The notes below the pieces were generated by a model. That model was not told where the DNA came from, did not search any database, and worked only from the letters and a program-made list of their open reading frames with translations. DNA of 36,657 nucleotides, taken from Clostridia bacterium (lineage in GTDB: Bacteria > Bacillota > Clostridia > Oscillospirales > CAG-272). The DNA lies in assembly GCA_017456905.1 (NCBI GenBank), contig JAFTIL010000028.1, positions 1 to 36,657 of the forward strand. The letters run 5' to 3'. This document shows positions 1 through 36,657 of this stretch, piece after piece. Both the position numbers and the translations under genes were made by a program. Position 1 is the stretch's first letter, and each line of letters begins with the position of its first letter.

Positions 1-101
1 AGCTCGCAACCGGTGAGTATTACCCCACCACCCTCAACGGTTACCTTGAGAAGGGTAAATATGATTGGGGCAAGGACGGTAAATACTATCCCGGCAAATA
101 A
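1..101 (+). CDS. 3' end of an unknown protein (partial)
   Basis: An open frame enters from the left edge and ends at a TAA at 99-101, giving 32 residues rich in Tyr, Gly and Lys (ending YYPGK). It is followed ten bases later by a strong hairpin, as expected for a real gene end. The Tyr/Gly/Lys/Trp composition recalls secreted or wall-associated repeat proteins, but the piece is too short to assign. The product is unknown. Confidence 0.5.
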   Translation, partial: LATGEYYPTTLNGYLEKGKYDWGKDGKYYPGK

Positions 102-110
102 TCAATCTGA

Positions 111-146
111 AAATTGCTGCCAAGCCTTTTGGCTTGGCAGCAATTT
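111..146 (+). terminator. Hairpin terminator after the partial gene
   Basis: A perfect 16-bp stem (111-126 with 131-146) closes a TTTT loop. It starts ten bases after the stop of the upstream partial gene. The last stem bases are AATTT, but no long T run follows, so termination could be partial. It separates the partial gene from the polysaccharide locus. Confidence 0.7.
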
Positions 147-167
147 GACGAAAATATACGTTTGAAA

Positions 168-210
168 CGCAATAGAAAGCAGGCGAGCATATCGTGTGTT
201 TTCTATTGCG
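168..210 (+). promoter_or_regulatory. Inverted repeat in the leader of the pyruvyl transferase gene
   Basis: An 11-bp perfect inverted repeat (168-178 with 200-210) with a 21-base loop lies about 20 bases upstream of the ribosome binding site (AAGGAG, 231-236) of the next gene. It could be a 5' leader hairpin or an operator. It resembles no known riboswitch, and no clear promoter was identified beside it. Confidence 0.3.
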
Positions 211-241
211 CTTCATTCCAATTGACGCAAAAGGAGACTGA

Positions 242-1357
242 ATGATGAAGGTTGGAATATTGACATTCCCGAACTCCGTAAGCTATGGCGCGACTTTGCA
301 AATGTACGCGCTCTGCCGAGCGGTTGAACGGCTCGGCCACGAGGCCGAGGCCATCAATTATTACAACGTGTTTATGAAGGCGGAACTGCATTGCAAATCG
401 ACTGCGAAATCCGAAAAAAAATATCGTTGTAAAAGAATCATCAAAAGTTTTCTGCACAGAAAACTCTATCGGAAATTCGCGGCCTTCGAAAAAGATGTGA
501 TCAATCTGTTCCCCAAAAAGAGTTTTACAGATAAGGCTTTGCTTCCTGAGATCGGGACCCGATACGATGCTGTGATCTGCGGTAGCGATCAGGTATGGAA
601 TCCCAATATTACCGGCGGCGATCTGAGCTATTTCCTCAATTTTTGTGGCCAAACGACCAGGCGTGTTGCTTATGCGCCCAGCTTTGGTGTTGAAATTTTG
701 CCGGAAGCGTTGAAAGATCAGGCTCGTGAGGAGCTGAAGCTTTTTTCCGAAATTTCTGTGCGAGAGGTGCAGGGACAGGCCTTGGTTACCGATATGATCG
801 GCCGGGAAGTGCCTGTCGTCATTGACCCTACGATGCTACTTGAAAGGGAAGAATGGGAGAAAATTGAGGTCCCGTATCGAAAGATCAAGGGAGACTATAT
901 CCTCTATTTTACGGTTAAATCATCGCATCGTCTTTTTCAAAAATGCCGAGACTTTGCGAAAAAGAACGGCTTGACGATGGTAGTTGTGGGTGGAAATTTC
1001 TTGAAAAAAATCAAAAACAATGATCCGACAGTGCAGTATGCAACCTGTATTTCTCCTGCAGAATGGCTATGGCTGATCCATCATGCCAAGTATGTTGCCA
1101 CGAATTCCTTCCACGGAACGGCGTTTTCGATTATATTTGAAAAAGATTTTTATTTGGAGTTGTCTGCGGCTACAAATTCCCGACTGATCAATATTGTTCG
1201 CATACTGGCTCTGGAGAACCAAATTCTTTCCGAAGAAGCAGATATGATTCCGACCAAAGCGGATTATAAGATGGCAAGGGAAAACATGCTTCGCTTACAA
1301 GAAGATTCCTTGAGCTATTTGAAAAACGCATTGCGCGAGGATGTGAATCATGGATAA
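242..1357 (+). CDS. Polysaccharide pyruvyl transferase family protein
   Basis: This protein of about 371 residues belongs to the polysaccharide pyruvyl transferase family (CsaB/WcaK-like), which adds ketal pyruvate to sugars of surface polysaccharides in the cytoplasm. It opens with a typical N-terminal KVGILTFPNSVSYGATLQ segment. It has the family segments AVICGSDQVWNPN (about residues 110-122) and VVIDPTMLL (about 192-200). A late ATNSFHGTAFS segment (about 286-296) is characteristic of the family, whose fold resembles GT-B. Two ATGs compete: the one at 245 is 8 bases from AAGGAG (231-236) and the one at 242 is 5 bases away, so Met2 may be the real start. The gene overlaps the flippase gene that follows by 8 bases, so the two are co-transcribed. 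The exact sugar target cannot be read from sequence. Confidence 0.88.
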   Translation: MMKVGILTFPNSVSYGATLQMYALCRAVERLGHEAEAINYYNVFMKAELHCKSTAKSEKKYRCKRIIKSFLHRKLYRKFAAFEKDVINLFPKKSFTDKALLPEIGTRYDAVICGSDQVWNPNITGGDLSYFLNFCGQTTRRVAYAPSFGVEILPEALKDQAREELKLFSEISVREVQGQALVTDMIGREVPVVIDPTMLLEREEWEKIEVPYRKIKGDYILYFTVKSSHRLFQKCRDFAKKNGLTMVVVGGNFLKKIKNNDPTVQYATCISPAEWLWLIHHAKYVATNSFHGTAFSIIFEKDFYLELSAATNSRLINIVRILALENQILSEEADMIPTKADYKMARENMLRLQEDSLSYLKNALREDVNHG

Positions 1358-2849
1358 AAGGATAAAACGAGCGAAGATCAACGCTCTGTCGACCTTGCTG
1401 GCCCAGCTCGTTTCTACGGCTGTTGGTGTTGTGATTCCGTGGATCATGATCGCACATTTTGGGTCGGAGGCATACGGCGCCACAACCTCTATCGCCAGCT
1501 TTTTAGCCTATATTTCTCTATTTGAGGGCGGTATTGGTCGTGTGGCCAGAGGAGCTCTCTATAAGCCCTTAGCTCTCGGTGACGAAGAACAGATCAGCCG
1601 TATCTATTTGGCCATTAAACGTTTTTTCAGCATCATTGGCGTGGCGTTTATGGGATATACGTTAATATTGGCCGTGTTTTATTATGACATTGCTGATGTA
1701 ACGGTTTTTGATCGCAAGTATGTCTTCGCTCTTGTTCTGGTGATTGCACTGAGCAAATTTGCCGAGTATATGTGGGGAATCTCTAATGTCACCTTGCTCA
1801 ATGCCCATCAGCGCCAGTACGTGGTAAACGTGGTTGCCATGCTGTCAAATATTCTGAATCTGTTGGCGATCACCCTTCTTGTAACGGCCGGTTCCGGAAT
1901 TTTGTGGGTGAAGCTGGCCAGTAGTATGGTCTTCCTGCTCAAGCCGTTCCTTTTCACGATTTACATTAAGCGGCATTATCATATAAGGAAAACAAAAACA
2001 AGGGCGGTTCTCAAGAATAAAACGACGGGTATCGCACAACACGTTGCATATGTGTTACAGAATAGTACGGCCAGTTTGATCTTGACTGTTTGTGCGGATC
2101 TGAAATACGTCGCCGTATATTCGGTATATCACTTAGTCATATTCAGCCTGAGAAATATCGTGACCGCCTTTACGGGCGGTATGGAGGCTTTATTCGGTGA
2201 TATGATTGCTCAAGAAGAGCACGAGCAGCTCAAAGGTACCTATGAAAAATATAAACTGCTGTTGACCGTTTTGGTTATTGCTTTTTTTGGAACAGCAGCA
2301 ATTTTGATAGTTCCGTTTGTTATGCTATATACGAAGGGTGTGGCTGATGCGAATTATGAGCAACCGCTGTTTGCCATTCTCGTGGTCATGGCGGAAGCGC
2401 TCAATTGTTTGATTTGGCCTTGCTTCAATTTAACCATCGCAGGCAACAGACTGAGAGAAAGCCAGGCCGGCGCTTACGGAGAAGCGATCATAACCATTGC
2501 TGTCTCTTTGGCGCTGGTATTTTGGAATCCCTTGCTGGGCGTTGCCATTGGAGCGTTGGCTGGGGCGTTGTTCAAATGCATATTTTATACAGCTTTTTCG
2601 GGAAAGAAAATCCTACGTAGCAGCGTTACTCATTTGATGATAAACACCGTTGTTGTGGGTGTCGTAATGGTTTTGATTTCCGTTGTTGGCATGGCAGTTA
2701 TCAAAAATTTCAATCTATACAACTATTATCGATGGATCATAGCCGGAATATGCACATTCCCCATTGTCACGGGAATCGGCCTCTTGACGGGCTCTCTTCT
2801 GTATCCTGCATCTTTAAAAAACGTGGTGAATAATCTTTTTAGTAAATAA
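1350..2849 (+). CDS. Lipopolysaccharide/O-unit flippase (Wzx-like, MOP superfamily)
   Basis: This 499-residue polytopic membrane protein has about 12-14 hydrophobic segments spread evenly along its length, the pattern of Wzx/RfbX-type flippases that move undecaprenyl-PP-linked repeat units across the membrane. The N-terminal region (AKINALSTLLAQLVSTAVG, then a first long helix) is typical of the polysaccharide biosynthesis family. It starts inside the end of the pyruvyl transferase gene, which indicates translational coupling. A second, unrelated-looking flippase lies at 14087, so the locus has two. Substrate is not readable. Confidence 0.85.
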   Translation: MDKRIKRAKINALSTLLAQLVSTAVGVVIPWIMIAHFGSEAYGATTSIASFLAYISLFEGGIGRVARGALYKPLALGDEEQISRIYLAIKRFFSIIGVAFMGYTLILAVFYYDIADVTVFDRKYVFALVLVIALSKFAEYMWGISNVTLLNAHQRQYVVNVVAMLSNILNLLAITLLVTAGSGILWVKLASSMVFLLKPFLFTIYIKRHYHIRKTKTRAVLKNKTTGIAQHVAYVLQNSTASLILTVCADLKYVAVYSVYHLVIFSLRNIVTAFTGGMEALFGDMIAQEEHEQLKGTYEKYKLLLTVLVIAFFGTAAILIVPFVMLYTKGVADANYEQPLFAILVVMAEALNCLIWPCFNLTIAGNRLRESQAGAYGEAIITIAVSLALVFWNPLLGVAIGALAGALFKCIFYTAFSGKKILRSSVTHLMINTVVVGVVMVLISVVGMAVIKNFNLYNYYRWIIAGICTFPIVTGIGLLTGSLLYPASLKNVVNNLFSK

Positions 2850-2884
2850 CGGCATAATAGTCGTAATGAGGAGGCAACGCATTT

Positions 2885-3853
2885 ATGTATGATCAATACA
2901 TTGGGCATGATATTAAGGCATACGCGGGGTATGTGAAGGATGAGCATGATTTGCTTGCGTGTTCGTCTGGCGGAATTGCAACTGCATTATCCCGTTTGAT
3001 CATTGAACGAGGCGGATATGTGGCAGGAGTGACTTATAGCAGTGATTTTATGGAGGCAAAATATGAAATCACTAACACGCTGGAAGGGATTGAAAAATTT
3101 AGAGGTTCAAAATATGTTGAGGTTCAAAAAGGGACTATTTATAAAGAAATTCAGACACTTTTGAATGACGGCAACACGGTTTTGTTTTTTGGATTACCAT
3201 GTGTGGTCGCAGCTCTTCGATCCTATTTAAAGAAAGACTATAATCACTTAATTACTGTCGATTTAATATGCCATGGACCTACATTGTCTCAAGTTCATAA
3301 AGATTATATAACATATTTGACAAACAAATATGATAGTAAAATCGTTGAGTTTTCGGTGAAAAAGAAAATGGGATCGTGGACTCCTGGGTATCTCTATGCA
3401 AAATTTGACAATGGAAAAAGTTTTTGTGAACAGTTTTACCATACTGAATATGGTTATGGGTTTAGTGTATTAGCGAAAAAAAGCTGCTATTCCTGTTCGT
3501 TTCGTGGGAATAATCGAACGGGGGATATTATGATCGGCGATTTTTGGGGGGCAAATAAAGCGGATAAATTTTGGAACAAAAACGGAGTTTCCTCTATATT
3601 GGTACACACACCCAAGGGAAATGATTTGATTTGTTCCTTGAAGGATATTGAATTGTATGAAACTTCCTTTGAAAGAATTGTGGAGCAAAATCCAAATATT
3701 ATTCATCCCAGAAGTGTCCGAGTTGAAAAAAAGAAATTTGAAAAATTATTATTCCGAAAAGGGCTTTTTTATGCAGTAAAGCATTCAAGAAGATTGGGGA
3801 CTCGGATTAAAGGCGTTATCAAAAAAATAAGAAAGAACTCGGCCCGGGTATAG
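2885..3853 (+). CDS. FrhB/FdhB-like (coenzyme F420 hydrogenase beta subunit family) polysaccharide locus protein
   Basis: The 322-residue protein matches the FrhB_FdhB N- and C-terminal family often found in exopolysaccharide clusters. Visible segments are CSSGGIATALS (from C26), FFGLPC (C106), DLICHGP (C129), and a cluster CYSC followed by GDIMIGDFWG (C201, C204). It lacks the N-terminal two-[4Fe-4S] ferredoxin domain that longer relatives carry. In related clusters such proteins are thought to do redox chemistry on a sugar or to accompany pyruvyl transferases, which fits the neighbour at 242. The ribosome binding site is GAGGAGG (2868-2874). The gene is clearly more AT-rich than its neighbours, which suggests separate acquisition. 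It ends the first transcription unit. Confidence 0.8.
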   Translation: MYDQYIGHDIKAYAGYVKDEHDLLACSSGGIATALSRLIIERGGYVAGVTYSSDFMEAKYEITNTLEGIEKFRGSKYVEVQKGTIYKEIQTLLNDGNTVLFFGLPCVVAALRSYLKKDYNHLITVDLICHGPTLSQVHKDYITYLTNKYDSKIVEFSVKKKMGSWTPGYLYAKFDNGKSFCEQFYHTEYGYGFSVLAKKSCYSCSFRGNNRTGDIMIGDFWGANKADKFWNKNGVSSILVHTPKGNDLICSLKDIELYETSFERIVEQNPNIIHPRSVRVEKKKFEKLLFRKGLFYAVKHSRRLGTRIKGVIKKIRKNSARV

Positions 3854-3902
3854 ATACGGGACCCTACAGTCGATGCTGACGTGATCAATTCAATCAAAAT
3901 AT

Positions 3903-3933
3903 AAAATCCCTCTTCTGACGGAAGGGGGATTTT
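3903..3933 (+). terminator. Intrinsic terminator of the first polysaccharide unit
   Basis: A 13-bp stem (3903-3915 with 3921-3933, one G-T pair) encloses a 5-base loop and runs straight into a run of five T. It lies 50 bases after the FrhB-like stop. The A run on the 5' side could allow weak function on the other strand. Confidence 0.88.
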
Positions 3934-3997
3934 TGCGTTTCAGCAGAGTGAAGTGCGATTGGTAATATCCCCAAATTAAAATAAAGGGCCAAAAGGG

Positions 3998-4026
3998 TTG
4001 CATTATTTTAGTCCATATGATATAAT
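3998..4026 (+). promoter_or_regulatory. Sigma-A promoter with extended -10 for the main polysaccharide operon
   Basis: TTGCAT (3998-4003), a 17-base spacer and a perfect TATAAT (4021-4026) preceded by TGA (4018-4020) form an extended -10 promoter. The predicted start is near 4033, leaving a leader of about 150 bases before the aminotransferase at 4185. Confidence 0.85.
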
Positions 4027-4079
4027 AAAATGTAAAACTGTCTAATCAATGATCATATTATTTGTATATTTGGGAAAGG

Positions 4080-4155
4080 TCGGGAAATTAACCCGAGGTA
4101 CTTTACGTATCGATATTTCTTTAAACGGGTTGCAGACCTGCATGAAACAGCAGCC
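4080..4155 (+). promoter_or_regulatory. Structured leader with mutually exclusive pairings
   Basis: In the predicted 5' leader, TCGGG (4080-4084) can pair with CCCGA (4092-4096). AACCCG (4090-4095) can instead pair with CGGGTT (4126-4131), and GGTTGC (4128-4133) can pair with GCAGCC (4150-4155). The pairings compete for the same bases. No known riboswitch class was recognised and no U-rich terminator follows, so a regulatory role is only a possibility. Confidence 0.35.
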
Positions 4156-4184
4156 GAAAATACCAGTAATGAGGAGAGTCAGAC

Positions 4185-5324
4185 ATGACACCCTGTAATC
4201 ATCGCATTCCGTTAGCCACTCCCACCATGCACGGTGACGAAATGGCCTATATCCAAGAAGCCTTTGACCGCAACTGGATCGCCCCCTTGGGCTTCAACTG
4301 CGATGGCTTTGAGGCCGAGATGGGTGCCTATTTGAATTGTAACAGAAAAACCTATCATCACGCTCTGTGCCTCAACGCAGGTACGGCCGCACTTCACTTA
4401 GCCGTCAAACTGGCAGGGGTCAAGCGCGGAGATATCGTTCTCTGCAGCGATATGACTTTTGCGGCCACCGTTAACCCCGTGACCTACGAGGGCGGTGTGC
4501 AGGTGTTCGTAGATTCCGAGCGGGAGACCTGGAACATGGATCCCCGCGCTCTGGAGAAGGCGTTTGAAAAATATCCCCAGGCTAAGGTGGTCATGTTGGC
4601 TCACCTCTACGGCACGCCGGCCAGGATGAATGAGATCGTAGAGATCTGTAAGCTCCATAACGCCATTCTGATCGAGGACGCTGCCGAGGCCCTTTCCTCT
4701 GAGTATCGGGGAAGAAAATGCGGCACCTTCGGTAAGTATAATATTCTGTCCTTTAACGGCAACAAGATCATCACCACCTCAGGTGGCGGTATGTTGCTCT
4801 GCGAAAACGAGGCGGATCGCAAAAAAGCCCTGTTCTGGGCTACCCAGGCACGTGAGCCCGCTCTTTGGTATCAGCACGAGGAGATCGGTTATAACTACCG
4901 TATGTCCAACGTGGTGGCAGGTATCGGACGCGGACAGCTCAAGCATCTGGAGAATCACCGCGAACGCAAGGAGGCTGTCTATCGCCGCTACGAAAAGGCG
5001 CTTGCCGATCTGCCCGTGACCATGAATCCCTACCTGCCCGACAGTAAGCCGAATTTCTGGTTGTCTTGTATGGCGGTGGACAAGGGGATCAAGGTGGATC
5101 CTCTGGATATTGTATGTAAGCTGAACGCTTGTAACGTAGAGGCTCGTCCCATCTGGAAGCCCATGCATATGCAGCCTGTTTTCAAAGGACACGATTTTAT
5201 CTCGGTTGAAGAAAGCCCTGTCAGCGAGGATATCTTCGCCCGCGGACTGTGTCTCCCCTCGGATATCAAGATGACCGGGGAAGAACAAAATTACGTCATA
5301 GACGTGATCAGATCCTGTTTTTGA
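4185..5324 (+). CDS. PLP-dependent DegT/DnrJ/EryC1/StrS sugar aminotransferase (EpsN/PglE-like)
   Basis: The 379-residue protein belongs to the DegT/DnrJ/EryC1/StrS family, which transaminates nucleotide-linked 4-keto-6-deoxy sugars using PLP. It shows the cofactor segment NAGTAALHLA (about 65-74), the EDAAEAL segment with the conserved Asp (D155), and the Schiff-base lysine K184 in NGNKIITTSGGG. Together with the phosphoglycosyl transferase and acetyltransferase that follow, it matches the EpsN-EpsL-EpsM (Bacillus) and PglE-PglC-PglD (Campylobacter) modules that make and load a diamino-dideoxy sugar. The 4,6-dehydratase normally needed upstream is not in the window. The start is supported by GAGGAG 9 bases before it. 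It is first in the 12-kb operon. Confidence 0.9.
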   Translation: MTPCNHRIPLATPTMHGDEMAYIQEAFDRNWIAPLGFNCDGFEAEMGAYLNCNRKTYHHALCLNAGTAALHLAVKLAGVKRGDIVLCSDMTFAATVNPVTYEGGVQVFVDSERETWNMDPRALEKAFEKYPQAKVVMLAHLYGTPARMNEIVEICKLHNAILIEDAAEALSSEYRGRKCGTFGKYNILSFNGNKIITTSGGGMLLCENEADRKKALFWATQAREPALWYQHEEIGYNYRMSNVVAGIGRGQLKHLENHRERKEAVYRRYEKALADLPVTMNPYLPDSKPNFWLSCMAVDKGIKVDPLDIVCKLNACNVEARPIWKPMHMQPVFKGHDFISVEESPVSEDIFARGLCLPSDIKMTGEEQNYVIDVIRSCF

Positions 5325-5333
5325 GGTCATACA

Positions 5334-5990
5334 ATGTACGCAAAATGTTTAAAACGTGTGTTGGATTTTACTCTTTCACTCGTCGCTCTTATGATCTTAT
5401 CTCCCATACTTTTGATCTTGGCGGTTGTCGGTGCCGTAGCCATGAAGGGAAACCCCTTTTTTACTCAACTCCGCCCCGGTAAGATCAGCAAGAAGACAGG
5501 GAAGGAAAAGATCTTTCGGCTCATCAAGTTCCGCACCATGAGCAACGCGAAGGATCAGGATGGAAATTTCCTGCCCGACGATGTGCGCTTGAATCGATAT
5601 GGCAAATTCCTGCGTTCTACCTCGCTGGACGAGCTTCCCGAGCTATTCAATATCCTCAAAGGCGACATGGCCTTGGTGGGGCCGCGGCCTCTTTTGGTGA
5701 AGTACATACCTCTTTACAACGAAGAACAGCGGCACAGACACGACGTACGTCCCGGACTGACGGGATACGCGCAGGTGAATGGGAGAAACGCAGTTTCCTG
5801 GGAAGATCGTTTTAAGATGGATGTTGCCTATGTAAACCACGTGACCTTTATGGGAGACCTTAAGATCATTCTCCAAACGGTCAAGACGGTGCTTTCAAGA
5901 GAAGGCATCAGTAGTGAAACCAGCATAACTAAAGAAGAATTTACAGGCACCCAAAATTTTTCCGACGAGAAAGAGTATATAGATATATGA
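5334..5990 (+). CDS. Undecaprenyl-phosphate phosphoglycosyl transferase (EpsL/PglC-like sugar transferase)
   Basis: This 218-residue monotopic bacterial sugar transferase has one N-terminal re-entrant hydrophobic helix (about 10-36) and the catalytic Asp-Glu pair in TSLDELPE (D99-E100). It also has the family segments KGDMALVGPRPLL (about 109-121) and RPGLTGYAQVNGR (about 139-151). It is expected to transfer sugar-1-phosphate to undecaprenyl phosphate at the inner face of the membrane and so start repeat-unit assembly. Its short length is that of PglC rather than the long WbaP/WcaJ type. It sits between aminotransferase and acetyltransferase, so the donor is probably a UDP-diacetamido sugar. 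It overlaps the next gene by 4 bases. Confidence 0.92.
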   Translation: MYAKCLKRVLDFTLSLVALMILSPILLILAVVGAVAMKGNPFFTQLRPGKISKKTGKEKIFRLIKFRTMSNAKDQDGNFLPDDVRLNRYGKFLRSTSLDELPELFNILKGDMALVGPRPLLVKYIPLYNEEQRHRHDVRPGLTGYAQVNGRNAVSWEDRFKMDVAYVNHVTFMGDLKIILQTVKTVLSREGISSETSITKEEFTGTQNFSDEKEYIDI

Positions 5991-6601
5991 GTAATCAAAA
6001 TAAGTTGATCATTGTAGGCGCAGGCGGTCACGGAAAAGTGATCGCGGATACTGCAATCAAAAACGGCTATACGAATATCAGCTTTGTGGATGATCATGCG
6101 GTCGGCGAATCCATGGGTTTTCCCATCATAGGAGCCGTGCCAGAAATCGAAATGCTGAAGGATGACCAAACTGATTTCGTGATCGGTATTGGAAATAACC
6201 AAACACGAAAAGCCATTGCCGAAAGATATGACGTGCGTTGGGTAACGCTGATCCATCCCTCGGCTCAAATCGCTACGAGCGTGACTTTGGGACAAGGAAC
6301 GGTGGTTATGGCGGGTGCTGTCATCAACGCTTGCGCAACCATAGGAGATCATTGTATCATCAATACGGGCGCTGTGGTCGAGCATGATAACGTCATTGAG
6401 AATTATGTGCATATATCCCCTAAGGCTGCGCTCGGCGGCTCCGTTTGCATCGGCGAACAGACGCACGTCGGTATTGGTGCCACCGTTATAAATCATATGG
6501 CTATATGTGGGGGCTGTACGATTGGCGCAGGGGCGGTCGTGGTTAAAAGCATTGAACAAAGCGGAACCTATATCGGTGTTCCCGCCCAAAGAAAGATATG
6601 A
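5987..6601 (+). CDS. NeuD/PglD-type sugar N-acetyltransferase (EpsM-like)
   Basis: This 204-residue left-handed beta-helix acyltransferase has an N-terminal GAGGHGK segment (11-17), which forms the small Rossmann-like UDP-sugar binding part. Hexapeptide repeats from about residue 95 onward form the acetyl-CoA-binding helix. H133 in AVVEHD corresponds to the catalytic histidine of PglD. It should acetylate the 4-amino group made by the aminotransferase two genes earlier. ATGA overlaps with both neighbours (5987-5990 and 6598-6601) show tight coupling. Confidence 0.9.
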   Translation: MSNQNKLIIVGAGGHGKVIADTAIKNGYTNISFVDDHAVGESMGFPIIGAVPEIEMLKDDQTDFVIGIGNNQTRKAIAERYDVRWVTLIHPSAQIATSVTLGQGTVVMAGAVINACATIGDHCIINTGAVVEHDNVIENYVHISPKAALGGSVCIGEQTHVGIGATVINHMAICGGCTIGAGAVVVKSIEQSGTYIGVPAQRKI

Positions 6602-7782
6602 AGATTTTATACGTAACCACCATAGGTCTTACCATGGGGTTCTTTAAGGACTTGATCAAGGAGCTGATCGGCCAAGGACATACCGTAGAGATCGCTTGCA
6701 ATGAAAGCGATCGTCCCGTGGACCCCTTTTACCATGAATTGGGATGTCCCGTGCATCAGATCGACTGCTCCCGCTCCCCTTTGAGCAAGGCAACCGTGAA
6801 GGCGATCAAGCAACTCAAAGGGCTGGTTGAGACAAACCGTTATGACGTCGTCCACTGCCACACCCCCGTTGCGGCAACCTGTACCCGCTTGGCCTGCAGA
6901 AAGCTCCGAAAAACACAAGGGGTCAAGGTGTTTTATACCGCTCACGGCTTCCACTTCTGCAAAGGTGCGCCACTGAAGAACTGGCTGATCTATTACCCTG
7001 TGGAAAAGCTCTGCGCCCACTATACCGACAAGCTGATCACCATCAACCATGAGGACTATTCGCTTGCACAAAGAAAAATGAAGGCAAGGGAAGTGCTTTA
7101 CGTCCCCGGCGTTGGCGTGGATCTGAAACGGTTTCAAAATGTTTTCGTAGACAAAGCTGCCAAACGACGCGAACTGGGCATTCCCGAGGATGCTACGGTC
7201 TTGCTTTCGGTGAGTGAAGTGAATGAAAACAAAAATCATCAGATCATCATTCGTGCCATGGCAAGGCTACAGCGGGAAAACATGCATTACATGATCGCGG
7301 GTAGCGGCCCTCTGGCAGATGCCTTGCTGCAATTGGCCCAAAGCTTGGGGATGGCAGATCGCGTGCATATGTTGGGGTACAGAAACGATATCCCCGAGCT
7401 TTGCTATGCGGCGGATATCTTCTGCTTCCCATCCTATCGCGAAGGTCTGGGTCTGGCCGCCATTGAAGCCATGGCTTGCGGTCTCCCCATTGTAACGTCC
7501 AACGTTCACGGCATCAATGATTACAGCCAAAACAACGTGACAGGATATAAATGCGCCCCGAAGGATACAGACGGTTTTGCTGAGGCAATCCGAAAGCTGG
7601 CTGATGATCCGACGTTGAGAAAGCAAATAGGCGTTCGTAACGTGAAGCTCTCGGAGTCCTATGATGTTTCGCGAATCGTTCCGCTGATGATGGAAATTTA
7701 TCACCCCATATCATCAAGTCAAGGCGAGGAATCATCATCTGTATTCTGCGAAAAAATTCAGGAAGGAACGATACGGCAATGA
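6598..7782 (+). CDS. Glycosyltransferase family 4 (EpsD/PglA-like)
   Basis: This 394-residue GT-B enzyme has the N-terminal segment MKILYVTT, a VVHCHTP segment (about 84-90) and YTAHGFHF (about 113-120). The retaining GT4 signature E-x7-E is present as E282 and E290 in REGLGLAAIEAMACGLP. It directly follows the initiating trio, as EpsD/EpsF or PglA do, so it is a good candidate for adding the second sugar to the lipid-linked first sugar at the cytoplasmic face. It overlaps both neighbours by four bases. Confidence 0.9.
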   Translation: MKILYVTTIGLTMGFFKDLIKELIGQGHTVEIACNESDRPVDPFYHELGCPVHQIDCSRSPLSKATVKAIKQLKGLVETNRYDVVHCHTPVAATCTRLACRKLRKTQGVKVFYTAHGFHFCKGAPLKNWLIYYPVEKLCAHYTDKLITINHEDYSLAQRKMKAREVLYVPGVGVDLKRFQNVFVDKAAKRRELGIPEDATVLLSVSEVNENKNHQIIIRAMARLQRENMHYMIAGSGPLADALLQLAQSLGMADRVHMLGYRNDIPELCYAADIFCFPSYREGLGLAAIEAMACGLPIVTSNVHGINDYSQNNVTGYKCAPKDTDGFAEAIRKLADDPTLRKQIGVRNVKLSESYDVSRIVPLMMEIYHPISSSQGEESSSVFCEKIQEGTIRQ

Positions 7783-8753
7783 ATGAGCGTGAGCCTTTCA
7801 TATCCATTGTGATACCTGTTTATAACGGAAGCAACTATTTAGCTGAGGCCATTGATTCCGCATTGGCTCAAACCTATGCCAACGTGGAGATCATTGTGGT
7901 CAACGACGGCTCTAAGGATGATGGTGCCACTGCCGCCGTTGCAAAGTCCTACGGTGACAAAATACGTTATTTCGAAAAAGAGAACGGCGGTTCTTCCTCG
8001 GCGATCAATTTCGGCATTTCAAAGATGAGGGGCGAATGGTTTTCATGGCTGAGCCACGATGATCTGTATCTGCCCGAGAAGCTCCAAGCGGAAATGGATT
8101 ATCTGAAGGCCTTACATATTCCCGAAGATGAAGAGCCGATGCATATGCTGTTTGCGGCATACGAGCTGATTGATGCTTCCGGAAATACCATACGCCGCTC
8201 CAAACTCTCCAAAGAGCAAAAAACACAGGCTGTTGTGGAGAATATGTCGGGCAACGAATATTTGGTAGCACAGCCGAGAAAATTCAATTTTCACGGCTGT
8301 TCCTGCTTGATACACAAAAAGGTGTTTGAAACTTTCGGTGTGTTGGACGAGAACTTGCGGATCTTGAATGACGTGGAATGGTGGTTTCGTATGTACACGG
8401 GCGGCATCAAGCTGCACTATGTACCGAAGGTGCTTGTGAAGGGCAGAATGCACGCCGCTCAAGTCGGAAGAAGTATCGGCTATTCGTCCAAGCATCCCGA
8501 AAACGATATGCTGTGGAAAAGACGATTTATGTGGCTTCGCGAGCATCATCCTCAAAACGCAGAGCTTTATGCGCTGTTGATCAGAGACGCATATCTCAGC
8601 ACACGTCCCTCTGACGGAAAAGCTGCTTTCGATTATGCGGTACAAATAGCCCCTCGAAAAAAGATGTCTTTAAGCATCAAGGCTTTTTTGTGCCGTACGT
8701 ATGCGCTTTTGCGTCTTGGCGCGAAAAAGGTGTATATGAGAATAAAAATGTAA
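7779..8753 (+). CDS. Glycosyltransferase family 2
   Basis: This 324-residue GT-A enzyme has the GT2 opening ISIVIPVYNGSNYL (about 8-21), the nucleotide-binding VVNDGSKD (about 40-47) and a metal-binding SHDD (92-95) in place of DxD. The C-terminal third is basic and lacks clear membrane helices. It starts within the stop of the previous gene (ATGA, 7779-7782). The donor sugar cannot be inferred. Confidence 0.9.
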   Translation: MNEREPFISIVIPVYNGSNYLAEAIDSALAQTYANVEIIVVNDGSKDDGATAAVAKSYGDKIRYFEKENGGSSSAINFGISKMRGEWFSWLSHDDLYLPEKLQAEMDYLKALHIPEDEEPMHMLFAAYELIDASGNTIRRSKLSKEQKTQAVVENMSGNEYLVAQPRKFNFHGCSCLIHKKVFETFGVLDENLRILNDVEWWFRMYTGGIKLHYVPKVLVKGRMHAAQVGRSIGYSSKHPENDMLWKRRFMWLREHHPQNAELYALLIRDAYLSTRPSDGKAAFDYAVQIAPRKKMSLSIKAFLCRTYALLRLGAKKVYMRIKM

Positions 8754-8771
8754 AGGATAATTTGTTATCTT

Positions 8772-9899
8772 ATGATTCCGTATCTTATACTTTTATTCGT
8801 TCCCCTTCTGTTTGGTTGTGTGGCATGTACGGTGACCGTTCAGGAACGAAACAGAAAATGGTTTCTTTCGGTGGGGACGAGCAAAAGAATTTTAAACTCC
8901 AGCCTTATGCTGCCTGTTTTCTTTTCTCTCTTGATCGTTTTGCTATCGGTGAGACACATAAGTATCGGAAATGATACGTATAATTACGCCGAATTCTTTG
9001 CCAGGTATATCCGTGCTGATTTTTCGGAGGTTTTTAAGTATGGATCCGACTTCCTGTATTGGTTGCTGAATTGGCTGGTCGGCAAAGTAACACAGAACTT
9101 TCAATGGTTTCTGACGATCGTGGCGCTTTTATCCGTCATCCCCGTTGCCAAGGTGTATTGCGACGACAGGGAATACGGCTTTTTGAAGATCATTCTTTTC
9201 GTCAATATGTCCACCTTTGTCATGCTGTTCTCGGGATTGAGACAAGTATTGGCCATGGCTATGGGTCTTGTTGCCTATGAGTTTGTCCGCAAAAAGAAGT
9301 TTTGGTGGTTTTTGATCTTTGCAACCGTGGCCCTGGGCTTCCATCATTCTGCGTTTGTTGTTTACTTGTTTTATCCGCTGTACCACGTGTCCTTCAAGAA
9401 AAAGCACTTGTGGTTTATTGTCCCCGGTCTTCTCTTGGTTTTTATTTTCAATAAACCTATCTTCACTTGGGCTACATCGATTTTAAACTCTGTTTTGGGT
9501 GAAAAATATGCCGCAACCATAGAAAACACGGGTGCTTACACAATGCTCATTTTGTTCGCATTGTTCCTGGTGCTTGCGTATGTACTTCCCGATGAAAAAA
9601 AGATGGACAGAGAGACCATAGGCCTTCGTAACTTTTTGATCATGGCCGTTATATTGCAGTGCTTTGCGCCTGTGCATACGTTGGCCATGCGCCTCAATTA
9701 CTATTTCGTTATCTTCATTCCCGTGCTGATCCCGAAAATATTGAAAAACACCAAGTCTAATTATAAAGAAGTGGCCTGGTTGGCAAGCATCGTCCTGACT
9801 GCCTTTTTCACGGTTTATTATTTATATACGACTTATGTGAGCTGCAAGACAGGGATCAGTTCCTTAAATACGTATCCCTACGTTCCTTTTTGGAAATAA
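8772..9899 (+). CDS. EpsG-family polysaccharide polymerase (Wzy-like)
   Basis: This 375-residue membrane protein has about 9-11 hydrophobic segments and the EpsG-family sequence SVRHISIGNDTYNYAEFF (about 58-75). Its GLRQVLAMAMGL segment in the middle is also characteristic. EpsG/Wzy proteins polymerise lipid-linked repeat units on the outer face of the membrane. It is the only polymerase seen in the locus, set between glycosyltransferases. Initiation at 8772 is preceded by AAAGGA at somewhat long spacing, so the start is moderately sure. Confidence 0.85.
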   Translation: MIPYLILLFVPLLFGCVACTVTVQERNRKWFLSVGTSKRILNSSLMLPVFFSLLIVLLSVRHISIGNDTYNYAEFFARYIRADFSEVFKYGSDFLYWLLNWLVGKVTQNFQWFLTIVALLSVIPVAKVYCDDREYGFLKIILFVNMSTFVMLFSGLRQVLAMAMGLVAYEFVRKKKFWWFLIFATVALGFHHSAFVVYLFYPLYHVSFKKKHLWFIVPGLLLVFIFNKPIFTWATSILNSVLGEKYAATIENTGAYTMLILFALFLVLAYVLPDEKKMDRETIGLRNFLIMAVILQCFAPVHTLAMRLNYYFVIFIPVLIPKILKNTKSNYKEVAWLASIVLTAFFTVYYLYTTYVSCKTGISSLNTYPYVPFWK

Positions 9900-9920
9900 G
9901 ATCAAAACAGGATAGTTTTT

Positions 9921-11105
9921 ATGAAAATCGTTCAGATCAATGCTACCTGCACGTCAGGTAGTACAGGCAAGATATGCCTTGCTGTCAGTCGTTTATTGTC
10001 ACTGCATCAGATAGAGAACTATATCTTACATACGCAGTCTGATTGTCATGAGTTGTCGGGGCAGGCATATGCTTCAAAGACATACGTAAAATTAAACGCT
10101 TTGTACTCCCGCTTGAAAGGGAATTACGGCTTTAACAGTGTGGTCGCAACCAAAAGGCTGATAGACCATCTGGAGCGTATTCAACCGACCGTCGTTCACT
10201 TGCACAATCTTCATAGCCATAACTGCCATCTGGGATTGTTGTTTTCATACTTTAAAGACAAAAAGATCAAGCTGTATTGGACCTTTCACGATTGCTGGGA
10301 ATTTACGGGATACTGTCCCTATTTCGACATGGTTGATTGCGACAAATGGAAAACAGGATGCCATCATTGTCCGCAAAAAAAGAAATACAGTTGGATTTTT
10401 GACCGCAGCCGATGGCTTTACGGACAAAAAAAGGAACTGTTCCAAGGGCTTGATCTTACGATCATAACCCCGTCACAATGGCTGGGGGATCTTGTCAAGC
10501 AATCCTTTTTGAAGGAATACCCCGTACAGATCATCAATAACGGCATAGATCTTTCGATTTTTCGGCCCAGGGAAAGCGATTTCCGTTTGCGTTACGGTTG
10601 TGAAAACAAAAAAGTCATCCTTGGCGTTGCCTTTGACTGGGACGCACGAAAGGGCCTGGATGTATTCATTGAATTGGCCAAGCGGTTGGATGAGGCTTAT
10701 CAGATCGTGTTGGTGGGAACGAATGATAAGATCGATCAGCAATTACCTGACAGTATCATCTCGATCCAACGCACACAAAATCAGGCGGAGCTGGCGGAAA
10801 TATATACCGCGGCCGACGTGTTTGTGAACCCGACCCGAGAAGAGAACTATCCAACCGTCAATATGGAAGCTTTGGCCTGTGGAACGCCTGTGCTGACCTT
10901 TGATACGGGTGGAAGCGCGGAAATGTTGGATGAGACCTGCGGCGCCGTCGTCCCGAAAAATGACGTTGACGCCCTGGAAGAGAAGATCCGTTATATTTGC
11001 ACCCAAGATATCATTAAAAAAAGCGATTGCCTTCTGAAGGCAGACTCATTCAATCAAAACAAAAAATTCTACGAATATCTCAAGTTATATGGAGCAATGA
11101 AATGA
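9921..11105 (+). CDS. Glycosyltransferase family 4
   Basis: This 394-residue GT-B enzyme has HLHNLHSH (about 93-100) and WTFHDCWEFTGYCPYF (about 120-135). A cysteine group follows (C140, C147, C150) that is common in one exopolysaccharide GT4 subfamily and may bind a metal. The E-x7-E pair is E308 and E316 within NPTREENYPTVNMEAL. The gene ends in an ATGA overlap with the LicD gene. Donor and acceptor are unknown. Confidence 0.88.
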   Translation: MKIVQINATCTSGSTGKICLAVSRLLSLHQIENYILHTQSDCHELSGQAYASKTYVKLNALYSRLKGNYGFNSVVATKRLIDHLERIQPTVVHLHNLHSHNCHLGLLFSYFKDKKIKLYWTFHDCWEFTGYCPYFDMVDCDKWKTGCHHCPQKKKYSWIFDRSRWLYGQKKELFQGLDLTIITPSQWLGDLVKQSFLKEYPVQIINNGIDLSIFRPRESDFRLRYGCENKKVILGVAFDWDARKGLDVFIELAKRLDEAYQIVLVGTNDKIDQQLPDSIISIQRTQNQAELAEIYTAADVFVNPTREENYPTVNMEALACGTPVLTFDTGGSAEMLDETCGAVVPKNDVDALEEKIRYICTQDIIKKSDCLLKADSFNQNKKFYEYLKLYGAMK

Positions 11106-11917
11106 ATCCGTTACAACAAAAAGAACTGGAAATGCTGAAAATTTTCGTAGAACTATGCGACAAGCTGGGACTGAAATATTATCTTGTGTGCGGCAGCGCA
11201 TTAGGAGCGGTCAAATATGGCGGTTTTATTCCGTGGGATGATGATATTGACGTGGCGCTGACCCGCGAGGATTACCGCGTTTTTTGTCAAGAAGCGCAAG
11301 CTTTATTGCCCGAAGGAATTTTTCTGCAGACCCACGAGACGGATCCAAGATATCCGTGGATCTCGGCCAAGCTTCGTGACAGTCGGACAACGTATATTGA
11401 AACACCATCAAGAGAGATGAGGATCAACCACGGTGTGTATCTTGATGTGTTCCCGTTGGATGGATATCCGACTCGATCAAGTGAGATCAGAAAGCTGGAG
11501 ATCTATAAGGATTATCAAAAGCTGCTGCTCCTCTCGGCATATCGAGGGACGTATAGCTTGAAGGTCAGAATTCTTTTGAATATCTTTCGCTTTTTGGGGG
11601 TCCATAGGCGTACCGCAAAAATCGTCAGCAGATTGCAAAAGGCTTTGTCCGCATATTCAACCGAGGGCTCGGTGCTTTGGTGTAATCACGCCAACTGGCA
11701 GGGCAAGCTGGAATATGCCCCCCGTGAGCACTACGGGCAGGGAAGGATGGTCAAATTTGAAGGCCTTGACGTACGTGTGCCCGAAAAATATGATGAGTAT
11801 CTGACACAAAAATACGGTGATTGGCGTGCAGATCTTCCCGAAGAACAAAAAGTGGGCCACCACTACTATGAGATCATGGATCTTGAAAAATCCTATATTG
11901 AGTATATGCAAGAATAA
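11102..11917 (+). CDS. LicD family phosphotransferase
   Basis: The protein is 271 residues when started at the ATG at 11102, whose ATGA overlap with the previous stop decides the start; a longer in-frame ATG at 11027 lies inside the preceding gene. It carries the LicD signature: CGSALGAVKYGGFIPWDDDIDVA split as GSALGA (31-36) and WDDDID (45-50), the metal-binding Asp cluster of the nucleotidyltransferase fold. LicD proteins transfer phosphocholine or another phospho-substituent from a CDP-activated donor to surface glycans. No choline uptake or CDP-choline genes are present, so the phospho-group is open. Confidence 0.88.
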   Translation: MNPLQQKELEMLKIFVELCDKLGLKYYLVCGSALGAVKYGGFIPWDDDIDVALTREDYRVFCQEAQALLPEGIFLQTHETDPRYPWISAKLRDSRTTYIETPSREMRINHGVYLDVFPLDGYPTRSSEIRKLEIYKDYQKLLLLSAYRGTYSLKVRILLNIFRFLGVHRRTAKIVSRLQKALSAYSTEGSVLWCNHANWQGKLEYAPREHYGQGRMVKFEGLDVRVPEKYDEYLTQKYGDWRADLPEEQKVGHHYYEIMDLEKSYIEYMQE

Positions 11918-11978
11918 GGATTTCTCCGTTATTGTCGGTTTACATAGATTTTTCCCCATTCCTCGAAAGGAGAAAATT

Positions 11979-12323
11979 ATGACACATACGAGATTTATTC
12001 GCGTTTTGGCTTTCTTGACCGCTTTGGTCATGGTGCTCGGCATGATGTCGTTGTCAAAGGTTATCCCCGATTATAAGAATATGATCCCCACAGCCGGCAA
12101 CTACGGTGTTTCCTCTGTTTCCACCATGGCGGCCTATGCCGAGAAGAACGGCTACGGTCTTTCCAAGTATGGTCTGTATGAGCACGAGGGTGCGTACTAC
12201 TTCTGCGGGGCAGGCAACTACAGCGCAGTTGTGACCAATATTTCCAGAGAGTGTCCCGTTTCTTATTGTCATCTGCCCGTAGGCGTCTACGCCTTCGGTG
12301 CAGACGGTAAGATGCTCCTCTGA
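11979..12323 (+). CDS. Small predicted secreted protein of unknown function inside the polysaccharide operon
   Basis: The protein is 114 residues when started at 11979, six bases after AAAGGAG (11966-11972). A longer in-frame reading from 11817 lies in the LicD gene and is rejected. Residues 1-28 look like a signal peptide (basic THTRFIR, then FLTALVMVLGMMSL). The mature part is Gly/Tyr-rich with four cysteines (in YFCG, RECP, SYCH and near), and ends GVYAFGADGKML, which recalls cell-wall-binding repeat units. It has no glycosyltransferase motif. Codon use (many C-ending codons) differs from the flanking AT-richer genes. It may have been inserted into the operon, or be a truncated wall-binding protein. 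Function unknown. Confidence 0.7.
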   Translation: MTHTRFIRVLAFLTALVMVLGMMSLSKVIPDYKNMIPTAGNYGVSSVSTMAAYAEKNGYGLSKYGLYEHEGAYYFCGAGNYSAVVTNISRECPVSYCHLPVGVYAFGADGKMLL

Positions 12324-12350
12324 TAAAGATCGACTCTTTTATTGGACCGC

Positions 12351-12418
12351 GCCCCTTTTTTTGGGGGGAGTGGTTGTCACACAAGTGCAATGCCTCCCCG
12401 TGGCGTGTGACGGGCAAC
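12351..12418 (+). promoter_or_regulatory. Interleaved hairpins before the acetyltransferase gene
   Basis: The gap after the secreted protein can form CCCC/GGGG around seven T (12352-12366), GGGGAG with CTCCCC (12365-12370 with 12394-12399) and GTCACAC with GTGTGAC (12376-12382 with 12405-12411). The last two interleave, so they are either exclusive or a pseudoknot. This could be a partial terminator or attenuator within the operon. No known RNA class was recognised. Confidence 0.3.
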
Positions 12419-12473
12419 ACGGATGAATGCATTCGTGGCTGAATTGCAAAATCGTTACGGCAAGGAAGAATAT

Positions 12474-12992
12474 ATGAATATATATATAAAAGCCATATTG
12501 AAGCGGTATTATAAACTGCTGCACAAATTTAACCCCGAACGATATAAAGCAAAATATCCCAAATTTCTGCGTGATATGGGAATCAATATTTCCGAAAATT
12601 ATTATGCTACAAAGCATGGATTTATTGCGCCCTCCGTTATGTTTGATGCCAATGATTATTCTCTGATCACCATCGGAGATGCAACCACGATTTCCGAGGA
12701 CGTTGTTTTTCTGACGCACGATTATTCCATATCCAAAGGCTTACAGATGATCGACCCCGCGTTAACAGGGCGTTTCTTGAAGCCCATCAGTGTCGGCAGT
12801 CATTCCTTCATAGGCATGAGAGCCATTCTTTTGCCGGGAACCACGTTGGGGGATCACGTGATCGTCGGTGCAGGCGCGGTGGTGAAGGGGAGCTTCCCCG
12901 ACAACGTTGTCATAGCGGGAAATCCTGCCAGAATTATCTGCAAGACCGACGAATGGGCCAAGCAGCATTTTGAAGCGAAGGATTATCAATAA
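12474..12992 (+). CDS. Hexapeptide-repeat acyltransferase (LbH / WcaF-like O-acetyltransferase)
   Basis: The protein is 172 residues from the ATG at 12474, which follows AAGGAAG (12462-12468); an in-frame ATG at 12423 without a good ribosome site would add 17 residues. The second half contains left-handed beta-helix repeats: ITIGDATTISEDVVFLTHDYS with the usual catalytic histidine (H in LTHD), then SVGSHSFIGMRAILLPG and IVGAGAVVKGSFPDNVVIAGNPAR. This is the maltose/galactoside/WcaF-type O-acetyltransferase architecture, using acetyl-CoA to decorate a sugar of the repeat unit. The N-terminal 40 residues are basic and may hold the acceptor. Confidence 0.85.
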   Translation: MNIYIKAILKRYYKLLHKFNPERYKAKYPKFLRDMGINISENYYATKHGFIAPSVMFDANDYSLITIGDATTISEDVVFLTHDYSISKGLQMIDPALTGRFLKPISVGSHSFIGMRAILLPGTTLGDHVIVGAGAVVKGSFPDNVVIAGNPARIICKTDEWAKQHFEAKDYQ

Positions 12993-13008
12993 AAAACGGT
13001 AATAACGC

Positions 13009-13980
13009 ATGGAAGATAAAAAAGTCAGCATCATCGTTCCCATATACAATAGTGAAGCCTATCTCCCCTTGTGTATTGAGTCGATGATCAAGCAAACTTA
13101 CAAAAACATAGAGATTCTTTTGATTGATGACGGCTCAACGGATGCCTCTTTGGACGTATGTCTCCAATATGCTGAAGCGGATGAAAGGATCAAGGTCATT
13201 CATCAGGAGAATGGCGGCGTATCGTCGGCAAGAAATAACGGCCTGGATCACATGACGGGAGAGTATTTTGCCTTTGTGGACAGTGATGATGAGATCAAGG
13301 AAAACGCCATTGAATTTTTGCTCAACGATCTGCTGATCTATAACGCCGATATGGCTTCTGCCGTAAAAAGCACGGTTTTACCCAACGGAACGATTACGAG
13401 CGTGTATGAGGATCAGTCCTTGAACGTCTATTCTGGGATGGAGATGCTGCGCCTGTCTTTGGAAGGCGAGCGTCAGACCAATTCTGCCTGTGCAAAGTTA
13501 TTTAAGCACTCCGTTTTTCATGCGGTGCGTTTTGCGGAGGGAAGAAGCATCAACGAAGACGGCTTCTTTTTGTTTGAGTGTTACACCTTACAGCCCACGG
13601 TGGTACAGCATAACGTAAGTGTTTATTTGTATTACGTTCGGTCAGGGTCAAGCTCAAGAAACGCATTTTCGGATAAGTATTTCGATATGCTGTATTTTTG
13701 CGAGCGAAAAAAAGAGATCGTACAAAAGAACTATCCCGAGTTGTCTGACCATTTGATCACGATGGAGGTTAGCGCACATCTTTTCTTTTTAGAGATCCTT
13801 TGCAGAACGACCGAAGCCAAGTACAAGCCGCAACAAAAAGCCAGCATAAAGCTGGTCAAAAAATATTATCGTGTTTTTGATTGTATGAATCAGCACGAAC
13901 GGAAAATGGCTTGGATCGTGGCGCACGGCGGGTATCCGCTCTATAAAAAATTGATTCGATTAAAATACTACAGATCATAG
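13009..13980 (+). CDS. Glycosyltransferase family 2
   Basis: This 323-residue GT-A enzyme has VSIIVPIYNSEAYL (6-19), the nucleotide site LLIDDGSTD (37-45), VSSARNNGLD (71-80) and the metal-binding DSDD (91-94). The C-terminal half, of about 150 residues, is variable and without membrane helices. It starts 17 bases after the acetyltransferase stop, within the operon. It closely resembles in plan the GT2 at 15593, so the two may act successively. Confidence 0.9.
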   Translation: MEDKKVSIIVPIYNSEAYLPLCIESMIKQTYKNIEILLIDDGSTDASLDVCLQYAEADERIKVIHQENGGVSSARNNGLDHMTGEYFAFVDSDDEIKENAIEFLLNDLLIYNADMASAVKSTVLPNGTITSVYEDQSLNVYSGMEMLRLSLEGERQTNSACAKLFKHSVFHAVRFAEGRSINEDGFFLFECYTLQPTVVQHNVSVYLYYVRSGSSSRNAFSDKYFDMLYFCERKKEIVQKNYPELSDHLITMEVSAHLFFLEILCRTTEAKYKPQQKASIKLVKKYYRVFDCMNQHERKMAWIVAHGGYPLYKKLIRLKYYRS

Positions 13981-14086
13981 ATCCGATTTCGCGAGAGCGC
14001 CAACGGTTTGTTTTCAAAAATGAACGGGAACCGCTCTGCGGCTTGGGATGATGTCTGATGGTTCGATATACTGAATGGTGGAGTAG

Positions 14087-15589
14087 ATGGATGTAAAAAA
14101 AGGAAAATTGAACGTAGTCGTGTCCATTGCTTTTAAAATTATCACGATGGTCATGGCTATTGTGGTCAAAAGGGCATTGATCGGTGCGTGCGGAAACGAA
14201 GTTAACGGCCTGAATTCCCTGTATATCAGCATCATCGGCTTTTTGTCGGTTGCTGAACTTGGAGTGGGCAGTGCCATTATCTTTTGTATGTACAAGCCGA
14301 TCGTTGAAGGCAATCATGATAGAGTATCAGCACTTTATCATTTGTTTCGAAAGCTGTACTTGATCATTGGCGCAATGATCTTTGTCGGCGGATTAGCAAT
14401 TTTGCCGTTCTTGCCTTTTTTGGTTAAGGATTACAGTCAACTGAGCGTGAATATGCACTTGACTTTTTTACTGATGTTGATATCGGTAACGGCAACGTAC
14501 TTGTTCAGCGCAAAAACCTCTTTGATCAATGCCTACAAAAACAATTATATTACCACCGCTATTTCTCAGGGTGGTGTGGTCTTGCAATATGTTTTACAGA
14601 TCGTGGTTTTGTATTTGACACGATCCTTTGAGGGTTATCTGATCTGTCGGATCCTTGCGGTTTTGGCTCAATGGATAGCGTCTGAAATTGCTGTCAGAAA
14701 GAACTATGGCGCAGTTATCAAGACGCGGGCGGCGTTGGATGATGAAACCAAAAATGACGTGAAACGAAGCATCAAAGCCATGTTCATGCACAAGATCGGA
14801 TACGTTTTGGTGAATACGGTCGATAGCGTGATCATTTCGGCTTTTGTCGGTGTGGTCGCCCTAGGTGAATACTCTAACTATACCATGATCCTTTCTTCCA
14901 TGTCGGGAATTCTGACGCTGGTGTTCACGTCGTTGACTTCGGTCATCGGCCACTTGTGCGTAGAGGAAGATAAACCGACGGTGCAAAAATACTATGAGAG
15001 CTTTCATCTGTTGAATTTTATCATAGGAACAGTCTTTTTCTTGGGATATTATGCTGTCGTTGATCATCTGATCGCGCTTCTGTTTTCTCCCGAGTTGATC
15101 GTGTCCAAGAGTGTTTCGTTCGTCATTACATTGAATGGATTCGTGCAATTCATGCGGCACAGTACACTCACCTTCAGAGACGCAACGGGATCATTTTATC
15201 AGGATCGTTGGAAGCCCCTGTTCGAAGGTGTTCTGAACATTATTTTATCCATCTTGTTCGTCAATTTCATTGGTGTTACGGGTGTCATCGTTGCCACCAT
15301 CATCACGAATCTGGTCATTTGTCACGTGGTGGAGCCTTACGTATTGTTTAAAAATGCCTTTACCGCTTCGCCTAAAGTGTTCTATCTCAGAAGCTACGGT
15401 ATGATTTTGGCATTTGCCGTAGCGCTTGGCTTTTTAAGCTGCTGTCTGCAGTCCTTTTCAAATGAGTTTGTCGAGATGATCGTCAACGGCTTCATTTCGC
15501 TGGGCTTTTCAGCGGGACTGTGTATGATTTTAATTTTGACCAATAAAAAGAAAAGCAAGCAGTTGCTGAAGATTTTGAGGAAGGGTTAA
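14087..15589 (+). CDS. Second polysaccharide flippase (Wzx-like)
   Basis: This 500-residue protein has about 12-14 membrane segments and the MOP-type opening KLNVVVSIAFKIITMVMAIVV, then FLSVAELGVGSAI, which is conserved in oligosaccharide flippases of clostridial capsule loci. It has GGTGGAG 7 bases before its ATG. The 106-base gap before it holds no gene. It lies between two GT2 genes and differs from the flippase at 1350, so the locus may assemble two glycans or one flippase may be a relic. Confidence 0.85.
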   Translation: MDVKKGKLNVVVSIAFKIITMVMAIVVKRALIGACGNEVNGLNSLYISIIGFLSVAELGVGSAIIFCMYKPIVEGNHDRVSALYHLFRKLYLIIGAMIFVGGLAILPFLPFLVKDYSQLSVNMHLTFLLMLISVTATYLFSAKTSLINAYKNNYITTAISQGGVVLQYVLQIVVLYLTRSFEGYLICRILAVLAQWIASEIAVRKNYGAVIKTRAALDDETKNDVKRSIKAMFMHKIGYVLVNTVDSVIISAFVGVVALGEYSNYTMILSSMSGILTLVFTSLTSVIGHLCVEEDKPTVQKYYESFHLLNFIIGTVFFLGYYAVVDHLIALLFSPELIVSKSVSFVITLNGFVQFMRHSTLTFRDATGSFYQDRWKPLFEGVLNIILSILFVNFIGVTGVIVATIITNLVICHVVEPYVLFKNAFTASPKVFYLRSYGMILAFAVALGFLSCCLQSFSNEFVEMIVNGFISLGFSAGLCMILILTNKKKSKQLLKILRKG

Positions 15590-15592
15590 AAA

Positions 15593-16522
15593 ATGGATCC
15601 GTTGGTTAGTGTGGTGATACCAATCTACAATGTGGAGCAGTATCTCGATAAATGTGTAGAGAGCGTTGTGGGTCAAACGTATAAAAATCTCGAGATCATC
15701 CTGGTCGATGACGGAAGCCCCGATACGTGCCCTCAAAAATGTGATGAATGGGCAGCCAAAGACTCTCGTATTAGCGTCATACACAAAAAGAACGGAGGGT
15801 TGGGTTTTGCTCGGAATTCCGGAATTGATAGGGCCTCCGGGGAATATATAACGTTTGTGGATTCCGACGATTATCTGACGGTGGACGCCATCGAAACCAT
15901 GCTCTCGCGGATCGAAAAAGAGCAGAGCGATCTTGTGGTTGGCCAATTTGTAAAAGTATATCCTGACGGAAGCCAAACGCCGTCATCCTATCCGTGGATG
16001 CATGACTGCGTGATCAGCAAGGACGAAGCAATGCACATGATCGGTTCTTTGAAAAAGCCCTTGCCTTGCAGCGCTTGGGCGAAGCTATATCGGAGGACGA
16101 TTTTTAAGGATATCCGTTATCCTTCTTTAAAATCGGCTGAAGATACGTATACGTTTCCCCACGTCATAGGGCACTGTTCGACTGTATCTGTTACCTCGAC
16201 GGTCGTATACCATTACGTGCAGAGGGAAACGAGTATCATTCATAACAAAACCCGTGTTCGTCAGATCGACAGCCTGATGGCTATATTACACGTGGCACGC
16301 TTTTTGTTGGAACGTCACTATGTGGAGGAAGCCAAGGTTTACTATCGGTCTGCGATCTACCGTTCTGTTGAAATGAAGGGCGATCAAGAGGCCAAAAAGC
16401 TGATCCGTGATGCCTTTAATGCAGAGGAAAGGAAATTGCTGGGGAAGCGAGACGTTCAAATGCTTCTTTCCATGTTTTCCTATAGGTTTCCGTCTGTTTA
16501 TCAAAAATTAAAGAAAAAATAA
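15593..16522 (+). CDS. Glycosyltransferase family 2
   Basis: This 309-residue GT-A enzyme has VSVVIPIYNVEQYL (5-18), IILVDDGSPD (35-44), GFARNSGIDRASGEYITFVDSDD split as GFARNSGID (71-79) and the metal-binding DSDD (90-93). It is the last gene of the operon, starts three bases after the flippase stop and is followed by a strong terminator. Donor and acceptor are unknown. Confidence 0.9.
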   Translation: MDPLVSVVIPIYNVEQYLDKCVESVVGQTYKNLEIILVDDGSPDTCPQKCDEWAAKDSRISVIHKKNGGLGFARNSGIDRASGEYITFVDSDDYLTVDAIETMLSRIEKEQSDLVVGQFVKVYPDGSQTPSSYPWMHDCVISKDEAMHMIGSLKKPLPCSAWAKLYRRTIFKDIRYPSLKSAEDTYTFPHVIGHCSTVSVTSTVVYHYVQRETSIIHNKTRVRQIDSLMAILHVARFLLERHYVEEAKVYYRSAIYRSVEMKGDQEAKKLIRDAFNAEERKLLGKRDVQMLLSMFSYRFPSVYQKLKKK

Positions 16523-16537
16523 GCTTGAAGTCAAGTG

Positions 16538-16576
16538 AAAACCTCCCGTTGCTCAGAAAGAACAACGGGAGGTTTT
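16538..16576 (+). terminator. Terminator of the polysaccharide operon (possibly bidirectional)
   Basis: A perfect 14-bp stem (16538-16551 with 16563-16576) has an 11-base loop, followed by T16577-16578 to make a six-T run. It has A-rich sequence on the 5' side, so it can also serve the convergent metallophosphoesterase gene whose stop is at 16589. Confidence 0.92.
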
Positions 16577-16588
16577 TTGAAAGTCCCT

Positions 16589-17611
16589 TTACTGCCTACA
16601 ATTGATCTTGAACGTGCCGATGGGAATCCACTGATTTTTGACGAAATCTCGGCCACGGAGTAGAATACAGTCGTCGTATACGTCTACCAGATAACCGTAG
16701 CTTTCCTCATTTGTGATTTGTCTCTCCCCGGCTTCATTTACAAATGCGGGGGCACTCAGAGAGGGTACGTGAACAGAGTGGAAACCGTTTTTGTTTGTAT
16801 AGTTGGTCAGCTCGTCCAATTCCTGCATAGAGGGCATAAAATGTGTGTGACCGTGAAACAGGACGACGTTTCCGTGTCCGGCAAGTGCTTTCTTCACCCT
16901 GGTGGTCACAGTGGAGGAGTCGGGAAGAAGGGCGTTTCCGTATGCATCCAGCGTATTACCGCTGTCTCCGCTGATGTATGGGTGAATGAACACAAAGCAC
17001 CTTTTGTGGGGGTATGAGAGCATCATTACCTCCAGCCAATTAAGTTCTGCTTCGTTTAAGGGCAAAGTTCCCGAGGGTTGGCTGATAAAGAGAAGCAGAT
17101 CGTTGCCTTGATAAGCGTAATAATACAGCCCGTGGCCCGTATAGCTCTGCAGCTCCGTCTTATAGCTTTCGATGGGTCCTTCGGAATAGTAACTGTCATG
17201 ATTGCCGCAGATACTGTATACGGGAAGATCTGGGTACAGATCGCAGATCCGTTTGAATTCGGCAAACTGGTCGGGATAATACCCCGGAGAACTGCCCTCT
17301 CCCATATATAATCCGACGTTGGTGATGTCTCCGCAATGAGCGACAAACGTAGCGCCCTGCTCCTTGAACCAAGCGAGTGCGGTCTCAAGTCGCGCTGAAT
17401 AGATCTCACCATCGGTAGAGTCAGGCTGAATATGTGTGTCGGATATGAGACCGAAGGAATAAAGCTTGGTTCCCTCGGGCGGTGTCATTCTCCCCACGGG
17501 GAAGCCCATCGTGCGTTTTCCGGCAGCGTTGTATACGCCAATTTTTTTTGCTTCGGGCGGTGCACTATTTTGAGGTATAAAATGAGTGTATTCATATTTC
17601 AATGTACTCAC
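16589..17611 (-). CDS. Calcineurin-like metallophosphoesterase with a phage-tail-type N-terminus
   Basis: This 340-residue protein has the full metallophosphoesterase metal-site set: DTH (58-60), GD (94-95), GNHD (136-139), H200 in FIHPY and GHTH (254-257). The fold predicts a two-metal phosphodiesterase or phosphatase. Residues 1-50 form an extra N-terminal segment without a signal peptide, of the kind seen in phage appendage proteins. The start codon is GTG at 17611, one base after the stop of the fibre-like gene upstream, so translation is probably coupled. It is last in the four-gene - strand operon. Substrate unknown; a phosphodiester in a wall polymer or phosphorylated glycan is an inference. 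It could also be a house-keeping type phosphoesterase that was captured. Confidence 0.85.
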   Translation of the reverse strand: MSTLKYEYTHFIPQNSAPPEAKKIGVYNAAGKRTMGFPVGRMTPPEGTKLYSFGLISDTHIQPDSTDGEIYSARLETALAWFKEQGATFVAHCGDITNVGLYMGEGSSPGYYPDQFAEFKRICDLYPDLPVYSICGNHDSYYSEGPIESYKTELQSYTGHGLYYYAYQGNDLLLFISQPSGTLPLNEAELNWLEVMMLSYPHKRCFVFIHPYISGDSGNTLDAYGNALLPDSSTVTTRVKKALAGHGNVVLFHGHTHFMPSMQELDELTNYTNKNGFHSVHVPSLSAPAFVNEAGERQITNEESYGYLVDVYDDCILLRGRDFVKNQWIPIGTFKINCRQ

Positions 17612-17612
17612 C

Positions 17613-18755
17613 TCACTCGATGGGCTGGTCGATGGTTACGATTTGGCTGCCGTCAAACACGTTGTAAGAAGAAATTCGGATGTACGCCGTACCCTCCTGA
17701 GCGATCGTGTAACTATATACGTCGTTGCCCACAGAGCTGAGTTCAGACGTATATACCTCGGTTAATTTACTCTTGTCCGAGTCGTACATGACGATCTTGG
17801 ACAATCCGGAGTTTTCGATGGCAATGCCCTTCATATAAACCGTTTGACCGTTCTCGGCAGGAATATATCCTGTGACACTTACATCGGCAGATTCAGCGTC
17901 TACGCCGGAGGAATTGATTCTAGTATCCGTCTTGTAACCAAGCCCCCCGTTATAGATCGTACCGTCTGTATCCGTGGAAAGGGGAATTTGGTTTGTGATC
18001 TCTTGCTCTGTACCCAAAACAAGATCACCGATATCCAGCGTAGAGCCGTCCTCCATTTCATATTTGACGGTATAGGCACTGCCTTCCAGTGTGCCCGAAA
18101 TAATGATGTTTTTGTTTTCATCAACGTAACCGTACAGCGGAAGATCCATGGTGGCGAGAACTTCCTGGACGACCTCCGCTTTGTCGTCTTCTGTGTAGTA
18201 GTCAACTCCCTTGACGGGGGTCTTTCCGTCTGCGCCCGTACCCGTGATGCCCATGTTTTGTCTCGCCTGAGCTTTTTCCGCATCTGTGAGGTTTTGCGCT
18301 TGGTCATAACGAACCGCAGCCCCCCCCATAGATTCTACGCTCGCAATAACTTTCCCTGTCGAATCGACGAGCGCACAAGCCGCTCCTATCCCATTTCCCA
18401 TGGTAACGAGCGAAGCGAAAAACGCCATCCCTTCAATAGGGCCTATCACGTAGGGAAGTATAATTTTGGTACCTTCCAACTCGGCATGTAATACCACGGA
18501 TCGATCGGAATTTACAAATTCTAAAATTTCGTCCGACGTATGAGATGCCAAACCTGACGCTGCGTCAGCCGTTACGATCACAACATCGTCGGCGTCTGCT
18601 ATAGCATTTGCAATCGCAGTATTCATTTCTTCGGTTGTGGAATACCCGGACAGATCAATGCCGCTTCCTGCGCCGTTGTTTTCCAGATCATCCAGCCTCT
18701 CCCGCGCCGCGGCATCTACGATCTCATGACCGTTCAAAGATTTCATTTCTGCCAT
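17613..18755 (-). CDS. Phage tail fibre/appendage-like protein
   Basis: This 380-residue protein has no signal peptide. It opens KSLNGHEIVDAAARERLDDLE, a pattern shared with phage baseplate or tail appendage proteins (a short beta hook then a helix). Next is a Gly-rich linker (30-38) and a mixed domain. QNLTDAEKAQARQNMGI (about 154-170) is a very common segment in phage tail fibres. GKTPVKGVDYYTEDD (about 177-191) comes before C-terminal beta-rich domains. GGAGGT (on the - strand, 18764-18769) supports the start. It lies between the Gly-Ser-linker protein and the metallophosphoesterase. Probably a trimeric fibre or adhesin; which particle carries it is not visible here. Confidence 0.72.
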   Translation of the reverse strand: MAEMKSLNGHEIVDAAARERLDDLENNGAGSGIDLSGYSTTEEMNTAIANAIADADDVVIVTADAASGLASHTSDEILEFVNSDRSVVLHAELEGTKIILPYVIGPIEGMAFFASLVTMGNGIGAACALVDSTGKVIASVESMGGAAVRYDQAQNLTDAEKAQARQNMGITGTGADGKTPVKGVDYYTEDDKAEVVQEVLATMDLPLYGYVDENKNIIISGTLEGSAYTVKYEMEDGSTLDIGDLVLGTEQEITNQIPLSTDTDGTIYNGGLGYKTDTRINSSGVDAESADVSVTGYIPAENGQTVYMKGIAIENSGLSKIVMYDSDKSKLTEVYTSELSSVGNDVYSYTIAQEGTAYIRISSYNVFDGSQIVTIDQPIE

Positions 18756-18756
18756 T

Positions 18757-18957
18757 TCAGTTTACCTCCAATGTAAAATTCCCCTCGTCATCATGAGCGA
18801 GAGTAGCCGTTCCGTCGCCCGTGGTCACGATGGTAAAATTGCCTTCTCCATCGTCCACCAGGGCGATGGAGCTGATAGAGCCGCCGCTCGAACCGCCGCT
18901 CGAACCGCCGCACACCTTATCCATAAGCAGTGCGTCCAGATCCATTCCTCTTTCCAT
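18757..18957 (-). CDS. Small Gly-Ser-linker protein of a phage-like operon
   Basis: This 66-residue protein has a short N-terminal helix with LDALLMDKV, then a GGSSGGSSGGS linker (about 17-27) encoded by a direct repeat in the DNA, then a beta-rich acidic tail (DDGEGNFTIVTTGDGTAT). No signal peptide. Its ribosome site is AAGAGGT (18964-18970 on the opposite strand). Its stop is one base before the fibre-like gene. The linker suggests it ties a helix bound to one partner to a small exposed beta domain. Function unknown; the family resembles small proteins near tail fibres of clostridial phages. Confidence 0.6.
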   Translation of the reverse strand: MERGMDLDALLMDKVCGGSSGGSSGGSISSIALVDDGEGNFTIVTTGDGTATLAHDDEGNFTLEVN

Positions 18958-18968
18958 AGCAGCACCTC

Positions 18969-19184
18969 TTACTGGAGCACGGAACCGTTAGAGGCGTTCC
19001 GCCATACCCCGCCTTCGCGGCTCAGCACGTACAGCTGTGCCGTCTCAATCACGTACAGCTTGCTGCCCTGAATGTAGTCGTTTGTGTCAACGGTTTTGGC
19101 TTCCCGGACGTTTTCAACATAAATATCCGCGTATTCCCGCTGTACTCCGTTCATCCAAGAATTTTCTTTAACTCTCTTATACAT
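18969..19184 (-). CDS. Small phage-tail-type protein, first gene of the operon
   Basis: This 71-residue protein begins MYKRVKENSWMNGVQREY and continues with a beta-rich segment (LYVIETAQLYVLSREGGVWR). It looks like the short conserved proteins found near tail-tip genes in clostridial siphophages, though this is recognition by eye. AAGGAGG lies 6 bases from the start (19191-19197). It is preceded by a consensus promoter and hairpin. Role unknown; it may bind the following fibre-like protein. Confidence 0.6.
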   Translation of the reverse strand: MYKRVKENSWMNGVQREYADIYVENVREAKTVDTNDYIQGSKLYVIETAQLYVLSREGGVWRNASNGSVLQ

Positions 19185-19212
19185 TTTTTTCCTCCTTGTT
19201 GATATAAAAATA

Positions 19213-19238
19213 GCGACCCACTCCTGCCAGTGGGTCGC
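19213..19238 (-). promoter_or_regulatory. Hairpin at the predicted 5' end of the phage-like operon mRNA
   Basis: A perfect 10-bp stem (19213-19222 with 19229-19238) with a 6-base loop starts within about two bases of the predicted transcription start. On the - strand it is followed by TATTTTTAT, then the AAGGAGG site. It could be a 5' stabilising stem, an attenuator or a protein binding site. Confidence 0.6.
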
Positions 19239-19246
19239 CTGTGAAT

Positions 19247-19276
19247 ATTATAGATGATAAACCCGTGATTTGTCAA
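19247..19276 (-). promoter_or_regulatory. Consensus sigma-A promoter of the phage-like operon
   Basis: Read on the - strand: perfect TTGACA (19271-19276), 18-base spacer, perfect TATAAT (19247-19252). The predicted start is near 19240, leading directly into the leader hairpin. Such a strong promoter argues that the four-gene operon is expressed and not decayed. Confidence 0.88.
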
Positions 19277-19417
19277 TCCCCAAAAATGGGTTTGTATAAA
19301 CCGAGCATCCTCAGGATATTGAACGCAAAATTCAGCCACTTTGTCTTTTCGTTGATAATGAGTTCATATATTGGGTGTAAAATATAAGAACATACAACTC
19401 TTTCATGGAGGGTACTT

Positions 19418-20110
19418 ATGTTTAATATTATGGTCGTAGAAGACGACAACAATACAAGACGCCTGATGTGTGCCGTGCTGGAGCGATACGGATACCATTC
19501 CATCCCCGCCATTGACGGACAGGATGCGCTGGAACAGCTGGATAAAAAACACGTGGACCTGATCATTCTGGATATTATGATGCCGCGCATGGACGGCTAT
19601 GAGTTTACCAAGATATTGCGCGATGGCGGTAATACTTTGCCGATCCTTATGGTCTCCGCCAAGCAGACCCCTATGGATAAGCGCCGTGGCTTTATCATTG
19701 GCACCGACGATTATATGACCAAGCCTGTGGACGAAGAGGAAATGATCCTCCGTGTGGGCGCTCTTTTGCGCCGCTCACGCATCGTCAGCGAGCGTAAGCT
19801 GGCCGTGGGCAGTACGGTGCTTTATTACGATTCTCTTACCGTCCGCACCGATGGAGAAGCCCCCACAGCTCCGGGCGGTATGGAGCTCCCCCAAAAGGAA
19901 TTTCTGCTCTTGTTCAAGCTCCTGTCTTATCCCAATAAGATCTTCACCCGCCGTCAGCTTATGGACGAGCTTTGGGACATGGACTCCGAAAGCGACGAGC
20001 GCACGGTGGACGTACACATCAGCCGCCTCCGCGACCGATTCAGAGATAATAAAGATTTTGATATTATCACCGTGAGAGGTCTCGGCTATAAGGCGGTGTT
20101 CCTCAAATGA
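19418..20110 (+). CDS. OmpR/PhoB-family response regulator
   Basis: This 230-residue protein has a receiver domain (1-120) with the acidic pair E8/D9/D10, phosphoacceptor D52 in LDIMMPRMDGYEF and K102 in TKPVD. A winged-helix DNA-binding domain follows (about 130-228, with ERTVDVHISRLRDRF and the final VRGLGYK). GGAGGG precedes the ATG. It overlaps the kinase gene by 4 bases (ATGA, 20107-20110), so they form a pair. No clear promoter was found in the 230 bases before it. Target genes are unknown; the neighbouring TVP38 protein is the nearest candidate. Confidence 0.95.
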   Translation: MFNIMVVEDDNNTRRLMCAVLERYGYHSIPAIDGQDALEQLDKKHVDLIILDIMMPRMDGYEFTKILRDGGNTLPILMVSAKQTPMDKRRGFIIGTDDYMTKPVDEEEMILRVGALLRRSRIVSERKLAVGSTVLYYDSLTVRTDGEAPTAPGGMELPQKEFLLLFKLLSYPNKIFTRRQLMDELWDMDSESDERTVDVHISRLRDRFRDNKDFDIITVRGLGYKAVFLK

Positions 20111-21222
20111 AGCGACAGGTGACTCAAGCACCCGAGACACGAAAGCACGTCAAAGGGAAAAGACGAAGAAGGGGACTGCCCATCAAATCGCTCCGTATGA
20201 TCCTGACTGTTTTCGTGCTGTCCGTTATGGTGGTCACTACGGTGTTTACGGTGCTTATCTATATCCTTCTGGAAAAGATCTTCCCTGAGCTTGCCGAATA
20301 TGCCACGGCCACGGTGGTGGCCTGCCTCTTAGCCAGCTCTATCATCGGTACGGGCTTGGCGGCCATTATTTCAAAATGGTTTTTGTCTCCCTTGAAGGAG
20401 ATGATCAACGCCACCAACAAGATCTCGCGGGGAGATTTCAAGATCCAGCTCAGGGAAAATTTTGATGAATCCACTGAGGTGGGCATGCTGCAGCGAAGCT
20501 TTAACCATATGGCGAGGGAGCTTGACGGTATTGAGATGTTCCGCAAGGATTTTATCAACAATTTTTCTCATGAATTCAAGACCCCCATCGTCTCGGTCAG
20601 AGGCTTTGCACATCAGCTCCAAGCAGGAGGACTTTCCCAAGAAGAAGAGAGGGAATATATTTCCATCATCGCCTCCGAATCCGATCGTTTGGCTAAAATG
20701 GCTACCAACGTATTGCTTCTGTCCAAGCTGGAATACCAGGAGATCGTAACCGATAAAAAGCGTTTCGACCTGGACGAGCAGATCCGCACTTGTCTTTTGC
20801 TCCTGGAAAAACAATGGGAAGCCAAGGATATTGAACTGGATCTGAATCTCGACCCCGTTTCCTATTGCTTCAATGAGGCTATGCTTTCGGAGGTTTGGAT
20901 CAATCTTTTCGGTAACGCTATCAAATTCACCCCCCATGGGGGAAAGGTCTCCTGTGTTCTGCGGGAGGACAACGGTGTGATCAAGGTGTGTATCAGCGAC
21001 ACGGGCAACGGTATGTCTCCTGAGGTCATGACGCATATATTTGAAAAGTTTTATCAAGGCGATCACTCCCACGGCGGCGAAGGGAACGGCATCGGTTTGA
21101 CCATCGTCAGCCGTATACTGGAGCTTTGCGGAGGTCATATTACCGTTGAAAGCAGCCCCGATATGGGAAGTGTGTTCACGGTGTTCCTTCCCTCTATCCA
21201 TCAACCAGACGGGGAGAATTGA
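20107..21222 (+). CDS. Membrane sensor histidine kinase
   Basis: The 371-residue kinase has two transmembrane segments (about 30-54 and 66-88) separated by only about a dozen residues. A HAMP-like linker follows (88-140), then the dimerisation/phosphoacceptor box with H155 in NNFSHEFKTP. The N box is N266/N270 in INLFGNAIKFTPHG, G1 is SDTGNGM (297-303) and G2 is GEGNGIGL (324-331). The almost absent external loop is typical of kinases that sense within the membrane or through a partner protein. It is coupled to the response regulator. Confidence 0.95.
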   Translation: MKRQVTQAPETRKHVKGKRRRRGLPIKSLRMILTVFVLSVMVVTTVFTVLIYILLEKIFPELAEYATATVVACLLASSIIGTGLAAIISKWFLSPLKEMINATNKISRGDFKIQLRENFDESTEVGMLQRSFNHMARELDGIEMFRKDFINNFSHEFKTPIVSVRGFAHQLQAGGLSQEEEREYISIIASESDRLAKMATNVLLLSKLEYQEIVTDKKRFDLDEQIRTCLLLLEKQWEAKDIELDLNLDPVSYCFNEAMLSEVWINLFGNAIKFTPHGGKVSCVLREDNGVIKVCISDTGNGMSPEVMTHIFEKFYQGDHSHGGEGNGIGLTIVSRILELCGGHITVESSPDMGSVFTVFLPSIHQPDGEN

Positions 21223-21253
21223 CGACCGCTTATTCCCCAAAAGAAAGGACTAT

Positions 21254-21967
21254 ATGAAAAAAACACCATCTGCCTCGAAGACTCTAATACCTGTGAAAAA
21301 ATCAAAAGCAGCCCTGGTGCTCAGTTTGGCATCAGCGGTGTTCTTGGTTTTGACGGTGGTGCTCATTATTTTGTTTCGCGAATATCTCAGCGATGCCGAG
21401 AAGGTGCGTGCGCTGGTTTCCGAAAATTACTTTCTCGGTGCTCTCTGCCTTTTGTTGATCTGTGCCGTTCAGGTAGTCGTGGCGTTGGTGCCGGGCGAGC
21501 TTGTGGAGATCGCCGCGGGCTATGCCTTCGGCGCCGTGTGGGGAACGATCATATGTGTGGCGGGAATGATCCTCGGCAGTATTGCCGTCATTTTACTTGT
21601 CAGAAAATTTGGCCGTAAATTTGTCTATGCTTTTTATCCCAAAGAAAAAATGGACAATCTGCCCATTTTGAGAGATCCTAAAAAGCGTAACACCCTGGTG
21701 CTGATTTTGTTCCTTATTCCCGGAACGCCCAAGGATATGTTTACGTATGCCATCGGACTGACGGATATGAGCATCCCCCTCTATCTTTTGCTCACCACCT
21801 TTGCCCGACTTCCTTCGGTGGTTTCATCCACCGTCGGCGGTAATGCCGTGGGAGAAAAGAACTATGTTGCCGCTGTCATCATCTTTGTCGTTACGGCTCT
21901 TGTCAGCGGTGGTGGCCTGCTTTTGTATCGCTGGATACAAAAAAGGCATCAAAAGAGGGATCAATAA
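21254..21967 (+). CDS. TVP38/TMEM64 family membrane protein (DedA-like)
   Basis: The protein is 237 residues from the ATG at 21254 (AAAGGA at 21244-21249); a longer in-frame reading from 21146 lies inside the kinase gene and is rejected. After a basic N-terminus come about five to six hydrophobic segments, including the re-entrant VPGELVEIAAGYAFGAVWG (about 78-96) and FLIPGTPKDMFTYAIGLT (about 154-171), the two half-helices with conserved prolines seen in the SNARE-associated/DedA family. Family members are linked to lipid scrambling and undecaprenyl phosphate handling. It follows the two-component system by 31 bases and is probably in the same operon. Confidence 0.88.
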   Translation: MKKTPSASKTLIPVKKSKAALVLSLASAVFLVLTVVLIILFREYLSDAEKVRALVSENYFLGALCLLLICAVQVVVALVPGELVEIAAGYAFGAVWGTIICVAGMILGSIAVILLVRKFGRKFVYAFYPKEKMDNLPILRDPKKRNTLVLILFLIPGTPKDMFTYAIGLTDMSIPLYLLLTTFARLPSVVSSTVGGNAVGEKNYVAAVIIFVVTALVSGGGLLLYRWIQKRHQKRDQ

Positions 21968-22024
21968 GCCTGTTCACCGAATTTTCGGCGAAAAAACACA
22001 GTTGGTTAATATTCAGTTAATACA

Positions 22025-22094
22025 ATATGCCTCTGTTTGGTGTATAATGTCATTGGTTTATACCAATCACTTCCAACACAAAACAGAGGCATAT
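22025..22094 (+). promoter_or_regulatory. Promoter between the arms of a 14-bp inverted repeat
   Basis: A perfect 14-bp inverted repeat (22025-22038 with 22081-22094) has TATAAT (22043-22048) between its arms; the right arm covers the GAGG ribosome site and the start codon at 22093. A smaller hairpin (22052-22057 with 22062-22067) lies at the predicted transcript start (about 22055). No good -35 box was found. A transcript from this promoter lacks the left arm, but a read-through transcript from the upstream operon would contain both arms and could hide the start. Confidence 0.6.
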
Positions 22095-22737
22095 GAAATA
22101 TATCTATATCCTGATCTCCCAGACCCACACTGCTTTCGGCGGGACCATACGGCGTCTCGGCAAGATCAATTACAATCACGCGGCCATCGCTCTGGACGAA
22201 AATATGACCGAGCTATACGCCTTTGCGCGCCCCAAGCATGAGGCGTTGCTTTTGGGCCGATTGGTCAAGGAGACCATGTTCCGCTATTCCCTTGGTAAAC
22301 ATTCCTGCGTTAACGTCATGATCTTCCGTATTCCCGTCACCGAGGAGCAATACGCTTGGGTAAAGGATACCATCCACCGTATCATGCAGAGCAGGGAATA
22401 TATGTATAATCTTTTCTCGGTACTCAGCACCCCCATCACGGGCGGCTTTTCCACCTATAAGGCCTTTTCCTGCATTGAGTTTGTCATGTTCCTTTTGCAG
22501 GGCCTCGGTTATCCCATAGACAAGCCCCTCCACCGCTACCGTCCCGACGATCTCATCCCGCTCCTCTCGGATTCGGTGCATTACAAAGGAAATCTTCTGG
22601 ACTACAAGCAGGAAGAAGAAGAGGACACAAGCTATTTCCGCCATATGTCCCCCGATGAGATCCTCACCAGTATGATCGTCCCGTTTCGATTGTTTTACAG
22701 GATGCTGTTCAAACGGCGGCATGTCAGAAACCATTAG
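22093..22737 (+). CDS. Permuted papain-fold (NlpC/P60, YiiX-like) cysteine peptidase/amidase candidate
   Basis: This 214-residue protein starts KYIYILISQTHTAFGG and contains INYNHAAIALDE (about 26-37) with a histidine and AFSCIEFVMFL (about 124-134) with a cysteine. The order His then Cys is that of circularly permuted papain-like enzymes such as YiiX/YebB, which cleave amide or thioester bonds of lipids or peptides. No signal peptide is evident. The C-terminus is basic and hydrophobic (FRLFYRMLFKRR) and could contact the membrane. The family occurs across Clostridia, mostly as hypothetical protein; activity is not shown. Its ribosome site (GAGG, 3 bases before ATG) is unusually close. Confidence 0.55.
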   Translation: MKYIYILISQTHTAFGGTIRRLGKINYNHAAIALDENMTELYAFARPKHEALLLGRLVKETMFRYSLGKHSCVNVMIFRIPVTEEQYAWVKDTIHRIMQSREYMYNLFSVLSTPITGGFSTYKAFSCIEFVMFLLQGLGYPIDKPLHRYRPDDLIPLLSDSVHYKGNLLDYKQEEEEDTSYFRHMSPDEILTSMIVPFRLFYRMLFKRRHVRNH

Positions 22738-22903
22738 GGAACCTCTAAAAACTCTATTGGCGAGAAAGCCGCGCGGGAGTTTTTTGTCAAATGATACAAT
22801 TTTTCGCACGCGTAGTAGAGCTACGCGAAGAAAAATCTGCGAAATGTGACGAAAAAAATCACCGTGGTTTTTCCGTCAAGAGAGTTTTTAGAGGTGACCA
22901 TTA
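22730..22903. mobile_element. Candidate MITE / long imperfect palindrome with possible 7-bp duplication
   Basis: Between the stop of the papain-like gene and rhaA lies a segment with 15-bp terminal inverted repeats (22741-22755 with 22881-22895), inner complementary stretches and a central 7-bp hairpin (22809-22815 with 22821-22827). The heptamer ACCATTA occurs at both ends (22730-22736 and 22897-22903), possibly a target duplication. The left copy includes the stop codon of the gene. It has no coding capacity, which fits a non-autonomous element or a dispersed intergenic repeat. Confidence 0.6.
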
Positions 22904-22911
22904 ATAAAAGC

Positions 22912-22948
22912 AAAATCCCCGCGCTATAGAACATAGCGTGGGGATTTT
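22912..22948 (-). terminator. Terminator of rhaA
   Basis: A 16-bp stem (22912-22927 with 22933-22948, one G-T pair) with a 5-base loop lies 14 bases downstream of the rhaA stop. On the - strand it ends in TTTT followed by GCTTTTA. It could also stop transcripts from the + strand. Confidence 0.85.
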
Positions 22949-22961
22949 ATAAAGGTATTTT

Positions 22962-24224
22962 TTATCTCGTCGCCATGACGTCCTTTTCGTACTTTTTGAT
23001 CTCAGCCAGCGCATCCTGACCGATGGCGATGCCCTTCTTCATGAGCATATACTCCCAGACGGCGTTCATGGGGAGGTTCTTGGCCTCGTCCATGAGCATG
23101 AGACGGGAGGTGAAGTCCCCCTCCACCTCAGCTTTGTCGGTGAGATTCACAGGCTCGAGAAGGGAAGCGAGGACAGCCTTGGCGGCGGCACGAAGACCGA
23201 TCGCCCAACAAGCCACGCGGTTGATGGAGGCGTCGAAAAAGTCCAGACCCATGGCCACGTCACCGTAGAGGTTGCCCATGCGCATTTCGTGCATGATGGT
23301 CATGAGGCAGTCGTCCTGAATGAGAACGTGGTCGGAGTCCCAATGCAGACCGCGGGAGATGTGGAGCATGAGGTCGCGGACGAAGGGACGATAAGCCGAG
23401 AGCTTGTCGGGGATATTCTCGGTGGGGTTGAAGTGGCCCGTGTCCAGGGTGACACCGCAGTTGTGTGTGGCGGCGTAACCCAAATAGAACTCATGGGAGC
23501 CCACTACGAAGGCCTCGGTGCCGATGCCAAATACCTTACCCTCCAGCACGTCGGCGGCGTACTTGTGCTCCTCCTCGGTGTAGGGGGTGCCCAGGATCTT
23601 GTCCAGGGACTCGATCAGCAGCTCGCGGTAGCGGTAGCGGTTCACGGGGACGTCCTTGAGACCGTCGGGGATCCAGATGTTGTTGAAGCACTTCTGACCC
23701 AGCTCTTTACCCATGGCCAGGGAGATCTCGCGGCTATCGATGCCCGCCTCGATCCAGTAGTCGCGGGTGGACTTGTCGAGACAAGCGAGGGAGAAGCCGT
23801 TGTTCATCATGGGGTGGGTGAAGAAGGATGCGTTGTAGTCCAGGCCGTAACCGTTCTCCTTGGCGAAATCCACCCAGTAGCGGAAGTCCTCAATGGTGAG
23901 ATCGTTTCTGGGGTTCTTCTTTTCGGCGTACATACTGTGCAGGTTGACCTTGTGCTTGAAGGGGGAGAGGGAGAAGGCCATCTTGATGTCGGATCTCAGC
24001 TCGTCACCGGTCCTCGCGGCATAGGGGTAGCTGCCCGTGACCAGGTTCTGGGACTCCACGTCGCCCAGACCTTCGAGGCCTACCACGTCGTCGCCCTGCC
24101 AGCAGTGCAGGGACATGGAGATGTCGTCAAACTGTTCCAGCACCTTGTCGGTGTCCACGCCATACTCGGCGTATTCAGCCTTGGCATTGTCGTAACTATT
24201 CAAAATTCTGTCCTGTTTGTTCAT
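22962..24224 (-). CDS. rhaA: L-rhamnose isomerase
   Basis: The 420-residue protein matches RhaA along its length (E. coli RhaA is 419 residues). It interconverts L-rhamnose and L-rhamnulose in the cytoplasm using Mn2+. Diagnostic segments are SMSLHCWQGDDVVG (about 32-45), NIWIPDGLKDV (about 167-177), GTEAFVVGSHEFYLGYA, LDTGHFNPTE, HISRGLHWDSDHV and GLDFFDASINR, which hold the metal-binding Glu/Asp/His residues. GGAGGT lies 5 bases before the start. Neither rhamnulokinase nor the aldolase nor a regulator is adjacent, so it is an orphan here; the rest of the pathway is presumably elsewhere. Confidence 0.96.
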   Translation of the reverse strand: MNKQDRILNSYDNAKAEYAEYGVDTDKVLEQFDDISMSLHCWQGDDVVGLEGLGDVESQNLVTGSYPYAARTGDELRSDIKMAFSLSPFKHKVNLHSMYAEKKNPRNDLTIEDFRYWVDFAKENGYGLDYNASFFTHPMMNNGFSLACLDKSTRDYWIEAGIDSREISLAMGKELGQKCFNNIWIPDGLKDVPVNRYRYRELLIESLDKILGTPYTEEEHKYAADVLEGKVFGIGTEAFVVGSHEFYLGYAATHNCGVTLDTGHFNPTENIPDKLSAYRPFVRDLMLHISRGLHWDSDHVLIQDDCLMTIMHEMRMGNLYGDVAMGLDFFDASINRVACWAIGLRAAAKAVLASLLEPVNLTDKAEVEGDFTSRLMLMDEAKNLPMNAVWEYMLMKKGIAIGQDALAEIKKYEKDVMATR

Positions 24225-24255
24225 AGTAAACCTCCGCAGAAATATTTACAGTTTC

Positions 24256-24284
24256 ATGATACCACACTCTCGTTTTGATTGCAA
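24256..24284 (-). promoter_or_regulatory. Sigma-A promoter of rhaA
   Basis: On the - strand TTGCAA (24279-24284), a 17-base spacer and TATCAT (24256-24261) lie about 32 bases upstream of the rhaA start. No obvious operator repeat was seen. Confidence 0.75.
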
Positions 24285-24417
24285 TAACTTTTTGTGAATT
24301 TTCGCCTAAATTCAAGAGCCTTTTTTCGAAAATTTGTGGTTCATGGAAAAACGTTTGCCGCTAAAAGAGATTTTTTAAAAAAATCGAGAGAAAATCAAAT
24401 TTTTTTCAAAAAAACTC

Positions 24418-24446
24418 TTGCAATTTCGAAAGGATTATGGTATAAT
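24418..24446 (+). promoter_or_regulatory. Sigma-A promoter of rpmB
   Basis: TTGCAA (24418-24423), a 17-base spacer and a perfect TATAAT (24441-24446) give a start near 24453 and a leader of about 69 bases. In that leader an 8-bp hairpin (24471-24478 with 24486-24493) lies 12 bases before the AAGGAGGT site. Confidence 0.88.
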
Positions 24447-24521
24447 ACAGACTGTTGTCTTATGTTTGCGAGCTTGTCATATCCCGACAGGCTGGAAACC
24501 ATAGTAAGGAGGTGTCAAGTA

Positions 24522-24707
24522 ATGGCAAAATGTAGTGTCTGCGGTAAGGGTGTTGTGTACGGTCAGAACGTGTCCCACTCCAACCGTAAAACCAATCGTA
24601 CCTGGAAGCCCAACATTCGTAAGGTAAAGGCAATCGTTGACGGTACTCCCAAGACCGTGGCTGTTTGCTCTCGTTGCCTGCGTTCCGGTAAGGTTAATCG
24701 CGCATAA
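24522..24707 (+). CDS. rpmB: 50S ribosomal protein L28
   Basis: This 61-residue basic protein starts AKCSVCGKGVVYGQNVSHS and has NRTWKPNIRKV in the middle. It keeps two cysteine pairs (C4/C7 and the later CSRC), so it is the zinc-binding form of L28. AAGGAGGT (24506-24513) fixes the start at 24522; an upstream in-frame extension lies ahead of the promoter. The last codons and the stop lie in the first copy of a 31-bp tandem repeat. It is a large-subunit protein and is transcribed alone. Confidence 0.97.
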   Translation: MAKCSVCGKGVVYGQNVSHSNRKTNRTWKPNIRKVKAIVDGTPKTVAVCSRCLRSGKVNRA

Positions 24708-24784
24708 ATGCGCCGCGCCTGAGAGGCTTCGCGCATAAATGCGCCGCGCCTGAGAGGCTTCGCGCATAAATGCGCCGCGCCTGA
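24699..24784. repeat. 31-bp tandem repeat over the rpmB stop codon (2.8 copies)
   Basis: Copies run 24699-24729, 24730-24760 and a partial 24761-24784, head to tail with no differences between the full copies. The first copy contains the last two codons of rpmB and its TAA, so each copy repeats the gene end. Each unit holds a short palindrome (GCGCAT AA ATGCGC). There are no spacers, so it is not a CRISPR array. Confidence 0.9.
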
Positions 24785-24812
24785 TTTGATTGCGCGATAT
24801 CATCTTGTATGA

Positions 24813-24867
24813 ATAGAGATCGGTCGTCACCCAAAGCGGATTTCCGTCGGTGCCGACCGATCTCTAT
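24813..24867 (+). terminator. Terminator of rpmB
   Basis: A perfect 14-bp stem (24813-24826 with 24854-24867) has a 27-base loop and runs into a T-rich tail (TTTTTC). It lies about 106 bases after the rpmB stop, beyond the tandem repeat, so the repeat sits in the 3' untranslated region. Confidence 0.8.
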
Positions 24868-24946
24868 TTTTCTATATGCACAAAAAAACAGAAAAAACTT
24901 TGTGCGTTCTGCCACGGTCTATCGACACACGGTTGTCACAGATGGG

Positions 24947-24955
24947 TGATATAAT
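24947..24955 (+). promoter_or_regulatory. Extended -10 promoter of the FtsX-type ABC operon
   Basis: TGA directly before a perfect TATAAT (24950-24955) forms an extended -10 element. No -35 box at standard spacing is seen. The start would be near 24962, about 34 bases before the permease ATG. Confidence 0.6.
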
Positions 24956-24995
24956 AACTATATATGTTCATTATTGACGAAAGGACGGTCATCCC

Positions 24996-27383
24996 ATGGC
25001 AAAGTATCCCCGCCTGCGCCGCGTTCTGCGTTGGCTATCGGTCACGGCCCGAAGCATTAGCGCTGTGTTCTATCCCCGAAATTTGAAAAACGCTTTCAAG
25101 ACCGTGCTGTTTTCTTTCAAGGAATATCTTTGCTTCTTCGTGGCACTCTTCGTGGTGCAGACGGGTTTTCTTACCGTCTCTTTCATGACGGATACCAACC
25201 TGTCTCATGCCGAAACCATCGTTCGCAAGGAATACAACCACCACGTGGAGGTGGTAGGCATGGACCAGGAACAGAAGGTGAACCTGGAATATTCTTTTGA
25301 TCTGGCGATCAACCGCCTGGACGAATATCTCGTCTCCGCCTCCTTTTACGAGGAATCCTCGGGGGTGTGGGTGGCCAAGATTGTACTCAACGAGTCCAAG
25401 GACCTGAATGCGGGACTTTCTCACGTCAAAAGGCAAATGCTTTCCACCATTTCCCAGGAGGGATGGATCCTGCGAACGACGCCTCTATTCACTTGTGAGA
25501 GCGACTATATCCTTCCTTACACATTGACCTTTTGGGGGATCACTCTGCTTTGGCTGTTATTGTCGGTGGCACTCTTGTGGGTGCTGTACCGTGTGAGGGT
25601 CAACCACTTCAAATTTACATATGGTATATATATGGCCTGCGGCGCGGATTTCCCCAAACTTTACGGCACGGCGGGTGGGGAACTGTTTGCCATCTCCTGT
25701 TTCACCGTGTTGCCTTCGCTTTTGGTTGGTGGAGGGCTTACCGCAGGACTTTACGCGGCCAACGGCATTACCCCTGCCGTATCTCTCCGCACAGTGATCT
25801 GTTTTTTGCTCTTTAATCTTTCCGCAGTGCTGTTGGCGGTCTATCTTCCCATGCGCCGCATGGCGGTGAAGCCTCCTGTGAGCCTTTTGCGTGCCGTGGA
25901 TAACGGCAGTCTCGTGGTATCTCCCAACCGCTCCTTCCGTATGTTCGGGGAAGGGTATCCTGTTAAATACGAGCTTTTCGGTATGTGGCGTTTGCGTAAA
26001 TATTATGCGGGGCTTTTGATCTCCGCCGTGCTGTTTTCAGCTTTCTTCGTATCGGGCCTTTATATCTCTGATATGGAAAAATATCACGATGCCATCGATC
26101 CTTACGAATACACCGTGCGCTACGGTACGCTTAAAGTGGAGGATGCCGAAGAGCTTGAAACCGATGAAAACGGCGATACCATCTTTCCCCGTCCCACCTA
26201 CACCGATGAGGAGATCGAAATGATCCGCACGGATCTTGATCTCTTCCTGGACGAGATCAACGCCATAGACGGTGTCAGCTACGTGGGGTGGTCTGTCGCT
26301 ACCTCGGGAGGGAGTACCCAATCTCATTTGCTTTTGAGGCCGGAGCAGATCTCAGGCGGTACTGATAGCTTGGTGCCCAGCGACGAACGTGCCTCCGAGG
26401 GTTATCAGCGCGCAACCTACGACTATAACTACGTAGCCGTAGACAAGGACTATTTGGATAGCCTCGTCAATAACGGCCTGTGCTCCTTCGAGGGTGATCC
26501 CTACCGCATTTTTACTGAGGAAAAGACGGTGATCATCAGCGAGGACGCCAACAACCAAAAATGTTATGATTTTGCTCCCGGGGACAAGGTTATGGTGGCG
26601 GTTTATCTGAGTGCCCACGGGGCTATTGAGTTGACCTTCAATCCCAAGGACCTGCTCCGCCAGCAGATCAAGAATTTCGATTTTACATACGAGGAATATA
26701 CTGTGGCCGCGGTCATGCACGGTCTTGCTTCGGATCAGAATATCACCTTTGGTGTGACCTTTGAGGATTATGAGACCTTGGCAAAGAAGCCTGTCATTCG
26801 GGATACCCTGAAGGTTTATATGGAGAACGGCACGGATTACGGTACCGTACAAGCCGCCGAGGGGAAGATCCGCAAGGCCATCAGCGTGTGCTCGGGGTGG
26901 CTGGTAGAGCCCACGGGACACTACTTTGAGGCCCATACCAACGGTATGAAGCAGGATCGAGCCATGATCCTGATCCTGTCGGCTCTCCTGCTGGTCATCT
27001 CCCCCCTGGTGTGGTTTTTCTCTCAGATCATGTATTACCGCAAGCGCCGATTGGAATTCAATCTCCTCTTTGCCCTGGGTGCTGAGAAAAACTCCCTTGG
27101 AAAGCTCCATCGGCTGGCAGGCGGCGTGCTGTCGGGGCTGGCCTTCTTGGTCACCGCCCTTTTGAGTTATCTCTGCAACTGGGCGGTGCATATGCTGCTC
27201 AACACGCTCTTGCCCAAATTTGGCCTTATCGAAAACGTGTACTATGAGTTTGAAATGTCGGTGCCCGCCCTCCTTGCCTGCCTCTGTGTGTCGATCCTTT
27301 GCGGATTTTTGTCCTGCGAGATACCGTATCACCTCTTCAAAAGGGAAGCGCGCAAGCATCCCGACCGAATTATCATCAACTAA
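24996..27383 (+). CDS. FtsX-type ABC transporter permease
   Basis: This 795-residue membrane protein has one helix at about 41-63, then an extracytoplasmic part. A group of about three helices (170-280) and a fifth helix (about 337-357) follow, then a large external domain (about 358-650) and three C-terminal helices. This is the plan of FtsX/MacB/BceB-like permeases, which couple ATP use in the cytoplasm to mechanical work outside the membrane rather than moving substrate through a channel. AAAGGA lies 10 bases before the ATG. It is followed by its ATPase. Peptide export, antimicrobial peptide resistance or lipoprotein handling are all possible; the substrate is not readable. Confidence 0.88.
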   Translation: MAKYPRLRRVLRWLSVTARSISAVFYPRNLKNAFKTVLFSFKEYLCFFVALFVVQTGFLTVSFMTDTNLSHAETIVRKEYNHHVEVVGMDQEQKVNLEYSFDLAINRLDEYLVSASFYEESSGVWVAKIVLNESKDLNAGLSHVKRQMLSTISQEGWILRTTPLFTCESDYILPYTLTFWGITLLWLLLSVALLWVLYRVRVNHFKFTYGIYMACGADFPKLYGTAGGELFAISCFTVLPSLLVGGGLTAGLYAANGITPAVSLRTVICFLLFNLSAVLLAVYLPMRRMAVKPPVSLLRAVDNGSLVVSPNRSFRMFGEGYPVKYELFGMWRLRKYYAGLLISAVLFSAFFVSGLYISDMEKYHDAIDPYEYTVRYGTLKVEDAEELETDENGDTIFPRPTYTDEEIEMIRTDLDLFLDEINAIDGVSYVGWSVATSGGSTQSHLLLRPEQISGGTDSLVPSDERASEGYQRATYDYNYVAVDKDYLDSLVNNGLCSFEGDPYRIFTEEKTVIISEDANNQKCYDFAPGDKVMVAVYLSAHGAIELTFNPKDLLRQQIKNFDFTYEEYTVAAVMHGLASDQNITFGVTFEDYETLAKKPVIRDTLKVYMENGTDYGTVQAAEGKIRKAISVCSGWLVEPTGHYFEAHTNGMKQDRAMILILSALLLVISPLVWFFSQIMYYRKRRLEFNLLFALGAEKNSLGKLHRLAGGVLSGLAFLVTALLSYLCNWAVHMLLNTLLPKFGLIENVYYEFEMSVPALLACLCVSILCGFLSCEIPYHLFKREARKHPDRIIIN

Positions 27384-27409
27384 AACTCTAACCGAGAAAG
27401 GAATCGTAT

Positions 27410-28126
27410 ATGGATTACAATCAATCAAATACAGAAAGAAGCGACCGCGTGATCCTCGACGTCCGTGATCTCGTCAAGCAGTTTGACCAATCGGACGAGG
27501 TCATTACCGCTGTCAACCGCGTGACCATGAAGGTGTACGAAGGGGAATTTGTGGCCATCGTAGGCGCCTCGGGCTCGGGTAAGAGTACCTTGCTTCACCT
27601 TTTGGCTGGGCTGGATCGCCCCAATGCGGGCAGTATCTATATCCGCGGCCGTGATATCGTCGCCATGTCGGCTGACGAGTTGGGGGCTTTCCGCGGGGAT
27701 TTCATCGGCATGGTCTTTCAAAGCCACAATCTGATCCCCCAGTTTACCGCCCTTGAAAACATCCTCATTCCCACCATGATGCGTAATAAGAGCGAGCTTT
27801 CCTATGAGGAAAACCTCCGCAAGCTGGTGTCCTCCTTGGGCATTGCCGACAGACTTCATCATTTACCAAGCGAGCTTTCGGGCGGTCAGCAGCAGCGCGT
27901 GGCCATCGCACGGGCCCTTATCAACCTGCCTCATATCGTTTTTGCTGACGAGCCTACGGGTAATCTTGACCGTACCAATGCGGATGAGGTGCTGGAGCTC
28001 CTTTTGGAGACCAAGCGCCTCTTGGGGCAGACCCTCATCATGGTTACCCACGACATGACCATCGCCAACCGTGCTGACCGCATTTTCACCATGGATGATG
28101 GACGGATCACGCTGACGAAGCGGTGA
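27410..28126 (+). CDS. ABC transporter ATP-binding protein (MacB/LolD type)
   Basis: This 238-residue ATPase has Walker A GASGSGKST (about 53-61), a Q-loop in GMVFQSHNL (about 102-110), the signature LSGGQQQR (about 156-163), Walker B IVFADEPTGNLD (about 175-186) and the switch histidine in MVTHD. This matches the MacB/LolD/FtsE subgroup and fits the permease 26 bases upstream. GAAAGGA supports the start. Together they form one exporter-type or mechanotransmission unit. Confidence 0.94.
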   Translation: MDYNQSNTERSDRVILDVRDLVKQFDQSDEVITAVNRVTMKVYEGEFVAIVGASGSGKSTLLHLLAGLDRPNAGSIYIRGRDIVAMSADELGAFRGDFIGMVFQSHNLIPQFTALENILIPTMMRNKSELSYEENLRKLVSSLGIADRLHHLPSELSGGQQQRVAIARALINLPHIVFADEPTGNLDRTNADEVLELLLETKRLLGQTLIMVTHDMTIANRADRIFTMDDGRITLTKR

Positions 28127-28237
28127 GGTTTGCGTATAAGAAAAGCATCATAGAAATTTCTAAACTATGAGCAGAACGGTTCTCTATGATTAAAAATAAC
28201 GGCAATTCGATTACATTGATGATAACTCATAAAATAG

Positions 28238-28262
28238 CCGCCCTCCACTTCAGTGAGGGCGG
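28238..28262 (+). terminator. Terminator after the FtsX-type ABC operon
   Basis: An 8-bp GC-rich stem (28238-28245 with 28255-28262) is followed by TCACTTTTTG. It stands between the ATPase stop (28126) and the prfC promoter. The 110 bases before it hold no gene, only a weak inverted repeat. Confidence 0.7.
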
Positions 28263-28326
28263 TCACTTTTTGTCAAGATGTTCGGGATTTTTTTGTCAGC
28301 GGAGCTAAATTTTGTATGTCACACCA

Positions 28327-28355
28327 TTGACAGATTCCATATTTTCGGCTATAAT
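28327..28355 (+). promoter_or_regulatory. Perfect-consensus sigma-A promoter of prfC
   Basis: TTGACA (28327-28332), a 17-base spacer and TATAAT (28350-28355) match consensus at all positions. The start near 28362 lies after the TTG at 28312, which rules out that longer start for prfC. Confidence 0.92.
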
Positions 28356-28401
28356 AAATAAGATTGAGTATATAAAATTACAGATACAGAAAGGGCATCC
28401 C

Positions 28402-30027
28402 ATGGCTGACATTCGCAATCATATTGAAAAGCGCAGAACCTTTGCCATCATCTCACACCCCGACGCAGGTAAGACAACCCTCACCGAGAAATTCCTTCTC
28501 TACGGCGGCGCCATCCAATCCGCAGGCGCGGTTAAGGGCAAATCCTCCGACCGCCATGCCACCTCCGACTGGATGGAGATCGAGAAAAAGAGAGGTATCT
28601 CGGTCACCTCTTCCGTCCTTCAGTTTGAATACGAGGGCTACCATATCAACATCCTGGATACCCCCGGCCACCAGGACTTCTCCGAGGATACCTACCGTAC
28701 CCTCATGGCCGCCGACAGCGCGGTGATGGTCATTGATGGTGCCAAGGGTATCGAGCCCCAGACCAGAAAGCTTTTCAAGGTCTGCGCCATGCGGCATATC
28801 CCCATTTTCACCTTCATCAACAAGATGGACCGCGAGACCCGCGACCCCTTCGACCTCATCGACGAGCTGGAGAAGGAGTTCGGCATCGGCACCTACCCTA
28901 TGAACTGGCCCATTGGCTGCGGTGTTGACTTCAAGGGTGTCTACGAGCGTGACCGCCATTCCATCCTGGCCTACGACGAGTTCCACGCAGGCCGTAAGCG
29001 CCTCAAGGGTATCGAATGCGATATCAACGACGTGGAGCAGATGGACAGCCTCATCGGTTCCTATGCCCGCGAGGCCCTGGTGGAGCAGATCGAGCTCTTG
29101 GACGGTGCCTGCTTTGACTTCGATATCGAAAAGGTCCGTTGCGGTAAGCTCTCCCCCGTGTTCTTCGGCTCTGCACTGAACAATTTCGGTGTCGAGGCCT
29201 TCCTGGAGAGATTTTTGCAGATGACCTCTGCCCCCCTGTCCCACATGAGCGTCCATCCTGCGGTGGACGAGGGCACACCTACCGAGATTTCTCCCTTCGA
29301 GGATAATTTCTCGGCCTTCGTGTTCAAGATCCAAGCCAACATGAACAAGGCCCACCGTGACCGTATCGCCTTCATGCGTATTTGCTCTGGTCAGTTTGAG
29401 CGCGGCGAGGAATATTTCCACGTCCAGGCAGGCAGACCTGTCAAGCTGTCCCAACCCCAGCAAATGATGGCCCAAGAACGTGAGATCATCGAGACCGCCT
29501 ATGCGGGCGATATCATCGGTGTCTTCGACCCCGGTATCTTCTCCATCGGCGATACGATTGCCGCCAAGGGTGCCAAGATCCAGTATGCGGGCATTCCTAC
29601 CTTTGCCCCCGAGCATTTTGCCGTGGTGGAACAGATCGACTCCATGAAGCGTAAGCAGTTTGCCAAGGGTATGACCCAGATCGCCCAGGAGGGTGCTATC
29701 CAGATCTTCTTCGAGCCCAACACGGGTATGGAGCGTGTCATCGTTGGCGTGGTGGGTGTGCTTCAGTTCGACGTGCTTCAGTTCCGTATGGAATCCGAGT
29801 ACGGTGTAAAGTATTATAAGCACGATACCCCCCACCAGCTCATTCGTTATATCGACAACGATCCCGAGGAATTGAATCCCGCCTCCCTCCGCCTCATGCA
29901 GAACACCAAATGGGTGCAGGACGTGAAGGGAAGAAATCTGCTCATCTTTGTGGGCGACTACGAGATCGACTGGGCGCTAGACAAGAACCCCGGCCTCAAG
30001 CTGTCGGAATTCCATCAGAATATTTGA
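28402..30027 (+). CDS. prfC: Peptide chain release factor 3
   Basis: This 541-residue translational GTPase removes RF1/RF2 from the ribosome after peptide release. The G domain shows G1 SHPDAGKTT (18-26), G3 DTPGHQDF (about 88-95) and G4 NKMD (about 142-145), followed by the EF-Tu-like beta-barrel and RF3 C-terminal domain with the ending seen in RF3 (WALDKNPGLKLSEF). The length is that of the family. The ATG at 28402 is chosen because the promoter lies between it and an alternative TTG at 28312. Codon use is highly biased, as expected for an expressed gene. It is alone in its transcript. Confidence 0.96.
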   Translation: MADIRNHIEKRRTFAIISHPDAGKTTLTEKFLLYGGAIQSAGAVKGKSSDRHATSDWMEIEKKRGISVTSSVLQFEYEGYHINILDTPGHQDFSEDTYRTLMAADSAVMVIDGAKGIEPQTRKLFKVCAMRHIPIFTFINKMDRETRDPFDLIDELEKEFGIGTYPMNWPIGCGVDFKGVYERDRHSILAYDEFHAGRKRLKGIECDINDVEQMDSLIGSYAREALVEQIELLDGACFDFDIEKVRCGKLSPVFFGSALNNFGVEAFLERFLQMTSAPLSHMSVHPAVDEGTPTEISPFEDNFSAFVFKIQANMNKAHRDRIAFMRICSGQFERGEEYFHVQAGRPVKLSQPQQMMAQEREIIETAYAGDIIGVFDPGIFSIGDTIAAKGAKIQYAGIPTFAPEHFAVVEQIDSMKRKQFAKGMTQIAQEGAIQIFFEPNTGMERVIVGVVGVLQFDVLQFRMESEYGVKYYKHDTPHQLIRYIDNDPEELNPASLRLMQNTKWVQDVKGRNLLIFVGDYEIDWALDKNPGLKLSEFHQNI

Positions 30028-30037
30028 TCAAGATAGA

Positions 30038-30071
30038 AAAGCCGTGACTCGGTATGCCGAGCCGCGGCTTT
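30038..30071. terminator. Bidirectional terminator between prfC and the nucleoside kinase
   Basis: A stem of about 14-15 bp with one mismatch (30038-30052 with 30057-30071) and a 4-base loop lies in the gap between the convergent genes (prfC stop 30027, kinase stop 30076). A runs on one side and T on the other allow it to serve both strands. Confidence 0.85.
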
Positions 30072-30075
30072 CTGC

Positions 30076-31779
30076 TTACATCTTATAAAAGCTATTCCCC
30101 CCGATAAATTCCCTCACCAGGCTGGTGGGCGGGATCTCGTCGTCCACGTCTGCCTCATGTACAAAATTGAGGATCTTAACGATACCTCTCACCTCCTCAT
30201 AACAGTCCTCCTCGGGCTGTACGGCGGTGAGCAAAGGGAAGATGTGCTTTTTTAGCACTGCCAGCTCGTAAAGGGTGGCACTGTTAAAGATCACGTCGGC
30301 GGTCTCGCGGAAGGGATAGATCCATTTTTCCTCGCCCCGACGCACAGAATCCCACATCCCCATGGTCTTTTGTACGGGAGAGTTACGGGTCTCAAAGTCA
30401 CGGACGATGCGGCGGAGCAGCCGCAGATACCCCGTGGGGACGCGGTTGTGATCGTCCAAATTTAAGGGAAGCAGGGGACTGACGAACAGCTTGAAGATCA
30501 TGTTGGGTGCCAGTCCCTCGGGAAGGATCTGAGGATTGAGGGCGTGAAGACCCTCCACGATGATGACCGAATCCTCGTTTAGCTTGAGGAAATGACCGAC
30601 CCATTCCCGCGTTCCTGTTTTGAAATTGAAAACGGGGATCTCAACTTCTTCACCGCGGAGCAGGGCAGAGAGATGGGCTCCAAAAAGCTCTGTGTCAATG
30701 GTGTTGATATGCTCCAGATCCACCGTGCCGTCGGGCTGGGTGGGAATTTCGTCGCGGTTTTTGTAGTAGTCGTCCAGACTCATGAGAATGGGATGTTTGC
30801 CGTGAACGCGGAGCTGTACCGCCAAACGGTTGGCGGAGGTGGTCTTGCCCGATGAACTGGGACCTGCCAGCATCACCGCACGCGCACCTTGCTGACAGAT
30901 CAAGTCCGCTACCTGACCGTACCGCTTTTCGTGCAAAGCCTCATTGACACGGATGAGCTCGCGGATCTTGCCAGTGTCGGTCAACTCGTTGAGGTCAGCT
31001 ACGGTCTCGCAGTGCATCAACTCACCCCAATGCTTACCCTCGCGGTAGACTTGATAATAATTGGGCATATGCTTATAGGTGGCCACCCTGTCGGGATCGG
31101 CGGGGTTGGGGTAGACGAACACAAAACCGTCCTCGGCGGGAAGGATATCCCAGACCTTGAGAAATCCTGTGGAAGGAGCCATTTCACCGTAGTAATAATC
31201 GGCAAAACCATCGTATTCGTAAACGTCAAAGGTGGGAATGGGACGGTAGGCCAAAAGCCTTGCCTTATCATCCTGGCCGTTTTCTACGTAATAGCGGATG
31301 GCCTCCTCGGTGGAGACCCTGCGACGCCTGAGAGGAATGTCCTCGGCTACCAACTCGGTCATACGTGCCTTGAGGGTTTCGGCAGAGAAATCCTCCGCTC
31401 CCGTGACCTTAACGTGGAGGCCTGAGCCCAGGGTGAAGTTCATGACAGCCCGCGCCTCGGGCCACAACTGCCTGATGGCCAGGAATAGGACGAACCTGGC
31501 GGTGCGGGCATAGGTCTCACGTCCTGCGGCGTCCTTGTAGGTCAAGAGACGGACGATACCGCCCGAGGCCGCCATGGCTTTGCGCTTGGACTCCCGTACG
31601 GGGGGGGTGTCCTTTTCACGCAGCGGAATATAATTGAGGGTAAAAACGTCGCCTGCGATCTTGGCGGCGATGGGGTCGGTGGAGAGCTTGCCTGTCATAA
31701 GTCCCATGCCCTTGATCATGTCGAGAAGGGATTGCTCGGGCTTAGCGGTGACCTTTTGGTCATTGATGATGAGGTTCAT
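30076..31779 (-). CDS. Nucleoside kinase (uridine-kinase-like) with N-terminal TGS and synthetase-like domains
   Basis: This 567-residue protein has three parts: a TGS-like ubiquitin-fold segment (1-60), a region resembling the second additional domain of threonyl-tRNA synthetases (about 75-260), and a phosphoribulokinase/uridine kinase domain. The last has the P-loop GPSSSGKTT (306-314), DDYYKNRDE (about 338-346) and a lid region with ETRNSPVQKT. Clostridia and Bacteroidetes carry this fusion, generally named nucleoside kinase or uridine kinase; the precise substrate is not settled by sequence. GAAAGGAGGT lies 5 bases before the start. Its 185-base leader contains a purine riboswitch, which connects it to purine levels. 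Confidence 0.9.
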   Translation of the reverse strand: MNLIINDQKVTAKPEQSLLDMIKGMGLMTGKLSTDPIAAKIAGDVFTLNYIPLREKDTPPVRESKRKAMAASGGIVRLLTYKDAAGRETYARTARFVLFLAIRQLWPEARAVMNFTLGSGLHVKVTGAEDFSAETLKARMTELVAEDIPLRRRRVSTEEAIRYYVENGQDDKARLLAYRPIPTFDVYEYDGFADYYYGEMAPSTGFLKVWDILPAEDGFVFVYPNPADPDRVATYKHMPNYYQVYREGKHWGELMHCETVADLNELTDTGKIRELIRVNEALHEKRYGQVADLICQQGARAVMLAGPSSSGKTTSANRLAVQLRVHGKHPILMSLDDYYKNRDEIPTQPDGTVDLEHINTIDTELFGAHLSALLRGEEVEIPVFNFKTGTREWVGHFLKLNEDSVIIVEGLHALNPQILPEGLAPNMIFKLFVSPLLPLNLDDHNRVPTGYLRLLRRIVRDFETRNSPVQKTMGMWDSVRRGEEKWIYPFRETADVIFNSATLYELAVLKKHIFPLLTAVQPEEDCYEEVRGIVKILNFVHEADVDDEIPPTSLVREFIGGNSFYKM

Positions 31780-31863
31780 ACGCGACCTCCTTTCAAAAAA
31801 AAGGTGATTTTATTAGGATATGCAGAAGGTGATGATAAAATGCAAGAGGATGGGCATATATAC

Positions 31864-31904
31864 AAAAAAGGCTGCCTACAAGTCTTTGTGACCGGTAGAC
31901 AACC
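31864..31904 (-). terminator. Riboswitch-controlled terminator in the nucleoside kinase leader
   Basis: In the RNA, the 10-base arm complementary to 31895-31904 pairs with the arm complementary to 31870-31879 (10 pairs, two G-U) around a 15-base loop, and is followed by six U (31864-31869). The 5' arm consists of the P3 3' strand, J3/1 and the start of P1 of the purine aptamer, so terminator and aptamer cannot form together. Confidence 0.82.
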
Positions 31905-31955
31905 ATTTATGGCGGTTGGTAGAAACGCTTGCCCTTATTGCAAGCCTATACTGGA
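31891..31955 (-). promoter_or_regulatory. Purine riboswitch aptamer (guanine-like, predicted ON switch)
   Basis: The - strand leader folds into the purine aptamer. P1 is 31949-31955 with 31891-31897 (two non-pairs), and P2 is 31940-31945 with 31927-31932. The 7-base loop L2 is AAUAAGG. J2/3 is the exact core GUUUCUACC (31918-31926). P3 is six pairs of standard length and L3 is CCAUAAA, complementary to the GG of L2. In xpt numbering U22, U47, U51 and C74 are kept, which predicts a guanine-type ligand; position 73 is U in place of the usual A. P2 is one pair shorter than in xpt. Adjacent terminator overlap predicts ligand-dependent activation. Confidence 0.85.
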
Positions 31956-31970
31956 TCTCTATTCAACTAT

Positions 31971-31999
31971 ATTATAGCATATCTGATCATATTTGTCAA
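31971..31999 (-). promoter_or_regulatory. Perfect-consensus promoter of the nucleoside kinase
   Basis: On the - strand TTGACA (31994-31999), a 17-base spacer and TATAAT (31971-31976). The start near 31964 leaves a leader of about 185 bases, with the aptamer beginning about ten bases into it. Confidence 0.92.
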
Positions 32000-32107
32000 G
32001 AGGGGAGTTTGCCTCGGAACGATCAAGCGCAGGACGGAGGGAAAGGGCAGAAAAAATTGATTTTAACAAAACAAAAACATTTCGAAAAAATCATCATAAC
32101 ACCGAGA

Positions 32108-32116
32108 TGGTATCAT
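32108..32116 (+). promoter_or_regulatory. Possible extended -10 promoter for the small membrane protein/ABC operon
   Basis: TGG followed by TATCAT (32111-32116) forms an extended -10-like element 45 bases before the next ATG. No convincing -35 box was found. Confidence 0.4.
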
Positions 32117-32160
32117 ATGCCCGTAAGATCGAGAGAAACGAAAAAAGAGAGGTACGTAAG

Positions 32161-32526
32161 ATGAATCACAACGATCAGCAGTTTATGGCCCAAAAGATCC
32201 GCGCACAGTATATGGAGAAGACCCCCTCCGAATTGGATGCACTCCGCGCCCTTGACACCAAGGTCAAGCGCCCCGCGAACGTGTTTGCTTATGTTTTCGG
32301 CAGTATCAGCGCCATTGTTATGGGCGCAGGCATGAGCCTTGTGATGACAGATATCGGCTCTCTCATCGGCATGGCTGATGCTATGATCCCCGGTATCTCT
32401 ATCGGCCTCATCGGTATGGCCATGGCGCTTTTGACCTACCCCATCTACAAGGGCATTCTGAATGCCCGTAAGCGTAAGTACGCAGGCGAGATCCTCAGAC
32501 TCAGCGACAAGATCATGAAGGAATAA
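32161..32526 (+). CDS. Small two-helix membrane protein of unknown function
   Basis: The protein is 121 residues from the ATG at 32161, 7-8 bases after GAGAGGT; an upstream in-frame extension has no ribosome site. A polar N-terminal helix with EKTPSELDALRALDTKVKRP (split at about 19-38) is followed by two membrane segments (about 40-62 and 73-97) and a basic C-terminus (NARKRKYAGEILRLSDKIM). Similar proteins are common in Clostridia without an assigned function. It lies 30 bases before another small membrane protein and upstream of two ABC systems. Confidence 0.75.
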   Translation: MNHNDQQFMAQKIRAQYMEKTPSELDALRALDTKVKRPANVFAYVFGSISAIVMGAGMSLVMTDIGSLIGMADAMIPGISIGLIGMAMALLTYPIYKGILNARKRKYAGEILRLSDKIMKE

Positions 32527-32556
32527 AAAAGAAAATAAACAAAAGGAGATATCATC

Positions 32557-32880
32557 ATGAAAAAGGTCGTAAAGAAAAACAGCGCAAAGAAGCCCCTGAT
32601 CATCGCGGCTGTTTGCACGGGCGTAGCTACCGTAGCTGTGGCTCTTGGCAAAGCATTCAAGAGCATGAAGGCCAGCGCCAAGGCACAGCACGAAGTTGAC
32701 AAGGCCAATTTTGAGGCTGTCAAGGCAGAATCCAAGGCCAACTGGGAAGAGGCCAAGGCCATGGGCAAGCCTTCTACCCGTGAGGCCATGATGCAGGCAC
32801 AGCGCGACGAGCAGATCAAGGAAGCCAATGAGCGCAAGGCCGAGGCCGAGGCTCGCATCGCAGCCGCTCAGCAGAAATAA
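32557..32880 (+). CDS. Small membrane-anchored coiled-coil protein of unknown function
   Basis: The 107-residue protein has a basic N-terminus, one membrane helix (about 13-31, LIIAAVCTGVATVAVALG) and a long charged Ala/Lys/Glu-rich helix (about 36-107) likely to form a coiled coil in the cytoplasm or beneath the wall. AAAAGGAG precedes the ATG. It resembles small envelope proteins but no family could be named. Gene order suggests co-transcription with the previous gene, and perhaps with the ABC genes 66 bases on. Confidence 0.7.
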   Translation: MKKVVKKNSAKKPLIIAAVCTGVATVAVALGKAFKSMKASAKAQHEVDKANFEAVKAESKANWEEAKAMGKPSTREAMMQAQRDEQIKEANERKAEAEARIAAAQQK

Positions 32881-32946
32881 GAAACGGAAAGAGCGAGACG
32901 GAGCGGTCTCGCCTTTTCCGCTTATGTAGGAAAGGAAACGTAAAGC

Positions 32947-33852
32947 ATGAACGCTATTGAAATCAGAAATCTTTCAAAGAGCTTTCGCGGAATGTATGCG
33001 GTTGACCACCTCAATATGACCGTTCCGCAGGGGGCGATTTATGGCTTCATCGGTGAGAATGGTTCGGGCAAATCTACCACCGAGAAGCTGATCTGCGGTC
33101 ACCTCGTTCCCGATGGCGGTGATATCAAACTGTTCGGTAGAGATTACACCGATCCCGGTGTGCGTGTGAGAGTCGGCGCACTGATTGAAAATGCCGGCTG
33201 TTTTCCTGGCTCAAGCGTGTATCAGAACCTTATGATGCAGTGCATCAATCTCGGCATTGAAAATGCCGACGAGGAAATCCGACGTGTGCTTGAGATCGTA
33301 CGCATGGAGGATAACGCCAACCTTAAATTCAAGAGCTGCTCACTCGGTATGAAGCAGCGTATCGGTATCGCTATGGCGCTGCTTGGCGATCCTGCACTTC
33401 TCATTCTCGATGAGCCTATCAATGGTCTTGACACCGACGGTATGCGAATTATGAGAGAAATACTTGTGGATATCACGAAGAAATACGGTTGTACTGTCCT
33501 CATTTCCTCTCACATTCTCGGTGAGCTTGAAAAGATTGCTACACACTACGGTATTATCCGTCAGGGTAAGATGATTATGGAGCTTTCCGCTGAGGAAATG
33601 GATTCCAGAGCACAGGTGTTTGTATCCCTGAAAACCAAGGATATGGCAGGTGCTAAGGCGGCTTTGAAGGCAGAATTTGATGCCGTCAGGGAAGAGGGCG
33701 GATATCTCCGTGTTTACGACGTGGAGGATGCCGCCGCTATCGTAGACTATTTGATGAAGAAGGCCATGTGGTCAGCGAGATCAAAAAGAACAAGATCGGC
33801 CTTGAAGAATATTATATTGAACTCATGTCGAAGGGGGAGGACAAATAAATGA
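32947..33852 (+). CDS. BcrA-like ABC ATPase 1, C-terminus frameshifted
   Basis: The open frame encodes 301 residues. Walker A is GENGSGKST (about 36-44), the signature is the variant SLGMKQR (about 132-138), Walker B is LLILDEPINGLD (about 151-162) and a switch histidine lies in LISSHI. This is the BcrA/NatA/ABC-2 type. Residues after about 272 (KAMWSARSKRTRSA) differ from the paralogue at 34698, while the other frame of the same DNA reads VVSEIKKNKIGLEEYYIELMSKG and ends at TAA 33846-33848. This matches the paralogue's ITEIKTDKIGLEEYYIDLMKGG. A single base lost near 33763-33766 explains this. The ATPase core is intact; the C-terminal tail is altered or the base was missed in sequencing. Confidence 0.85.
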   Translation: MNAIEIRNLSKSFRGMYAVDHLNMTVPQGAIYGFIGENGSGKSTTEKLICGHLVPDGGDIKLFGRDYTDPGVRVRVGALIENAGCFPGSSVYQNLMMQCINLGIENADEEIRRVLEIVRMEDNANLKFKSCSLGMKQRIGIAMALLGDPALLILDEPINGLDTDGMRIMREILVDITKKYGCTVLISSHILGELEKIATHYGIIRQGKMIMELSAEEMDSRAQVFVSLKTKDMAGAKAALKAEFDAVREEGGYLRVYDVEDAAAIVDYLMKKAMWSARSKRTRSALKNIILNSCRRGRTNK

Positions 33853-34682
33853 CACGCGAACTGAAATTTGAATCACCCAGCTTTACAAAGCGTATCAAGG
33901 GTATGCTTGGCGTGGATTTTTTCCGTCTGTTCCATACACCCCTGTTTTACATCTTCCTCGCCATCGCCGCGATCATCCCTGCGATGGTATCTGCTATGAC
34001 GATGATGCCCGATCAGAACGGAAATCAAATTGCACTTTATTCTAACGTGTGGCAGATCATTGCCGCCTCGAAATCGCTTTACGTAATCGAAACCATTGCC
34101 GATTACGCCAACATGAATATGGTGTTTATCTTCGGCGGTATTATGGTTTCGATCTTTATCGGTCACGATTACAAATCGGGCTACGTCAAGCAGCTCTTTA
34201 CCACCCACGCAAAAAAGCAGGATTATATGATCTCCAAGAGTCTTGTTTGTGCCTTTGCTATGGCTTGTATGTGCATGACTTACCTCATTGGCGGTACGGT
34301 AGGCGGTCTGCTTGTCGGATACGAGACCGACGTGAATGTAGGCTCGCTCATGATCGCTATCCTCGGTAAGATCATGATGTCCCTCGGCTGGGCAAGCCTT
34401 TATACCTTCCTCAACGTGATCTTCAGAAGATATTTCGGTATTTCCGTGGCATCGTCCTTCTTCTTCGGAACGGGTATCCTTATCATCGGCGCGGCGGCAA
34501 TCGTCGAAAGCCTCAAGCTTCCCACCGGCTTCCTTAACGTTTTCCTTTACGGTGCATCCGTAAACGCCAATTTGTCGAGTGGAATCGGTTCTTTGCTGAT
34601 CTGCATTGTTGTGTCGGTTGCCTGGGCGGTCATTTACAACGTGGCAGGCACAAGACTTCTTAACAAGTGCGACGTATATTAA
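33849..34682 (+). CDS. ABC-2 type permease 1 (BcrB-like)
   Basis: The 277-residue protein has a basic cytoplasmic N-terminus and about six membrane helices (near 35-55, 95-115, 135-160, 170-195, 205-225 and 245-270). The segment HDYKSGYVKQLFTTHAKKQDYMISK after helix 2 (in part GYVKQLF) is typical of ABC-2/BcrB permeases. It directly follows the ATPase; in the corrected ATPase frame the stop ends one base before this ATG. Bacitracin- or lantibiotic-type resistance and export are known for the family; the substrate is not readable. Confidence 0.85.
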   Translation: MTRELKFESPSFTKRIKGMLGVDFFRLFHTPLFYIFLAIAAIIPAMVSAMTMMPDQNGNQIALYSNVWQIIAASKSLYVIETIADYANMNMVFIFGGIMVSIFIGHDYKSGYVKQLFTTHAKKQDYMISKSLVCAFAMACMCMTYLIGGTVGGLLVGYETDVNVGSLMIAILGKIMMSLGWASLYTFLNVIFRRYFGISVASSFFFGTGILIIGAAAIVESLKLPTGFLNVFLYGASVNANLSSGIGSLLICIVVSVAWAVIYNVAGTRLLNKCDVY

Positions 34683-34697
34683 TTAGGGGGCAGAAAA

Positions 34698-35597
34698 ATG
34701 AATGCAGTTGAAATAAAAAACTTATCTAAAAACTTCGGCCCCAAGCAAGCGGTCTGCGGACTCAATATGACCGTCCCCATGGGTTCGATCTACGGCTTTA
34801 TCGGTGAGAATGGCTCGGGCAAGTCCACCACCGAAAAAATGATCTGCGGTCTGATCCCCACAAGCGGAGGGTCGATCAAGCTGTACGGCAAGGATTACAC
34901 GGACGAGAGCGTAAGAGCAAAAATGGGTGTTTTGATCGAAGCCCCCGGATGCTTCCCCGGATTGACCGTTTTTGACAATATGATGCTCCAGGCGGCGAAT
35001 TTATCCATTCCCAGCGCAGAACAGGAAGTCATCAAGGTGCTCAAAACCGTTCGTATGGAGGGCGCGGCAGGGAACAAGTATAAGAACTGTTCTCTGGGTA
35101 TGAAGCAGAGGGTGGGCATTGCCATGGCTCTCTTGGGTAACCCCACGCTGCTTGTTCTCGATGAGCCTCTCAACGGTCTGGATGCCGACGGTATGCGCAT
35201 CATGCGCGAGGTATTCTTGGATATCGTAAAGGACGGCACTCGTTCTATCGTGGTGTCCTCTCACCTCTTGGGTGAGCTTCAGAAGGTTGCTACCCACTAT
35301 GGTATCATCCGCCACGGGAAGATGATCGTGGAAATGACCGCCGCCGAGCTTGATGCAAGCTGCCGTACTTACGTGGCCCTGCAAAGCGGCGAAATGAACA
35401 GAACCAAGATGCTCCTCGGCTGTAAGTATTCCCGAGTGGAGGAGGACGAGGCGGGCTATATCCGTGTGTATGATCTGACCACCCCCGAGGAGATCGTGAC
35501 TTATCTCTACGAAAACGGCATTTGCATCACCGAGATCAAGACCGATAAGATCGGCCTTGAGGAATATTATATCGATCTTATGAAAGGAGGCAAATGA
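34698..35597 (+). CDS. BcrA-like ABC ATPase 2
   Basis: This 299-residue ATPase is a close paralogue of the one at 32947, with the same plan: Walker A GENGSGKST, variant signature SLGMKQR, Walker B LVLDEPLNGLD, switch histidine in VSSHL and the conserved C-terminal GLEEYYIDLM. Its C-terminus is intact, so it is the reference for the frameshift in ATPase 1. It starts 15 bases after permease 1 (AGGGGGC ribosome site) and overlaps permease 2. The pairs probably arose by tandem duplication and may form mixed complexes. Confidence 0.93.
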   Translation: MNAVEIKNLSKNFGPKQAVCGLNMTVPMGSIYGFIGENGSGKSTTEKMICGLIPTSGGSIKLYGKDYTDESVRAKMGVLIEAPGCFPGLTVFDNMMLQAANLSIPSAEQEVIKVLKTVRMEGAAGNKYKNCSLGMKQRVGIAMALLGNPTLLVLDEPLNGLDADGMRIMREVFLDIVKDGTRSIVVSSHLLGELQKVATHYGIIRHGKMIVEMTAAELDASCRTYVALQSGEMNRTKMLLGCKYSRVEEDEAGYIRVYDLTTPEEIVTYLYENGICITEIKTDKIGLEEYYIDLMKGGK

Positions 35598-35599
35598 GA

Positions 35600-36406
35600 A
35601 TGGAAAATGCAATGAAATTTGAGAAAAACAGCTTTGGCAAACGTGTAAAAAGTATGCTGAAGGTGGATTTCCGCAGAATGTTCAAATCCCGTCTCTTTTA
35701 CATTTTGATCGCCTGCGCTCTCGTGATGCCTATCCTTATGACGGTTATGATGGCTATGATGGATGGCAGCGTGTCTGTCAATCCGCAGACGGGGGTGGAA
35801 ACGATTATGCAGGGCCCCGAAAACGCTTGGCAGAATATTGGCACTCTTCCCGGTGAGCCTTTGGGTGGCGATGAGATCTTTATGATGTGCAATATCAATA
35901 TGGCGTTTATGGGTGTTGCTGTTTTCGTGTGCCTCTTTATATCTGACGATTTCAGAAGCGGATATGCTAAAAATCTCTTTACCGTTCGTGCGAAAAGAGG
36001 CGAATACGTGGTGTCGAAGACCATCTCGGGCTTCATTTGCGGAGCGCTGATGTTGATCGCATATCTCGTTGGCTCTATCCTCGGTGGCGCTATTTCCGGC
36101 CTTTCCTTTGACCTTCACGGACTGAACGCAGGTAATATTGTCATGTGTATGCTGGCAAAGATCTTCCTTATGCTTGTGTTCGTTTCCATCTTTACTCTCA
36201 TCAGTGTGGCGGCAAAGCAGAAGGCATGGCTGGGTATCTGCGGCTCGCTGGGCGGCGGTATGCTTCTCTTTATGATGGTTTCTATGATCACGCCTCTCGG
36301 TTCTACTTTTATGAACGTTGTTCTCTGCCTTGCAGGCGGCGTGCTGTTTGCGCTGGGACTTGGTACTATCAGTAAGGTGGTTTTGAAAAAGTCGAGTGTA
36401 GTATGA
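35600..36406 (+). CDS. ABC-2 type permease 2 (BcrB-like)
   Basis: The protein is 268 residues from the ATG at 35600, 9 bases after AAAGGAGG (35583-35590); an ATG at 35594 overlapping the previous stop is only 3 bases from that site and less likely. About six membrane segments and the loop RSGYAKNLFTVRAKRGEYVVSKT after helix 2 (GYAKNLF) match permease 1, though similarity is lower than between the ATPases. It has a long first external loop (about 55-95). It ends the operon before a strong terminator. Confidence 0.85.
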   Translation: MENAMKFEKNSFGKRVKSMLKVDFRRMFKSRLFYILIACALVMPILMTVMMAMMDGSVSVNPQTGVETIMQGPENAWQNIGTLPGEPLGGDEIFMMCNINMAFMGVAVFVCLFISDDFRSGYAKNLFTVRAKRGEYVVSKTISGFICGALMLIAYLVGSILGGAISGLSFDLHGLNAGNIVMCMLAKIFLMLVFVSIFTLISVAAKQKAWLGICGSLGGGMLLFMMVSMITPLGSTFMNVVLCLAGGVLFALGLGTISKVVLKKSSVV

Positions 36407-36413
36407 TTTTTCG

Positions 36414-36448
36414 ACACAAGGCAACGCAAAAATGTGGTTGCCTTGTGT
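36414..36448 (+). terminator. Terminator of the tandem ABC operon
   Basis: A perfect 12-bp stem (36414-36425 with 36437-36448) with an 11-base loop is followed by seven T. It lies eight bases after the permease 2 stop. Confidence 0.92.
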
Positions 36449-36494
36449 TTTTTTGTAAAAAGGGAAAAGTGCAAACAAAATCTTAACAATTGTG

Positions 36495-36503
36495 TGATAT
36501 ACT
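36495..36503 (+). promoter_or_regulatory. Extended -10 promoter ahead of an interrupted frame
   Basis: TGA followed by TATACT (36498-36503) forms an extended -10 element. It is followed by a GGAGGT site (36533-36538) and an ATG at 36542. The frame from that ATG has only 13 codons because it enters the inverted repeat. Confidence 0.5.
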
Positions 36504-36551
36504 GAGCTTAGAAAGATAAATTGTTGTTTAGCGGAGGTTTAATGAAAACCC

Positions 36552-36643
36552 GTAGGGGCGGATTCCATATCCGCCCGATATAAAAAAACATTGATATCCA
36601 TAGACCTTTAGGGCGAACGGGCGGATATGGAATCCGCCCCTAC
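36552..36643. repeat. Dispersed inverted-repeat element (26-bp arms, each with an inner hairpin)
   Basis: Two perfect 26-bp arms (36552-36577 and 36618-36643) face each other across 40 bases. Each arm itself contains an 8-bp hairpin (GGGCGGAT with ATCCGCCC) around a 5-base loop. Elements of this type occur as intergenic repeats in Clostridia genomes. It carries no gene. Confidence 0.8.
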
Positions 36644-36657
36644 AGAATCACAATAAC

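Follow-up and report, generated by a model that had tools for sequence, protein, structure and literature searches.

A probable transcriptional ON riboswitch with a guanine-I-like pocket ahead of a uridine-kinase-like gene in Clostridia

In a 36,657-nucleotide stretch of DNA from a Clostridia bacterium (contig JAFTIL010000028.1 of assembly GCA_017456905.1; this whole stretch is hereafter called the window), the gene of a uridine-kinase-like protein is very probably controlled by a transcriptional ON riboswitch with a guanine-I-like pocket. As read from sequence, the evidence consists of an aptamer, a terminator that is mutually exclusive with it, a conserved arrangement with the kinase gene, and matching changes of nucleotide 73 and of its partner in the terminator. 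What appears to be new is the combination of such a pocket with an ON platform and a new target. The elements of the locus, all on the minus strand, are as follows:

31971 to 31999, minus strand: sigma-70 promoter, TTGACA-17-TATAAT with TG ahead of the -10 (12 of 12 consensus matches)
31876 to 31973, minus strand: RF00167 purine aptamer match, model positions 1-102, 54 bits; its unpaired 5′ flank overlaps the final three bases of the -10
31949 to 31954, minus strand: P1 5′ strand, CCAGUA, with one internal A/C mismatch (sequence; constrained fold)
31927 to 31945, minus strand: P2, GCUUGC and GCAAGC, closing L2, AAUAAGG (sequence, model alignment, fold)
31919 to 31926, minus strand: J2/3, GUUUCUAC, without insertion (sequence, model alignment, fold)
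31900 to 31918, minus strand: P3, CAACCG and UGGUUG, closing L3, CCAUAAA (sequence, model alignment, fold)
31898 to 31899, minus strand: J3/1, U73 (31899) and C74 (31898) (sequence, model alignment)
31892 to 31897, minus strand: P1 3′ strand, UACCGG (model alignment, fold)
31895 to 31904, minus strand: terminator 5′ arm, GGUUGUCUAC, made up of the last five nucleotides of P3 (3′ strand), both nucleotides of J3/1 and the opening three of P1 (3′ strand)
31870 to 31879, minus strand: terminator 3′ arm, GUAGGCAGCC, with a G opposite U73
31864 to 31869, minus strand: terminator U tract, six U (sequence)
31786 to 31790, minus strand: Shine-Dalgarno sequence, GGAGG (sequence)
30076 to 31779, minus strand: kinase ORF, 567 aa, with a threonyl-tRNA synthetase-like N-terminal/editing part (residues 76-212) and a PRK/uridine-kinase domain (residues 304-501)

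An earlier note on this DNA had read a purine aptamer with C74 directly from the letters and had proposed an Infernal search with RF00167 on the minus strand. When the window was searched with this covariance model, a match well above the gathering score of 37 was returned at 31973-31876 (E 1.2e-6), with a C at 31898 as read. A whole-genome search found this match as the sole purine aptamer of the genome, whose assembly has a listed contamination of 8.8%. The aptamer lies directly behind the perfect sigma-70 promoter, the transcription start of the kinase leader being estimated near 31964, and is separated from the kinase ORF by 96 nt; J1/2 reads UAUAG. In what we take to be xpt numbering, C74, U22 and the two J2/3 residues U47 and U51 are kept and no junction carries an insertion, as in guanine-I, whereas the consensus A73 beside the pocket is replaced by U73. 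Since the match reaches 54 bits in spite of this replacement, and G73 or C73 occurs in other matches of our survey, we kept the name guanine-I-like.

The likeness to guanine-I (xpt type, RF00167) comprises the three-way junction, the L2 and L3 loops, the J2/3 core and C74. In contrast to guanine-I riboswitches, which are commonly OFF, the window has an overlapping terminator of the ON type, U73 and a nucleoside-kinase-like target. An adenine riboswitch was rejected because the window has C74 and not U74. The pbuE adenine riboswitch of B. subtilis is an ON switch whose terminator overlaps P1, J3/1 and P3, an arrangement that the window resembles, whereas pbuE carries U74, responds to adenine and controls an efflux pump, as against C74 and a kinase here. 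The 8-oxoguanine class is also of the ON direction. In PMC9295807, guanine-II, 2′-dG-III and xanthine-II are predicted to be ON switches, and the 8-oxoguanine class is named alongside them. Guanine-II of Paenibacillus resembles the window in its guanine pocket nucleotides and predicted ON direction, but is described there with a single J2-3 insertion plus other xanthine-II-like junction changes and with mostly phosphoribosyltransferase targets, neither of which is found in the window (PMC9295807); it was rejected on the model alignment, which has no junction insertion. Also rejected were xanthine-II, given in the same paper as U51G with insertions in J2-3 and J3-1, on a J2/3 of GUUUCUAC, and 2′-dG-III, given there as changed in all three junctions with a C73 predicted to pair with the ligand, on U73 and C74. 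2′-dG-III and xanthine-II use the same scaffold; these two and the 8-oxoguanine class have altered pockets, whereas the pocket of the window is ordinary.

The two arms of the terminator, GGUUGUCUAC and GUAGGCAGCC, form 10 consecutive pairs and, together with an inner stem, a hairpin of -20.6 kcal/mol, of which nt 68-77 are common to terminator and aptamer. Complementarity of the post-aptamer stretch to nt 67-77 amounted to -15.2 kcal/mol, exceeding all 200 dinucleotide shuffles (mean -6.3 kcal/mol). A simple terminator scan reported no terminator at the window leader, presumably because of the mismatches between outer and inner stem. Because the 5′ arm is built from the P3 3′ strand, J3/1 and the P1 3′ strand, terminator and folded aptamer are predicted to be mutually exclusive, which is ON logic. 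Folded without constraint, the 100-base element adopts the terminator at -31.5 kcal/mol, as compared to -19.7 kcal/mol with the aptamer enforced, energies that exclude the ligand and the L2-L3 pseudoknot contact; with the terminator fold thus about 12 kcal/mol better, switching must depend on ligand energy and on the co-transcriptional order. The ground-state fold being OFF and the aptamer being made first, it is the bound aptamer that would turn the gene on. In the proposed mechanism, RNA polymerase would start near 31964 and transcribe the aptamer first; upon binding of guanine (or hypoxanthine), the three stretches that the terminator needs (the P3 3′ strand, J3/1 and the P1 3′ strand) would be held by P1 and P3, so that the hairpin would be blocked and the kinase gene transcribed. 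Without ligand, the same three stretches would pair with the downstream arm, and the resulting terminator would stop transcription before the kinase gene. Physiologically, guanine may signal an overflow of nucleosides or purines that has to be salvaged or disposed of.

RF00167 was next searched for in related genomes, most of them fragmented assemblies, yielding matches in 72 of 295 genomes of the family, 50 of 345 of the order and 108 of 341 of the class, with some genomes common to these samples. We analysed 153 matches further: 74 from the family, 49 additional ones from the order and 30 from the class, the latter being the best-scoring 30 among the matches listed and hence leaning to strong aptamers. 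All were parsed except for five in which the J2/3 pattern failed (148/153; G415, G404, G405, G569 and G615, none of them among the 74 family matches). To label the downstream genes, we compared them by BLAST with eight reference proteins taken from the window and the surveyed loci; upon checking one reference each, purF and xpt scored above their NCBIfam cut-offs, and Bmp (PF02608, one of two Bmp references) and the permease (PF00860) above those of Pfam. A terminator was scored as overlapping when its 5′ arm started at or before nt 75; nt 73 was reassigned by rule in five visibly misparsed matches (G206, G126, G082, G157 and G286), a step of which the overlap calls are independent.

An overlapping terminator was found in all 24 kinase-linked matches analysed, all of them from the family sample, and in 1 of 85 OFF-type matches, i.e., those preceding genes for a Bmp-type binding protein, xpt, purF or a permease (Fisher p 3e-23, a value that ignores kinship). 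The other OFF-type matches had a later terminator (75, in five of which the arm starts 3-9 nt past nt 73, inside or near P1) or none found (9). A second test, independent of the hairpin finder, agreed with these counts: downstream complementarity to nt 67-77 was reached by at most 10 of 200 shuffles in 19/24 kinase-linked and 6/85 OFF-type matches, five of the kinase-linked matches falling short of this level. The terminator-overlap logic advanced in the earlier note is thus borne out, both by the 10-pair hairpin that shares aptamer strands in the window and by the 24 kinase-linked relatives. That the element is instead an ordinary OFF switch with a separate antiterminator is exceedingly improbable. 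Guanine riboswitches do commonly lower expression (PMC9295807), and the four found in C. difficile are all of the OFF type (PMC11477304); set against this, the 5′ arm of the terminator lies within the aptamer, such that the bound aptamer would exclude the terminator, and the 85 OFF-type relatives are built otherwise in all cases but one. The kinase gene is the first one behind the aptamer in the window and the second in 12/24 kinase-linked matches, where it follows the gene of a membrane protein with weak likeness to YgjV.

Strong orthologs of the kinase (E at most 1e-150) were present in 27 of the 295 family genomes, and the aptamer accompanied the gene in 25 of these 27, which ties what is probably an ON employment of the widespread guanine pocket to a single uncharacterised kinase. 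Twenty-three of the 25 linked genomes are among the 24 kinase-linked matches; the 24th match, in G288, has its kinase cut at a contig end and lies outside the 27. G222 carries the aptamer and the start of the gene on one contig and the remaining kinase on another, and the aptamers of G117 (36.7 bits) and G031 (31.6 bits) are under the gathering score, although their core and overlapping hairpin can be read. In G125, where the ortholog match covers residues 235-566 only, the upstream search gave no RF00167 match. In G155, no aptamer was found in the leader of the kinase ortholog (L215), and a terminator-like hairpin, comprising a J3/1-P1-like stretch and its partner, is still present at about 1200-1240, possibly as a relic of the switch. 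Within the genus of the window, 9 of 12 genomes have a kinase ortholog (at least 60% identity), and all nine have the aptamer: six from the family search and, additionally, G295, G117 and G296, those of G117 and G296 falling slightly short of the gathering score. At six loci of more distant homologs (L004-L009), RF00167 had no match that reached the gathering score in the DNA examined. As a separate observation, G296 has two Gut-1 RNA matches on opposite strands beyond the kinase gene on its 3′ side (L116, 371-451 and 543-608).

It is very improbable that the window holds a decayed element, with the aptamer present and switching lost. The P1 mismatches and the hairpin kept without an aptamer in G155 would agree with decay; the 54-bit match, the intact core and loops, the perfect promoter and the retention of the aptamer at two loci with an 86% identical kinase all argue for a working riboswitch.

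The U73 noted earlier, together with its G-U pair in the terminator, was confirmed in the sequence, and U73 with a pairing partner recurs in relatives. Six of the 24 kinase-linked matches (the window and five others) carry U73 and the remaining 18 carry A73; U73 occurs in 0/85 OFF-type matches. The terminator partner of U73 pairs with it in six cases out of six (G in four, A in two), and A73 faces a U in 14 cases, a non-pairing base in three (G in two, C in one) and an unresolved partner in the last (Fisher p 0.0008 over the 23 resolved rows, ignoring kinship). On a kinase tree of 30 tips, 27 of them labelled, the nt 73 label takes three changes, gains or losses, of which at least two are forced by well-supported branches, and A73 and U73 relatives control the same kinase gene. 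As U73 always pairs with a terminator G or A, it seems to reflect the expression platform and not a new ligand, and the proposal that it signals a new ligand class was rejected. The simplest reading is that terminator pairing drives nt 73, in which case a junction nucleotide change readable as a change of ligand would instead follow the expression platform.

U73 could nevertheless weaken or change ligand binding, and an ON riboswitch for another ligand, with U73 shifting specificity to guanosine or 2′-deoxyguanosine as the kinase's own substrate, was considered. Such a shift would suit a nucleoside-kinase-like target, and changed-ligand variants of the scaffold are known, 2′-dG-III being predicted as an ON switch before a nucleoside hydrolase gene (PMC9295807). 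We consider it unlikely, given that 18/24 kinase-linked aptamers retain A73 although target and platform are the same, that U73 follows the terminator partner, that J2/3 has neither an insertion nor a U51 change, and that the ligand-pairing C73 predicted for 2′-dG-III is absent from the window.

The pocket of the proposed guanine-I-like switch is nearly uniform among relatives. C74 occurs in 24/24 kinase-linked matches and J2/3 has the form GU(U/C)UCUAC in 24/24 (the parser demanded a close form, and no family match was lost to it), the sole change being U48 to C in two matches, presumably position 48 in xpt numbering; these features fit guanine. From the pocket nucleotides, and from the guanine deaminase-like genes behind related aptamers, we infer guanine (or hypoxanthine) as the probable ligand. 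Eight such genes follow C74 aptamers at the order level (L212, L206, L210, L178, L191, L207, L211 and L195; the J3/1 parse of G460 is doubtful), all eight with TIGR02967 as best NCBIfam match at 306-364 bits, under its cut-off of 375.4. Their expression platforms are mixed, with overlap in 2/8 (G331 and G377), an arm 3-5 nt past nt 73 in 3/8 (G537, G573 and G608), a weak late terminator in G402 and none found in G349 and G460; P1 stretches able to cover the Shine-Dalgarno sequence were seen in these leaders by eye only. A guanine-type sensor before a guanine deaminase gene fits an ON logic for disposing of excess guanine and, the platforms being mixed, lends support rather than proof.

Of 15 matches linked to a flavoprotein gene, seven overlap, two have a distal terminator and six have none. 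One of these leaders (G259, L030) has a U73 aptamer and no terminator found, and J3/1 and P1 3′ bases pair with its Shine-Dalgarno region in the fold, such that it would be a translational ON switch. Two matches before the membrane protein gene alone have a distal terminator; in the fold of one of them (G013), bases of the P1 3′ strand are paired with the Shine-Dalgarno region. The membrane protein itself resembles YgjV weakly (PF10688, 18.2 bits, cut-off 23.5). Clear ON platforms thus appear in only some of the aptamers before guanine deaminase-like, flavoprotein and membrane protein genes. In the genome of the window, no guanine deaminase was found at the cut-off (two weak pieces were), and a search for the membrane protein, run without a positive control, gave no match.

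The kinase gene is convergent with prfC (28312-30027, plus strand). Its product matches PF00485 above the cut-off at residues 304-501, a region that also matches the uridine-kinase chains 3asy and 3w8r, and threonyl-tRNA synthetase at residues 76-212. The nucleoside-kinase-like target named in the earlier note is thereby upheld, with the uridine kinase models far below their cut-offs (NF004018, 89.6 bits against 180; TIGR00235, Udk, 83 bits against an equivalog cut-off of 220.3), and we regard the protein as uridine-kinase-like only. Similarity to 3asy and 3w8r, which we take to be T. thermophilus chains, runs across the P-loop and the D-x-Y-Y stretch; the window kinase differs by its extra threonyl-tRNA synthetase-like N-terminal part and by a Gly where the alignment places Tyr (3asy) or His (3w8r), a site that we believe sets the choice between uridine and cytidine. 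This Gly was present in 20/20 aligned riboswitch-linked proteins and also in two homologs without a riboswitch. The substrate, judging by these comparisons, need not be uridine. The suggestion that the switch hints at the real substrate accordingly remains a lead, favoured by the Gly and weakened by its presence in the two riboswitch-free homologs; with the aptamer tied to one uncharacterised kinase, the substrate becomes a testable question.

Under the same switch, the enzyme could be a pyrimidine nucleoside kinase that guanine induces to balance purine and pyrimidine pools. This is possible but rather doubtful: uridine kinases are its best named relatives, yet their cut-offs are missed and the Gly at the Tyr/His site speaks against it, if less so for also occurring in the two homologs without a riboswitch. 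With less than even confidence, we entertain a broader reading in which the lineage turned guanine-I aptamers into a guanine-induced regulon of the kinase, the YgjV-like membrane protein, the flavoprotein and a sister-family guanine deaminase, the kinase handling purines or guanosine and nt 73 having co-evolved repeatedly with the terminator while the ligand stayed unchanged. If true, the kinase would be an enzyme discovered via its switch.

As to precedent, the earlier note had held a guanine-class ON switch on such an enzyme to be unusual. This stands for the target, the open-licence literature having yielded no report of a guanine or purine riboswitch with a uridine or nucleoside kinase target, but not for the direction: with ON guanine-type variants already predicted in Paenibacillus (guanine-II; PMC9295807), ON logic as such has precedent. 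Nor did that literature yield a report of the ordinary guanine core serving in ON switches across a lineage, and passages from two papers on guanine riboswitches and guanine deaminase (PMC7373994 and PMC9430930) do not describe the arrangement seen here.

Elsewhere in the window, an HDV-like ribozyme of the F. prausnitzii family was matched at 12376-12451 on the plus strand (45.8 bits, cut-off 44). The match extends over the opening codons of an ORF of 189 aa (12423-12992) that is acetyltransferase-like by eye and lies among glycosyltransferase-like genes.
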